DNA of 45,476 nucleotides from Bacteroidota bacterium. GTDB lineage: Bacteria; Bacteroidota; Bacteroidia; Palsa-948. The position numbers were made by a program, and so were the translations under genes. Shown here in pieces: positions 1 to 45,476 of the stretch. The DNA is taken from positions 1 through 45,476 of the forward strand of contig JACRAL010000136.1 of NCBI GenBank assembly GCA_016213435.1, read 5' to 3'. Each line of letters begins with the position of its first letter. Position 1 is the stretch's first letter. Below the pieces are notes generated by a model, which saw only the letters and a list, made by a program, of their open reading frames with translations, was not told the DNA's origin and ran no database searches.

Positions 1-1
1 A

Positions 2-2383
2 CTGAACGGAAGCGGAACAGGTACCTATAATTGGAGTCCTTCTGCTACATTGAGTTGCATCACATGTGTTAGTCCTGTTGCGAATCCAACAGTAACAACC
101 ACATATACTCTTGATGTTACCAACTCCTGCGGAACAGCAAGTGATTCAATTTTAGTTACAATCAACGCACTTCTTTCTGTTTCTGCTAGCTCAACCAATG
201 TTTCTTGTTTTGGAATGTGTGATGGCTCTGTAACTGCAAATCCTACGGGAGGACTATCGCCCTATTCTTATTTGTGGAATCCTGGAGGCATCACTTCTCA
301 ATCTATCTTAAACCTTTGTTCCGGAACTTACACCGTAACAATAACGGATGCAAGTGGGTGCAATACAAACAGCACAGCCATTGTTACTCAGCCTGCAATG
401 TTCTCTGCAACCGCTACTTCCTCTGCGGTTTCCTGCAACGCGTTTTGCAACGGAACGGCAACGGCAACTCCGAGCGGAGGAACTTCTCCTTATACCTATT
501 CATGGAATAACGGACAAATCTCTCAAACTGTAGCGGCACTTTGTCCTGACTCCTATACTGTCGCTATAACGGATAATAATGGTTGCAATACATCTAATAC
601 TGTTTCTGTAAGTGCAACGCTTCCTATTCCAATTACTGTAACCACCACGCCTACCACCTGCGGTTCACTTAATGGTACAGCCACCGCAAACATTAGCGGA
701 GGGGGTGCTGTGCCTCCTTTTAATGTTCTATGGAACACTGGCGATACTAGTATGTCAATAAGCGGACGTGCGGCAGGGATATACAGAGTAAATGTTAAAG
801 ACGGAAATGGATGCTTTTCATTTGCGGATGCACTTATAACAAATTCTAACGGACCTGTTGTTGCAACAAATCTGGTTACAGATGTTTCCTGTTTTGGTTT
901 GTCAAACGGTGCTATTGATATAAATATTACGGGCAGCTCTCCATTCACATTCTCATGGTCGAACGGAAGTACTACCGAAGATATCTCTGGTCTTGCCTAC
1001 GGGCCTTATGAAGTAGTGGTTTCGGATGCAAGCGCCTGTTCGGCAACAAAAAGTGTGTTTGTAAATCAACCATTTGCACCATTATCTGCAACTACATCTG
1101 CCGTAAACTCTTCTTGTCCGGGGGCAAATGGTTCCACCTCTGTATCAGTTTCAGGAGGAACAGCACCGTATACTTATTATTGGTCATCGGGTGTAAGCGC
1201 AGCTACTGCCAGCGGATTAGCATCAGGCACGTATTCAATTACTGTTACAGATTCAAGCGGATGCAGCTTGTCAGACATGGCGGCAGTTTCAGACAGCGCA
1301 GGACCTGTTGTGATCACGGATACCATTTCTGCTGTAGATTGTGGAAGTACCGGACTTCTGGTGCTCAATCCACAAAATGCTTCTTCCATTCAATCATATC
1401 AATGGAATACAGGAAGTACTGCGCAAAATCTTTCAGGTGTAACTCCCGGAAATTATGGGGTGGTTATTACTGATACTAATGGATGCAAAAGCGCACTTGT
1501 TGTTCCTGTAAAACCGGCATTGCCTCCGCTTAAACCGATTTGCTTATTGACAGTAGATAGCTTGACTCAGCAGAATTTTATGGCATGGGAAAAACCCCTA
1601 AGCTCATTCATTTCCGGGTTTAATATTTACAGGGAATCTTCGCAAAATGGGTTATTCCAGCATGTGGGTTTTGTTCCTTTCAGCAGTCCAAGTTCATTCT
1701 ACGATTCAGTTTCGAACCCAAACGACCGTTGGGCGAAATACAGAATTTCCATGACAGATGTTTGCGGCATGGAAGGTCCGCTCAGTCTGGAACACAAAAC
1801 CATTCATCTTGCGGTGTTGTCTCCAAATCTCACTACTAAAACATTGGTTTGGGATGAATATGTAGGATATACATTCACTAACTATCATATTTTCAGGAAA
1901 AATAGTTCTGCTGCTGCATGGATGCTGATAGATTCCGTACCTGCAGCTGTTACTTCTTATTCTGACACCACGTTTACTTTTGGCGATACTCTTTATTACA
2001 ATGTGGAAGTATCCTTCTCTGGAGGATGCAGCAATCTTTCATTGAAAACTCCCCAGCCAATGAAGAGTAATTTGAATTCGTCTCGTTCAAATATTTACCG
2101 AGTGGGACAAGACCCAACTCCGGTAATAAATACAGATGTGGATAAAGTCACTTTGGTATATCCCAATCCAAGCAACGGACTTTTCACAATAGATATGACG
2201 AACAATGTATCAGGATACGCTTCACTCAAAGTGTTCAATATGTTGGGAGAAGAAGTATATGAAGCCCCTTCCCTCAAGGGCGACAGGCAAACTATTAATT
2301 TAAGCAAGCAGCCGCAGGGAGTTTACTACTTGCAGATATCTACATCTGAAAAAATAATAACCAAGAAAATTGTTGTTGAGTAA
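2..2383 (+). CDS. SprB-repeat cell-surface or secreted protein with T9SS type A sorting domain (5' partial)
   Basis: The reading frame is already open at base 2, so the N-terminus and any signal peptide lie outside the window; the TTG at 50 is only an internal codon. The visible part has about six SprB-type repeats of 70-80 residues, each with a Cys near its start, a GG-SPYSYLW-like core and a GTYTVTITDASGC-like end. A less repetitive, fibronectin-III-like part follows around residues 500-690 counted from base 50. The last 75 residues, from VYPNPSNGLF to KIVVE, form a T9SS type A sorting domain, so the product should be exported and attached or released by T9SS. SprB repeats occur in gliding adhesins and other large surface proteins; the exact role is unknown. 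A strong terminator follows. Confidence 0.85.
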   Translation: MNGSGTGTYNWSPSATLSCITCVSPVANPTVTTTYTLDVTNSCGTASDSILVTINALLSVSASSTNVSCFGMCDGSVTANPTGGLSPYSYLWNPGGITSQSILNLCSGTYTVTITDASGCNTNSTAIVTQPAMFSATATSSAVSCNAFCNGTATATPSGGTSPYTYSWNNGQISQTVAALCPDSYTVAITDNNGCNTSNTVSVSATLPIPITVTTTPTTCGSLNGTATANISGGGAVPPFNVLWNTGDTSMSISGRAAGIYRVNVKDGNGCFSFADALITNSNGPVVATNLVTDVSCFGLSNGAIDINITGSSPFTFSWSNGSTTEDISGLAYGPYEVVVSDASACSATKSVFVNQPFAPLSATTSAVNSSCPGANGSTSVSVSGGTAPYTYYWSSGVSAATASGLASGTYSITVTDSSGCSLSDMAAVSDSAGPVVITDTISAVDCGSTGLLVLNPQNASSIQSYQWNTGSTAQNLSGVTPGNYGVVITDTNGCKSALVVPVKPALPPLKPICLLTVDSLTQQNFMAWEKPLSSFISGFNIYRESSQNGLFQHVGFVPFSSPSSFYDSVSNPNDRWAKYRISMTDVCGMEGPLSLEHKTIHLAVLSPNLTTKTLVWDEYVGYTFTNYHIFRKNSSAAAWMLIDSVPAAVTSYSDTTFTFGDTLYYNVEVSFSGGCSNLSLKTPQPMKSNLNSSRSNIYRVGQDPTPVINTDVDKVTLVYPNPSNGLFTIDMTNNVSGYASLKVFNMLGEEVYEAPSLKGDRQTINLSKQPQGVYYLQISTSEKIITKKIVVE

Positions 2384-2400
2384 GAGCAGAAGCTAAATAG

Positions 2401-2437
2401 AAAAAACCGTTTCAGAGAAAAACGAAACGGTTTTTTT
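2401..2437 (+). terminator. Rho-independent terminator after the first SprB-repeat gene
   Basis: A perfect stem pairs ACCGTTTC (2406-2413) with GAAACGGT (2424-2431) around a 10-nt loop. The stem is extended by the A-run before it and closed by a run of seven T. It lies 18 bp after the stop codon. The rest of the gap to 2647 (about 200 bp) is AT-rich and shows no gene. Confidence 0.85.
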
Positions 2438-2646
2438 ATTGAAATGATTACCATCTAAAATAAATTCAGATATTGAATCAAGTAAAACTTCTCTGTAATT
2501 TCCAGTTTTTTAAAAAGGTTTTAACGAAGCAGTCTCAGTAGGTAATTATTGGGTGTAGTTATATCGCAGTAATATTTCTAAGAAAAAAATATTTTCAGTC
2601 AACTAAAAAAAATAGTAAACTTGCTGTTCTATAAAAATCATTTACG

Positions 2647-5600
2647 ATGAAACAATTGTCCTTATTTGTGTTTTTCTGTTTTCTGATTTATTCTGAAAGT
2701 TTTTCCAAAGCATATTACTGGGTTGGAGGCGCTGGACAATGGAATGATATTTCTCATTGGTCTAACAAGAGTGGTGGCGCAGGAGGAGCAGGGATGCCCA
2801 CTAATAGTGATAATGTATTCTTTGACAATAATTCATTTACTGCTAACGGGCAGGTGGTGAGCATCGATCAAACAGCAGTCTGCAAAAACATGGTGTGGAA
2901 GGATATCAGCTATTCACCCGTTCTATCTGCTTCTTTAACGAGTACGCTTTTGATTTATGGCTCTTTTAGTTTTTCTTCCAAAATCATAAATCATTTTGAA
3001 GGGAAAATGTTCTTTAAGTCAACGCAAAGAGGCAATGCTATTTTTACTGCCAATCAGATTATTCACGGCAGTATTTATTTTGACGGGAGCCATGGAAGTT
3101 GGAAGCTTATAGATGATATAAGAACGGATGGTGATGCCTCTGTTTTTCTTATCAAAGGCGCATTAAATACAAATAATAAAAATATTTATAGTCAAGCATT
3201 TATCGGATCAGGAAAAGAAAAGCGTTCGCTTAGTTTAGGTAATTCGAAAATTATTGTTAGACAGCAATGGGACTTCAACAATACAGCCAATCTCACTTTT
3301 GATGCAGGAACATCTACCGTTATCCTGCCAAAAGAAAAGACGGATAACACTTTTCTTCATGGCAACCTACGATACAGCAATCTTTCTGTAGCTGCAGGTA
3401 ATTGTTCTCCCTCGGGAGATGCGTGCGCATTCTTTACCATTACACTTACGAAAACAGATGTGTTGTGTAATGGAAACTGCGATGGCACCGTAAATGCAGT
3501 AGTGACAGGTGGCACTGGACCATTTACTTATAATTGGGCACCCGGAGGCTGCCACACGTCAAGTTGCAGTGGTCTTTGCTTGCAAAATTATTTGGTAGAA
3601 GTAATCGACAGCTTAGGCAATAATTGTTATTGTTCTATTTCTGTGGGTACTCCTTTGGTTTTATATGTATCCTCTTTTTCTGTTATTACTCCCTCTTGCA
3701 ATAACGACTGTAATGGATCGGCAACGGCTACCCCTTTTGGAGGTACAATGCCTTATACATATCTATGGGACAATGGACAAACTACTCAAACAGCTACAGG
3801 ATTATGTGCCGGAACTTATAAAGCCACCGTTTCAGACTCAAATGGATGTATCACAATAGCAAATGTTATTGTTACACAACCTATGGCTCTTTCAGCGAAT
3901 GCGAGTTTTACTCCTACAGATTGCTGGGGAAGCTGTATTGGAAGTGCTTCCGTTGTCCCTTTAGGAGGAACGAGCCCATATACATATAATTGGATGACGA
4001 GTGGCGCAACCACTTCTTCCATTACAGGATTATGCGATCTTTCTTCCTATACAATTGAAGTTACCGATGCAAAAGGGTGTACTGCAGCAGATTCGATTAC
4101 CATTACCACAACAGCGCCACCTACGCTAACTATTACCGGAACACCTGCCGGATGTACGGTTAGCAGCGGCACTGCCACGGCTGACCTTTCAGGAGGTATT
4201 TCTCCTTATGCATATGCATGGAGCAATACGCAAACTACACAAACTACTACCGGACTTTCTGCAGGAAAGTATTTTATTACTGTTACGGATTCCAATGGAT
4301 GTACTGTAAATGATTCTGTTGCCATAGGTATCACTGCGCCACCCACTGTAACTGTTACCGGAACACCTGCCGGATGTACCGTCAGCAGTGGTACTGCAAC
4401 AGCTAATCCATCAGGAGGTATTTTCCCTTATGCATATGCATGGGGCAATACGCAAACTACACAAACTACTACTGGACTTTCTGCAGGAAAATATTTTATT
4501 ACTGTTACAGATTCCAATGGATGTACGGTAAATGATTCTGTTGCCATTGGCATCACAGCGCCACCTACGCTAACTATTACCGGAACGCCTGCCGGATGTA
4601 CTGTCAGCAACGGTACTGCCACAGCTAATCCTTCAGGAGGTGTTTATCCCTATGTGTATGCATGGAACAATATGCAAACTACACAAACTGCTACCGGACT
4701 CTCTGCGGGAAAATATTTTATTACTGTTACAGATTCCAATGGATGCACTGTAAATGATTCTGTTACCATTGGTATAACAGCACCACCTACTCTAACTGTT
4801 GCTGAAACACCTGCAGGTTGCACCGTCAGTAACGGTACTGCAACAGCTAACCCTTCAGGAGGTGTAAGTCCCTACACGTATCTATGGGGCAATTTAGAAA
4901 CCACGCAAACGATCAGCGGATTAGCTGTAGGCACATACTCTGTTCTTGTTACTGACAATAATGGATGTACTGCAAACGATTCTGTTTTTGTTTCAAGTAC
5001 TGCACCACCAACTGTCCCGTTTACTGTAACACCAGCCGGATGCACTGTCAGCAATGGTACTACCAAGGCAAATCCTTCTGGAGGAGTTTCTCCTTACACG
5101 TATCTATGGGATAATTTAGAAACCACACAAACGATCAGCGGATTAGCTGTAGGCACATACTCTGTTCTTGTTACCGATAATAACGGATGTACAAAAACCT
5201 CTACTGTGTCTGTTCCCAGCACCACTCCGCCATCTATATCATTTACTACAACACAAGCAGGTTGCACCGTCAGTAACGGAACGGCTATAGCCAATCCTGT
5301 TGGCGGTGTTGCTCCCTACACATATCTGTGGGGGAATTTAGCAAGCACACGAACGATCAGCGGATTAGCCGTAGGCACATACTCTGTTCTTGTAACTGAC
5401 AATAATGGGTGTACAAAAACTGCTACTGTTTCTGTTTCCAGCACAGCGCCACCTTCAGTAATTATCAACGGCATGCAAACCGGATGTAGTGTCAGTAGCA
5501 GCAACGGCATTGTCACTGCTGAACCTTCGGGAGGTGTTGGTTCTTACACCTATCTTTGGAGCAATATGCAAACCGCAAAAACAATCAGCGGACTTGCTGT

Positions 5601-6660
5601 GGGATCGTATTCGGTTCTCATTACCGATGCGAATGGCTGTACAAAAGGAAGTAGTTTAATTGCCATTCCGCAGGTTCAGCCAGTGGTTGTTGATTCAGCT
5701 ACACAAAACAATGCTTCTTGTAATGGTAATAGCAATGGAAGCGCTTCTGTCTATATTTCAGGAGGAAATATTCCATATACTTATTCATGGAACAATTCAC
5801 AAACTACAAAAACAGCTACAGGGCTTGTAGCAGGAACATATTCTATTCTTGTTACTGATCCTTACGGCTGCACATTGCAGTCCATTTTTGTCATTACTGA
5901 ACCACCCCCTCTTTCTTTCAACATTTCAGTAATAGATAGTCTCTGTCAGGGAAGTAGTGGTATCCTTAGTGCAAACCCATCAGGTGGAACGCCTCCTTAT
6001 ACTTTCACATGGCTGCCGGGACTTCTCACCGGATATTCTGTTACAATAAGTCCAAATATTACCACCACCTACATTGTAAATGTTACAGATTCTAATGGAT
6101 GCACCACCACTGCGCAAACATTTTCTGTTGTTGTATTGCCTAATCCCATTGCAGGTTTTACCATGGATTCGAGCAGGCTGTTCAGTCGGGTATATACCTT
6201 TACGGATTTAAGTAAAAGTGCCATTTCATGGCACTGGGATTTTGGTGACGGAAATGTTTCTTCCGAAAGAAACCCCGTTTATAATTTTCCAGGACCCGGC
6301 ACCTATCCTGTAACACAGCTTGTTACCAATAAGTTTGGCTGTACTGACACGTTGTTGTTACTGTTAAATATACCCGAAAATTTTTTAACTCCCAATGTGT
6401 TTACTCCGGATGGGGATGGTGTAAATGATATTTTTTTCTTTCCGAACAGCGGAATAGAAGAATATCTTATAACAATTTACGACCGATGGGGAATAAAAGT
6501 ATATGAAAGCAGCGACCCTGAAGATGGATGGGATGGTAAATCAACTTCTGGCATCATACTTCCTGCAGGGACTTATTTCTATACAATGAAAGGACTTCGT
6601 TTAACGCTCAGTGGATCTTCAGATGAAAACTTGAGAGGGTATATTACTTTACTAAAATGA
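2647..6660 (+). CDS. Large secreted SprB-repeat protein with PKD domain and T9SS type B (gliding motility-associated) C-terminus
   Basis: A signal peptide covers about residues 1-20. A non-repetitive N-terminal domain (about 21-270, starting AYYWVGGAGQW) resembles the head region of Bacteroidota surface proteins. About eleven SprB-type repeats follow (about 270-1160). A PKD domain (about 1165-1243) contains the signature WHWDFGDGN. The C-terminal ~90 residues begin LTPNVFTPDGDGVND and contain the IYDRWGIKVYE motif, the type B sorting domain of gliding motility-associated proteins. T9SS substrates of this class are usually surface adhesins that are exported and held at the outer membrane. It is probably paralogous to the preceding gene, although the two have different sorting signals. 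The ligand is unknown. Confidence 0.88.
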   Translation: MKQLSLFVFFCFLIYSESFSKAYYWVGGAGQWNDISHWSNKSGGAGGAGMPTNSDNVFFDNNSFTANGQVVSIDQTAVCKNMVWKDISYSPVLSASLTSTLLIYGSFSFSSKIINHFEGKMFFKSTQRGNAIFTANQIIHGSIYFDGSHGSWKLIDDIRTDGDASVFLIKGALNTNNKNIYSQAFIGSGKEKRSLSLGNSKIIVRQQWDFNNTANLTFDAGTSTVILPKEKTDNTFLHGNLRYSNLSVAAGNCSPSGDACAFFTITLTKTDVLCNGNCDGTVNAVVTGGTGPFTYNWAPGGCHTSSCSGLCLQNYLVEVIDSLGNNCYCSISVGTPLVLYVSSFSVITPSCNNDCNGSATATPFGGTMPYTYLWDNGQTTQTATGLCAGTYKATVSDSNGCITIANVIVTQPMALSANASFTPTDCWGSCIGSASVVPLGGTSPYTYNWMTSGATTSSITGLCDLSSYTIEVTDAKGCTAADSITITTTAPPTLTITGTPAGCTVSSGTATADLSGGISPYAYAWSNTQTTQTTTGLSAGKYFITVTDSNGCTVNDSVAIGITAPPTVTVTGTPAGCTVSSGTATANPSGGIFPYAYAWGNTQTTQTTTGLSAGKYFITVTDSNGCTVNDSVAIGITAPPTLTITGTPAGCTVSNGTATANPSGGVYPYVYAWNNMQTTQTATGLSAGKYFITVTDSNGCTVNDSVTIGITAPPTLTVAETPAGCTVSNGTATANPSGGVSPYTYLWGNLETTQTISGLAVGTYSVLVTDNNGCTANDSVFVSSTAPPTVPFTVTPAGCTVSNGTTKANPSGGVSPYTYLWDNLETTQTISGLAVGTYSVLVTDNNGCTKTSTVSVPSTTPPSISFTTTQAGCTVSNGTAIANPVGGVAPYTYLWGNLASTRTISGLAVGTYSVLVTDNNGCTKTATVSVSSTAPPSVIINGMQTGCSVSSSNGIVTAEPSGGVGSYTYLWSNMQTAKTISGLAVGSYSVLITDANGCTKGSSLIAIPQVQPVVVDSATQNNASCNGNSNGSASVYISGGNIPYTYSWNNSQTTKTATGLVAGTYSILVTDPYGCTLQSIFVITEPPPLSFNISVIDSLCQGSSGILSANPSGGTPPYTFTWLPGLLTGYSVTISPNITTTYIVNVTDSNGCTTTAQTFSVVVLPNPIAGFTMDSSRLFSRVYTFTDLSKSAISWHWDFGDGNVSSERNPVYNFPGPGTYPVTQLVTNKFGCTDTLLLLLNIPENFLTPNVFTPDGDGVNDIFFFPNSGIEEYLITIYDRWGIKVYESSDPEDGWDGKSTSGIILPAGTYFYTMKGLRLTLSGSSDENLRGYITLLK
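4136..5690 (+). repeat. Seven tandem ~222-bp SprB repeats at high nucleotide similarity
   Basis: The motif encoding GTPAGCTVS or a variant recurs at 4136, 4358, 4580, 4802, 5024, 5249 and 5471. The period is 222 bp (74 codons), with one 225-bp unit. Units 1-3 share the tail SAGKYFITVTDSNGCTVND and units 4-7 share ISGLAVGTYSVLVTDNNGC, so two sub-blocks look homogenised separately. Other SprB repeats in the gene are much more diverged. Confidence 0.85.
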
Positions 6661-6756
6661 ATCCGCAAGAATAATTAGAGTAATTCCATTTTCCGTATTG
6701 TCGAGATAACGATTATCTAAATAAGCTGAAAGATCTTTCACGTCAGAGGCGGGCTT

Positions 6757-7893
6757 CTATTTTCCTTTCATCTGCTCGTTCAATCGGTTGTTATCCATGA
6801 TCCTGCTGTTTAAAATGTTAATGTAAGAAGCAGCAGCAGATTTACCTCCTATCTCATACGCTTTCTTAGCCCACACCATTGCCATATCCAGATTGCCTTC
6901 GCGTTCGCTGGCAACTGCCATGTTGTAATTTGCCTTCCATGCAGTTTTACGGTTTGTGCTTAGCGCTTCTCTTTTCCAGATATCCATTGAGCATTTCCAG
7001 TCGTTGAGCTGCCTTGCTCTTTTTCCGGCAACTTTCATGCTAGCGCTTCCCCGCGTGTAAAAATACCTGCTCACATAAATCCATTGCGGAGATATTCTGA
7101 ACCCATAACTATTTCCGGCATGGAAGCCCGTCTTTTTAATACAATCACGTTTATTGGGCAGAGCAGCTGTTGCCTGTTCGGGAGTTGCGCCTTTTCCGTC
7201 AAATGTCATATAGTCTGAGAAGCGGTATTCGTCAACTATCCTTTTTTCTTTAGGGAAATAAACTCTCCAGCCGGATTTCACTTCCATTTGTGCATGGGTA
7301 TAGAATTCAGTAGTGGTAACCGTTTGCTCTTCAGCAGGGTGTTTGGCAGCAGCGCAATCGCGTGAGTCCCATACTTTATCGTGGTTTACATCTTCCGCAG
7401 CATCTTTGATTCCGTTTCGGTTCCAATCCCAGCAGGGGAATTTCACCGTAACAGGTTTTGAATCATAGGTTAATTTAGAGTTTGAATCAAATGTCTCAAG
7501 CACAATGAGTGCCTCTGAATTGTTCTGACTGCACATGGTTTCCACTTCTGCCCACGCCAGCGGAGCAGCAAACTGATCGGTGCCTGTGCCTTTAAACTCC
7601 ATAGATGCCTGGTTGATGGTAAAGCGCGGAGTGTGCTGCATGGTTTCCATCAATCCTCCCAGGCAATTTTGAGCCCCTTCGCGGTCTTCAAAAACGCCTT
7701 CTCCTGTAAAGATTCCTTCCACCACATTCCAAACCTGATTTTTTTTGTTCGGCTTGGTGCGGTTTACGAGCGTGAACTTCTGAATTTCTTCAGGCAGGGT
7801 TACATCTGCGGGTTTGAGCACTTGCAGGCTGATAGTAGAGGTGCAACCCGCAAACGTTAAGACGATAAAGAGAATTGGAATTACTTTTTTCAT
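6757..7893 (-). CDS. DUF6340-family lipoprotein
   Basis: The start is set at the ATG at 7893 rather than the upstream ATG at 7932, because it gives a lipoprotein signal peptide, MKKVIPILFIVLTFAGC, with the lipobox Cys at residue 17. The body looks like the Bacteroidota DUF6340 family. It has an acidic DWNRNGIKDAAEDVNHDKVWD-like stretch around residues 160-180 with two EF-hand-like D-x-N-x-N/D loops, and a short TPR-like helical C-terminus (KTAWKANYNMAVASEREGN). It is expected on the periplasmic side of a membrane. Function is unknown. It is the last gene of the minus-strand run, 41 bp after the DUF4159 gene. Confidence 0.7.
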   Translation of the reverse strand: MKKVIPILFIVLTFAGCTSTISLQVLKPADVTLPEEIQKFTLVNRTKPNKKNQVWNVVEGIFTGEGVFEDREGAQNCLGGLMETMQHTPRFTINQASMEFKGTGTDQFAAPLAWAEVETMCSQNNSEALIVLETFDSNSKLTYDSKPVTVKFPCWDWNRNGIKDAAEDVNHDKVWDSRDCAAAKHPAEEQTVTTTEFYTHAQMEVKSGWRVYFPKEKRIVDEYRFSDYMTFDGKGATPEQATAALPNKRDCIKKTGFHAGNSYGFRISPQWIYVSRYFYTRGSASMKVAGKRARQLNDWKCSMDIWKREALSTNRKTAWKANYNMAVASEREGNLDMAMVWAKKAYEIGGKSAAASYINILNSRIMDNNRLNEQMKGK

Positions 7894-7934
7894 TGGAATT
7901 ATATTAATGGTATTGGTGATTTCAATAGGCACTG

Positions 7935-8711
7935 CTACTTCTTCACGTTTTCCCCCATCAAAACATACTGGATAATATTAGCTCCCATCTTCAATGCTTT
8001 CTGCCGCGTTTCTTCCGAGTCGTGATGCACTTCGGGGTCTTCCCATCCGTCACCGATATCGCATTCAAAATTAAAAAGGCAAACTAATCTTCCATTATAA
8101 AAAATCCCAAATGCCTGTGCGGGTTTTCCATCGTGCTCATGTATCTTAGGTATGCCGTTGGGGAAATCATATTTCTGGTGAAAGATGGGATGAGAAGGAG
8201 GCAGTTCTACAAAATCAGATTCGGGAAAAACTTTTTTCATTTCCCTTCGGATGAAAAGGTTCATGCCATAACTGTCGTTGATGTTCAAAAATCCTCCGGA
8301 GATGAGATAGTTTCGCAGGTTCTCCGCTTCCTGCTGGCTGAACACCACATTGCCGTGCCCCGTCATGTGCACAAAGGGATAATTAAAAATATCCTTGCTT
8401 TCAACTTCCATCACCGATTCTTCTTCGTTAATAGTTGTTCCTAAGTTTTTATTGCAGAAGCGAATTAAATTTGGAAGAGAGGTGGGGCTCACATACCAAT
8501 CTCCACCGCCATTGTATTTGAGACGGGCGAGTTGGTAGGAAGAAGTTGCCCCACTCCGTTGAGCTACGCTCGCAACCTCCGGTTGTCCGTTAGGGAGGGA
8601 GAAAGAGGTGAGAATTAAAAAAAGAAAAGCGGCCCATCCCAACCTTCCCAAAGGGAAGGGGTAAGTGCTACAAGTCCTTCCCTTCGGGAAGGATTTAGGA
8701 TGGGCATTCAT
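7935..8711 (-). CDS. DUF4159 domain protein, exported, with repeat-derived N-terminus
   Basis: From about residue 59 (SSYQLARLKYNGGGDWYVSP) the protein matches DUF4159, a family with a glutamine amidotransferase-like fold and no proven activity. Conserved-looking segments are FVHMTGHGNVVFS, GGFLNINDSYG and LPPSHPIFH. The first ~58 residues are unusual. The start codon and the first ~26 residues are encoded by a 74-bp palindromic repeat. A hydrophobic stretch that can act as a signal peptide (WAAFLFLILTSFSL) follows, then a second repeat giving NGQPEVASVAQRSG. The start lies 1 bp after the stop of the LOG-family gene, so translation is probably coupled. The alternative is that the annotated start is not used, but no later ATG would keep a signal peptide. 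Confidence 0.75.
   Translation of the reverse strand: MNAHPKSFPKGRTCSTYPFPLGRLGWAAFLFLILTSFSLPNGQPEVASVAQRSGATSSYQLARLKYNGGGDWYVSPTSLPNLIRFCNKNLGTTINEEESVMEVESKDIFNYPFVHMTGHGNVVFSQQEAENLRNYLISGGFLNINDSYGMNLFIRREMKKVFPESDFVELPPSHPIFHQKYDFPNGIPKIHEHDGKPAQAFGIFYNGRLVCLFNFECDIGDGWEDPEVHHDSEETRQKALKMGANIIQYVLMGENVKK
8560..8588. repeat. Repeat inside the DUF4159 gene, shared with uvrA
   Basis: This 29-bp core matches uvrA bases 11638-11666 at 24 of 29 positions. Both copies are read on the minus strand in the same frame, giving EVASVAQ here and KVASAAQ in UvrA. The two host proteins are unrelated, so the similarity comes from the DNA repeat. Confidence 0.75.
8632..8705. repeat. 74-bp palindromic repeat covering the 5' end of the DUF4159 gene
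   Basis: The ends are perfect 8-bp inverted copies, GCCCATCC (8632-8639) and GGATGGGC (8698-8705). Inside are two smaller palindromes, CTTCCCAAAGGGAAG and CCTTCCCTTCGGGAAGG. The right part matches, in reverse complement, the intergenic element at 30673-30748 at about 29 of 31 positions. Confidence 0.8.
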
Positions 8712-8712
8712 C

Positions 8713-9426
8713 TTAGAAGTTTGGCTTCAGCGTGTACTTGGAATAGAACTCATCAATAATTTTTACCACTTCATCCGCTGTGTCAACTACTTTGAATAGA
8801 TTTTTGTCGTCAGGACTGATGTAGCCTTCCACTAAAACTTTTTCCATCCACCAGTCAATTAATCCTTTCCAAAACTCTTTTCCGACAAATATAATCGGGT
8901 ATTGCGCAATCTTATTGGTTTGAATCAGTGTAAGTGCTTCGCTGAGTTCGTCCATGGTGCCGAAGCCGCCAGGCAGCGCCACAAAGCCCTGAGAGTATTT
9001 GAGGAACATTACTTTGCGTACAAAAAAATATTTAAAACTGACGAGTTTGTCATAATCAATGAATTGATTTGGTTTTTGCTCGAAGGGAAGTTCAATGTTC
9101 AAGCCCACGGATTTTCCTCCTCCTGCCTGCGCACCTTTGTTTGCCGCTTCCATAATGCCCGGACCGCCTCCTGAAATCACACCGTATCCGGATTTGGTGA
9201 GTTTGAAAGCAATTTCTTCTGCGAGTTTGTAATAAGCTGCTCCGGGTTTCGTGCGTGCAGAACCAAAAACAGAAACGCAGGGACCTATGCGAGCCATCTT
9301 TTCAAATCCTTCCACAAATTCAGACATGATCTTGAATATCTGCCAGGAGTCGGTGGCTTTTATGTCGCTCCAGTCTTTTGTTGCAAGTGCTTTGCGAATG
9401 CGTGCTTCATCGTTGGTGTTTTCCAT
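8713..9426 (-). CDS. LOG-family (TIGR00730) Rossmann-fold protein, putative nucleoside 5'-monophosphate phosphoribohydrolase
   Basis: The start is placed at the ATG at 9426 (MENTNDEARIRK); the extension to 9471 overlaps an A/T-rich spacer and adds a non-conserved peptide. Family signatures are VFGSARTKPG, the Rossmann segment GYGVISGGGPGIMEAANKGA and the catalytic motif PGGFGTMDE (preceded by FVALPGG). Proteins with these motifs cleave the N-glycosidic bond of nucleoside monophosphates; plant LONELY GUY enzymes release cytokinin this way. In bacteria without cytokinins the physiological substrate is usually unknown. It sits 47 bp after uvrA on the same strand and directly before the DUF4159 gene. 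Confidence 0.85.
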   Translation of the reverse strand: MENTNDEARIRKALATKDWSDIKATDSWQIFKIMSEFVEGFEKMARIGPCVSVFGSARTKPGAAYYKLAEEIAFKLTKSGYGVISGGGPGIMEAANKGAQAGGGKSVGLNIELPFEQKPNQFIDYDKLVSFKYFFVRKVMFLKYSQGFVALPGGFGTMDELSEALTLIQTNKIAQYPIIFVGKEFWKGLIDWWMEKVLVEGYISPDDKNLFKVVDTADEVVKIIDEFYSKYTLKPNF

Positions 9427-9473
9427 AGAGATTTTTTTGTTTAAACAAAAATAAGATTTTGCAGGGAACAAAA

Positions 9474-12437
9474 TTAATTTTGTTCCGCGCCATTATTGAT
9501 TAATTCTTTCTTTAGATATTTTGCTGTATGCGATTTTTCATTTTTAATAATCTCTTCAGGAGTTCCTTCGCAGATAATTGCTCCGCCTTTTGCACCGCCT
9601 TCGAGTCCCATGTCAATAATATGGTCAGCAACTTTAATTACATCCATGTTGTGTTCGATGACGATAACGGTGTTCCCGCTTTCGGTGAGTTTGTTCAATA
9701 CCTCCAAAAGAATTCGAATGTCCTCAAAATGAAGACCCGTGGTTGGTTCGTCAAGAATGTAAAGGGTTTTTCCTGTGTCGCGCTTTGCAAGTTCGGTGGC
9801 AAGCTTTACACGCTGTGCTTCCCCGCCCGAAAGTGTAACGGATGATTGTCCGAGTGTGATGTAATTAAGTCCCACGCTCTTCAGCGAACGTATTTTCTGT
9901 ACGATGTTCGGAATGCTTTCGAAAAAAGTTACGGCTTCTTCAATGCTCATGTTCAGCACATCGCTGATGGATTTTCCTTTGTAGCGTAGCTCCAGTGTTT
10001 CGCGGTTGTATCTTTTTCCTCCGCATGTTTCGCAATTCACATAAACATCGGAGAGAAAATTCATTTCGATCGTTCTTACTCCTGCTCCCTGGCAGGTTTC
10101 GCATCGTCCGCCTTTTACGTTGAACGAAAAACGTCCCGGTTTGTATCCGCGGATCTTTGCTTCGGGAATAAGGGTGAACAGATTTCGGATGTCAGAGAAT
10201 ACCCCTGTGTAAGTAGCAGGATTGGAGCGTGGAGTTCTGCCGATGGGAGATTGATCCACTTCGATCACTTTGTCGATCAGTTCAAGTCCCTTGATGGATT
10301 CATACGCAAGGGGTTTTTGATGCGAACGATAAAAATAATGACTTAGGATTGGATAAAGCGTTTCATTTATCAGAGTTGATTTTCCGCTTCCAGAAACTCC
10401 GGTAACGCAAATAAATTTTCCGAGCGGAAAACTTGCAGTTACATTTTTAAGATTATTCCCATGGGCACCCTTCAGAATAAGATGTTGCCCGTTTCCTTTT
10501 CGTCTGATTAATGGGATAGAAATATTTTTTTGTCCTGAAAGATATTCTCTTGTCAGGGATGACTCTCCATTCTCCATTCTCCATTCTCCATTCTCCATTA
10601 CTCCTACAATTTTCCCTCCGTGTACTCCAGCTGCAGGACCAACATCAATTACGTAATCAGCCGCAAGTATCATTTCTTTATCGTGTTCCACTACAATTAC
10701 AGAATTTCCTATATCTCGAAGATTTTGCAGTGCTTGAATGAGCCGTGTGTTATCGCGCTGATGAAGCCCGATGCTTGGTTCGTCCAGAATATAAAGTACG
10801 TTCACGAGTTGAGAGCCAATCTGTGTGGCGAGACGAATCCGCTGCGCTTCTCCTCCCGAAAGTGTTTGTGCGCTTCTGTCAAGCGTGATGTAATCAAGCC
10901 CGACATCTGCCAAAAACTGAATACGCTTTCTGATCTCTTTGAGGATCTCTTTTGCAATTATATTTTGTGTTGAATCAAAATTACTTTCAATACCGTCAAA
11001 CCATTTTTTCAGTTCGATTACATCGGTGGAGGAAAGATCAGAAATACTTTTTCCTCCGATCTTGAAATATTGTGCTTCTTTTTTTAATCGTGTCCCGTTG
11101 CACTCAGGACATACTTTTTCGTTCATAAATTCCTCTACCCATCGGCTGACAGAAGGAGAAACAGCTTCGTCATTTTGTTTAACAAGAAAATTCACAATTC
11201 CTTCAAAAGAAAGAGAATAACTGTAAGCTGTGTTATCCGGATTAGTTTTTACTTTGAACATTTCATCTGCGCCATAAAGAATAACGTTCAGTGCATGTTC
11301 CGGAATTTTTTTTATTGGTTCTTTCAGTGAGAAATGATACTTCTGTGCAATCGCTTCTATCTGCTTGAATATCCAGGTTGGCTTGTATTCTCCTATAGGA
11401 ATGATCCCTCCTTTATAAATACTTTTGTGGAAATCTGGAATTATTTTATGAATGTCGATTTCGCTTATGTGCCCGAGACCATTGCATTTTTGACAGGCAC
11501 CATAGGGAGAATTGAAAGAAAAAGTATTGGGCTGAGGTTCATCGTAAGAAATTCCGGAAGTGGGACACATTAAGTTTTTGCTGAAGAATGTCACCCCCTC
11601 TTCCTTCTCCTCCTTCTCCTCCTTCTGGGGAGAAACCTGAGCTGCACTCGCAACCTTTAGTTGTCCTTTTGAGAGAGTTGGAGAGGGGTGTTGCACCATG
11701 ATTGTTCCTTTTCCCTGCTTCATTCCAAGCGTGATAGAATCAATCAGTCGTTTTTCATTTCCGGTTTTGATCTCAAGTTGGTCAATGACAAGTTCTATAT
11801 CGTGAATTTTATAACGGTCAAGAGTCATTCCGTGCTTGAGTTGCTGAATATGGCCGTCAATTCGCATTTTGGTGAAACCATGTTTGCGCGACAGTTCAAA
11901 AAGTTCCCGGTAATGACCTTTTCTTGCCCGAACAATAGGAGCGAGAATCGTTACTTTTTGTCCTTTGAATTTTGTTTGAATCAAATTAAGTATTTGGTCG
12001 GAAGTATAGCGTACCATTTTCTCTCCAGATACATAGGAATAGGCATCTGCCACTCGGGCAAAAAGCAATCGCATAAAATCATACACTTCAGTGATTGTGC
12101 CGACCGTAGAGCGGGGATTTTTGCTGACTGTTTTCTGTTCAATGGAAATAACAGGAGAAAGTCCGGTGATCTTATCTACGTCTGGGCGTTCCATTTCTCC
12201 GAGAAACTGACGCGCATAAGCAGAAAATGTTTCAATATATCTGCGCTGACCTTCTGCGTAAATGGTGTCGAACGCAAGAGAGGATTTTCCGCTTCCGCTC
12301 AAACCTGTAATGACAACCAGTTTGTTTCTGGGAATAGTAACGTCAATATTTTTCAGATTGTGAACGCGTGCTCCAATTACTTCGAGGAATTCCGTTTCAG
12401 ACTGAACGTCCGGAATTATTATTTCAACTGCACTCAT
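9474..12437 (-). CDS. uvrA: UvrABC system protein A, with two repeat-derived insertions
   Basis: This is the DNA-damage recognition ATPase of nucleotide excision repair, which loads UvrB at lesions. Two ABC modules are visible: Walker A GLSGSGKS (45-52) and later GVSGSGKS, two LSGGEAQR signatures, and Walker B regions LYILDEPSIGLH and LYILDEPTTGLH. Zinc-finger CxxC pairs (GACQKC, VCPEC, RCETC, NCETC) are intact. At 987 residues it is about 40 longer than usual. The excess is explained by residues 250-282 (a 99-bp repeat) and a MENGEWRMENGE peptide near 613-625 (a heptamer tract). Both lie outside the catalytic motifs, so activity is probably kept. Its ATG overlaps the stop of the lytic transglycosylase gene by 4 bp. 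Confidence 0.97.
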   Translation of the reverse strand: MSAVEIIIPDVQSETEFLEVIGARVHNLKNIDVTIPRNKLVVITGLSGSGKSSLAFDTIYAEGQRRYIETFSAYARQFLGEMERPDVDKITGLSPVISIEQKTVSKNPRSTVGTITEVYDFMRLLFARVADAYSYVSGEKMVRYTSDQILNLIQTKFKGQKVTILAPIVRARKGHYRELFELSRKHGFTKMRIDGHIQQLKHGMTLDRYKIHDIELVIDQLEIKTGNEKRLIDSITLGMKQGKGTIMVQHPSPTLSKGQLKVASAAQVSPQKEEKEEKEEGVTFFSKNLMCPTSGISYDEPQPNTFSFNSPYGACQKCNGLGHISEIDIHKIIPDFHKSIYKGGIIPIGEYKPTWIFKQIEAIAQKYHFSLKEPIKKIPEHALNVILYGADEMFKVKTNPDNTAYSYSLSFEGIVNFLVKQNDEAVSPSVSRWVEEFMNEKVCPECNGTRLKKEAQYFKIGGKSISDLSSTDVIELKKWFDGIESNFDSTQNIIAKEILKEIRKRIQFLADVGLDYITLDRSAQTLSGGEAQRIRLATQIGSQLVNVLYILDEPSIGLHQRDNTRLIQALQNLRDIGNSVIVVEHDKEMILAADYVIDVGPAAGVHGGKIVGVMENGEWRMENGESSLTREYLSGQKNISIPLIRRKGNGQHLILKGAHGNNLKNVTASFPLGKFICVTGVSGSGKSTLINETLYPILSHYFYRSHQKPLAYESIKGLELIDKVIEVDQSPIGRTPRSNPATYTGVFSDIRNLFTLIPEAKIRGYKPGRFSFNVKGGRCETCQGAGVRTIEMNFLSDVYVNCETCGGKRYNRETLELRYKGKSISDVLNMSIEEAVTFFESIPNIVQKIRSLKSVGLNYITLGQSSVTLSGGEAQRVKLATELAKRDTGKTLYILDEPTTGLHFEDIRILLEVLNKLTESGNTVIVIEHNMDVIKVADHIIDMGLEGGAKGGAIICEGTPEEIIKNEKSHTAKYLKKELINNGAEQN
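10564..10598. repeat. Five perfect 7-bp tandem repeats (TCTCCAT) inside uvrA
   Basis: Five uninterrupted TCTCCAT units are read on the minus strand as the MENGEWRMENGE peptide. Seven is not a multiple of three, so gain or loss of one unit would shift the frame in the second half of uvrA. Confidence 0.9.
11592..11690. repeat. 99-bp in-frame repeat insertion in uvrA
   Basis: The ends are inverted, CACCCCCTC (11592-11600) and GAGGGGTG (11683-11690). The length is exactly 33 codons and encodes HPSPTLSKGQLKVASAAQ followed by a Lys/Glu-rich tail. UvrA homologues normally have a short loop before FFSKNLMCPTSG here. The central part matches the repeat at 8560-8588. Confidence 0.8.
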
Positions 12438-13522
12438 TTTTTGAATATGGAATCGGCAGGGGAGGAGAGGATAGTTTCAGAGGGACGAATATCATCAATT
12501 CTCATTCCCAGACTATCAGAAGATGCCAGACGAGCTATATACTCTTCGTTATATCCCTGTTTTGGAAATTCAATGAAGTAAGTTTTTTTATTTTTATTAG
12601 AAAGAAGTGTTTTTCTCAGCCATGGGTTAAAGTATTTCAGAATTTTATAACTCACATTATTTTTATTTGCAAAATCAGTAAGATCTGTAATACTGCTGTC
12701 AATCCGAATTTTTCGAGTTGAAATAGGCGGATAAAGATCTTTGGTTCTGAGTAAATAGCCATATTTTTTGGGGTTTGAAATAATTTCTTTTACAGTAAGT
12801 ATCCTGAAGATGTAGCGGGCTGTTTCTTCGTTAAGTGTAAGATCATAGTATGAATTTGCTTTTTGTTTTTCCATCTGAGTTTTTAAACCGTCAATACCCA
12901 TATTGTAAGAGGCTGCAGCCAAAGTCCAGTTGCCGAATATTTTATAAGCATCATTGAAATATCTGCATGCTGCTTCAGTAGATTTTTCTAGGTTATACCG
13001 TTCGTCAATTTCATCGTTCATTTCAAGTTCGTATTGTTTGCCGGTACCATCTACAAACTGCCAAAATCCTGCAGCTCCCTTTGGAGAAACGCTGTTGGTT
13101 AAATTACTTTCAATCAGTGGTATGTATTTAAAATCATCGGGTATGCCATTTTTTTTCAAGATGGAGGCAATAAAGGGTAGCCAACGGTTTGCTCGTTTGT
13201 GCATCAAGATTGTTTGAGAATGAAAATAGGTGTTCACAATCAATTCCCGTTCTATACTTTCTGTTACTGTGAAATCATATACAGGAACTTTTTCTTCAGC
13301 GAACTGAAGGTCTCTGGGCACCATCACTCCGTACGTTCTGTTGTTGGCAAGAAAAGATTTCCAGTAGAGCTCATCTTCTGAGGTCATTTTTGAAGAAAAA
13401 ATAAAAAACTCAATTGGAACAATCAGAAGAAGGATTAAGAGGAAGAGTCCTCCTATCCGCCCTTTTACTAAAAAAAAATAAAGTTTATATGCTGTATTTT
13501 TTAGCATGGTTAATATTTTCAT
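12434..13522 (-). CDS. Membrane-anchored lytic transglycosylase (MltD/SLT type)
   Basis: An N-terminal membrane segment (about 24-42) anchors a periplasmic SLT domain. The domain carries the catalytic Glu138 in YIPLIESNLTNSVS, followed by GAAGFWQF, YNLEKSTEAACRYF and ALAAASYNMG-like (TLAAASYNMGID) motifs, the usual order in goose-type/SLT transglycosylases that cut peptidoglycan to 1,6-anhydro-muropeptides. The C-terminal ~80 residues (ITDLTDFANKNNVSYKILKYFNPWL) look like one degenerate LysM-type module. The first 38 bp overlap the WecA-type gene; the ATG at 13507 is an alternative start. The 3' end overlaps uvrA by 4 bp. Confidence 0.85.
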   Translation of the reverse strand: MKILTMLKNTAYKLYFFLVKGRIGGLFLLILLLIVPIEFFIFSSKMTSEDELYWKSFLANNRTYGVMVPRDLQFAEEKVPVYDFTVTESIERELIVNTYFHSQTILMHKRANRWLPFIASILKKNGIPDDFKYIPLIESNLTNSVSPKGAAGFWQFVDGTGKQYELEMNDEIDERYNLEKSTEAACRYFNDAYKIFGNWTLAAASYNMGIDGLKTQMEKQKANSYYDLTLNEETARYIFRILTVKEIISNPKKYGYLLRTKDLYPPISTRKIRIDSSITDLTDFANKNNVSYKILKYFNPWLRKTLLSNKNKKTYFIEFPKQGYNEEYIARLASSDSLGMRIDDIRPSETILSSPADSIFKK

Positions 13523-14627
13523 TATCTAAACATTCAGCAGGGGATTGATTCAATGAAGGTGTTTGTTGTATGATGTTTCCTTTCATTAGGGTGATTATGA
13601 ATAGAGAAGCAAAAATTCCGACAGGAAAAATAGAAATAAGAAGAAAATCGTCCAATGACCATGAGGGGATTTTTGTTTCGATAAAATAGATCAGGCAGGC
13701 AGAAGCCATTCCAATTAGTGCAAAGAGAATGGCAATTCTTTTTTCGGTGAGTCCTCTGTAAAACAGGTGGTGTGTAGTGTGATCTTTGCCACCGATAAAG
13801 GGAGAGCTTTGCTTGAGAAGACGGTTTATTATAACAATGGTTGTGTCAGCGATAGGAAGAACAAACGCAACTGCAACCATCAGGATTTGCCTCGAAATAG
13901 AAATTGTATCGTTAAATGAAGTCGAATCGTTCCAAAAATAAACGATTCCGATTACGGATAAAAGTAAGCCAAGAATTTGACTTCCTGTATCTCCCATAAA
14001 AAGTTTTGATGGATGCCAGTTAAATAGAAGAAATCCTGAGAGCGAAGCGATTGTACCTATGAGAATAAGAAAATGAATATTATTTTGATAGCCGGCAATA
14101 GCAAGAAGCATCAGTGCTGAGGAAAATATGGAAATGGAAACAATGGTAGAGATAGCATCCATGTTGTCGAGCATATTTAATGAATTCATAATTCCCACTA
14201 CCCAAATAATAGTAAGAAGATAATTGAGCATCATATTTGGAAAAATCCCGATAAATACTCCAGAGTAGCATAGAATTAACCCGCACAGAATCTGTACAAA
14301 TAACTTTAAAAACGGGCGGGTATTATACGCGTCATCTGCCAATCCCATCATAAAGGCGAGTGTTACGGTGCAGAGCAAGCCGAGCACTTTTTTGTTTAAC
14401 AGCACTTCTTGTGTTTCAAAGAATATTGAGTAACTCGCGAGCGAAATCAGGAATACAATAAAAAATGAAATCCCCCCTAGTGCCGGTTTTGAAGAAGATG
14501 CCCATCGGATCACAGTTTCCTTCTTATCTCTGATGCCAAGTGTCATAGAGAGTCTGAGGAACAATCCATTTATCAATATGGAGAAGATAAATGCTATGAA
14601 GAAAAATGCGATAAAGAAGAATGTCAT
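13485..14627 (-). CDS. Glycosyltransferase family 4 (MraY/WecA-type) undecaprenyl-phosphate sugar-1-phosphate transferase
   Basis: The protein has about ten transmembrane helices. Family motifs are present: RDKKETVIRW followed by KPALGGISF, the Asp pair GLADDAYNTRPF, NSLNMLDNMDA, and LFNWHPSKLFMGDTGS, with a late cytoplasmic GGKDHTTHHLFYRG (HHL motif of WecA types). It should transfer a HexNAc-1-phosphate to undecaprenyl phosphate at the inner membrane, the first step of O-antigen, capsule or similar glycan synthesis. The WecA subgroup is preferred over MraY because of the HHLFYRG motif and the lack of a cell-wall gene cluster. The start at 14627 gives a normal first helix; the upstream ATG at 14651 adds eight unlikely residues. 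Confidence 0.85.
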   Translation of the reverse strand: MTFFFIAFFFIAFIFSILINGLFLRLSMTLGIRDKKETVIRWASSSKPALGGISFFIVFLISLASYSIFFETQEVLLNKKVLGLLCTVTLAFMMGLADDAYNTRPFLKLFVQILCGLILCYSGVFIGIFPNMMLNYLLTIIWVVGIMNSLNMLDNMDAISTIVSISIFSSALMLLAIAGYQNNIHFLILIGTIASLSGFLLFNWHPSKLFMGDTGSQILGLLLSVIGIVYFWNDSTSFNDTISISRQILMVAVAFVLPIADTTIVIINRLLKQSSPFIGGKDHTTHHLFYRGLTEKRIAILFALIGMASACLIYFIETKIPSWSLDDFLLISIFPVGIFASLFIITLMKGNIIQQTPSLNQSPAECLDNENINHAKKYSI

Positions 14628-14707
14628 ACTTGTTTCTTTTCTAGAGTACACATTGAAACCTAAAGATAATAAATTTTACACAAAGGACACGAAGGAAGTT
14701 CTGCGGA

Positions 14708-15358
14708 TTATTTTTTAAACAAGCCGTGTATTTCAGCATCAATCTTTCGGATTATTTTTCCCAAATCTTCTTTTTTCTCTGAGAATGCATTGTCGTCAAT
14801 ATCAATGATAAGTAAGCGGCTGCTTTTGTGTGTGTCTTCATATTTGGTTATCCATGCTTCGTACCGTTCATTCAGGCGTTGAAGATAATCAAGCCGAATC
14901 GCTTTTTCATATTCGCGGCCTCGTTTTTGGATTTGTTCAACCAGAGTAGGTATGGATGCTCGGAGATAGATCAGCAGATCAGGCGGTTGAACGAACGACT
15001 GCATGAGGTTGAAAAGACTCATATAGTTGTCGAAATCACGGGTGGTCATTAAACCCATGGAGTGAAGATTAGGCGCAAAAATATTTGCATCTTCATATAT
15101 CGTTCTGTCCTGAATGATTGTTTTCTTGTTCTTGCGAATTTCAATGACCTGCTGAAAGCGGCTGTCGAGAAAGAAAACCTGCAGGTTAAATGACCATCGC
15201 TGCATATCTTCGTAAAAATCGTTGAGATACGGGTTGTTGTCTGCATCTTCATAATGAGCAACCCATTTATAATGCTTTGCTAGAAGGGATGTAAGTGTTG
15301 TTTTCCCGGAACCAATGTTTCCGGATACGGCAATGTGCATGTTGGTGTTGGTTTTCAT
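14708..15358 (-). CDS. Deoxynucleoside kinase
   Basis: The 216-residue length is typical of the family. The P-loop is SGNIGSGKTT (12-21). Next come the substrate-binding DADNNPYLNDFYED, WSFNLQVFFLDSRFQQ, the DRTIYEDANIFA motif (ERS/DRS-type) and a lid region QKRGREYEKAIRLDYLQRLNERYEAW. It phosphorylates deoxynucleosides for the salvage pathway in the cytoplasm; which base it prefers cannot be read from sequence. The ATG overlaps the stop of the upstream propeller-like gene by 4 bp, so the two are probably translated together. Confidence 0.92.
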   Translation of the reverse strand: MKTNTNMHIAVSGNIGSGKTTLTSLLAKHYKWVAHYEDADNNPYLNDFYEDMQRWSFNLQVFFLDSRFQQVIEIRKNKKTIIQDRTIYEDANIFAPNLHSMGLMTTRDFDNYMSLFNLMQSFVQPPDLLIYLRASIPTLVEQIQKRGREYEKAIRLDYLQRLNERYEAWITKYEDTHKSSRLLIIDIDDNAFSEKKEDLGKIIRKIDAEIHGLFKK

Positions 15359-16173
15359 TTTTGTACGTTGTAAATGTCTAAGCTTTTTTGTTTCAGCAAA
15401 TATAGTTTTTCTTTTTCGGTACGGGCATCGAGTGTTTGCAATTCGGGTAAGGATATTTTTCCTTCTTCCAGTGTTTTCATATTATAACTGTTCATTTTTC
15501 CGTCTTTGAAGAAAATGATAAGGTCGTTATCGATTTGAAAATGATATAACCCTTTGAGAGGGATCGTTTTATTATAGGTGCCGTAAATATCAAAAACAAA
15601 AATCCCTTTGGTGGAATCATTTAGGAATACTCTGTTGTTTTTTTCTATAAGAAAGTTGGGATTTATTTCTGTAAGAAGTTGTTGTGAAACATTGCCCCTC
15701 TGATTGATTTTCTGAAAACTTTGATCAAAGCGAATTAGCTCTGCATTTTGCTTGTCGTAAATCCATGTTCCATTGTTGTGAGAAGAGCAGAGTAGAGAAA
15801 TCTGGTTGTATCCCATGGATTGAAACTGAATGGGATCTGTTGAAGGAGTGAGCGTATTGTCAAGAATAATCATTTGCTGAAAGGGTTCGTAAAACAGCAG
15901 AAGTTTCATTGGGTTGTTTGCGTCAAGGAGAGAAATTTTGCCAAGATTATTGTCGCTGTAGGATTTGAGAAAATTACCTTCAGGGCTGTATTTCTCTACT
16001 ATATTTCCTGCTACAATATAAGCGTTTCCAAGATTATCTGTGGTAAATGACACAGATGTTTTTGGGATGGATTTTATAAAAACAAATTTTGAATTCTGAA
16101 ATGCTGCTAATACAAACAAGAGGACAAACAAGTTTGTGTATTTAGAAATGCATTTTATTGTTTGTTTTTTCAT
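15355..16173 (-). CDS. Conserved hypothetical exported protein, beta-propeller-like
   Basis: A basic start and hydrophobic segment (about 14-28, NLFVLLFVLAAF) suggest export or an N-terminal anchor without a lipobox. The remainder has weakly repeating beta-rich blades of about 40 residues (TDNLGNAYIVAGNIVEKYSPEGNFLKSY, then FQQMIILDNTLT, GTWIYDKQNAELIRFDQ and GIFVFDIYGTYNKTI). This is the pattern of NHL/SMP-30-like propellers. No catalytic motif is visible. The 4-bp overlap with the deoxynucleoside kinase gene suggests co-expression, but gives no clear functional link. Confidence 0.55.
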   Translation of the reverse strand: MKKQTIKCISKYTNLFVLLFVLAAFQNSKFVFIKSIPKTSVSFTTDNLGNAYIVAGNIVEKYSPEGNFLKSYSDNNLGKISLLDANNPMKLLLFYEPFQQMIILDNTLTPSTDPIQFQSMGYNQISLLCSSHNNGTWIYDKQNAELIRFDQSFQKINQRGNVSQQLLTEINPNFLIEKNNRVFLNDSTKGIFVFDIYGTYNKTIPLKGLYHFQIDNDLIIFFKDGKMNSYNMKTLEEGKISLPELQTLDARTEKEKLYLLKQKSLDIYNVQK

Positions 16174-16208
16174 CTTTTAATTAACGCATTATCAAATTAT
16201 TTTTTTTG

Positions 16209-16280
16209 AGCCAGGAATGGGAGTTGAACCCACGACCTACGGTTTACGAAACCGTTGCTCTGCCACTGAGCTATCCTGGC
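16209..16280 (-). tRNA. tRNA-Thr (anticodon CGT)
   Basis: The reverse strand folds into a complete cloverleaf of 72 nt: acceptor GCCAGGA/TCCTGGC, D-arm GCTC/GAGC, anticodon stem ACGGT/ACCGT with loop TTCGTAA, and T-arm GTGGG/CCCAT with loop TTCAACT. The anticodon CGT reads ACG. The 3' CCA is not encoded; a T-rich stretch follows. It starts 13 bp after the GH3-family stop on the same strand, so it may share that transcript. Confidence 0.96.
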
Positions 16281-16293
16281 AAAATAGTTCAGC

Positions 16294-17805
16294 TTACTTT
16301 ATAGATAAAATCTCTTCCACATATTTTCTTTCATTCGAAAGCCGGGGAACTTTGTTCTGTCCTCCGAGTTTATCTTTTTTTCTGAGCCAGTTATAAAATG
16401 TTCCTTCTTTTATTTTTCGGATGATTGGCGCGCGAAGCACAAAATTATTAAAACGTTTTGCTTCGTAATCCGAATTCAATGATTTCAGGGCATTGTCGAG
16501 CACTTCCGAAAAATAATTCAGGTCTTCTGGAGATTTTTCAAATTCGATCAGCCATTCATGGGCGCCACTTTTATTTTCTTCCATAAATACAGGCGCCACT
16601 GTATATTCCTTTACTATTGAATTTGATTTCTCGCAGGCGATCTTCAATGCTTTTTCTGTATTATCAATGATCACTTCTTCTCCAAAGCTATTCAGAAAAT
16701 GTTTTGTGCGTCCAGTTATTTTAAAGCGGTATGGATTCACAGAAGTGAATTTAATAGTATCTCCGAGCTGGTAACGCCACAGCCCTCCGTTTGTTGAGAT
16801 TACCATCGCGTAATTCTGTTCGGTTTTTACTTCACGCAGCTGAATGGTTTTTTCGTTTTTGTTATCTATGTTATCGCAGGGAATAAATTCATAGTATATC
16901 CCATAATCAAGCATCAAGAGCAGGTCACTTGATTTTTTCTGATCCTGTAAGCCGAAAAATCCTTCCGATGCGTTATATAGTTCAAAATATCGCATGGTAT
17001 CGTTTCCCAAAAGATGTTTAAAATTTTCCTCGTAAGGAGAGAAATTGATGCCGCCATGAAAGTAGACTTCGAGGTTTGGCCAAACCTCTTTGATGGTTTT
17101 TTTTCGAGAAATTTCCAGAATGTATTTCAGAAAGACATTCATCCATGATGGAACGCCAGCAATACTTGTTACATTTTCTGTCATCGTGGCTTTTGCCATT
17201 TTATCCAGCTTCTCTTCGAAGTTACTTATGAGTGCAATGGAAAGGTCCGGGGCGCGAAAAAATTCTGCCCACAGCGGAAGGTGTTGCATGATGATAGCGG
17301 AAACATCTCCATGGTACGATTCATAATTATCATAGGTGTCGATAAAGTGGCTTCCTCCCAATGCAAGGCTTTTTCCGGTAAATATTTCTGTTGTCGGATA
17401 ATTATTGCAATAAATAGCCACCATGTCTTTTCCGCCTTTGTAATGACATTCTTCCAGCGATTCTTCGCTCACAGGGATAAATTTGCTTTTGTCATTTGTT
17501 GTGCCCGATGACTTGGCGAACCATTTTATATCCGTAGGCCAGAGAATATTTTGTTCTCCTCTGCGGATACGTTCGATATATGGTTTTATTGAGTCGTAGT
17601 CCTGCAAAGGGACTCTTGCTGAAAATTGTTCAGGTGTTTCAATGGATGTGTAGTTAAATTTTTTTCCCCATTCCGTGTTCTTTGCCGAATCCATCAGTTT
17701 TCTGAACCACTCGTTCTGAACTTCATGCGGATATTTCATGAACAATTCGATCTGGTGCATGCGTTTGGTCATGAGCCATGAAGCGAAGGAGTTGAGGAGT
17801 GGCAT
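16294..17805 (-). CDS. GH3 auxin-responsive promoter family protein (acyl-adenylate-forming)
   Basis: The 503-residue protein matches the bacterial GH3 family along its whole length. Visible features are the N-terminal NTEWGKKFNYTSIETPEQF, VPLQDYDSIKPYIERI, the phosphate-binding FAKSSGTTNDKSKFIPVS (about 114-131), FHGGINFSPYE, YNASEGFFGLQ and YRFKITGRTKHFLNSFGEEVI. Plant members adenylate a carboxylic acid and pass it to an amino acid; bacterial substrates are mostly unknown. It is cytoplasmic. The gene stands alone at the head of the minus-strand run, with a tRNA directly after it. Confidence 0.88.
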   Translation of the reverse strand: MPLLNSFASWLMTKRMHQIELFMKYPHEVQNEWFRKLMDSAKNTEWGKKFNYTSIETPEQFSARVPLQDYDSIKPYIERIRRGEQNILWPTDIKWFAKSSGTTNDKSKFIPVSEESLEECHYKGGKDMVAIYCNNYPTTEIFTGKSLALGGSHFIDTYDNYESYHGDVSAIIMQHLPLWAEFFRAPDLSIALISNFEEKLDKMAKATMTENVTSIAGVPSWMNVFLKYILEISRKKTIKEVWPNLEVYFHGGINFSPYEENFKHLLGNDTMRYFELYNASEGFFGLQDQKKSSDLLLMLDYGIYYEFIPCDNIDNKNEKTIQLREVKTEQNYAMVISTNGGLWRYQLGDTIKFTSVNPYRFKITGRTKHFLNSFGEEVIIDNTEKALKIACEKSNSIVKEYTVAPVFMEENKSGAHEWLIEFEKSPEDLNYFSEVLDNALKSLNSDYEAKRFNNFVLRAPIIRKIKEGTFYNWLRKKDKLGGQNKVPRLSNERKYVEEILSIK

Positions 17806-17854
17806 ACGAAGTACGAATTTACAAATGAATAATAATCATGACTTATGCACGATC

Positions 17855-17880
17855 GCATTGCGAGGACGAAGCAATCTCAC
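17855..17880. repeat. Degenerate single arm of a GCATTGCGAGG...GAAGCAATCTC repeat
   Basis: The gap 17806-18097 has no supported gene. It holds this 26-bp arm, which resembles the left part of the palindrome at 42025-42105, and a 17-codon leader-like ORF (17990-18040) with no sign of being real. Confidence 0.6.
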
Positions 17881-18070
17881 AGAAAATTTCTGGCGAAATG
17901 CCATCGCAACAACAGATGGTCAACACAGCATTGAAATTAGTCAAGTTATTGCAAAAATAATTTATATTTACATTTCTCGAAACAAAGCAATGAAAATAGT
18001 TATACTATTCCTGTTTCTGCTTGTTTCTGTTTTCAATTAGTGCATTCGGTAAATAGAAAACAAATAAAAT

Positions 18071-18078
18071 TATATTTG
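18071..18078 (+). promoter_or_regulatory. Bacteroidota -7 box (TATATTTG) before the VOC gene
   Basis: TATATTTG fits the TAnnTTTG consensus and lies 19 bp before the start codon. A good -33 TTTG is not present; TTCG at 18045-18048 is at the right distance. It would drive the VOC, SRPBCC and aroQ genes as one unit. Confidence 0.5.
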
Positions 18079-18097
18079 TATCAACAAACAAATAAAT

Positions 18098-18535
18098 ATG
18101 GCAAGAACAAACACGTATCTCAATTTTCCTCGAAACACGGAGGAGGCATTTAGTTTTTACAAATCCGTTTTTGGCGGAGAATTCAGCGGTGGTGGAATAG
18201 GGCGTTTTAAGGATGTTCCCCTTGCAGATGGAATGCCGCCATTTGCAGAGGAAGACAAAAATTTAATCATGCACATTGAATTGCCAATTGTTGGAGGACA
18301 TATTTTAATGGGAACAGATGCTCCTGAATCAATGGGCTTTAAAGTGAATTTTGGGAACAATGTTCATATAAGCCTTGAACCCGATACCAGAGCGGAAACT
18401 AAAAAACTGTTTAATGCATTGTCGGTAGGAGGGAAAGTAACTATGGAACTTCAGGACATGTTTTGGGGAGCATACTACGGAAGTTGCACAGATAAATTTG
18501 GGGTTCAATGGATGTTCAATTGTACTGAAAAATAA
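18098..18535 (+). CDS. VOC (glyoxalase/PhnB-like) family protein
   Basis: The 145 residues form one PhnB-like VOC domain: YLNFPRNTEEAFSFYKSVFGGEF at the start, then MHIELPIVGGHILMGTDA, HISLEPDTRAETKKLFNALSVGGKV and the end MFWGAYYGSCTDKFGVQWMFN. VOC proteins are metal-dependent or metal-free enzymes and binding proteins with varied roles; the substrate here is unknown. It is cytoplasmic. The next gene, an SRPBCC protein, follows after 8 bp, a common pairing in Bacteroidota. Confidence 0.85.
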   Translation: MARTNTYLNFPRNTEEAFSFYKSVFGGEFSGGGIGRFKDVPLADGMPPFAEEDKNLIMHIELPIVGGHILMGTDAPESMGFKVNFGNNVHISLEPDTRAETKKLFNALSVGGKVTMELQDMFWGAYYGSCTDKFGVQWMFNCTEK

Positions 18536-18543
18536 ATTTCACT

Positions 18544-18969
18544 ATGGAAGTAACGCAAAACAAAACAATTATGGTTAAAGCAACTATACATGCACCGATA
18601 GAAAAGGTCTGGAAGTGCTGGACATCTCCTGAGCATATCATGAAATGGAATAATGCCAGTGCCGACTGGCATACGCCAAGAGCTGAAAATGATTTACGAG
18701 TAGGCGGTAAATTCCTTTCAAGGATGGAGTCCAAAGATGGCAGTTTTGGTTTTGACTTTTGGGGTGTGTATGATGAAATAACAGCAAACGAACTGATCGC
18801 TTACACCATGGGTGATGGCAGAAAAGCAAAAATCACTTTTATAAATAAAGAAAACGAAACAGAAGTGATCGAGAGTTTTGAAGCCGAAACACAAAATCCA
18901 ATTGAAATGCAGCGAAGCGGGTGGCAAGCTATTTTAGATAACTTTAAAAAACATGCCGAAGGAAAATAA
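18544..18969 (+). CDS. SRPBCC (AHSA1-like) domain protein
   Basis: The 141 residues match the AHSA1-type START-like fold: VKATIHAPIEKVWKCWTSPEHIMKWN near the start, LRVGGKFLSRMESKDGSFGFDFWGVYDEI in the middle and MQRSGWQAILDNFKKHAE at the end. Members bind hydrophobic ligands or act as stress-related accessory proteins; this one has no known ligand. It follows the VOC gene by 8 bp, and its last 17 bp overlap aroQ, so the three probably form an operon. Confidence 0.85.
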   Translation: MEVTQNKTIMVKATIHAPIEKVWKCWTSPEHIMKWNNASADWHTPRAENDLRVGGKFLSRMESKDGSFGFDFWGVYDEITANELIAYTMGDGRKAKITFINKENETEVIESFEAETQNPIEMQRSGWQAILDNFKKHAEGK

Positions 18970-19381
18970 ACTACTTATTCTCAACGGTCCCAATCTTAAC
19001 CTGCTCGGAGTTCGGGAGCCATCGGTTTACGGAAGTCAGACCTTTGAGGAGTACATGGAAACACTTGGGAAGAAATATCCTTCTATTCAGATAGATTATT
19101 TTCAAAGCAATGTGGAAGGGGAAATAATAAACAAACTTCACCAAGTCGGTTTTGCTTATGATGGAATTATTCTGAATGCTGGCGGTTATACGCATACTTC
19201 AGTGGCAATAGCAGATGCTGTGGCAGCCATACAAACACCGGTAGTGGAAGTTCATATCTCCAATATTTATGCAAGGGAGGAATTTCGTCATCATTCCCTC
19301 ATTGCAGGAAAATGCAAAGGAAGTATATCCGGCTTCGGACTGGATTCTTATCGATTGGCGGTAGAGAGTTTTGTGAAATAA
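18953..19381 (+). CDS. aroQ: Type II 3-dehydroquinate dehydratase
   Basis: The 142-residue length is typical. It converts 3-dehydroquinate to 3-dehydroshikimate in the shikimate pathway. Motifs are LILNGPNLNLLGVREPSVYG with the catalytic Tyr26, ILNAGGYTHTSVAIADA with His81, VEVHISNIYAREEFRHHS with His101, and the C-terminal GSISGFGLDSYRLAV. The start at 18953 overlaps the SRPBCC gene in another frame, and the usual N-terminus begins within a few residues of the motif, so this start is favoured. Other shikimate genes are not in the window. Confidence 0.95.
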   Translation: MPKENKLLILNGPNLNLLGVREPSVYGSQTFEEYMETLGKKYPSIQIDYFQSNVEGEIINKLHQVGFAYDGIILNAGGYTHTSVAIADAVAAIQTPVVEVHISNIYAREEFRHHSLIAGKCKGSISGFGLDSYRLAVESFVK

Positions 19382-19478
19382 ATCCCGAAGCAAATCCTTT
19401 GATGCAAACATATAGAGATTTAGTTTAATTGCAGGTGATTTTGAATTAAGATGTTTCTGAAATCAGATCAGTGAAGTA

Positions 19479-19511
19479 TTTGTCTAAGACTGTGTAAAAT
19501 AATTACTTTTG
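19479..19511 (+). promoter_or_regulatory. Bacteroidota-type promoter for the TolC-type gene
   Basis: TTTG (19479-19482) and TACTTTTG (19504-19511) are 21 bp apart, matching the TTTG-N19/21-TAnnTTTG consensus. The start codon at 19529 is 17 bp downstream, which leaves a very short leader. Confidence 0.7.
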
Positions 19512-19528
19512 TTATTCATTAAAACAAT

Positions 19529-20827
19529 ATGCGCAGGATATTTATTTTGATTTTACTTTTCTGTTCGCTGATTGCTTCCTCTCAGCAAATGCTCACACTT
19601 GAGCAGGCCGTAGGGATTGCGTTAAACAATAATTTTTCAATACTAATAGCGAAAAACCAATCCGATATCAGCAGTAATGATGTTTCATTTGGCAATGCAG
19701 GGATAGGTCCGCAGGTTTCTTTTAATGCAGCAAGCAGTTTTGCAAGCAATGCTACAAAGCAGCACTATTCAATCGGACAGGATGTTAATAAAGAAGGCGT
19801 GGTTTCGAACAATGTGAATTACGGTCTTGCCTTAAACTGGACATTGTTTGATGGATTGAAAATGTTCGCCAATTATGAAAAGCTGAAAGAATTAAAAGCG
19901 ATGGGAGAACTCAATCTTAAGATTCAAATTGAAAATAATATTTCCGAGGTGATTAAAGCATATTACGATGTGGTACGGCAAAAGCAGTTGATTAGGGCAA
20001 CATCTGAGCTGGTTTCTATTTACGAAGAAAGAAAAAAAATATCTCAGGAAAAATACGATGTAGGTTCAGGCTCCAGACTGGAAGTGATGCAGGCGAAGGT
20101 GGATATGAATGCGGAAAAGTCGCAGTTGCTGAAACTTCAATCTGCGCTGTTTAATTCAAAAGCAGCGTTGAATCAATTACTTGCGCGTAATTCTGAAAAG
20201 GATTTTGATGCAGCGGATTCTATTGTGTTTGCTTACAATCCAAAATATGGGGATTTGAAAACATCCGTTGAGAAAAAAAACAATGGATTGTTATTCTCTG
20301 AAGAAAATATAAAAATTGCTGATTGTTCTTTGCGGGCGAGTCGTGCTATGCACAGTCCTGTTATTGGTCTAAATGCCAATTATCTTTTCTCCCGTTCGGT
20401 AAATGATGCAGGATTTATGCTGCTCAATCAGAATCTTGGATTTAATAAAGGTTTTTTTGTTACATGGAATTTGTTTAACGGTTTTGAAGTGAACCGACAG
20501 ATAAAAGACGCGCAAATCCAGCTTGCAATAAGCAAAATGCAATATGGTATGATAAAAACTCAGTTGGAAAATAATATTGCCACCGCTTACCGCAATTTTG
20601 AACAGGCAAAAGAAGTGTTGCAGATGGAAGAAGATAATTCCAAGATTGTTAGAGAGAATATAGATAGTGCATTAGAAAGTTTTCGTATAGGAAAGACATC
20701 CTCGCTGGAGCTGAAGGATGCTCAAAAAAGTTATGAAGATGCTCAAATCCGCCTTGTGAATGCCCGCTACGATGCCAAGTCAGCCGAAACAGAACTCATG
20801 CGGTTGAATGGCATGCTGGTTAAGTAG
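19529..20827 (+). CDS. TolC-family outer membrane efflux protein
   Basis: A signal peptide (about 1-18, ILILLFCSLIASSQQ) is followed by MLTLEQAVGIALNNNFSILIAKN, the standard start of an OEP domain. Two OEP repeats follow, rich in long helices (KIQIENNISEVIKAYYDVVRQKQLIRA and LENNIATAYRNFEQAKEVL), with the beta-barrel segments GLALNWTLFDGLKMFANYEK and FFVTWNLFNGFEVNRQIKDAQ. It should form the outer-membrane channel of a type I or RND exporter. The matching pump and adaptor genes, which often follow in Bacteroidota, are absent here; the downstream neighbour is a GxxExxY remnant. Confidence 0.9.
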   Translation: MRRIFILILLFCSLIASSQQMLTLEQAVGIALNNNFSILIAKNQSDISSNDVSFGNAGIGPQVSFNAASSFASNATKQHYSIGQDVNKEGVVSNNVNYGLALNWTLFDGLKMFANYEKLKELKAMGELNLKIQIENNISEVIKAYYDVVRQKQLIRATSELVSIYEERKKISQEKYDVGSGSRLEVMQAKVDMNAEKSQLLKLQSALFNSKAALNQLLARNSEKDFDAADSIVFAYNPKYGDLKTSVEKKNNGLLFSEENIKIADCSLRASRAMHSPVIGLNANYLFSRSVNDAGFMLLNQNLGFNKGFFVTWNLFNGFEVNRQIKDAQIQLAISKMQYGMIKTQLENNIATAYRNFEQAKEVLQMEEDNSKIVRENIDSALESFRIGKTSSLELKDAQKSYEDAQIRLVNARYDAKSAETELMRLNGMLVK

Positions 20828-20860
20828 CAACTCTTTCATAAAAAATCCGATATTTGATGC

Positions 20861-21116
20861 CATCAACGAATACGAATCAATGCAAATTCACGAATTGAAA
20901 AATGCCAGCTACTGTAAGGAAGTCTGATTTGCTTTACCCTGAATTAAGTTATGCAATTGTCGGATGTGCTTACGATGTATATAATGAATTAGGTTTTGGA
21001 CATCATGAAAAATATTATCAGCGTGCACCCGAACTGAAGTGGTTTATAAGAGAATCGTAAACATTAATTAGCCATGAGTCTATTCATACATTTGTATTGA
21101 TTCGTATTCGCTGATG
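20861..21116. mobile_element. 256-bp element with 26-bp terminal inverted repeats carrying a GxxExxY fragment
   Basis: The left arm (20861-20886, starting CATCAACGAATACGAATC) and right arm (21091-21116, ending GATTCGTATTCGCTGATG) are inverted copies with 24 of 26 matches. Between them lies a truncated GxxExxY gene and no transposase. The last three bases of the right arm are the ATG of hisS. It is either a non-autonomous element or the scar of a larger GxxExxY-carrying insertion. Confidence 0.65.
20902..21060 (+). pseudogene. Truncated GxxExxY protein
   Basis: This 52-codon ORF reads LYPELSYAIVGCAYDVYNEL and then GFGHHEKYYQRA, which is the N-terminal GxxExxY signature with its His/Tyr positions. 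Full-length members are about 120-130 residues and belong to the PD-(D/E)xK nuclease-like superfamily. Here the similarity stops after about 42 residues, followed by an unrelated tail (PELKWFIRES) and a stop. It lacks the nuclease-like core, so activity is not expected. Confidence 0.75.
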
Positions 21117-22610
21117 AAACCAAGTACCCCAAAAGGCACCCGCGATTTTTCCCCCACCGAAATGGTGAGACGAAATTTTATTTTTAAAACCATACGCGAA
21201 GTTTTTGAGAAGTACGGCTACCAGCCCATTGAAACTCCTGCCATGGAGAATTTGGAAACGCTTACAGGAAAATATGGAGATGAGGGAGATAAGTTGATAT
21301 TCAAAATATTGGATTCTGGAGAGTATTTCGAGTCAGTAAGAAAAGATTTGAAAGAAGATTTGCAATCAAAAAAAACTTCATTATTAAATTTAGAAGATGA
21401 AAATTTTAATAAACAGACTTTGCAAGAACAATGGGAGTGTATAGAAAAAATTATTACAGATATTAAAACTCAAGACGTAACTAAACATATTAGTGAAAAA
21501 GCCCTTCGCTACGATCTCACAGTTCCCTTTGCCCGTTACGTTGTTCAGCATCAGAATGAAATTACTTTTCCTTTTAAGCGTTACCAGATACAACCTGTTT
21601 GGAGAGCAGATCGTCCGCAGCGAGGAAGATATAGAGAGTTTTATCAATGCGATGCGGATGTGATTGGCAGCGATTCTTTGTTGAATGAGGTGGAGTTAAT
21701 TCAAATCATCAATGATGTTTATACGAAACTTGGAATATCTGTTACGATAAAAATCAATAACCGAAAGATTCTTCAGGGCATTGCTGATTTTTTTAAGATC
21801 AAAGACTTTTCTGAGTTTGTTACTATTCTTGATAAGGCGGATAAGATGGGTGCGGAATTTGTCAGGAAAGAACTGATCTCTCAAAACATACTTCCGTTGC
21901 CGGAAGCTGGTATGTTCAGTACTTTATTTTTTGAATCACCACAAAAGGAGCTGAAAGCAGCTATTGATCAGAACAAGTTGAATTTATTAAAGGTGTGGAA
22001 CGAAGATGCGAATTCAGAAATAGGGAAGAAAGGAGTTGAAGAGATTGAATTTATTTTCTCTCAACTTTCCAACATCCAATATCCAACATCCAATATCCAA
22101 CTTGATATTTCTCTCGCCCGCGGACTCAACTATTACACAGGTGCCATCTTTGAAGTGAAAGCCAACGATCTCCAGATGGGAAGCATTTGCGGTGGCGGTC
22201 GTTACGATGATCTTACAGGAATTTTTGGTTTACCCAATATTTCAGGAGTTGGAATCTCGTTTGGTATTGACAGGATATTTGATGTGATGAATGAATTGAA
22301 TTTGTTCGACAGCATCGGACTGACAGCTTCTATTACAAAAGTGATGCTTGCGCATTTTGGAGAAGCGGAAAGGACTTACTGCATTGGTGTTGCATCGCAG
22401 TTGCGTGTTTCAGGCATAAATACCGAGGTTTATCCTGACATTACGAAAAAGATCAGCAAACAGTTTGGCTACGCCAATAAAAAACAAATTCCGTTTGTGA
22501 TCGTAATCGGTGGTGATGAAATGAAAACAGGAGAGTTGACTTTGAAGAATATGATTTCAGGAGAGCAAATAAAAATGAAAGTCGATTTAATTATTTCGAA
22601 ACTAATATGA
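21114..22610 (+). CDS. hisS: Histidyl-tRNA synthetase with two insertions
   Basis: It charges tRNA-His with histidine. Class II motifs are visible: KGTRDFSPTEMVRRNFIF (start), RYDLTVPFARYVVQHQN, motif 2 YQIQPVWRADRPQRGRYREFYQCDADVIG, the histidine-binding LARGLNYYTGAIFE and motif 3 SGVGISFGIDRI. The 498 residues exceed the usual ~450. About 45 extra residues lie between GEYFESV (about 70) and KHISEKALRYDL (about 120), and about 12 come from the heptamer tract at 319-330. The start codon lies inside the right arm of the upstream inverted repeat. The stop overlaps the start of hutH by 4 bp. Confidence 0.96.
   Translation: MKPSTPKGTRDFSPTEMVRRNFIFKTIREVFEKYGYQPIETPAMENLETLTGKYGDEGDKLIFKILDSGEYFESVRKDLKEDLQSKKTSLLNLEDENFNKQTLQEQWECIEKIITDIKTQDVTKHISEKALRYDLTVPFARYVVQHQNEITFPFKRYQIQPVWRADRPQRGRYREFYQCDADVIGSDSLLNEVELIQIINDVYTKLGISVTIKINNRKILQGIADFFKIKDFSEFVTILDKADKMGAEFVRKELISQNILPLPEAGMFSTLFFESPQKELKAAIDQNKLNLLKVWNEDANSEIGKKGVEEIEFIFSQLSNIQYPTSNIQLDISLARGLNYYTGAIFEVKANDLQMGSICGGGRYDDLTGIFGLPNISGVGISFGIDRIFDVMNELNLFDSIGLTASITKVMLAHFGEAERTYCIGVASQLRVSGINTEVYPDITKKISKQFGYANKKQIPFVIVIGGDEMKTGELTLKNMISGEQIKMKVDLIISKLI
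22068..22102. repeat. Five 7-bp tandem repeats (TCCAAYA) inside hisS
   Basis: Five units TCCAACA/TCCAATA/TCCAACA/TCCAATA/TCCAACT (the last ends in T) encode the SNIQYPTSNIQ peptide just before LDISLARGLNYYTG. Like the uvrA tract it is 35 bp long with a period of 7. Confidence 0.9.
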
Positions 22611-24166
22611 GTATTTACAAAATAACTTCCAAAATTGATTTCCAGGAAATTCGGAAAATTATTTCTGAAAAGCATACGCTTGCTTTGTCGGACGAAGCGA
22701 GAAAAAAGATTATAAAATGTCGCAAGTATCTCGATAAGAAATTACAATCAAGCAAGGAATCCATTTACGGAATCAATACCGGTTTTGGTGCGCTTTATAA
22801 TAAATCTATTCCGGAAAAAGATTTAGCGAAATTGCAGGAAAATCTAGTTGTTTCACATGCCTGCGGAGTAGGTGAGGAAGCGCCTCATGAGATTGTAAAG
22901 CTGATGTTGCTGCTGAAAATTCAAGGATTATCGTTCGGATATTCAGGTGTAAGCTTAGAGTTGGTTGAGCGATTGATAAATCTTTATAATCAAGATGTTA
23001 TACCTGTTGTTTATCAGCAAGGCTCACTTGGTGCTTCTGGCGATCTTTCTCCGCTGGCGCATCTTTCACTTCCGCTGCTTGGAAAGGGAGAAGTTTATTT
23101 TGAAGGAAAGAGGCAATCGGCTGATGTTGTTCTGAAAAAGCTGAAACTTTTACCGTTTAAATTCAAATCCAAAGAAGCGCTTGCTTTGCTCAATGGAACC
23201 CAATTCATGAGCGCTTACGGGGTTTGGAGTATTCTCAAATCAAAACAGCTTGCTGATTGTGCCGATATAGTCGGAGCAATTTCTCTTGATGCTTTTGACG
23301 GACGCCCTGAACCATTCGAAGAGATTGTTCATAAAATACGTGCGCATGCAGGACAGATGACCGTTGCCAAGAACTTCAACAAACTGCTGAGCGGAAGTCA
23401 GATTATAAAGAGAAAAAAAGAACATGTGCAGGATCCATATTCCTTCCGCTGCATTCCGCAGGTGCATGGCGCTTCGCGTGATGCGATTGGTTATTGCGCG
23501 AATATTTTTCTTACGGAAATAAATTCTGTTACAGATAATCCTACTTTGTTTCCAGATCAGGATGAAATTATTTCCGCAGGGAATTTTCACGGACAGCCCC
23601 TTGCCATTGCTTTTGATCTGCTTGCCATTGCTTTGTCTGAGCTTGGCAGTATTTCTGAGCGCAGAACGTATCAGCTAATTTTAGGACAAAGGGGCTTGCC
23701 TCCCTTCCTTGTAGCAAATCCCGGATTGAATTCCGGTTTCATGATTCCGCAATATACAGCCGCGAGCATTGTATCGCAGAACAAACAGCTTTCTACTCCT
23801 GCATCGGTGGATTCCATCGTTTCCTCCAACGGGCAGGAAGATCATGTGAGCATGGGTGCAAATGCTGCGACAAAATGTTTTCGTGTTGTAGAAAATCTTG
23901 AACGTATTCTCGCCATCGAACTATTTACCTCTGCGCAGGCGCTTGAATTTAGAAAACACCTCACATCTCACCCCCTTCATCTTCAAAGGAGAGGCGGAAA
24001 TAACAAGGGAGATGGGAGTAGCATGATTTCTTCTCCGGCTATTGAAAAACTAATAACTGATTACAGAAAGGAAGTGAAGTATATCACAGAAGATGTAGTA
24101 ATGTATGATAAAATTGAAAAGACAATTAAATTCTTGCAGAACAAGCTCGTCCTTCTTCCTCTTTAG
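22607..24166 (+). CDS. hutH: Histidine ammonia-lyase
   Basis: It deaminates L-histidine to urocanate, the first step of histidine breakdown. The MIO cofactor triad Ala143-Ser144-Gly145 is in QGSLGASGDLSPLAHLSLPL. Other family segments are YGINTGFGAL, LLNGTQFMSAYG, KEHVQDPYSFRCIPQVHGA, NSVTDNPTLF and GNFHGQPLA. The C-terminal region holds about 20 foreign residues (451-471, from HPLHLQRRGGN on) encoded by a repeat-like stretch, which explains the slightly long 519 residues. The ATG overlaps the hisS stop by 4 bp, so synthesis and breakdown use of histidine are transcriptionally linked here. Aromatic amino acid lyases have the same motif, so tyrosine specificity is not excluded. Confidence 0.9.
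   Translation: MSIYKITSKIDFQEIRKIISEKHTLALSDEARKKIIKCRKYLDKKLQSSKESIYGINTGFGALYNKSIPEKDLAKLQENLVVSHACGVGEEAPHEIVKLMLLLKIQGLSFGYSGVSLELVERLINLYNQDVIPVVYQQGSLGASGDLSPLAHLSLPLLGKGEVYFEGKRQSADVVLKKLKLLPFKFKSKEALALLNGTQFMSAYGVWSILKSKQLADCADIVGAISLDAFDGRPEPFEEIVHKIRAHAGQMTVAKNFNKLLSGSQIIKRKKEHVQDPYSFRCIPQVHGASRDAIGYCANIFLTEINSVTDNPTLFPDQDEIISAGNFHGQPLAIAFDLLAIALSELGSISERRTYQLILGQRGLPPFLVANPGLNSGFMIPQYTAASIVSQNKQLSTPASVDSIVSSNGQEDHVSMGANAATKCFRVVENLERILAIELFTSAQALEFRKHLTSHPLHLQRRGGNNKGDGSSMISSPAIEKLITDYRKEVKYITEDVVMYDKIEKTIKFLQNKLVLLPL
23959..24020. repeat. Repeat-like insertion inside hutH
   Basis: The stretch starts CACCTCACATCTCACCCCC and continues with AAAGGAGAGGCGG and a purine-rich end GGGAGATGGGAG. 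It splits the conserved C-terminal helix region between ALEFRK and SSPAIEKL. Its style (CCCC-rich left part, GGAG-rich right part) matches the other GC-rich repeats, but no second exact copy was seen. Confidence 0.5.
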
Positions 24167-24227
24167 CGCATGCTTTATATTTTATCTTCAGACTTGGTGC
24201 TGATGAGAGTTTATTTTCCGCTGTTGA

Positions 24228-26162
24228 TTATTGTTTTATGAATTTCTGATCCTGTTGTATATCATTTTTTAATTGAATAAAATAAATACCAATAGGAAGT
24301 TCTGAAACATCAATTGCTGTTGAGTACCTTTTTGTATCAACAGTTTTAATTAAATCCCCGATGGAATTATAAAATTGTATTTGTTCGTTTTTTGTTTCTT
24401 GAGATGAAAAGACAATAGTCAGTTGTTCGGAACCGGGATTTGGATAAATGGTAAAACTATTTTTATGTAAATCATTTTTTGTAATGCTATTTATTCCTGG
24501 AATATTAATCTTCAATAAACAAACAGCGTTGGGTTGTAAAGAAAATGAATATTGCCCGCCATTTACCGCAATCGTTGAGTAATTAATGTTTTGATTAGAG
24601 AGTATTTTGGAAATAGCAGAGGATTGTGTATCGCCAGCCACCAGCAATGAATCATATTTAAACTGCATGTTGTTATGTGTTGAGTCAACAATGAATGATT
24701 GACCTGAATAATTACCAGTATATCCATCGATATTCAGCATGAATTGCCTAGGTGAAGTTTCAATAGAATCATAGTGTTGGTAAATTTTGATGGAATTATT
24801 AATTGCAATTTGCATCGCATTGGAATTTTGAATGGTAATTAATCCTTTGTAAATCGAATCAAGGTGCAATGCATTCTTACCTGCAATATCTAGATATCCT
24901 GCACTGTCTAATTGCTTGATATTGATCTTTCCTTGATACAATGTATTGTTGAGAGCTTCAACAAATGGTGGGGGACAGTAATTAGAAATGAGAACAGATA
25001 AGGTGTCATTTATAACTGAAGATATTCCATCATAAGGGACAGAAGAGTTCATTTTGCAAGTTGTTCCACTTGATTTTTCTGAAAGCAAAAGTCCATTATA
25101 AGCAGGTTTGTGAATTGCTCCATAAGTGAGTAATCCATAGTCCTGATGAAATTCCGTGGTGCTGGGATTAAAGTCTTGCCATGCTGCAATTGAATTATTT
25201 TCAATAATGGTTTTAGAAAGTTCCAGTTGGGCTTTAATCATATAGGATGTAGCTAGCCTTGTGTCTCTTACTGCTGAGGGAGCATTCCATTCGCTAACAA
25301 TTAGTGGAATATTAGGAAGTGACAATGCAAGTAATTTGTTCTGAATATAATTGGCCGCATTGCCAAACTCTTGATATGAAATATTAAAATTATGCCAGGA
25401 AATAAAGTCAGGAATTTTATTCCAAACCACCGCAGAGTCCAATAACTGAGAGATAAGAGAAGAGTCGGCTTTTGCATTGGAGATATATCCATAAGGGGGT
25501 TGCCAGTTCAGATTATTTGCCCAGAAATTTACCGTTGGTCCGCCAACTTTTGCCGATGGGTTTGCTGATTTTATTCTATCAAAAGTTCTTTTGTAAAGAG
25601 TAAAATATTCAAATGTTGTTCCACTCCACGAACCCAAGTCCGGTTCATTCCAAATTTCAAAATATGCATTTGGTATTTTAAATTGATTTACAATTTTTGA
25701 TGTAATGCTGTCTACCGCTGTTTGCCAATTATTCCAGTTAGCCGGTGGTTTTGTATTAAAAACATAGTACCCGCCAATACCGGTAACCGGATTCCCGTCA
25801 GCAGAGCTGCTCAGCCATAAAGGCATTTTTTCAAAAATAAAAATGAGCTTGTTGCATTTTAAAGATAAACTCTGCAACTCGGTCTCCATTGCAGCCAATA
25901 AAGAAAGGCAATTGGTTAAATTCGATGCATTATTTAACGCATTTTCTATTGCATTTGTTCTTATGTTGTTTTGTCGAATGCCATTGTTCTTAAAATCAGT
26001 AGAAGCTGCAGATGTTTTAGGGCAAAAGAAAACTCCGGGAGTTAGATTTTCATTTATGGGAGCAACTAAAGAGTCAGGGTAGGCACGTATCACAGATTGT
26101 CCGATAGCTGTATGTTGCCAAATAAGCCCAATAAGTAAGGTACATTTAAAAATTGATTTCAT
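24228..26162 (-). CDS. Secreted GH39-like glycoside hydrolase with T9SS type A sorting domain
   Basis: A signal peptide (about 1-21) is followed by a TIM-barrel-like catalytic domain with FEIWNEPDLGSWSGT (acid/base Glu173) and PLIVSEWNAP (nucleophile Glu291), the layout of clan GH-A enzymes, closest in style to GH39 xylosidases. DYGLLTYGAIHKPAYNG follows the barrel. The C-terminal ~75 residues (FTIYPNPGSEQLTIVF onward) are a T9SS type A signal. It is expected to act outside the cell on a plant or microbial polysaccharide. Substrate is unknown, and no SusCD pair or other carbohydrate locus lies nearby. Confidence 0.75.
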   Translation of the reverse strand: MKSIFKCTLLIGLIWQHTAIGQSVIRAYPDSLVAPINENLTPGVFFCPKTSAASTDFKNNGIRQNNIRTNAIENALNNASNLTNCLSLLAAMETELQSLSLKCNKLIFIFEKMPLWLSSSADGNPVTGIGGYYVFNTKPPANWNNWQTAVDSITSKIVNQFKIPNAYFEIWNEPDLGSWSGTTFEYFTLYKRTFDRIKSANPSAKVGGPTVNFWANNLNWQPPYGYISNAKADSSLISQLLDSAVVWNKIPDFISWHNFNISYQEFGNAANYIQNKLLALSLPNIPLIVSEWNAPSAVRDTRLATSYMIKAQLELSKTIIENNSIAAWQDFNPSTTEFHQDYGLLTYGAIHKPAYNGLLLSEKSSGTTCKMNSSVPYDGISSVINDTLSVLISNYCPPPFVEALNNTLYQGKINIKQLDSAGYLDIAGKNALHLDSIYKGLITIQNSNAMQIAINNSIKIYQHYDSIETSPRQFMLNIDGYTGNYSGQSFIVDSTHNNMQFKYDSLLVAGDTQSSAISKILSNQNINYSTIAVNGGQYSFSLQPNAVCLLKINIPGINSITKNDLHKNSFTIYPNPGSEQLTIVFSSQETKNEQIQFYNSIGDLIKTVDTKRYSTAIDVSELPIGIYFIQLKNDIQQDQKFIKQ

Positions 26163-26209
26163 GAGTTGGGGTTTTGTGCGGAAGAGATAAAGATTCTACT
26201 TCTGCAAAT

Positions 26210-26476
26210 TTAAAATGCGTGTTGTATTGTAACCCTGTCTTCTCCGTTTAGATATTTGTTGAGTTTTAAATCAACCAAAAAGCCATTGACCGCCTCTATT
26301 AATTGCATGCCATCAATGTGCATTTTCTTTGCTTGATAGATATCCAGTTGTTTGGCTTTTGATTTTGCATCTTCAAAATCGGCAGCAACTATAAAAACGT
26401 TAGTATGGCATTCGTAAAGACCTTTACAAACTGCCTCGTCATAATATCCCAGATGTATTAAAAATAGTTTGTTCAT
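26210..26476 (-). CDS. DUF1543 family protein
   Basis: The 88 residues match DUF1543: LFLIHLGYYDEAVCKGLYECHTNVFIVAADFEDAKSKAKQL, then KKMHIDGMQLIEAVNGF. Some homologues have two such domains; this one has one. Function is unknown, and the protein is probably cytoplasmic. The gene stands alone between two T9SS cargo genes. The 211-bp gap after it (26477-26687) holds no gene, only a short stretch ATCCTTTGTGTGCTTAGTG resembling a common dispersed Bacteroidota repeat. Confidence 0.75.
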   Translation of the reverse strand: MNKLFLIHLGYYDEAVCKGLYECHTNVFIVAADFEDAKSKAKQLDIYQAKKMHIDGMQLIEAVNGFLVDLKLNKYLNGEDRVTIQHAF

Positions 26477-26687
26477 TTTTTTATTCTTTTATATTTACCC
26501 CTAACTTGTATTTTCTTTACCGTTACGTGATAGGTAATCTTAGATGACAAGGTGTTACTTAGCGTAGAGACTTTTTTTAACGGAAAAGAGCACAAATTTT
26601 TTCACGTAGGCCACCAAAAAAATTCATCCTTTGTGTGCTTAGTGAGTATTTTCTTTAATTTAAATTTAAACAGCCACTCAGAAGAAT

Positions 26688-29468
26688 TTATTTAACAATA
26701 ACCATCTTTTTTGTTTCAACCGCATCGTCCGATTTCAGCACGCAGTAGTAAATTCCGCTTTTCTCTTCGCTCAAGTTAATGGGGATAAGCCACAAGTCGA
26801 CAGAGTTGTTAGCACTATTACCCATTTGCTGTTCGCTAATGGCTCGCTCATATACTTTTTTTCCCATCATATCATAAATTTCAAAACTGCCGCCCATTTT
26901 AATGTTTTCAGATCGGCTCATTTGCACATTAAACATACCGTTGTTGGGATTGGGATAAACTTTAAACTTTAAACTTGCAGCTTGCAACTCATTCGTTGAG
27001 GTTGTATTTGTTTTACTGGTGATGTTGTTGGTGTAAATTCCGTGGGAGTGGGTTGCCACCGCTACCAATCCGTCAGATGTTCTGAAATCTATCATATCGC
27101 AAACAGCATTGCCTATTGTTGACGCTCCCTGCTGCACCCATTTGGTAGTTGTTCCAGTAAGCGTGTCGGTTTCATAGATGCCTGTACTTGTTGCAGCCAG
27201 ATAAATGTTTCCGTTCGAAACCGGCATGATGCTCAGCCATCTTACAGAAGGACCGTTTCCGGAACCTAATAAGTTTTGTTCAAGATTACCGGCCACTTTT
27301 GTCCAAGCAGGAACAGCAGCATCGGCATTTGTTGAATAGAAAATACTGTAAACACTGTAGTTGGAAAATGCCACCATCACCTTTCTTGAATCTGAAGGGT
27401 CAATGGCGATGCAGGAAACATTTGCATAGTTCGGGAAAGTTGAACCTGTGATGTCAACAGCAGTGGGTGTTCCGATATTTGCATTGTCAATTCTGTATAC
27501 TTTTTTATTGCTTGTGCCATAATACAAAACATTGGCGGGATTATTTGATACAGCAAGAGCCCTGATGGTTGCCCCAACGGTTGGAACGGTGTCAGGAAAT
27601 TTTGTCCAGCCCGTGTTTATAGAATCCCAGTTGCCGATCATCGGAATGGAATTCAAACTGTCATTTCGCCAGATACTTTTTCCTCCTGCCAGATACATGA
27701 GGTTGTTATTGTTCGGATCAAGAGCAAATGGATTGATGAACTGATATCCTTTTCCTCCTATGGGATCTATCCTTGCAAATGTTTGAATAGTTCCTGCAGA
27801 ATCCAAGGTTGCTTTCATCATCTTTCCATTTTGTATGGAGAAATAATAATTCAGCTTGTTGTTTGCTATTGCGCAGTACGATCCGTCACCGCCTCGGGGC
27901 TGAACCCATGCTGCGGTGGGATTGTTTGAATTCACAAACCAGCTTCCGTTATCCTGCGCTCCTCCTATGAGGGTGCTGTCGTTTGCGCTTGTGATTGAAT
28001 GATCAAGCGCCACCGTATAAAACATGGAAGAGAGATAGCCATTGTTCAGTGAACTCCATACTACCGTGGAAGCCGAATTGTTTGTTGTTTTAAAGATTCC
28101 TCCATCGTTTGCAGAGATCATGGTGTTAGGGTCGGAGGGCATAAATACAATTTCATGCTGATCAGGGTGATGATTCAAATACGTTTTAACAACAGGAAGC
28201 GTTGCTCCTTGCAGATAACCTCCTATAAAAGTGGTGCTGTCAGAAGTAAAGAATCCGGATGTTGAGCGATAGAGGTTTGTACCTCCAAAAAAAACAATGG
28301 CTGTATCAGCAGGATGAACTTTCACCACCATGTCGTATCCGCCCTGCACATTTTGTTTATCAAAAGGACCTCCGGTGGTCGGCAGGTTTGCAGATAAGTT
28401 ATACCATTTTCCTCCCAAAGTATCGTAGTGATATTTCCACAAGCTGTTCCATTCAACATCGCCCAGAAAATTTGTATCGGGTGTTCCCGTGCCGGTGGTA
28501 ACTCCAGCAAAGAAATAAACCTGATTCTCATCCGAAGGAGAAATTCCTATTTTTATTCGACCGTAAGTGGTGTCAAAATTTGCGGGAATAATGTTCGTCC
28601 ATGTATTTCCATCTGCTGAACGCCATATTCCTTTATCGCTTCCGCCATCGCTGCTGAGAGTTGCATATACCACTCCGCTTGGAGTTACAGCAACATCGGT
28701 GAAATAAGAATAAGGACCTGTAATTCCTGCACCTCGAACCAATGTCCAGGATGTGCCGCCATCAATACTTTTATAAATAGCATTATGCACTGCGGCATAT
28801 ACCACATCGTTGATGGTGTCTGCAGGATTTGTTGCCACGTTCCAGATGACATCCCATACGTTATCAAAAAGTTGAGGAGTATTTGAAACAGTGAGGGAGA
28901 GAGGATTCCATGTTTGTCCTCCATCGCTTGATTTATACATTCCGTTTCCAAGGTAATCAGCGCCTGTGGCACTGGCAGATTGTCCATAGCTTTCTCCTGT
29001 GCCAACATACCATGTGTTTGTTTTTCCGGTTCGGGTATCTTGTGCTATACACGAAATGCTTTGATTTGCAACATTCCATGTTTGAGTCCAGGATGTTCCT
29101 CCGTTTGTGGATGTCCACATTCCTCCTGCAGCAGAGCCGGCAAGAAATTTATTTGAGTTGGACATATCAATAGCAAAAGCGCGTGTTCTTCCCCCTACAT
29201 TCCAGGGTCCTCGTGATTGCCATGTACCTGCATTTGCTGAATCTAACTGCACTCCTTTTAAAGATTGAAAATTATATCCTGGCAAAGTAACAGCATAGGC
29301 AAGTTCTTTCTGGCGAATGTTGGGTGGAATTTTTCCTGTTGCAGGATCACGCAGACGTTGGAGTTCGTATTCAAGAAAACCAGGAACTGGACGGCCTTCT
29401 TGTGCTGATAAAGTAGTAAACACTGCTGAAAAAATAACTGCCGAAATAAATGAGTAAGAAGATTTCAT
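26688..29468 (-). CDS. Secreted sortilin/VPS10-like Asp-box repeat protein with T9SS type A sorting domain
   Basis: A signal peptide (about 1-22, ISAVIFSAVFTTLSAQ) is followed by many Asp-box blades such as MWTSTNGGTSWTQTW, MYKSSDGGQTWNPLS, IYKSIDGGTSWTLVR and GIWRSADGNTWTNI. This pattern fits one or two 10-bladed BNR/VPS10-like propellers, common in large exported Bacteroidota proteins. The C-terminal ~85 residues (KVYPNPNNGMFNVQM to MVIVK) are a T9SS type A signal. The protein is predicted extracellular. Asp-boxes are structural and do not by themselves show sialidase activity; no sialidase Arg triad is evident. Confidence 0.85.
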   Translation of the reverse strand: MKSSYSFISAVIFSAVFTTLSAQEGRPVPGFLEYELQRLRDPATGKIPPNIRQKELAYAVTLPGYNFQSLKGVQLDSANAGTWQSRGPWNVGGRTRAFAIDMSNSNKFLAGSAAGGMWTSTNGGTSWTQTWNVANQSISCIAQDTRTGKTNTWYVGTGESYGQSASATGADYLGNGMYKSSDGGQTWNPLSLTVSNTPQLFDNVWDVIWNVATNPADTINDVVYAAVHNAIYKSIDGGTSWTLVRGAGITGPYSYFTDVAVTPSGVVYATLSSDGGSDKGIWRSADGNTWTNIIPANFDTTYGRIKIGISPSDENQVYFFAGVTTGTGTPDTNFLGDVEWNSLWKYHYDTLGGKWYNLSANLPTTGGPFDKQNVQGGYDMVVKVHPADTAIVFFGGTNLYRSTSGFFTSDSTTFIGGYLQGATLPVVKTYLNHHPDQHEIVFMPSDPNTMISANDGGIFKTTNNSASTVVWSSLNNGYLSSMFYTVALDHSITSANDSTLIGGAQDNGSWFVNSNNPTAAWVQPRGGDGSYCAIANNKLNYYFSIQNGKMMKATLDSAGTIQTFARIDPIGGKGYQFINPFALDPNNNNLMYLAGGKSIWRNDSLNSIPMIGNWDSINTGWTKFPDTVPTVGATIRALAVSNNPANVLYYGTSNKKVYRIDNANIGTPTAVDITGSTFPNYANVSCIAIDPSDSRKVMVAFSNYSVYSIFYSTNADAAVPAWTKVAGNLEQNLLGSGNGPSVRWLSIMPVSNGNIYLAATSTGIYETDTLTGTTTKWVQQGASTIGNAVCDMIDFRTSDGLVAVATHSHGIYTNNITSKTNTTSTNELQAASLKFKVYPNPNNGMFNVQMSRSENIKMGGSFEIYDMMGKKVYERAISEQQMGNSANNSVDLWLIPINLSEEKSGIYYCVLKSDDAVETKKMVIVK

Positions 29469-29518
29469 GAAGATGAAATTAGTATTTGATAAAAGTAAGA
29501 ATTTTGCGCAATGTTAGC

Positions 29519-30664
29519 TTACACTTCTGCTTTGCTCTTTTGTTTTTTTACAACAGAAGATTTCTTTTCTGTCATCAGCCTTACAAAATCATCAAAAAGA
29601 TAACGTGAGTCGTGAGGTCCTGCAGATGCTTCAGGGTGGTATTGCACGCAAAACACGGGCTTGTGTTTCATTCGTAATCCTTCAATGGTTCCGTCATTCA
29701 GGTTCACATGAGATATCTGAATGTCTTTATTTTTCTTGGCATCTTTTTCATCCACAGCAAATCCGTGATTCTGAGAAGTGATCTCGTCTCCGCCTGTAAG
29801 TATATTTTTCACAGGATGGTTGATCCCTCTGTGTCCGTTAAACATTTTGTAAGTCTTTATTCCGTTTGTCTGTGCAATGATCTGATGCCCCAAACAAATC
29901 CCGAAAACTGGAAGATTGCTTTCAATCAGTTCGATCACTGTTTTTACCACTCCGGGCATGGCAGCAGGATCACCGGGTCCGTTAGAAATGAACACGCCAT
30001 CGGGTTTCCACTTCAGCATTTCAGATGCGTTTGTTCGCATAGGGAAAACCTGCACGTAACAATCGCGTTCGTTCAAACAGCGAAGAATATTTTTCTTTAT
30101 TCCAAGATCAAGCGCTGCTACCTTGTATTTAGCAGAAGGATTTCCAGTGAAGTAGGATGCTTTGGTAGTTACTTTAGAAGAAAGTTCCAATCCTTCCATC
30201 GAAGGCACTTTGTTAAGAATTGCTTTCAGTTTTTTTATATCGGTAATTTCTGAAGAGATGACAGCGTTCATGGCGCCTTTGCTGCGAATATAACGAACGA
30301 TGGCGCGTGTGTCAACATCAGAAATGGCTACTACGTTTTGTTTTTCAAAATAATCCTGAATGGATTCAGCCGCATCCTTACGCGAGTAAGTCATATTGAA
30401 ATTCTTGCAAACAAGTCCGCTTATCTTAATGCTGTCTGATTCAACTTCGGTTTTAGATATTCCATAATTGCCTATGTGTACGTGTGTGGTTACCAACAAT
30501 TGCCCGAAGTAGGAGGGATCGGTAAATGTTTCCTGATAGCCCGTCATTGCGGTGTTGAAGCAAAGTTCTCCAGTGGCGGTACCGGTTTTTCCTGCGGCTC
30601 TTCCGTGAAATACTTTCCCGTCTTGCAGCAGAAGAATTGCCGGTTTTTTCTTAATGTATTTCAT
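29519..30664 (-). CDS. carA: Carbamoyl-phosphate synthase small (glutaminase) subunit
   Basis: It hydrolyses glutamine and passes ammonia to CarB for carbamoyl phosphate, needed for pyrimidines and arginine. The N-terminal domain has ILLLQDGKVFHG and FNTAMTGYQETFTDPSYFGQ. The class I amidotransferase domain carries Cys257 in PVFGICLGHQ, and His343 and Glu345 in CVQYHPEASAGPHDS; ISNGPGDP is also intact. Length (381) is normal. The large subunit gene is not adjacent in this window. The upstream gap contains two palindromic repeats. Confidence 0.97.
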   Translation of the reverse strand: MKYIKKKPAILLLQDGKVFHGRAAGKTGTATGELCFNTAMTGYQETFTDPSYFGQLLVTTHVHIGNYGISKTEVESDSIKISGLVCKNFNMTYSRKDAAESIQDYFEKQNVVAISDVDTRAIVRYIRSKGAMNAVISSEITDIKKLKAILNKVPSMEGLELSSKVTTKASYFTGNPSAKYKVAALDLGIKKNILRCLNERDCYVQVFPMRTNASEMLKWKPDGVFISNGPGDPAAMPGVVKTVIELIESNLPVFGICLGHQIIAQTNGIKTYKMFNGHRGINHPVKNILTGGDEITSQNHGFAVDEKDAKKNKDIQISHVNLNDGTIEGLRMKHKPVFCVQYHPEASAGPHDSRYLFDDFVRLMTEKKSSVVKKQKSKAEV

Positions 30665-30672
30665 ATTTTGAA

Positions 30673-30748
30673 GCCCATCCTAAATCCTTCCCTTTGGGAA
30701 GGATTTGTATTAATTTTCTCCCTCCCTAATGGGGAGGGTGGGGTGGGC
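30673..30748. repeat. Intergenic palindromic repeat upstream of carA
   Basis: It has ends GCCCATCC and GGTGGGC and an internal perfect palindrome of 10-bp arms (AATCCTTCCC, TTT, GGGAAGGATT at 30683-30705). The left half matches, in reverse complement, the repeat that forms the 5' end of the DUF4159 gene. A related TTTCTCCCTCCCTAA stretch also occurs there, so both may be copies of one composite element. Confidence 0.8.
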
Positions 30749-30806
30749 AACAAATTTACTTCATCCTTCTTTCGCGGGAAAAGAAATTATTAACAATTTT
30801 TAATCT

Positions 30807-30822
30807 CGTCATTGCAATGACG
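30807..30822. repeat. Perfect 16-bp palindrome CGTCATTGCAATGACG
   Basis: This palindrome lies just before the cdaA stop, between carA and cdaA. Its arms equal the outer ends of the larger repeat at 42025-42105, so it looks like a collapsed copy of that element. It could also act as a weak hairpin after cdaA. Confidence 0.7.
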
Positions 30823-30824
30823 GG

Positions 30825-31601
30825 CTATCCAACTTCCTTTTCAATTCTCTTTCTCAATGCGTCCGAAGTAAGTCCGTTTTCAAGATGACCGCCTTTAGCA
30901 AAAGATATTTCTCCGGTTTGTTCAGAGACAATGATAGCCAGCGCATCCGAGTGTTCGGTGATGCCTGATGCAGCGCGGTGGCGCATGCCAAGGTGTTCGG
31001 GGAAATCTTCGCGTTCGGTAATTGGCAGAACGCATCGTGCAGCGCGTATCTTTCCGTTGGATATGATCACCGCACCATCGTGGAGGGGACTGTTTTTGTA
31101 GAAAATACTTTCCAGTGTTTTGGCTGAAACCTTTGCGTCCATCTGTTCACCTGTTTTTACATAAAAGTTCAGATCAGATGTTGTTGTGATAATGATAAGC
31201 GCGCCTGTCTTTGTCTCACTCATTTGTTTGCAGGCTTTAATGATTGCATGCAGATCGGCAGAAAACATTTTTCGTTTGTTTGTTCGTAACATGAATCTTT
31301 TTCCGAAAGAAAATTTTTCAAGTATCTCGGGCGTGCCGATAAGAAGCAGGAATCTTCTGAGTTCGGGTTGAAAGACGATGAGCAATGCGATCATGCCGAC
31401 ATCAATAAATTTTCCGAGTATTTCGCTCAGTACATCCATCTTGAGCGCTTCCACGAGCTTCCAGATGAAATAAACAGCAAGGATGCCAATGAAAATATTC
31501 ATCGCCACCGTGCCTTGCACCAAGCGGTACAACTGGTAAAGCAGTATGGCGACAAGCAGAATGTCGATTAGGTCTATAAATTCAAAACTTAAAAAATCCA
31601 T
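30825..31601 (-). CDS. cdaA: Diadenylate cyclase (CdaA type)
   Basis: Three N-terminal membrane helices (about 12-90) precede a DisA_N domain. The catalytic DGA motif is at 175-177 (SPLHDGAVIISNGKIRAA) and the RHR motif at 207-209 (LGMRHRAASGITEHSDA). This matches CdaA/TIGR00159, the membrane enzyme that makes c-di-AMP from two ATP for cell-wall and osmotic control. In many Bacteroidota it lies next to folP; here a ~3.4-kb accessory block separates them. Confidence 0.95.
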   Translation of the reverse strand: MDFLSFEFIDLIDILLVAILLYQLYRLVQGTVAMNIFIGILAVYFIWKLVEALKMDVLSEILGKFIDVGMIALLIVFQPELRRFLLLIGTPEILEKFSFGKRFMLRTNKRKMFSADLHAIIKACKQMSETKTGALIIITTTSDLNFYVKTGEQMDAKVSAKTLESIFYKNSPLHDGAVIISNGKIRAARCVLPITEREDFPEHLGMRHRAASGITEHSDALAIIVSEQTGEISFAKGGHLENGLTSDALRKRIEKEVG

Positions 31602-31689
31602 GGTTTACGAATTGGGAATATAGGAAGTGAATTTAAAAATATTTATTTTTTTTCAATTAATATCGGCACGAAGAACAGTATATTCTTTC

Positions 31690-32130
31690 CTACTGGGATT
31701 TAGTCCATTTCGTTTTGCCTCCGTCATCTCCACTTGAAAAGTGCCATGTCCAAGTTCCACTCATTGTTAAATTATTTTCGTCAACTATCAATTTAATTTC
31801 ACCCTGTTCTTCGCCTCTATAGCCTAACAATAATAAAGTTTTGTTTACCATATTTCCTTCAATCATATATTTTCCATGAACATCTGTTCCTTCGCCAGCA
31901 ACTTTGTTGTCAAGATTTTCATGAAGAAAAATTGATGCCATTGACTTATCTGTACTATTATATCCGCTTTTGTTATTGTTTGAATCCCACCATTCACAAT
32001 TCCAATGCCCAGTTAACGAATTGTAATTATTCTTCTTTTTCTTTTTAGAATTCTTTTTACCCCATACTGTAATTAATGCTGCGAGTATTACACCTACTGC
32101 CCCAATAATTGATGCCATCATTGTATCCAT
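31690..32130 (-). CDS. Hypothetical protein with one N-terminal membrane helix
   Basis: The family was not recognised. Residues 5-24 (MASIIGAVGVILAALITVWG) form a membrane helix, followed by a lysine run (KKNSKKKKK). The soluble part (about 38-146) has a lipocalin-like beta pattern: SLTGHWNCEWWDSN, then IFLHENLDNKVAGEGTDVHGKYMIEG and a closing MSGTWTWHFSSG. The opening and closing W-rich strands suggest a small beta-barrel. It is AT-rich and lies in the accessory block between cdaA and folP. The orientation places the barrel in the cytoplasm or periplasm; this cannot be decided here. Confidence 0.5.
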   Translation of the reverse strand: MDTMMASIIGAVGVILAALITVWGKKNSKKKKKNNYNSLTGHWNCEWWDSNNNKSGYNSTDKSMASIFLHENLDNKVAGEGTDVHGKYMIEGNMVNKTLLLLGYRGEEQGEIKLIVDENNLTMSGTWTWHFSSGDDGGKTKWTKSQ

Positions 32131-32159
32131 GGTTTTTATTTTTTAGAGATTGAGAAAAA

Positions 32160-32498
32160 TTACATTTGAACCCAATAATGATGACAACCTCTTCCAAAAT
32201 AATTATCATTAGGTTTTGTTGCTTGACGTAGAGCTAATCCACATTTATGACACACCCAATTATAGATAGTTTTCGTTGAAGAAACGTTTTCATTATTTAC
32301 CTTATTAATTTGTTTTACTGTTTTTAAGCTATTAATTTTATTTTCAAATTTGGCATTGAGAAAACTATCTTGTAATTGTAATTGTTCAACCTGCTTTTGC
32401 AATTTTGCAATCTGCTTGTTGGTGTTTTCATCTTTGCAAGAAGCAAGAAATAGCAGGATAACTGCTAAAACAAACAAAAGAGTGGAAGTTGATTTCAT
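32160..32498 (-). CDS. Small lipoprotein with coiled coil and zinc-ribbon-like C-terminus
   Basis: The signal peptide ends in the lipobox LFLASC (Cys about 21). Residues 28-60 are a heptad-rich coiled coil (IAKLQKQVEQLQLQDSFLNAKF). The C-terminal part holds CHKCGLALRQATKPN followed by GRGCHHYW, a CxxC plus C-H pattern that could bind zinc. A similar Cys pattern occurs at the N-terminus of the neighbouring 32530-33534 protein. Function is unknown. It lies between two hypothetical genes on the same strand. Confidence 0.5.
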   Translation of the reverse strand: MKSTSTLLFVLAVILLFLASCKDENTNKQIAKLQKQVEQLQLQDSFLNAKFENKINSLKTVKQINKVNNENVSSTKTIYNWVCHKCGLALRQATKPNDNYFGRGCHHYWVQM

Positions 32499-32529
32499 TC
32501 GTAGTTTTTTTTGATAGAGCCTTTATAAA

Positions 32530-33534
32530 CTATTTTTCGATTATGTTCCCATTTTTAATTTGCAAGAAAACGTTTTTCTTTATTGATGGACAGCATCTGG
32601 CATCATCTGTTCCATAGAAATGTTTTTCTATATAAATACCATTATTTTTTAACTCTTTTAAATCAAATCCTCCACTAAACTCATCTTCTTTTCTATAGAC
32701 ATTTTTACCAATATACTTTCCAGTATAATTATAATTATTGCCATCGTTTTTAAAAATATAAAGTCCTTGTTCTTCTATAAGATTTCCTCCTTTGGGATAA
32801 ATTGAATATTTAACAACTGCGTCTTTTTTGCCATCGTTATTAAAATCACCTTCTGCAATCTGATTACTTATCTGAGAGAGAGAGGTGTCGTATTTGTGAG
32901 CAAAATCATTTTTAATATAGTCATTAAATTGTTTTTCAAAATTGTTTGATAAATCTAAATTTCTTATAATTAAATTATTTTTTTCATTGTCGTTAGTTCC
33001 TTTTAATAACGCATTTGCAACTGAATCAGCTGATTTTTTTAATTGATCATTTGTTTCTGAATAATTATCATTATCATCTTCTCTTGCATCGTTAATTTTA
33101 AAACCATTAGAATACGCTGATGATATGAAAATTGAGATAAGAAAAGAGATAATCCAAACCCAGAAATATGCTTTTGATTGCTTTGTCAATGTTGCTCTGC
33201 GCCAAATATAAGATGGGACAAAAAGAAAAGCCAAAACTAAAATGTGTGTTTTATATCCTACACTTTTTAATTGCATATCATCAAGTATTGCTAAGCCACA
33301 GCTAAGAATAAAGAAAAAGAGAATTAAATATTTTTGAAAAAAAACACAACCTATTGCACTTGCAATTATTGGAGAGAAAGCTAATAACCAAACGAAGGTG
33401 TTATTTACTGACTTATCAGTAATGACTGCATTGCCATTTGCAATAGGTGATACAACAGGTGCTCCACATTTAGGACAAGATATTGCTTTGTCGCTTATTT
33501 CATTTGCACACTCAGAACAATTAATTAATGCCAT
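32530..33534 (-). CDS. Zinc-ribbon membrane protein with FG-GAP-like C-terminal segment
   Basis: The N-terminus is a zinc ribbon (CSECANEISDKAISCPKCG, residues 6-24). About four membrane helices follow (about 45-145). A soluble C-terminal half has IAEGDFNNDGKKDAVVKYSI around residues 228-247, an FG-GAP/VCBS-like calcium-binding loop, and ends near DDARCCPSIKKNVFLQI. Zinc-ribbon plus membrane helices is common in bacterial proteins of unknown function. It is AT-rich and the third gene of the accessory block. No partner can be named. Confidence 0.55.
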   Translation of the reverse strand: MALINCSECANEISDKAISCPKCGAPVVSPIANGNAVITDKSVNNTFVWLLAFSPIIASAIGCVFFQKYLILFFFILSCGLAILDDMQLKSVGYKTHILVLAFLFVPSYIWRRATLTKQSKAYFWVWIISFLISIFISSAYSNGFKINDAREDDNDNYSETNDQLKKSADSVANALLKGTNDNEKNNLIIRNLDLSNNFEKQFNDYIKNDFAHKYDTSLSQISNQIAEGDFNNDGKKDAVVKYSIYPKGGNLIEEQGLYIFKNDGNNYNYTGKYIGKNVYRKEDEFSGGFDLKELKNNGIYIEKHFYGTDDARCCPSIKKNVFLQIKNGNIIEK

Positions 33535-33550
33535 AACATGAATAATTTAA

Positions 33551-34051
33551 TTAATATGGACGATAAAACCGGAGTCTATAAATTTTAATTTCTAATGCTA
33601 CACCCGTTGGGTCAAAATCATGTATTTCAACTATGCTTTTTTTTAAAGTTAATCCTGTGTTTTGTTCGGCAACTTTTATCTTTCCATTTTTATCAATGGA
33701 GTATACAATACAAACATGACTATCCCCACGTTTTCCTTTATTAATTAAATATTCCCATTCATAGAAAACAATATCACCTGCACATAAATTTTTCTGTTTA
33801 ATTTCCTTACCATAAACATATTCATGGGTTCTAGAAAATAATTTTTTCTTTTTTTGTCTTTTATCCCATCCGGGAGTTGCAATATCCAATGCACCTTTAA
33901 CTAAATAAAAACATTCTCCAGTTTTTACTTTCTTTCCGATTTGTGTGCTTACATACTCCAAAACTTTTTTATTTGCTATCGGCAAACTATCGCTCTGCCC
34001 GAAGCAAAACAAACCAACAAGGCAAAAGAATATGGCTAATCTTATTTTCAC
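33551..34051 (-). CDS. Secreted CHAP/NlpC-P60-like putative cysteine peptidase
   Basis: The start is set at the GTG at 34051, giving the signal peptide VKIRLAIFFCLVGLFCFGQ; the longer reading begins at a TTG that overlaps a likely -7 box. The mature part has the pattern of an NlpC/P60 or CHAP fold: GKKVKTGECFYLVKGAL with a candidate nucleophile Cys, LCAGDIVFYEWEY, then SHVCIVYSI with a candidate His and KVAEQNTG with a polar third residue. Such enzymes usually cut peptidoglycan peptides. The family assignment rests on this Cys/His/Asn layout only. It is the first gene of the accessory block. Confidence 0.6.
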   Translation of the reverse strand: MKIRLAIFFCLVGLFCFGQSDSLPIANKKVLEYVSTQIGKKVKTGECFYLVKGALDIATPGWDKRQKKKKLFSRTHEYVYGKEIKQKNLCAGDIVFYEWEYLINKGKRGDSHVCIVYSIDKNGKIKVAEQNTGLTLKKSIVEIHDFDPTGVALEIKIYRLRFYRPY

Positions 34052-34066
34052 TTGTTCTATTCGCAA

Positions 34067-34074
34067 CAAATATA
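34067..34074 (-). promoter_or_regulatory. -7 box TATATTTG before the CHAP-like gene
   Basis: Read on the minus strand, TATATTTG fits TAnnTTTG and ends 15 bp before the GTG start at 34051. It argues against the upstream TTG start, which it overlaps. No clear -33 TTTG was seen. Confidence 0.45.
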
Positions 34075-34144
34075 CTTTTTATCAGCATTTCTTCTTAGTG
34101 AAGTAACTCAGTTTTTTGTAATAGGTGCGAACCATGGACTCTCG

Positions 34145-34244
34145 TTATTTTAGTGTATAATTCAAAATCTTCACCGCTTCCTTCGCTTCCTTCACATCAT
34201 GCACACGCAGGATGTTTGCTCCGTTCATCAGCGCAATGGTGTTT
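34145..34244 (-). pseudogene. Duplicate 3' end of folP
   Basis: These 100 bp match the intact folP end (34984-35083) at 91 of 100 positions, including the stop codon. Translated, they give NTIALMNGANILRVHDVKEA and then KEAVKILNYTLK plus stop, with one residue change (Leu for Phe). Eight of nine differences are synonymous. No folP sequence lies upstream of it, so it is an orphan tail. Confidence 0.92.
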
Positions 34245-34282
34245 TGTCATAGAGGAGAATTCTGTCAATCGATTCTGAAAAA

Positions 34283-34620
34283 TTACTTTCCAGTAATTTG
34301 TTTGAGTTTAATTTTCAGTTCAGGCAGTTTGGTTTGGATGATTTGCCAAACTTCTTTAAAATCAATTCCTAAATAATCGTGTGCAATAATATTTCTGAAC
34401 GCTTTGATTTTATCCCACTCCATGTTTTTGTGCTGCTCTGAAAAATCATTGCTCATTTTGGCTGTCATTTCTCCAATCACCACAAAATTCATCAGGCAGG
34501 CATCATAAGATTTATGGTCATTTACCCATTGTTCTGCTATTTGATGCGGATGCGTGTATTGCTCAATCCTTTCAATCGCCTCTAAAATAGCAAAGCAGTT
34601 CAGTAAATCTTTTCAGACAT
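34283..34620 (-). pseudogene. HEPN (DUF86-type) toxin-like gene with a frameshift near its start
   Basis: The open part reads KDLLNCFAILEAIERIEQYT through FVVIGEMTAKMSNDF, with the HEPN catalytic motif RNIIAHDYLG (R-x4-H), and ends PELKIKLKQITGK, so most of the domain is intact. An ATG at 34620 gives MSEK but then shifts into a stop; restoring one A in the A-run at 34610-34613 would fuse MSEK to DLLNCF and give a 113-residue protein. HEPN toxins of this type are RNases paired with MntA-type antitoxins, and the adjacent nucleotidyltransferase gene fits. It may be inactive, be a recent mutation, or be an assembly error; a shorter product from 34492 is also possible. Confidence 0.75.
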
Positions 34621-34912
34621 AGATGGCATCTCTCAGGATGTAAGGTTTGGCGTAGGGCTTAATGTATTTTGCATTGCAAATATCAACTTCCCTGTTAAAT
34701 TGTTTTTTGAAAAACTCACGCATTTCCCATTTTAAATCGAAAATGTTTTTTGTTTCTTCTTCCATTTCAATCAATAGGTCAATATCGCTTTCGGGCGTTT
34801 GTTGTTCTCTTGCAAATGAGCCGAAAATCCCCACTTTGGTTAAGTGGAAATGTTTTTGCAGATACTCTTTGTTATCGCGCAGAAATGATAATAGGTCTTG
34901 TCTGTTCAGCAT
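34613..34912 (-). CDS. MntA-type nucleotidyltransferase antitoxin
   Basis: The 99 residues form a minimal nucleotidyltransferase domain: HLTKVGIFGSFAREQQTPESDIDLLIEM with the GS and DxD metal-binding motif, and REVDICNAKYIKPYAKPYI near the end. In the HEPN/MNT system this protein inactivates the HEPN RNase by adding AMP groups to it. Its TGA lies inside the start region of the HEPN gene, an 8-bp overlap that couples the two. It is carried on the segment between the two folP tails. Confidence 0.88.
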   Translation of the reverse strand: MLNRQDLLSFLRDNKEYLQKHFHLTKVGIFGSFAREQQTPESDIDLLIEMEEETKNIFDLKWEMREFFKKQFNREVDICNAKYIKPYAKPYILRDAIYV

Positions 34913-34928
34913 GGTTTTAAATCTTAGC

Positions 34929-34936
34929 CAAAGATA
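34929..34936 (-). promoter_or_regulatory. -7 box TATCTTTG before the MntA-type gene
   Basis: On the minus strand TATCTTTG fits TAnnTTTG and lies 16 bp before the ATG. A TTG occurs 17 bp upstream of it, slightly closer than the usual 19-21 bp. It would allow the antitoxin-toxin pair to be expressed independently of folP. Confidence 0.45.
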
Positions 34937-34983
34937 GATAAAAAAAATTCTTTCAAGTCGTTAATATTTTTCGGAGCGTGTTT

Positions 34984-35826
34984 TTATTTTAGCGTATAGT
35001 TAAAAATCTTCACCGCTTCCTTAGCTTCCTTCACATCATGCACGCGCAGGATGTTCGCTCCGTTCATTAGAGCAATGGTATTTACAACGGTGGTTCCGTT
35101 CAGCGCTTCTTCGGGTTTTGTGCCGAGTACTTTGTTTACCATTGCTTTTCGTGAAACTCCTGCAAGTATTGGAAAGCCAAATTCTTTGAACACGGAAAGA
35201 TGTTTCAATAAAGTGTAATTATGTTCTGTTGCTTTTCCAAAACCAAAACCGGGGTCAATTATAACTTGTTTAACATTTAAACTTTGCAACTTTCTAACTC
35301 GTTCTTTAAAATAACTCATCACTTCTTTCATAACATTTTCGTAATGCGGATTTCTCTGCATGGTTTGAGGTCTGCCTTGGATGTGCATCAGCACGTAAGG
35401 AACTTGTAATCTGGCGATTGTTTCAAACATTGCCCCCTCGACTCCGCTCGGGGTGACAAAGCCGCCACCTGAAATATCGTTTATCATATCTGCGCCTTCA
35501 TGAACAGAATATTCTGCCACATTGCTTCTGAAAGTATCAGCCGAAATAATTACATCGGCAAATTTTCTTCTCACAAGTTTAATTACAGGAATCAAACGTT
35601 TCAACTCTTCTTCTTCCGAAACTTCCGCGGCATTCGGTCGGGTAGAGCAGGCGCCAATGTCAATAATATCGGCTCCATCAGAAATCATTTTCTCGGCATG
35701 CAGAAGAATGGATTTTTCATCCGTGTATTTTCCCCCATCGTAAAAAGAATCGGGAGTAACATTCAATATTCCCATCACAGCGGGAGTAGATAAATCCAAG
35801 TTTCTATTTCTGAATTTCAATTGCAT
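34984..35826 (-). CDS. folP: Dihydropteroate synthase with a repeat-derived insertion
   Basis: It joins pABA to the pterin diphosphate in folate synthesis. Motifs are VMGILNVTPDSFYDGG, IDIGACSTRPNA, SADTFRSNVAEY, IIDPGFGFGKATEHNY, GVSRKAMVNKVLG and the terminal ILRVHDVKEA. After NDISGG it has an extra GFVTPSGVEGA (residues 121-132) before MFETIARLQVPYVLMH, encoded by a palindromic repeat. The motif loops are otherwise intact, so it is probably active. It diverges from the DUF1599 gene. Confidence 0.95.
   Translation of the reverse strand: MQLKFRNRNLDLSTPAVMGILNVTPDSFYDGGKYTDEKSILLHAEKMISDGADIIDIGACSTRPNAAEVSEEEELKRLIPVIKLVRRKFADVIISADTFRSNVAEYSVHEGADMINDISGGGFVTPSGVEGAMFETIARLQVPYVLMHIQGRPQTMQRNPHYENVMKEVMSYFKERVRKLQSLNVKQVIIDPGFGFGKATEHNYTLLKHLSVFKEFGFPILAGVSRKAMVNKVLGTKPEEALNGTTVVNTIALMNGANILRVHDVKEAKEAVKIFNYTLK
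35433..35466. repeat. CTCGACTCCGCTCGGGG repeat inside folP
   Basis: The segment contains CCCCCTCGACTCCGCTCGGG and GTGACA, a palindromic motif that recurs between genes in many Bacteroidota genomes. In folP it is read on the minus strand as FVTPSGVEGA, lengthening a loop by about nine residues. Confidence 0.75.
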
Positions 35827-35866
35827 TCTGTTTCTGAATTTAAGATTTCACTTTGCCATAAAACAT

Positions 35867-35874
35867 TAACTTTG
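35867..35874 (+). promoter_or_regulatory. -7 box TAACTTTG before the DUF1599 gene
   Basis: TAACTTTG fits TAnnTTTG and lies 16 bp before the ATG at 35891. No -33 element at the usual distance was found. Confidence 0.45.
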
Positions 35875-35890
35875 TTCATCATAACAATCT

Positions 35891-36445
35891 ATGAATAAGA
35901 CTTCCAATCAATATGATTTTGTAGTTAAGCAGTGCAAGGATATTTTCATAAAAAAGATGCTTGATTACGGCAGCGCCTGGCGTGTGATGCGCAATACGAG
36001 CATCGTTGACCAGATATTTATTAAAACACAGCGCATCCGCACCATTGACGATAAAGGTACTCAAAAAGTGAAAGAGGATATTGGCTCGGATTATATCGGC
36101 ATTGTAAATTATTCCATCATTGGCCTGATTCAACTTGAACTTCAGAATGATAAACGTCAGGAGATTTCTGTGGAAGAAGCTGGAAAGCTGTTTGATAAAT
36201 TTGCACTTCAGGCAAAATCGTTGATGGAGAATAAAAATCACGATTATGGTGAAGCATGGCGCGATATGCGCATTGGTTCGTTTGCCGACTTAATTCTGAT
36301 GAAGATATTGCGTGTGCGCCAGATAGAAGATCATAAAGGGAAAACGCTGATATCAGAAGGCGTTGATGCCAATTATCACGACATGATCAATTATGCAATT
36401 TTCGCTCTTATTAAAATTGAAGAAAAAGAAAATCAAACTACATAA
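35891..36445 (+). CDS. DUF1599 (nucleotide modification associated domain 1) protein
   Basis: Two related halves are visible. The first has MLDYGSAWRVMRNTSIVDQIFIKTQRIRTID and the second NKNHDYGEAWRDMRIGSFADLILMKILRVRQIED; each ends with a DYIGIVNYSII- or NYHDMINYAIFAL-type segment. This double DYG-AWR pattern is DUF1599, a family linked to nucleotide modification by gene context. The exact reaction is unknown. It is the first gene of a folP-opposed run with the MauE-like, permease and tpiA genes, a grouping often seen in Bacteroidota. Confidence 0.85.
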   Translation: MNKTSNQYDFVVKQCKDIFIKKMLDYGSAWRVMRNTSIVDQIFIKTQRIRTIDDKGTQKVKEDIGSDYIGIVNYSIIGLIQLELQNDKRQEISVEEAGKLFDKFALQAKSLMENKNHDYGEAWRDMRIGSFADLILMKILRVRQIEDHKGKTLISEGVDANYHDMINYAIFALIKIEEKENQTT

Positions 36446-36448
36446 TCC

Positions 36449-37567
36449 ATGAAATTTATTATTCAACTTTTCAGAATTGCTGTCGGTCTGTTGTTTATTT
36501 TTTCCGGACTAATAAAAGCAAACGATCCGCTTGGGTTTTCCTATAAGCTTGATGAGTATTTTGAAGTATTCGGAACGGAATGGATGAAGCCACTTTCGCT
36601 TTCCATTTCCATTTTTATGTGTGCGCTCGAAATGCTTTTGGGATTCATGCTGCTGATCGGCTCGAGGATAAAACTTACGCTCTGGCTGCTGCTCTTAATG
36701 ATTTTATTTTTTGCTTCTCTTAATTTTTATTCAGGATATTATGATAAAGTGCGGGAGTGCGGATGTTTTGGCGATTTCATCGTAATGACTCCCTGGCAGG
36801 AATTTCGGAATAATATAATCATGCTGGTGATGACCATTTTCATGATGATCAAAAGCAGTTATATCCGTCCGCTTTTTGGAAAAATAATTGAAAACATATT
36901 AATGGTTATTGCAATTATAAAGTGCATTGGATTTCCACTTTATACGTATAATTATTTACCAATAAAAGATTTCCGTCCTTACGCGATTGGTAAGAATATC
37001 CTGGAAGGAATGAAACTTCCTGAGAATGCAAAAACAGACAGCATCGTCATGACCTTTATATATGAGAAAGCCGGAAAACAAATTGAGTTAACTCAGGATC
37101 AGATTAAAACGATAGATTCTACTTATAAGTTTGTGGACAGAAAGGATAAGGTTGTCAGAGAAGGCGACAAGCCGGCTATTCATGATTTCAGCATTACATC
37201 AGTGGATGGAAATGATTACACGGAACAGATTTTGAATTATCCGGGTTATTGTTTTTTTCTTGTGTGTTATGATCTGGAAAAAACAGATAAAACTGTATTC
37301 GGGAAAGTGAATGACTTTACGAAACTTTGCAAACAAGATAGTGTTCCGATTATCTGTTTAACCGCATCATCAGAACAGATTGAATCTTTCAAAAAAGCAA
37401 CAGGATCCACCATTGATTTTTATCTTACGGATGGAACTCAACTTAAAACTATGATCCGTGCTAATCCGGGATTGATGCTTCTGAAAAAAGGTACTGTGAT
37501 GGATATGTGGCATTATCATTCTTTTCCGTCTTACAGCGATGTGAAAACTAAATATTTTAAGAAGTGA
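36449..37567 (+). CDS. MauE/DoxX-like membrane protein (BT_3928-type)
   Basis: Four or five membrane helices in the first ~165 residues include the opening LFRIAVGLLFIFSGLIKANDPLGFSYKLDEYFE and a cytoplasmic or periplasmic RECGCFGDFIVMTPWQEF, the Cys pair typical of MauE/DoxX-related redox proteins. The C-terminal half (about 190-372) looks like a thioredoxin-fold domain without an obvious CxxC, with IHDFSITSVDGNDYTEQIL and YCFFLVCYDLEKTD. Homologues follow DUF1599 in many Bacteroidota. It starts 3 bp after the DUF1599 stop. A role in disulfide or quinone-linked redox is an inference. Confidence 0.8.
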   Translation: MKFIIQLFRIAVGLLFIFSGLIKANDPLGFSYKLDEYFEVFGTEWMKPLSLSISIFMCALEMLLGFMLLIGSRIKLTLWLLLLMILFFASLNFYSGYYDKVRECGCFGDFIVMTPWQEFRNNIIMLVMTIFMMIKSSYIRPLFGKIIENILMVIAIIKCIGFPLYTYNYLPIKDFRPYAIGKNILEGMKLPENAKTDSIVMTFIYEKAGKQIELTQDQIKTIDSTYKFVDRKDKVVREGDKPAIHDFSITSVDGNDYTEQILNYPGYCFFLVCYDLEKTDKTVFGKVNDFTKLCKQDSVPIICLTASSEQIESFKKATGSTIDFYLTDGTQLKTMIRANPGLMLLKKGTVMDMWHYHSFPSYSDVKTKYFKK

Positions 37568-37590
37568 AATCGGTGTAATCAAAAAGATTT

Positions 37591-38904
37591 GTGGCTCAAT
37601 TTATTTACAAAAGACTGCTCTATGGTATTCTCGTAATGTGGGGAGTGGTTACAGTTGTTTTTTTTCTATTCAATGTTTTGCCCGGAGATCCTGCACGCAT
37701 GATGCTTGGTCAAAACGCTTCCAAAGAACAGATAGACGCTATCAATAAAGATATAGGAAGGGACAAACCCCTTTTTATTCAATATCTTCTCTATCTTAAT
37801 GATATTTCCCCTTTATCCATTCACGAAACAAAAAATACGGAGAGTGCTTTTTATTTAAGTAAAAAAAAATATAAGTCTGTCGTAAAACTTTTTCCTGTAT
37901 CCTCAACGAAGAAATTTGTTTTGAAAATGCCTTATCTCAGGCGTTCTTACATTACGCGCAGACCGGTTTCCGATATTCTTGCCGATACGCTTCCGGAGAC
38001 TGCCGTGCTTGCATTTGCTGCTGTTCTTTTTGCATCGGTGATTGGCGTTCTTCTTGGCATTTTGGCTGCGATTAAAAAAGGCACTTGGCTTGATTCGGGT
38101 TCGCTTCTTTTTGCAGTGCTTGGAATGTCCGGTCCCTCGTTTTATATAGGGCTGATTGTCGCTATGACCTTCGGTTATCTGTGGTCAAAAGAATTTCCTT
38201 TTCCTTTAATTATTTTGGTGTTTTTTTTCGGAGGAGGAATTGTTGGAGCCATCGTTGGCATAATAAAAAGGAAAAACAAAACGCTGCATGGAAAACTCAG
38301 CGATTACATAATTCCTAAATTGCTGATCAGCGGATTGATTGGATTTGGGATATGGTTCGCAGGATATTTATTTAACCTCGCATGGAACGTTGTTCCTTTT
38401 ATAGATAAGTATATAATTTTTCAGGGAACGGGGTTGAATAACGAAGGCAGTTTGTTTATTATTGATGATTATGGCAATGAACATCTTTCCCTCAAGAATA
38501 TTATTCTTCCTGCCCTTACGCTTGGAATTCGTCCGTTGGCGATTATTGTGCAGCTCACACGCAGTTCTTTGCTTGATGTTCTTTCGCAGGATTACATAAG
38601 AACGGCTACGGCAAAAGGACTTAATTATTATACTATCATTTTTAAGCATGCTTTAAAAAACTCGCTCAATCCGGTTGTTACGGCAATTTCCGGATGGTTT
38701 GCCGGACTCATGGCAGGAGCGGTATTCGTGGAATATATTTTTGGATGGAGAGGAATTGGTTCTGAAATTGTGAATGCGCTTGATAAACAGGATTTGCCGA
38801 TCATTATGGGAGGAGTTCTTGTAATCGGATTTATTTATGTGATAATTAACATTGTGGTGGATATTGTATATGGAATATTGGATCCTCGAGTGAGGTTACA
38901 ATAA
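37591..38904 (+). CDS. ABC transporter permease of the DppB/OppB type, with internal extensions
   Basis: The start is GTG (VAQFIYKRLLYGILVMWG). The protein has the DppB fold: RLLYGILVMWGVVTVVFFLFNVLPGDPARMMLG at the N-terminus, LADTLPETAVLAFAAVL, and the ATP-subunit contact loop YIRTATAKGLNYYTIIFKHALKN (EAA-type). At 437 residues it is about 100 longer than usual. Extra parts are about 75-120 and a hydrophilic and membrane stretch about 225-290. No partner permease, ATPase or binding protein is adjacent. A 13-mer (ATCGGTGTAATCA) lies on both sides of the gene at 37569 and 38949. Confidence 0.85.
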   Translation: MAQFIYKRLLYGILVMWGVVTVVFFLFNVLPGDPARMMLGQNASKEQIDAINKDIGRDKPLFIQYLLYLNDISPLSIHETKNTESAFYLSKKKYKSVVKLFPVSSTKKFVLKMPYLRRSYITRRPVSDILADTLPETAVLAFAAVLFASVIGVLLGILAAIKKGTWLDSGSLLFAVLGMSGPSFYIGLIVAMTFGYLWSKEFPFPLIILVFFFGGGIVGAIVGIIKRKNKTLHGKLSDYIIPKLLISGLIGFGIWFAGYLFNLAWNVVPFIDKYIIFQGTGLNNEGSLFIIDDYGNEHLSLKNIILPALTLGIRPLAIIVQLTRSSLLDVLSQDYIRTATAKGLNYYTIIFKHALKNSLNPVVTAISGWFAGLMAGAVFVEYIFGWRGIGSEIVNALDKQDLPIIMGGVLVIGFIYVIINIVVDIVYGILDPRVRLQ

Positions 38905-38986
38905 TTATTCATTAATTTTGGAAACAAAAGCTGTGAGGTGAAGCGGTTATCGGTGTAATCATGTATTTTAAAATCAGTGTAATCAC

Positions 38987-39769
38987 ATGCGAAAGAAAAT
39001 TATTGCAGGAAACTGGAAGATGAACAAGACCCATCGCGAAGGGATGGAGATGCTTGCTCATTTTTTTAAACTACTTGACTTTGAATTGTCGCTTAATGAA
39101 GATACCGGAAAGAAATTTCCTGAAGTAGTTGTTGCTCCTCCATATCTTATTGTTGCCGATGCCGCCATGCTGGCGCAGGGATGGGATGTGAAAATTGCCG
39201 CACAGAATTGTTCTTCGGAAAAAGAAGGAGCATTCACCGGAGAAATTTCTGCCGCAATGCTGAAAGCGGTGAAAGCGGATTATGTAATTGTAGGGCATTC
39301 AGAACGCAGAGCTTATTTTGGCGAAACAAATCAGTTGGTTGCAAAGAAAATAGACCGTGCTCTTGAAAGCGATCTCTCCGTGATATGTTGTGTGGGCGAA
39401 ACTTTGCAGGAGCGCGAATCAGGAAAGCAATTGCAGATCATTTCCCGCCAAATAGAAGAATGTTTGTTTCACCAGAACAACGAGCAGATGAAAAACATTG
39501 TCGTTGCATACGAACCTGTTTGGGCGATAGGTACCGGAAAAAATGCCACTCCTGAACAAGCGCAGGAAATTCACAAACATATCCGCTTGGTTATTGCAGG
39601 AAAATTCGGGAAAGACATCTCAGAGAATATTTCCATTTTATATGGCGGAAGCTGCAATCCTAAAAATGCGAAATCAATTTTCTCTCAGCCCGATGTGGAT
39701 GGAGGACTCATTGGAGGTGCATCGCTCAACGCAAAAGATTTTATAGAGGTGATTAAAGCGATACTTTGA
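38987..39769 (+). CDS. tpiA: Triose-phosphate isomerase
   Basis: It interconverts dihydroxyacetone phosphate and glyceraldehyde 3-phosphate in glycolysis. The active site is complete: Lys11 in AGNWKMN, His104 in IVGHSERRAYFGE, and Glu176 in AYEPVWAIGTGKNATPEQA, with ILYGGSCNPKNA for phosphate binding. Length 260 is normal. A 13-mer ATCAGTGTAATCA ends 2 bp before the ATG. It is the last gene of the DUF1599 run. Confidence 0.97.
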   Translation: MRKKIIAGNWKMNKTHREGMEMLAHFFKLLDFELSLNEDTGKKFPEVVVAPPYLIVADAAMLAQGWDVKIAAQNCSSEKEGAFTGEISAAMLKAVKADYVIVGHSERRAYFGETNQLVAKKIDRALESDLSVICCVGETLQERESGKQLQIISRQIEECLFHQNNEQMKNIVVAYEPVWAIGTGKNATPEQAQEIHKHIRLVIAGKFGKDISENISILYGGSCNPKNAKSIFSQPDVDGGLIGGASLNAKDFIEVIKAIL

Positions 39770-39861
39770 ATTTAGTTCGTTCTAACGCTCTTTCAGTTTT
39801 TTTTCTCGCTCTTTTAAAATCTCATCAAAGTATTCTTTTAAAGCGTTTTCAATTTTTTGTT

Positions 39862-41517
39862 TTATTTTTTTCCAATGGCAGATGGAGACGGCTGTAAGAA
39901 CGGATATCGGTAATCGGTTGGCGGAACAAACAGTTCTTTGATTGTTCTCGGTGCAACCCAACGCAGTAAGTTTATCATGTGTCCTGCTTTGTCATCGGTA
40001 CCCGATGCTCTTGCTCCGCCAAATGGCTGCTGACCAACCACAGCTCCGGTACATTTATCGTTGATGTAAAAGTTTCCTGCTGCGTGAACGAGTTTTTTCT
40101 CCGTCTGTTCTATCACATATCTGTCCTGGCAAATGAGCGCACCGGTGAGCGCATAAGGAGAAGTGGTGTTTACGGTATCCAGCAACTTGTCGTATTTATT
40201 TTCATCGTACACATGAACTGTTAATACGGGACCAAAGATTTCTTCGCACATAGTTCTGTACGCAGGGTTTTTCGCTTGTATTATAGTAGGTTCAATAAAA
40301 TATCCTTTGCTCTTGTCGTATCTTCCTCCTAAGATAACCTGCGCATCTTTTTTGTCTTTCTTAGCTTGGTCAATATATCCTGAGATCTTATCAAAAGATG
40401 CTTCGTCAATCACCGCATTGATAAAGTTGCCCATGTCTTCGGTAGGTCCCATTTTCATGGTAGCCATTTCTTCGGTGAAAATCTTTTTTACTTCTTTCCA
40501 AAGATTGGAAGGAATGTAAGCGCGTGAGCAGGCAGAGCATTTTTGTCCCTGGTATTCAAATGCACCTCGCATGATTGCGGTAGCAAGAACTTTTGCATCG
40601 GCAGATTTATGCCCGATGATAAAATCTTTTCCTCCTGTTTCTCCCACAATTCTTGGGTAAGATTTGTAAGTAGAAATATTATTTCCGATCTTTTTCCAGA
40701 TGTCGCGGAATACTTCGGTAGAGCCGGTGAAATGAATTCCTGCAAAATCAGGGTGGGTTAGAACCACATCGGCAGTTTCAGCGCCTCCGGCATGAACAAG
40801 ATTAATTACTCCGTCAGGAACGCCTGCTTTGCGGAAAACTTCCATGATGTAATAAGCAGAATAAATAGCAGTGCCGGATTGTTTCCACACAACGGTGTTG
40901 CCCATCATAGCGCAGGAAGAAGTAAGATTTAATCCGATCGCAGTGAAGTTGAAAGGTGTAAGCGCATAAATAAATCCTTCCAGCGGACGCCATTCCAATC
41001 TGTTCCACATGGCGGAAGTTGAATCCACTTGTTGATTATAAATCTCAGTCATGTATTTTACGTTGAAGCGTAAAAAGTCAATGCTCTCGCATGCTGCGTC
41101 AATCTCTGCCTGGTACACATTTTTAGATTGTCCGAGCATGGTGGCGGCAACAATTTTGTAGCGATATGGTCCGGCAAGTAATTCAGCCGCTTTCAGGAAG
41201 ATAGCAGCGCGGTGTTCCCACGAGAGAGCAATCCATTTCTTTTTTGCGCTCATGGCTGCGGCAATTGCCTGCTTCACATGTGTCTTGTCTCCTTTGTGAT
41301 AATATCCAAGAATGTGTTTATGATCGTGAGGGCAGGTGAGGGCAACCTTTTTTCCGGTACGCACTTCCTTGTCACCGATATACATGGGTACATCGAGCAC
41401 TTGCGAGCGCATTTCTTTGATGGTGCGTTTGAGTTCTTCGCGGTCGAGAGAGCCCGGAGCGAATTGTTTGATGGGTTCGTTTACTGCGAGGGGGATTTTG
41501 AAGAAGCCGTTTGCCAT
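39862..41517 (-). CDS. pruA: L-glutamate gamma-semialdehyde (1-pyrroline-5-carboxylate) dehydrogenase
   Basis: It oxidises glutamate semialdehyde to glutamate in proline breakdown, using NAD. Family features are EWRPLEGFIYALTPFNFTA, IHFTGSTEVFRDIWK, the catalytic Glu293 in RIVGETGGKDF and Cys327 in YQGQKCSACSRAY, with the C-terminal GGARASGTDDKAG. Length 551 matches single-domain PruA. No proline dehydrogenase gene is adjacent. The 92 bp to the convergent tpiA hold no clear gene. Confidence 0.93.
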   Translation of the reverse strand: MANGFFKIPLAVNEPIKQFAPGSLDREELKRTIKEMRSQVLDVPMYIGDKEVRTGKKVALTCPHDHKHILGYYHKGDKTHVKQAIAAAMSAKKKWIALSWEHRAAIFLKAAELLAGPYRYKIVAATMLGQSKNVYQAEIDAACESIDFLRFNVKYMTEIYNQQVDSTSAMWNRLEWRPLEGFIYALTPFNFTAIGLNLTSSCAMMGNTVVWKQSGTAIYSAYYIMEVFRKAGVPDGVINLVHAGGAETADVVLTHPDFAGIHFTGSTEVFRDIWKKIGNNISTYKSYPRIVGETGGKDFIIGHKSADAKVLATAIMRGAFEYQGQKCSACSRAYIPSNLWKEVKKIFTEEMATMKMGPTEDMGNFINAVIDEASFDKISGYIDQAKKDKKDAQVILGGRYDKSKGYFIEPTIIQAKNPAYRTMCEEIFGPVLTVHVYDENKYDKLLDTVNTTSPYALTGALICQDRYVIEQTEKKLVHAAGNFYINDKCTGAVVGQQPFGGARASGTDDKAGHMINLLRWVAPRTIKELFVPPTDYRYPFLQPSPSAIGKK

Positions 41518-41579
41518 AGAAGAAAGTTTAAAGTTTGAAGTTTCTTTGTTATACGAATTTTATTGCCAACTGCCTATTG

Positions 41580-41966
41580 TTAATTTAGACGCTGCGGTGC
41601 TATCATTTTAAATTTCGGAATATCTACATTAAAGCTTTTTTTATCAATGATGCGGATCATCTGATAAGTGCCATGCATCTTTCCCATGTCTGTAGTAAGG
41701 TTGCAGGCGGATTCATACTCGTAAACTTCGTTCGGCATCAATACGGGCTGCTGACCCACCACGCCATCGCCTTCCACTTCGCGGTGTTCTCCGTTGGAAT
41801 CAAATATGTGCCAGTGTCTGCGAAGCAATTGAACAGAGTATTCGCTTCGGTTCTCGATCATGATCTTGTAGGTAAAGAGAAAATGCTTCAACTCAGGATG
41901 CGAGTGCATGGGCTGAAACTGTGTGCGCACCGTTACTTTTACTCCTTGGGTTATTTGTGAAATCAT
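41580..41966 (-). CDS. apaG: ApaG family protein
   Basis: The ATG at 41966 (MISQITQGVKVTV) gives the usual ~128-residue length; the earlier start adds MYFHS. The single FN3-like domain has VTVRTQFQP, FLFTYKIMIENRSEYSVQLLRRHWHIFDSNG, the central EVEGDGVVGQQPVLMPNEVYEYESACNL and GTYQMI. ApaG is linked to cobalt resistance and magnesium efflux in enterobacteria, though its biochemical role is unsettled. It stands alone, between pruA and a palindromic repeat. Confidence 0.93.
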   Translation of the reverse strand: MISQITQGVKVTVRTQFQPMHSHPELKHFLFTYKIMIENRSEYSVQLLRRHWHIFDSNGEHREVEGDGVVGQQPVLMPNEVYEYESACNLTTDMGKMHGTYQMIRIIDKKSFNVDIPKFKMIAPQRLN

Positions 41967-42024
41967 GCTGTGAAAATACAAATTTTACAATATTAACTTC
42001 ATCTGATTAAAAGAGCAAACACTA

Positions 42025-42105
42025 CGTCATTGCGAGCAATAGCGAAGCAATCTGCATTTATGTATCGGATGAGATTGCTTCGGTCGTTCCTCCCTCACAA
42101 TGACG
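42025..42105. repeat. 81-bp palindromic repeat with CGTCATTGCGAG ends
   Basis: The outer arms CGTCATTG(CGAG) and (CTCA)CAATGACG are inverted, and so are the inner GAAGCAATCT (42044-42053) and AGATTGCTTC (42072-42081). This repeat type is common between Bacteroidota genes. Related pieces lie at 17855-17880 and 30807-30822. It may also serve as a hairpin between apaG and the rhodanese gene. Confidence 0.85.
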
Positions 42106-42127
42106 ATTCTTTAGGGTGTTCGAGAAA

Positions 42128-42604
42128 TTATTTTGCCGCATCGCTAACGGGATATCCTTTGTCTATCCAGTCGGTTTTTAAGTTTTCTGACAGATTCAAA
42201 AGTTTATGATTTGTGAATTTCATTTCATTCAGCAGATTGAATGCCGGACGAATGTTTGGGCAGTTTTTAAAGGGGCAGCATCCGCAGTAAATCACAATGT
42301 TTGCATCCTTGGGCAGTTTGTTTAATTCTGCTCTGAGTTTTTCAACATTCTCTTTTTCTTTTGCAGGACCCAGATCAATGGCGCCTTTTATTCCTCCCCC
42401 AAAACCAATTCCGAAGAGGATGGGTTTAGCGCTGGCAGGATCGTTTATGCTTTTTGCAAGGTCTGCCGGCTGCATGAGCTGCTTGTCTGTCCATGGGTCG
42501 TTTCCGTTTTGCGTGGAAACACTGTTGCAGGCAAAAGACATCCCGATAGCTATCGGGATCACTATTGCAAATAAAAGAGCGAGGGTGATCTTTGTTTTGT
42601 TCAT
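42128..42604 (-). CDS. Rhodanese-like exported protein
   Basis: The ATG at 42604 (MNKTKITLALLFAIVIPIAI) gives a signal peptide with a lipobox-like FAC near residue 26; the longer ORF to 42727 runs through the divergent promoter gap and is rejected. The body ends with a rhodanese-like domain, where IVIYCGCCPFKNCPNIRPAFNLL is the Cys-rich active-site loop seen in Bacteroidota members. It is expected in the periplasm and could handle sulfane sulfur, which is an inference. The 20-bp perfect palindrome at 42540-42559 encodes part of the signal peptide. It diverges from the DUF3108 gene. Confidence 0.75.
   Translation of the reverse strand: MNKTKITLALLFAIVIPIAIGMSFACNSVSTQNGNDPWTDKQLMQPADLAKSINDPASAKPILFGIGFGGGIKGAIDLGPAKEKENVEKLRAELNKLPKDANIVIYCGCCPFKNCPNIRPAFNLLNEMKFTNHKLLNLSENLKTDWIDKGYPVSDAAK
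42540..42559. repeat. Perfect 20-bp palindrome ATCCCGATAGCTATCGGGAT in a signal peptide
   Basis: The palindrome lies in the hydrophobic core of the rhodanese signal peptide and is read as IPIAIG. Palindromes of this sequence are frequent between genes in Bacteroidota; this copy sits in a position where almost any hydrophobic peptide is tolerated. Confidence 0.8.
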
Positions 42605-42667
42605 AGAGTAGTTTTGTTCAGCAAAAGAAGAAAATATTTCAACATCTTTTTCATTTACTTTTACAGG

Positions 42668-43531
42668 ATGATGAAACGGCTTACATATCTGATACTCTTT
42701 CTTTCTCTTTTGTTGCTTTCGTACCAAAAAGAATTTCCATTAACTGTGGTGGCAAATATTCCCGGTGGCAGGCCTGCTGCTCCATGCAATGTAAACAACG
42801 ATGTATTTTCTTCAGGCGAAGAGCTTGTTTATCAAACATCGTATAACTGGGGTTTCATCTGGCTGGATGCAGGACAGGTAACATTTAAAGTTGAAAAAGA
42901 CCAGCATAAGGGAACTCCTTGCTACAAATTGAGTGGAAATGGTGCAACATATCCTTCTTACGACTGGATATATAAAGTGCGCGACCGCTTTGAATGCTGG
43001 GTGGATACCTCCACGCTAAAGCCCTACCGTTACATTCGTGATGTACAGGAAGGCGGAAGGTTTTTTTATAATGAATGCTTTTTTAATTTCACTAAGCTAA
43101 AGGCATATTGTGTAACCAAGGAGAAAAAGAAGCCCGTGCGCCTCGATACCGTATTGCTTGCTTCCTGCGCCTTTGATCCGCTCACCATGATCTATTATTC
43201 GCGCAACATTGATTATTCAAAATACAAGCCGAATGATACCATTCCTATTTCACTTTTTCTCGACAACAAAGTGTATGCTCTTTACATACGCTATATAGGG
43301 AAAGAGAAAATTACATTAGATAATAAGCAGGTTTTTAATTGCATTAAGTTCAGCCCCCTGCTTGTGGAAGGCACCTTGTTTAAAGGAGGAGAAGGAATGA
43401 CGGTGTGGGCAACCGATGACAAAAATCGAATACCTGTTTATGTGGAAGCACCCATACTGGTGGGCTCTGTGAAAGCAAAGCTCATGAACTGGAAAGGATT
43501 AAAGAATAAGATGGAGGCGAGGGTGCAGTAG
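42668..43531 (+). CDS. DUF3108 domain-containing exported protein
   Basis: The ATG at 42668 (MMKRLTYLILFLSLLLLS) gives a normal signal peptide; the ORF from 42614 only extends into the divergent promoter gap. The DUF3108 features are FSSGEELVYQTSYNWGFIWLDAGQVTFKVE, FECWVDTSTLKPYRYIRDVQEGG, ASCAFDPLTMIYYSR and the end GGEGMTVWATDDKNRIPVYVEAPILVGSVKAKL. The family forms a beta-barrel-like periplasmic domain of unknown function. It diverges from the rhodanese gene and is the last clear core gene before the accessory end. Confidence 0.88.
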   Translation: MMKRLTYLILFLSLLLLSYQKEFPLTVVANIPGGRPAAPCNVNNDVFSSGEELVYQTSYNWGFIWLDAGQVTFKVEKDQHKGTPCYKLSGNGATYPSYDWIYKVRDRFECWVDTSTLKPYRYIRDVQEGGRFFYNECFFNFTKLKAYCVTKEKKKPVRLDTVLLASCAFDPLTMIYYSRNIDYSKYKPNDTIPISLFLDNKVYALYIRYIGKEKITLDNKQVFNCIKFSPLLVEGTLFKGGEGMTVWATDDKNRIPVYVEAPILVGSVKAKLMNWKGLKNKMEARVQ

Positions 43532-43614
43532 TAATTGTCTGTAAGCTTGGGTATGAAAACAAATTTCAAAATCAAGATGGAGGCGGCAATAAAGGCAATT
43601 TGCTGTTATGCCCA

Positions 43615-43640
43615 GTGCATTGTCTGCCGAGACAATGCAC
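43615..43640. repeat. Hairpin GTGCATTGTCT...AGACAATGCAC within an ATTGTCTG repeat cluster
   Basis: Two perfect 11-bp arms flank GCCG. The motif ATTGTCTGCCGAG occurs at 43619 and 43654, with looser forms at about 43670 and 43690. GTAATTGTCTGT also lies right after the DUF3108 stop (43531) and again at 45419-45430. The 516-bp gap 43532-44047 holds this cluster, the two small minus-strand ORFs below, and one copy of the cassette-end motif. Confidence 0.65.
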
Positions 43641-43727
43641 CACGAAACGATAAATTGTCTGCCGAGCAGTTATTTGTCGAGGGAATAATTTGTCTACCTC
43701 GAAGCCGCCAAAGGTGTCCGGTTAGAA

Positions 43728-43877
43728 TCAGCGTGGTGATGAGCAAAGTGTTTTTTTTCTCCGCTTGGCTTTGTCTTGGCGGATATATTCGCTCAATAAT
43801 CTATTTTCTTCTTCAGTCAATGGAGTAGGATCAAATACTACATCGAAGTCGTCTAGTGTGATTTTCTTTTTCTTCAT
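43728..43877 (-). CDS. Small antitoxin-like ORF (49 aa)
   Basis: The protein MKKKKITLDDFDVVFDPTPL continues with TEEENRLLSEYIRQDKAKRR. Its charged N-terminus and short acidic to basic layout resemble small antitoxins of type II toxin-antitoxin pairs, but no family is firmly recognised. Its ATG overlaps the stop of the 37-codon ORF upstream by 4 bp (ATGA), which is a sign of translational coupling. A plus-strand ORF (43535-43828) overlaps it and is considered spurious. Confidence 0.4.
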   Translation of the reverse strand: MKKKKITLDDFDVVFDPTPLTEEENRLLSEYIRQDKAKRRKKTLCSSPR

Positions 43878-43987
43878 TGGTCAAAGTATTTTTCGATTAA
43901 TGTTAGAGCAGTCTCTTTGTTAATAATCATGAGGTGTCCGCCAAAGTGAGAGGCGTTAAGACTTTCTTGGTAAGCACAAAGCTTCAT
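43874..43987 (-). CDS. Very small ORF (37 aa), possibly a fragment
   Basis: It reads MKLCAYQESLNASHFGGHLM, then IINKETALTLIEKYFDQ. The peptide looks like the C-terminal end of a larger domain, but no family was recognised. It starts about 34 bp from the cassette-end motif at 44021 and overlaps the next small ORF by 4 bp. Either it is a real small gene or the remnant of a toxin paired with the antitoxin-like ORF. Confidence 0.3.
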   Translation of the reverse strand: MKLCAYQESLNASHFGGHLMIINKETALTLIEKYFDQ

Positions 43988-44020
43988 TTAACCACTGAAC
44001 CGCCAATTTCTTGTAGGTGC

Positions 44021-44034
44021 TGTTATAGCCAGTT
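44021..44034. repeat. Cassette-end motif TGTTATAGCCAGTT, copy 1
   Basis: This 14-mer is identical to 45326-45339. It lies 14 bp after the 3' end of the minus-strand gene 44048-44911. The matching hairpin partner seen at copy 2 is not visible here, so this site may be truncated. Confidence 0.65.
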
Positions 44035-44047
44035 TTTCTTTCATCCG

Positions 44048-44911
44048 TCATTTTAGCTGAATTGATTCTACAATTTTTGTTAACTCGTCAATTGAAATGT
44101 CTGCGTTACTTAGCATTGCAATATGAACAATTAGTCCACTGTCAATTTGGTCGCTTGGTATTTTTTGTTCCTTCAAATACACTTGCTTGTCTGCGTTGTA
44201 AAAAGAAAGCCACTCAACTTTTTTGTCAAGAAATTTTCCAGCTACTTTTTTAGAGGTGCTTTCGTCATATCCATAGCTTTTATAAAAGTATGAAGGATGA
44301 TTGCCTGTATAGATAGTCAGTTTCACCCAATTGGTATCACTGTAATTTGAATACTTATGAAATTTAAAAACTTGAAAGTCATATTTCTGGTCAATGGTAA
44401 TACAGTAATTTTCAGGTATTGTAAATTTGAAGTCCTTTTTAGTTCCGAAAATTTTTAATGTTTCAACTCTTGCTGCTACATTGTTTTTTCTTGTCCCTTT
44501 TGTTAGATTTTGAAATACTTGTTCGGTCAATTTTACAAAGTCGCCTTTCAATTTAAAAGCTTCAGGATTTATATAAGCATTAATTTGAAAGATTGAATTG
44601 TCTTGTGCTTTAACCAATAAACTATTTACAAGAATTGCATTTTTAGTCGAGTCGAAAACTGTCGGTGTAGAAAGGATTGAAAGGATTTGGTCTTTGTCTG
44701 TAAGTGTTTTGCGTTGAAAGTTTAATTTGCTTTTCTCTTTTGAAACTTCCGCTAAAAGGTTGTTGTCGCCAAATAGATAAAGCTCTTGTGCAAAAAATAC
44801 AAGTTTCATATTGTCTATGTCAAGAACTATTCGCGTTTCTTGATTGATATTATGGTCGGCTGACATTATATCTGTTTCTCGGGCTTCATTTTTAGCAGCA
44901 TAGTGTTTCAT
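44048..44911 (-). CDS. Hypothetical protein in the cassette-like unit (possibly the 3' part of a frameshifted gene)
   Basis: The family was not recognised. The ATG at 44911 (MKHYAAKNEARETD) is chosen because the longer reading up to 45040 is in the shadow of the exported ORF below. The N-terminal half holds RIVLDIDNMKLVFFAQELYLFG. The C-terminal ~140 residues (DFKFTIPENYCITIDQKYDFQVFKFH to ISIDELTKIVESIQL) have a PsbP/DcrB-like strand and helix pattern, which is only a weak resemblance. It has no signal peptide of its own, but could get one if fused to the upstream ORF by a one-base correction near 44895. It lies between two copies of the cassette-end motif. Confidence 0.55.
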   Translation of the reverse strand: MKHYAAKNEARETDIMSADHNINQETRIVLDIDNMKLVFFAQELYLFGDNNLLAEVSKEKSKLNFQRKTLTDKDQILSILSTPTVFDSTKNAILVNSLLVKAQDNSIFQINAYINPEAFKLKGDFVKLTEQVFQNLTKGTRKNNVAARVETLKIFGTKKDFKFTIPENYCITIDQKYDFQVFKFHKYSNYSDTNWVKLTIYTGNHPSYFYKSYGYDESTSKKVAGKFLDKKVEWLSFYNADKQVYLKEQKIPSDQIDSGLIVHIAMLSNADISIDELTKIVESIQLK

Positions 44912-45191
44912 TTCCAGATTTGTCGTAGGAGTAATTGAAACTGTAAGATTCATTATGGCCGCAATGGATCTCCTGTATTTTCTTTCCTGTTTTGTCGTAA
45001 ATATATTGAAGGCAAGAATATTCCTTTTTCGTAGTGTCACAGGAATATATCTTTACAGATTTGACGTTATTTTTTATGATGAGTTGTCTTTGGATAATCG
45101 GGTCAAGAGTGTCTGGAGTTTCAGGATTTTGTCCCGAAACGGCTTTGTAAGCTAATAAAAGGATGGTCAATATATTTAATTGTCTATTCAT
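44892..45191 (-). CDS. Exported hypothetical protein (99 aa), 5' part of the cassette unit
   Basis: A signal peptide (MNRQLNILTILLLAYKAVSG) precedes a YD-repeat-like stretch: CLQYIYDKTGKKIQEIHCG, then YSFNYSYDKSGNETLCC and a stop. The stop TAA lies in a TGCTGCTAAAAATGAAGCC context; dropping one T would continue into KNEARETD, the start of the next ORF. So it is either the first gene of an overlapping pair or the 5' end of one exported protein broken by a frameshift. The ATG lies about 12 bp after the attC-like hairpin, as in integron cassettes. Confidence 0.5.
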   Translation of the reverse strand: MNRQLNILTILLLAYKAVSGQNPETPDTLDPIIQRQLIIKNNVKSVKIYSCDTTKKEYSCLQYIYDKTGKKIQEIHCGHNESYSFNYSYDKSGNETLCC

Positions 45192-45202
45192 ATAGAATTA
45201 CC

Positions 45203-45332
45203 GCTAACGTTTTGGGGGTTTGCGATGGCGGGGAGTTTTAGCACTAAACTTCATTCGGAGAACTGAACTTCCACCTTGCACAAATGTGTCTGCGAAGCAC
45301 GGAACCCCCGCTATCGCAAACCCCTTGTTATA
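45203..45332. other. attC-like hairpin (130 bp)
   Basis: The ends are GCTAACG and GTTATAG. Inside, GGGGTTTGCGATGGCGGGG (45215-45233) pairs with CCCCGCTATCGCAAACCCC (45306-45324) at 18 of 19 positions, around a ~72-base centre. The size and layout fit an integron recombination site read on the minus strand, but the outer boxes deviate from RYYYAAC/GTTRRRY. No integrase gene is in the window. Confidence 0.6.
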
Positions 45333-45339
45333 GCCAGTT
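45326..45339. repeat. Cassette-end motif TGTTATAGCCAGTT, copy 2
   Basis: It is identical to copy 1, 1305 bp away, and forms the right end of the hairpin described above. The remaining 137 bp to the window edge contain a GTAATTGTCTGT copy and no supported gene. Confidence 0.8.
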
Positions 45340-45476
45340 GTGTGTCCTGCGTTGTTACAGGGTACGAAGGATAAAAGTTCTTTGAAGTAACAACAAAACT
45401 GTAGTCAAGATGGTAGGCAGTAATTGTCTGTCGGAAACGAGCTTCGATTAGAAACCGAAGAGGTCTCACGCAAGAA

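Follow-up and report, generated by a model that had tools for sequence, protein, structure and literature searches.

A probable integron-like cassette array in decay at the end of a Bacteroidota contig

The window, by which we mean the whole 45,476-nucleotide stretch of contig JACRAL010000136.1 that was analysed, ends in a series of hairpin sites, truncated genes and an inserted element, with the following features:

43552 to 43623, minus strand: second half attC-like site, box GCACTGGGCATAAC (sequence match)
43624 to 43971, minus strand: leftover of another cassette, holding small ORFs and flanked by the half sites (sequence reading; boundaries inferred from the half sites)
43972 to 44034, minus strand: half attC-like site that keeps outer box ACTGGCTATAAC and the left arm but has lost its right half (sequence match)
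44022 to 45208, minus strand: what is probably left of two gene cassettes after their fusion, with GTTAGCGGTAAT as start box and ACTGGCTATAAC as end box
44048 to 44953, minus strand: second cassette gene, its 3' part, joined near 44905 to a replacement N-terminus (homologue comparison)
44892 to 45191, minus strand: first cassette gene, its 5' part, a 99 aa ORF (ORF list and translation)
45197 to 45338, minus strand: complete attC-like site (inverted repeat and folds)
45340 to 45476, plus strand: 5' end of a group II-intron-type repeat, beginning GTGTG (copy on another contig with an Rfam RF01999 match)

The sequence-only reading of this region had noted a 14-bp motif at both ends of a 1.3-kb unit, and TGTTATAGCCAGTT is indeed found in exact copies at 44021-44034 and 45326-45339. 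These are the only two exact copies in the genome, which rules out the 14-mer as a genome-wide repeat; the 14-mer is a recurring box, and the repeat is the hairpin. The near-perfect stem proposed for that hairpin is seen in 19-bp arms at 45215-45233 and 45306-45324, separated by 72 nt and 95% complementary, and both single strands fold strongly in the folding check that had been suggested (z = -4.25 and -3.71 relative to shuffles, with 0 of 200 shuffles folding as well). The distances from the gene start and gene end to hairpin and motif were likewise as claimed. The complete site is laid out as an outer box ACTGGCTATAAC (45338-45327), the 19-bp stem, a loop of ~72 nt, a spacer and an inner box CGTTAGCGGTAAT. 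Our covariance model R1 scores it at 146 bits, although the site is part of the R1 training set; support independent of that score comes from its 96-98% identity over 122-134 nt with sites in other families, where the boxes and flanking genes differ. A site had been expected at each end of the unit, and only the one at 45197-45338 is complete. The copy at 44021 is a half site. Counted from AAC, it begins with 53 nt that are identical to a complete site of this type from a different family (L082), the match stopping at 43972, and it also resembles sites at L221, L074, L135 and others. The other half site, at 43552-43623, is 97% identical over 72 nt to L069 from the same genus and 95% identical over 57 nt to a complete site on contig C88 of this genome; it had been overlooked, as had the inserted element that starts at 45340 directly behind the hairpin.

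The unit between the two motif copies does not hold one gene, as had been thought, but two out-of-frame ORFs from two different genes. The ORF of 99 aa (45191-44892) has a signal-peptide-like start and is YD-repeat-like, while that of 330 aa (45040-44048) has a homologue in genome G138 (L225) that is 54% identical from residue 19 only and has a signal peptide and N-terminus of its own. The start box GTTAGCGGTAAT and the end box ACTGGCTATAAC match at just two of six variable positions and are not complementary, whereas in intact arrays most neighbouring boxes match at all six. A deletion joining two cassettes would explain both the mismatched boxes and an ORF homology that starts at residue 19, and the 1.3-kb unit is best read as two cassettes fused by a deletion near 44905 and not as an intact cassette. 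A single frameshifted gene was ruled out, since the homologue shows that the N-terminus has been replaced.

Nine sites from this genome, aligned in gene orientation, share an invariant 5' box AACA and 3' box CGTT. R1 was built from four sites of this genome with the structure set by hand; RNAalifold returned no structure for the mixed alignment because sequence alignment misplaces the palindromic arms. The pattern GCTGTTATGNG was discarded as a search tool, two of its five matches being chance matches inside genes. R1, whose E-values are rough, matched in 102 of 149 relatives, in 128 of 396 genomes drawn evenly over the phylum Bacteroidota (about a third) and in none of 18 genomes of other phyla. 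Counts reach 63 sites per genome, in Flavobacterium enshiense, and F. luminosum has 46. The named organisms carrying arrays are Bacteroidota, and T9SS sorting domains place the window's genome in that phylum as well. The search of relatives for motif plus hairpin that had been proposed was therefore positive, and many genomes have arrays, so that motif plus hairpin are not confined to this locus and the hairpins do separate different genes. The near-identical sites with exchanged boxes and genes in genomes of different families appear to be a sign of recent horizontal movement of sites. Across 197 distinct sites the spacers are asymmetric (mostly 1-2 vs 5-7 nt), and an A.C pair on the gene strand, T.G on the bottom strand, is found at stem position 12 or 13 in nearly all (111 + 77 = 188 counts). 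Because of the asymmetric spacers and this conserved pair, we infer that bottom-strand folding is favoured, as in integrons. Classical attC sites have extrahelical bases at the corresponding stem position; here, in contrast, the stem is long and near-perfect, with the one conserved A.C pair 12-13 bp in.

In the relatives the sites are arranged in long arrays, all on one strand, and the cassette layout proposed for the window is real there, even though the unit in the window is a fused, decayed pair. Our survey of fetched arrays covered 233 sites and 165 adjacent same-strand pairs, with a site scan that demanded [CT]AACA and CGTT[AG] and did not demand complementarity. In integrons the first bases of a cassette and the end box of its attC site derive from one crossover and hence are complementary. 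The surveyed cassettes follow the same rule: the start box is exactly complementary to the end box at 6/6 variable positions in 130 of the 165 adjacent pairs, as against 1.85% of random pairs and 2.3% of non-adjacent pairs on the same stretch. The start box always carries A at position 11, and this base is never complementary to its partner. As to the attC-like box ends that had been proposed, the AAC/GTT core is invariant, whereas the consensus GTTRRRY fits only 3 of 130 boxes. The longest ORF lies on the site strand in 119 cassettes and on the opposite strand in 2, with a median start 49 nt past the box and a median stop 19 nt ahead of the next. Different genes between similar hairpins, the support that had been asked for, are abundant: clustering the 121 cassette proteins gives 113 families, with a cargo that includes restriction genes (Mrr and type II), methylases, HEPN genes and further genes of defence type, and T9SS proteins. 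One streptomycin adenylyltransferase family protein and one penicillin-binding transpeptidase-domain protein were also seen among the relatives' cassettes. On contig C211 of this genome (L016, 7897-9420), a methylase and endonuclease VII-like gene pair between attC-like sites is bracketed by inverted repeats of ~24 bp (GTTATGTGT..TTGGGGGCGCAT), a layout that departs from the usual cassette with its one hairpin.

Start and end boxes are, taken by themselves, inverted repeats, and one C211 unit has longer ones at its flanks, so that the cassettes might be thought of as separate MITE-like transposon units with short inverted ends, placed side by side by another transposase. We consider this very unlikely, given that one hairpin is shared per junction and that the units all point the same way behind a single recombinase; a non-systematic look turned up no target duplication.

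The element at 45340 lies opposite to the cassette genes, and the contig breaks inside it. A near-identical copy on contig C211 (L016, 9645-9947) matches RF01999 (group II D1-D4), and the element seems to be ~303 nt long because two 3' junctions end at the identical base; within these 303 nt only RF01999 matched, with no domain V and no reverse transcriptase. Four of its five 5' junctions in this genome lie right behind R1 sites. Group IIC-attC introns enter the bottom strand immediately behind an attC hairpin and so run against the cassette genes (PMC7923331), and insertion of this element behind the sites in the same manner lends independent support to the attC nature of the hairpins. It differs from those introns in its insertion point, which lies 8-14 nt past the box core where theirs is TTGT/T, and in its short length without a reverse transcriptase found. 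The same short dispersed element is present on contigs C88, C80, C167, C106 and C197, and its copies break the assembly. Intron-type elements can also target terminators (PMC7923331), and a T-run stands behind the 44021 box on the plus strand, as would suit hairpins that were transcription terminators or a dispersed intergenic repeat and not recombination sites. To such an origin we give scarcely any weight: it is already contradicted by the box statistics, leaving unexplained the exact start-end box complementarity over 0.2-3 kb of unrelated genes, as well as the same-strand order and the near-identical hairpins with swapped boxes.

The recombinase expected for an integron-like system adjoins the arrays in relatives. 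Tyrosine recombinase ORFs with retained catalytic motifs lie upstream of arrays in L073, L078, L082, L087 and others, and their best NCBIfam match is the XerA model NF040815 (206-232 bits, cut-off 220), with 188-208 bits against TIGR02249, under its cut-off of 265. XerA acts in chromosome dimer resolution; the array recombinases, in contrast, sit at cassette arrays and most have an extra N-terminal domain of ~100 residues. Residues 1-100 (e.g. L087, 12490-13632) form a conserved alpha/beta domain with a KFPYD...WS...W motif that is absent from IntI1. From the catalytic K to HxLRH there are 65-66 residues in nearly all array recombinases versus 107 in IntI1, and their match to IntI4 is split around the missing part; they thus lack the additional domain of IntI and are not IntI by the usual definition. 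That domain has been described as a defining feature of IntI (PMC9668308), and another study holds that integrons cannot function without the insertion, although its integron-like subgroup does not conserve it fully (PMC8138268). An AlphaFold model of the recombinase (pLDDT 88, pTM 0.62) has as its best PDB fold match 2a3v, IntI bound to attC. Phylogenetically they do not form one clade: the tree spreads them across several branches of a broad XerA/IntI-like group.

Test loci picked by the recombinase alone (40 Bacteroidota loci, 41 sites) place 40 of the 41 sites downstream and on the recombinase strand (binomial p ~2e-28, with 17 separate loci contributing and sites within one array not being independent), and a site is present in 13 of the 18 loci whose downstream sequence extends for at least 4 kb. 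In about ten loci an exact 9-bp complement of the first-site box is found 35-325 nt behind the recombinase stop, and in G025 and G052 a common TGGCGGGTATA is followed within a few bases by a GTTA box. A putative attI-like point thus adjoins the recombinase gene. This genome has ten PF00589 matches, none of the array-recombinase type (assembly gaps could hide one), in agreement with the earlier remark that no integrase is visible.

Given site polarity, an AAC/GTT core and intron targeting that all match integrons, the sites might belong to ordinary integrons as genuine attC sites, mobilized by a standard IntI that is seldom present or resides elsewhere, with the neighbouring recombinase incidental. 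One of the 149 relatives, G144 (L093, on its contig C40), does encode a genuine IntI (422 bits; 107 residues from K to HxLRH, as in IntI1). It is, however, the only one above the cut-off as against 102 relatives with sites, G144 itself has no R1 site match, and in many genera the recombinase beside the array precedes the sites on their strand and has an attI-like point to itself. We regard this explanation as very unlikely.

The reading that we prefer, to which we assign a probability of roughly 0.88, is that positions 43552-45476 represent the degraded terminal part of an array of integron-like gene cassettes resembling a CALIN, i.e. attC-type sites without an integrase; the earlier interpretation as an integron-like system was largely right. 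CALINs are recognized by at least two attC sites with no integrase nearby; the window has one full and two half sites, and contig C61 has five full sites and one partial one, with the box rule obeyed by eye. At the level of sequence, the evidence lies in site structure, array order, box complementarity, the different genes, recombinase position and the attI-like start. The intact form, as seen in relatives, comprises a recombinase gene, an attI-like insertion point and then same-strand cassettes, usually with one gene and one hairpin each. The hairpin would fold on the bottom strand, the recombinase would cut at the AAC/GTT box, and cassettes would be excised as circles, in which start and end box form a perfect pair, and inserted at the attI-like point or other sites. 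In this genome the recombinase is probably gone or not assembled, and the array appears to have been broken by deletions and by the group II-intron-type element targeting its sites.

The arrays resemble integrons and CALINs (IntI, attI, attC) in their succession of genes and attC-type sites, in an AAC...GTT core with crossover-type complementary cassette ends, in asymmetric spacers, in an attI-like start beside a tyrosine recombinase, and in their many different genes, including defence and some resistance-type genes. They are unlike integrons in that the recombinase is on the same strand as the cassettes and in the box, GTTR...GC.A here as opposed to GTTRRRY (core RYYYAAC / GTTRRRY). The system would thus work like an integron, yet it fails two defining features, since the IntI additional domain is missing and the boxes depart from GTTRRRY. 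In spirochaete reverse-oriented integrons of the Treponema denticola type the integrase gene is oriented as the cassettes are, and the integrase is a regular IntI with the additional domain; gene orientation is alike, and the additional domain sets them apart from the arrays described here.

The box rule, the arrays and the recombinase in relatives support the suggestion of a distant Bacteroidota version of an integron-type system. We think it reasonably probable that Bacteroidota carry a widespread integron family of their own, whose recombinases dispense with the IntI additional domain and recombine folded hairpins, with the bottom-strand T.G pair replacing the extrahelical bases, and in which cassettes and sites cross families. 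Integrons are hardly reported in Bacteroidota so far: the only complete one found in Bacteroidetes proper with IntegronFinder 2.0 is in Salinibacter ruber (PMC9024848), and one published collection of taxon models of attC has none for Bacteroidetes (PMC8352920). We found no description of an integron family of this kind in the open-access literature searched, and an earlier one elsewhere is possible. If active, the arrays across Bacteroidota may be an extensive and so far unrecorded means by which restriction, defence and some resistance-type genes are exchanged. The need for the IntI additional domain would then become a directly testable question, and the domain, held essential for integrons, would be one of several solutions if Bacteroidota do have their own family.

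Two further observations concern other contigs of this genome. The C61 array contains two similar cassettes of ~160 bp with no evident gene (L019, 3276-3440 and 4592-4756). On contig C76 (L018, 2290-3240), a lone cassette with matching boxes (GTTATATGCA) and a truncated hairpin lies outside arrays, possibly as an insertion at a secondary site.
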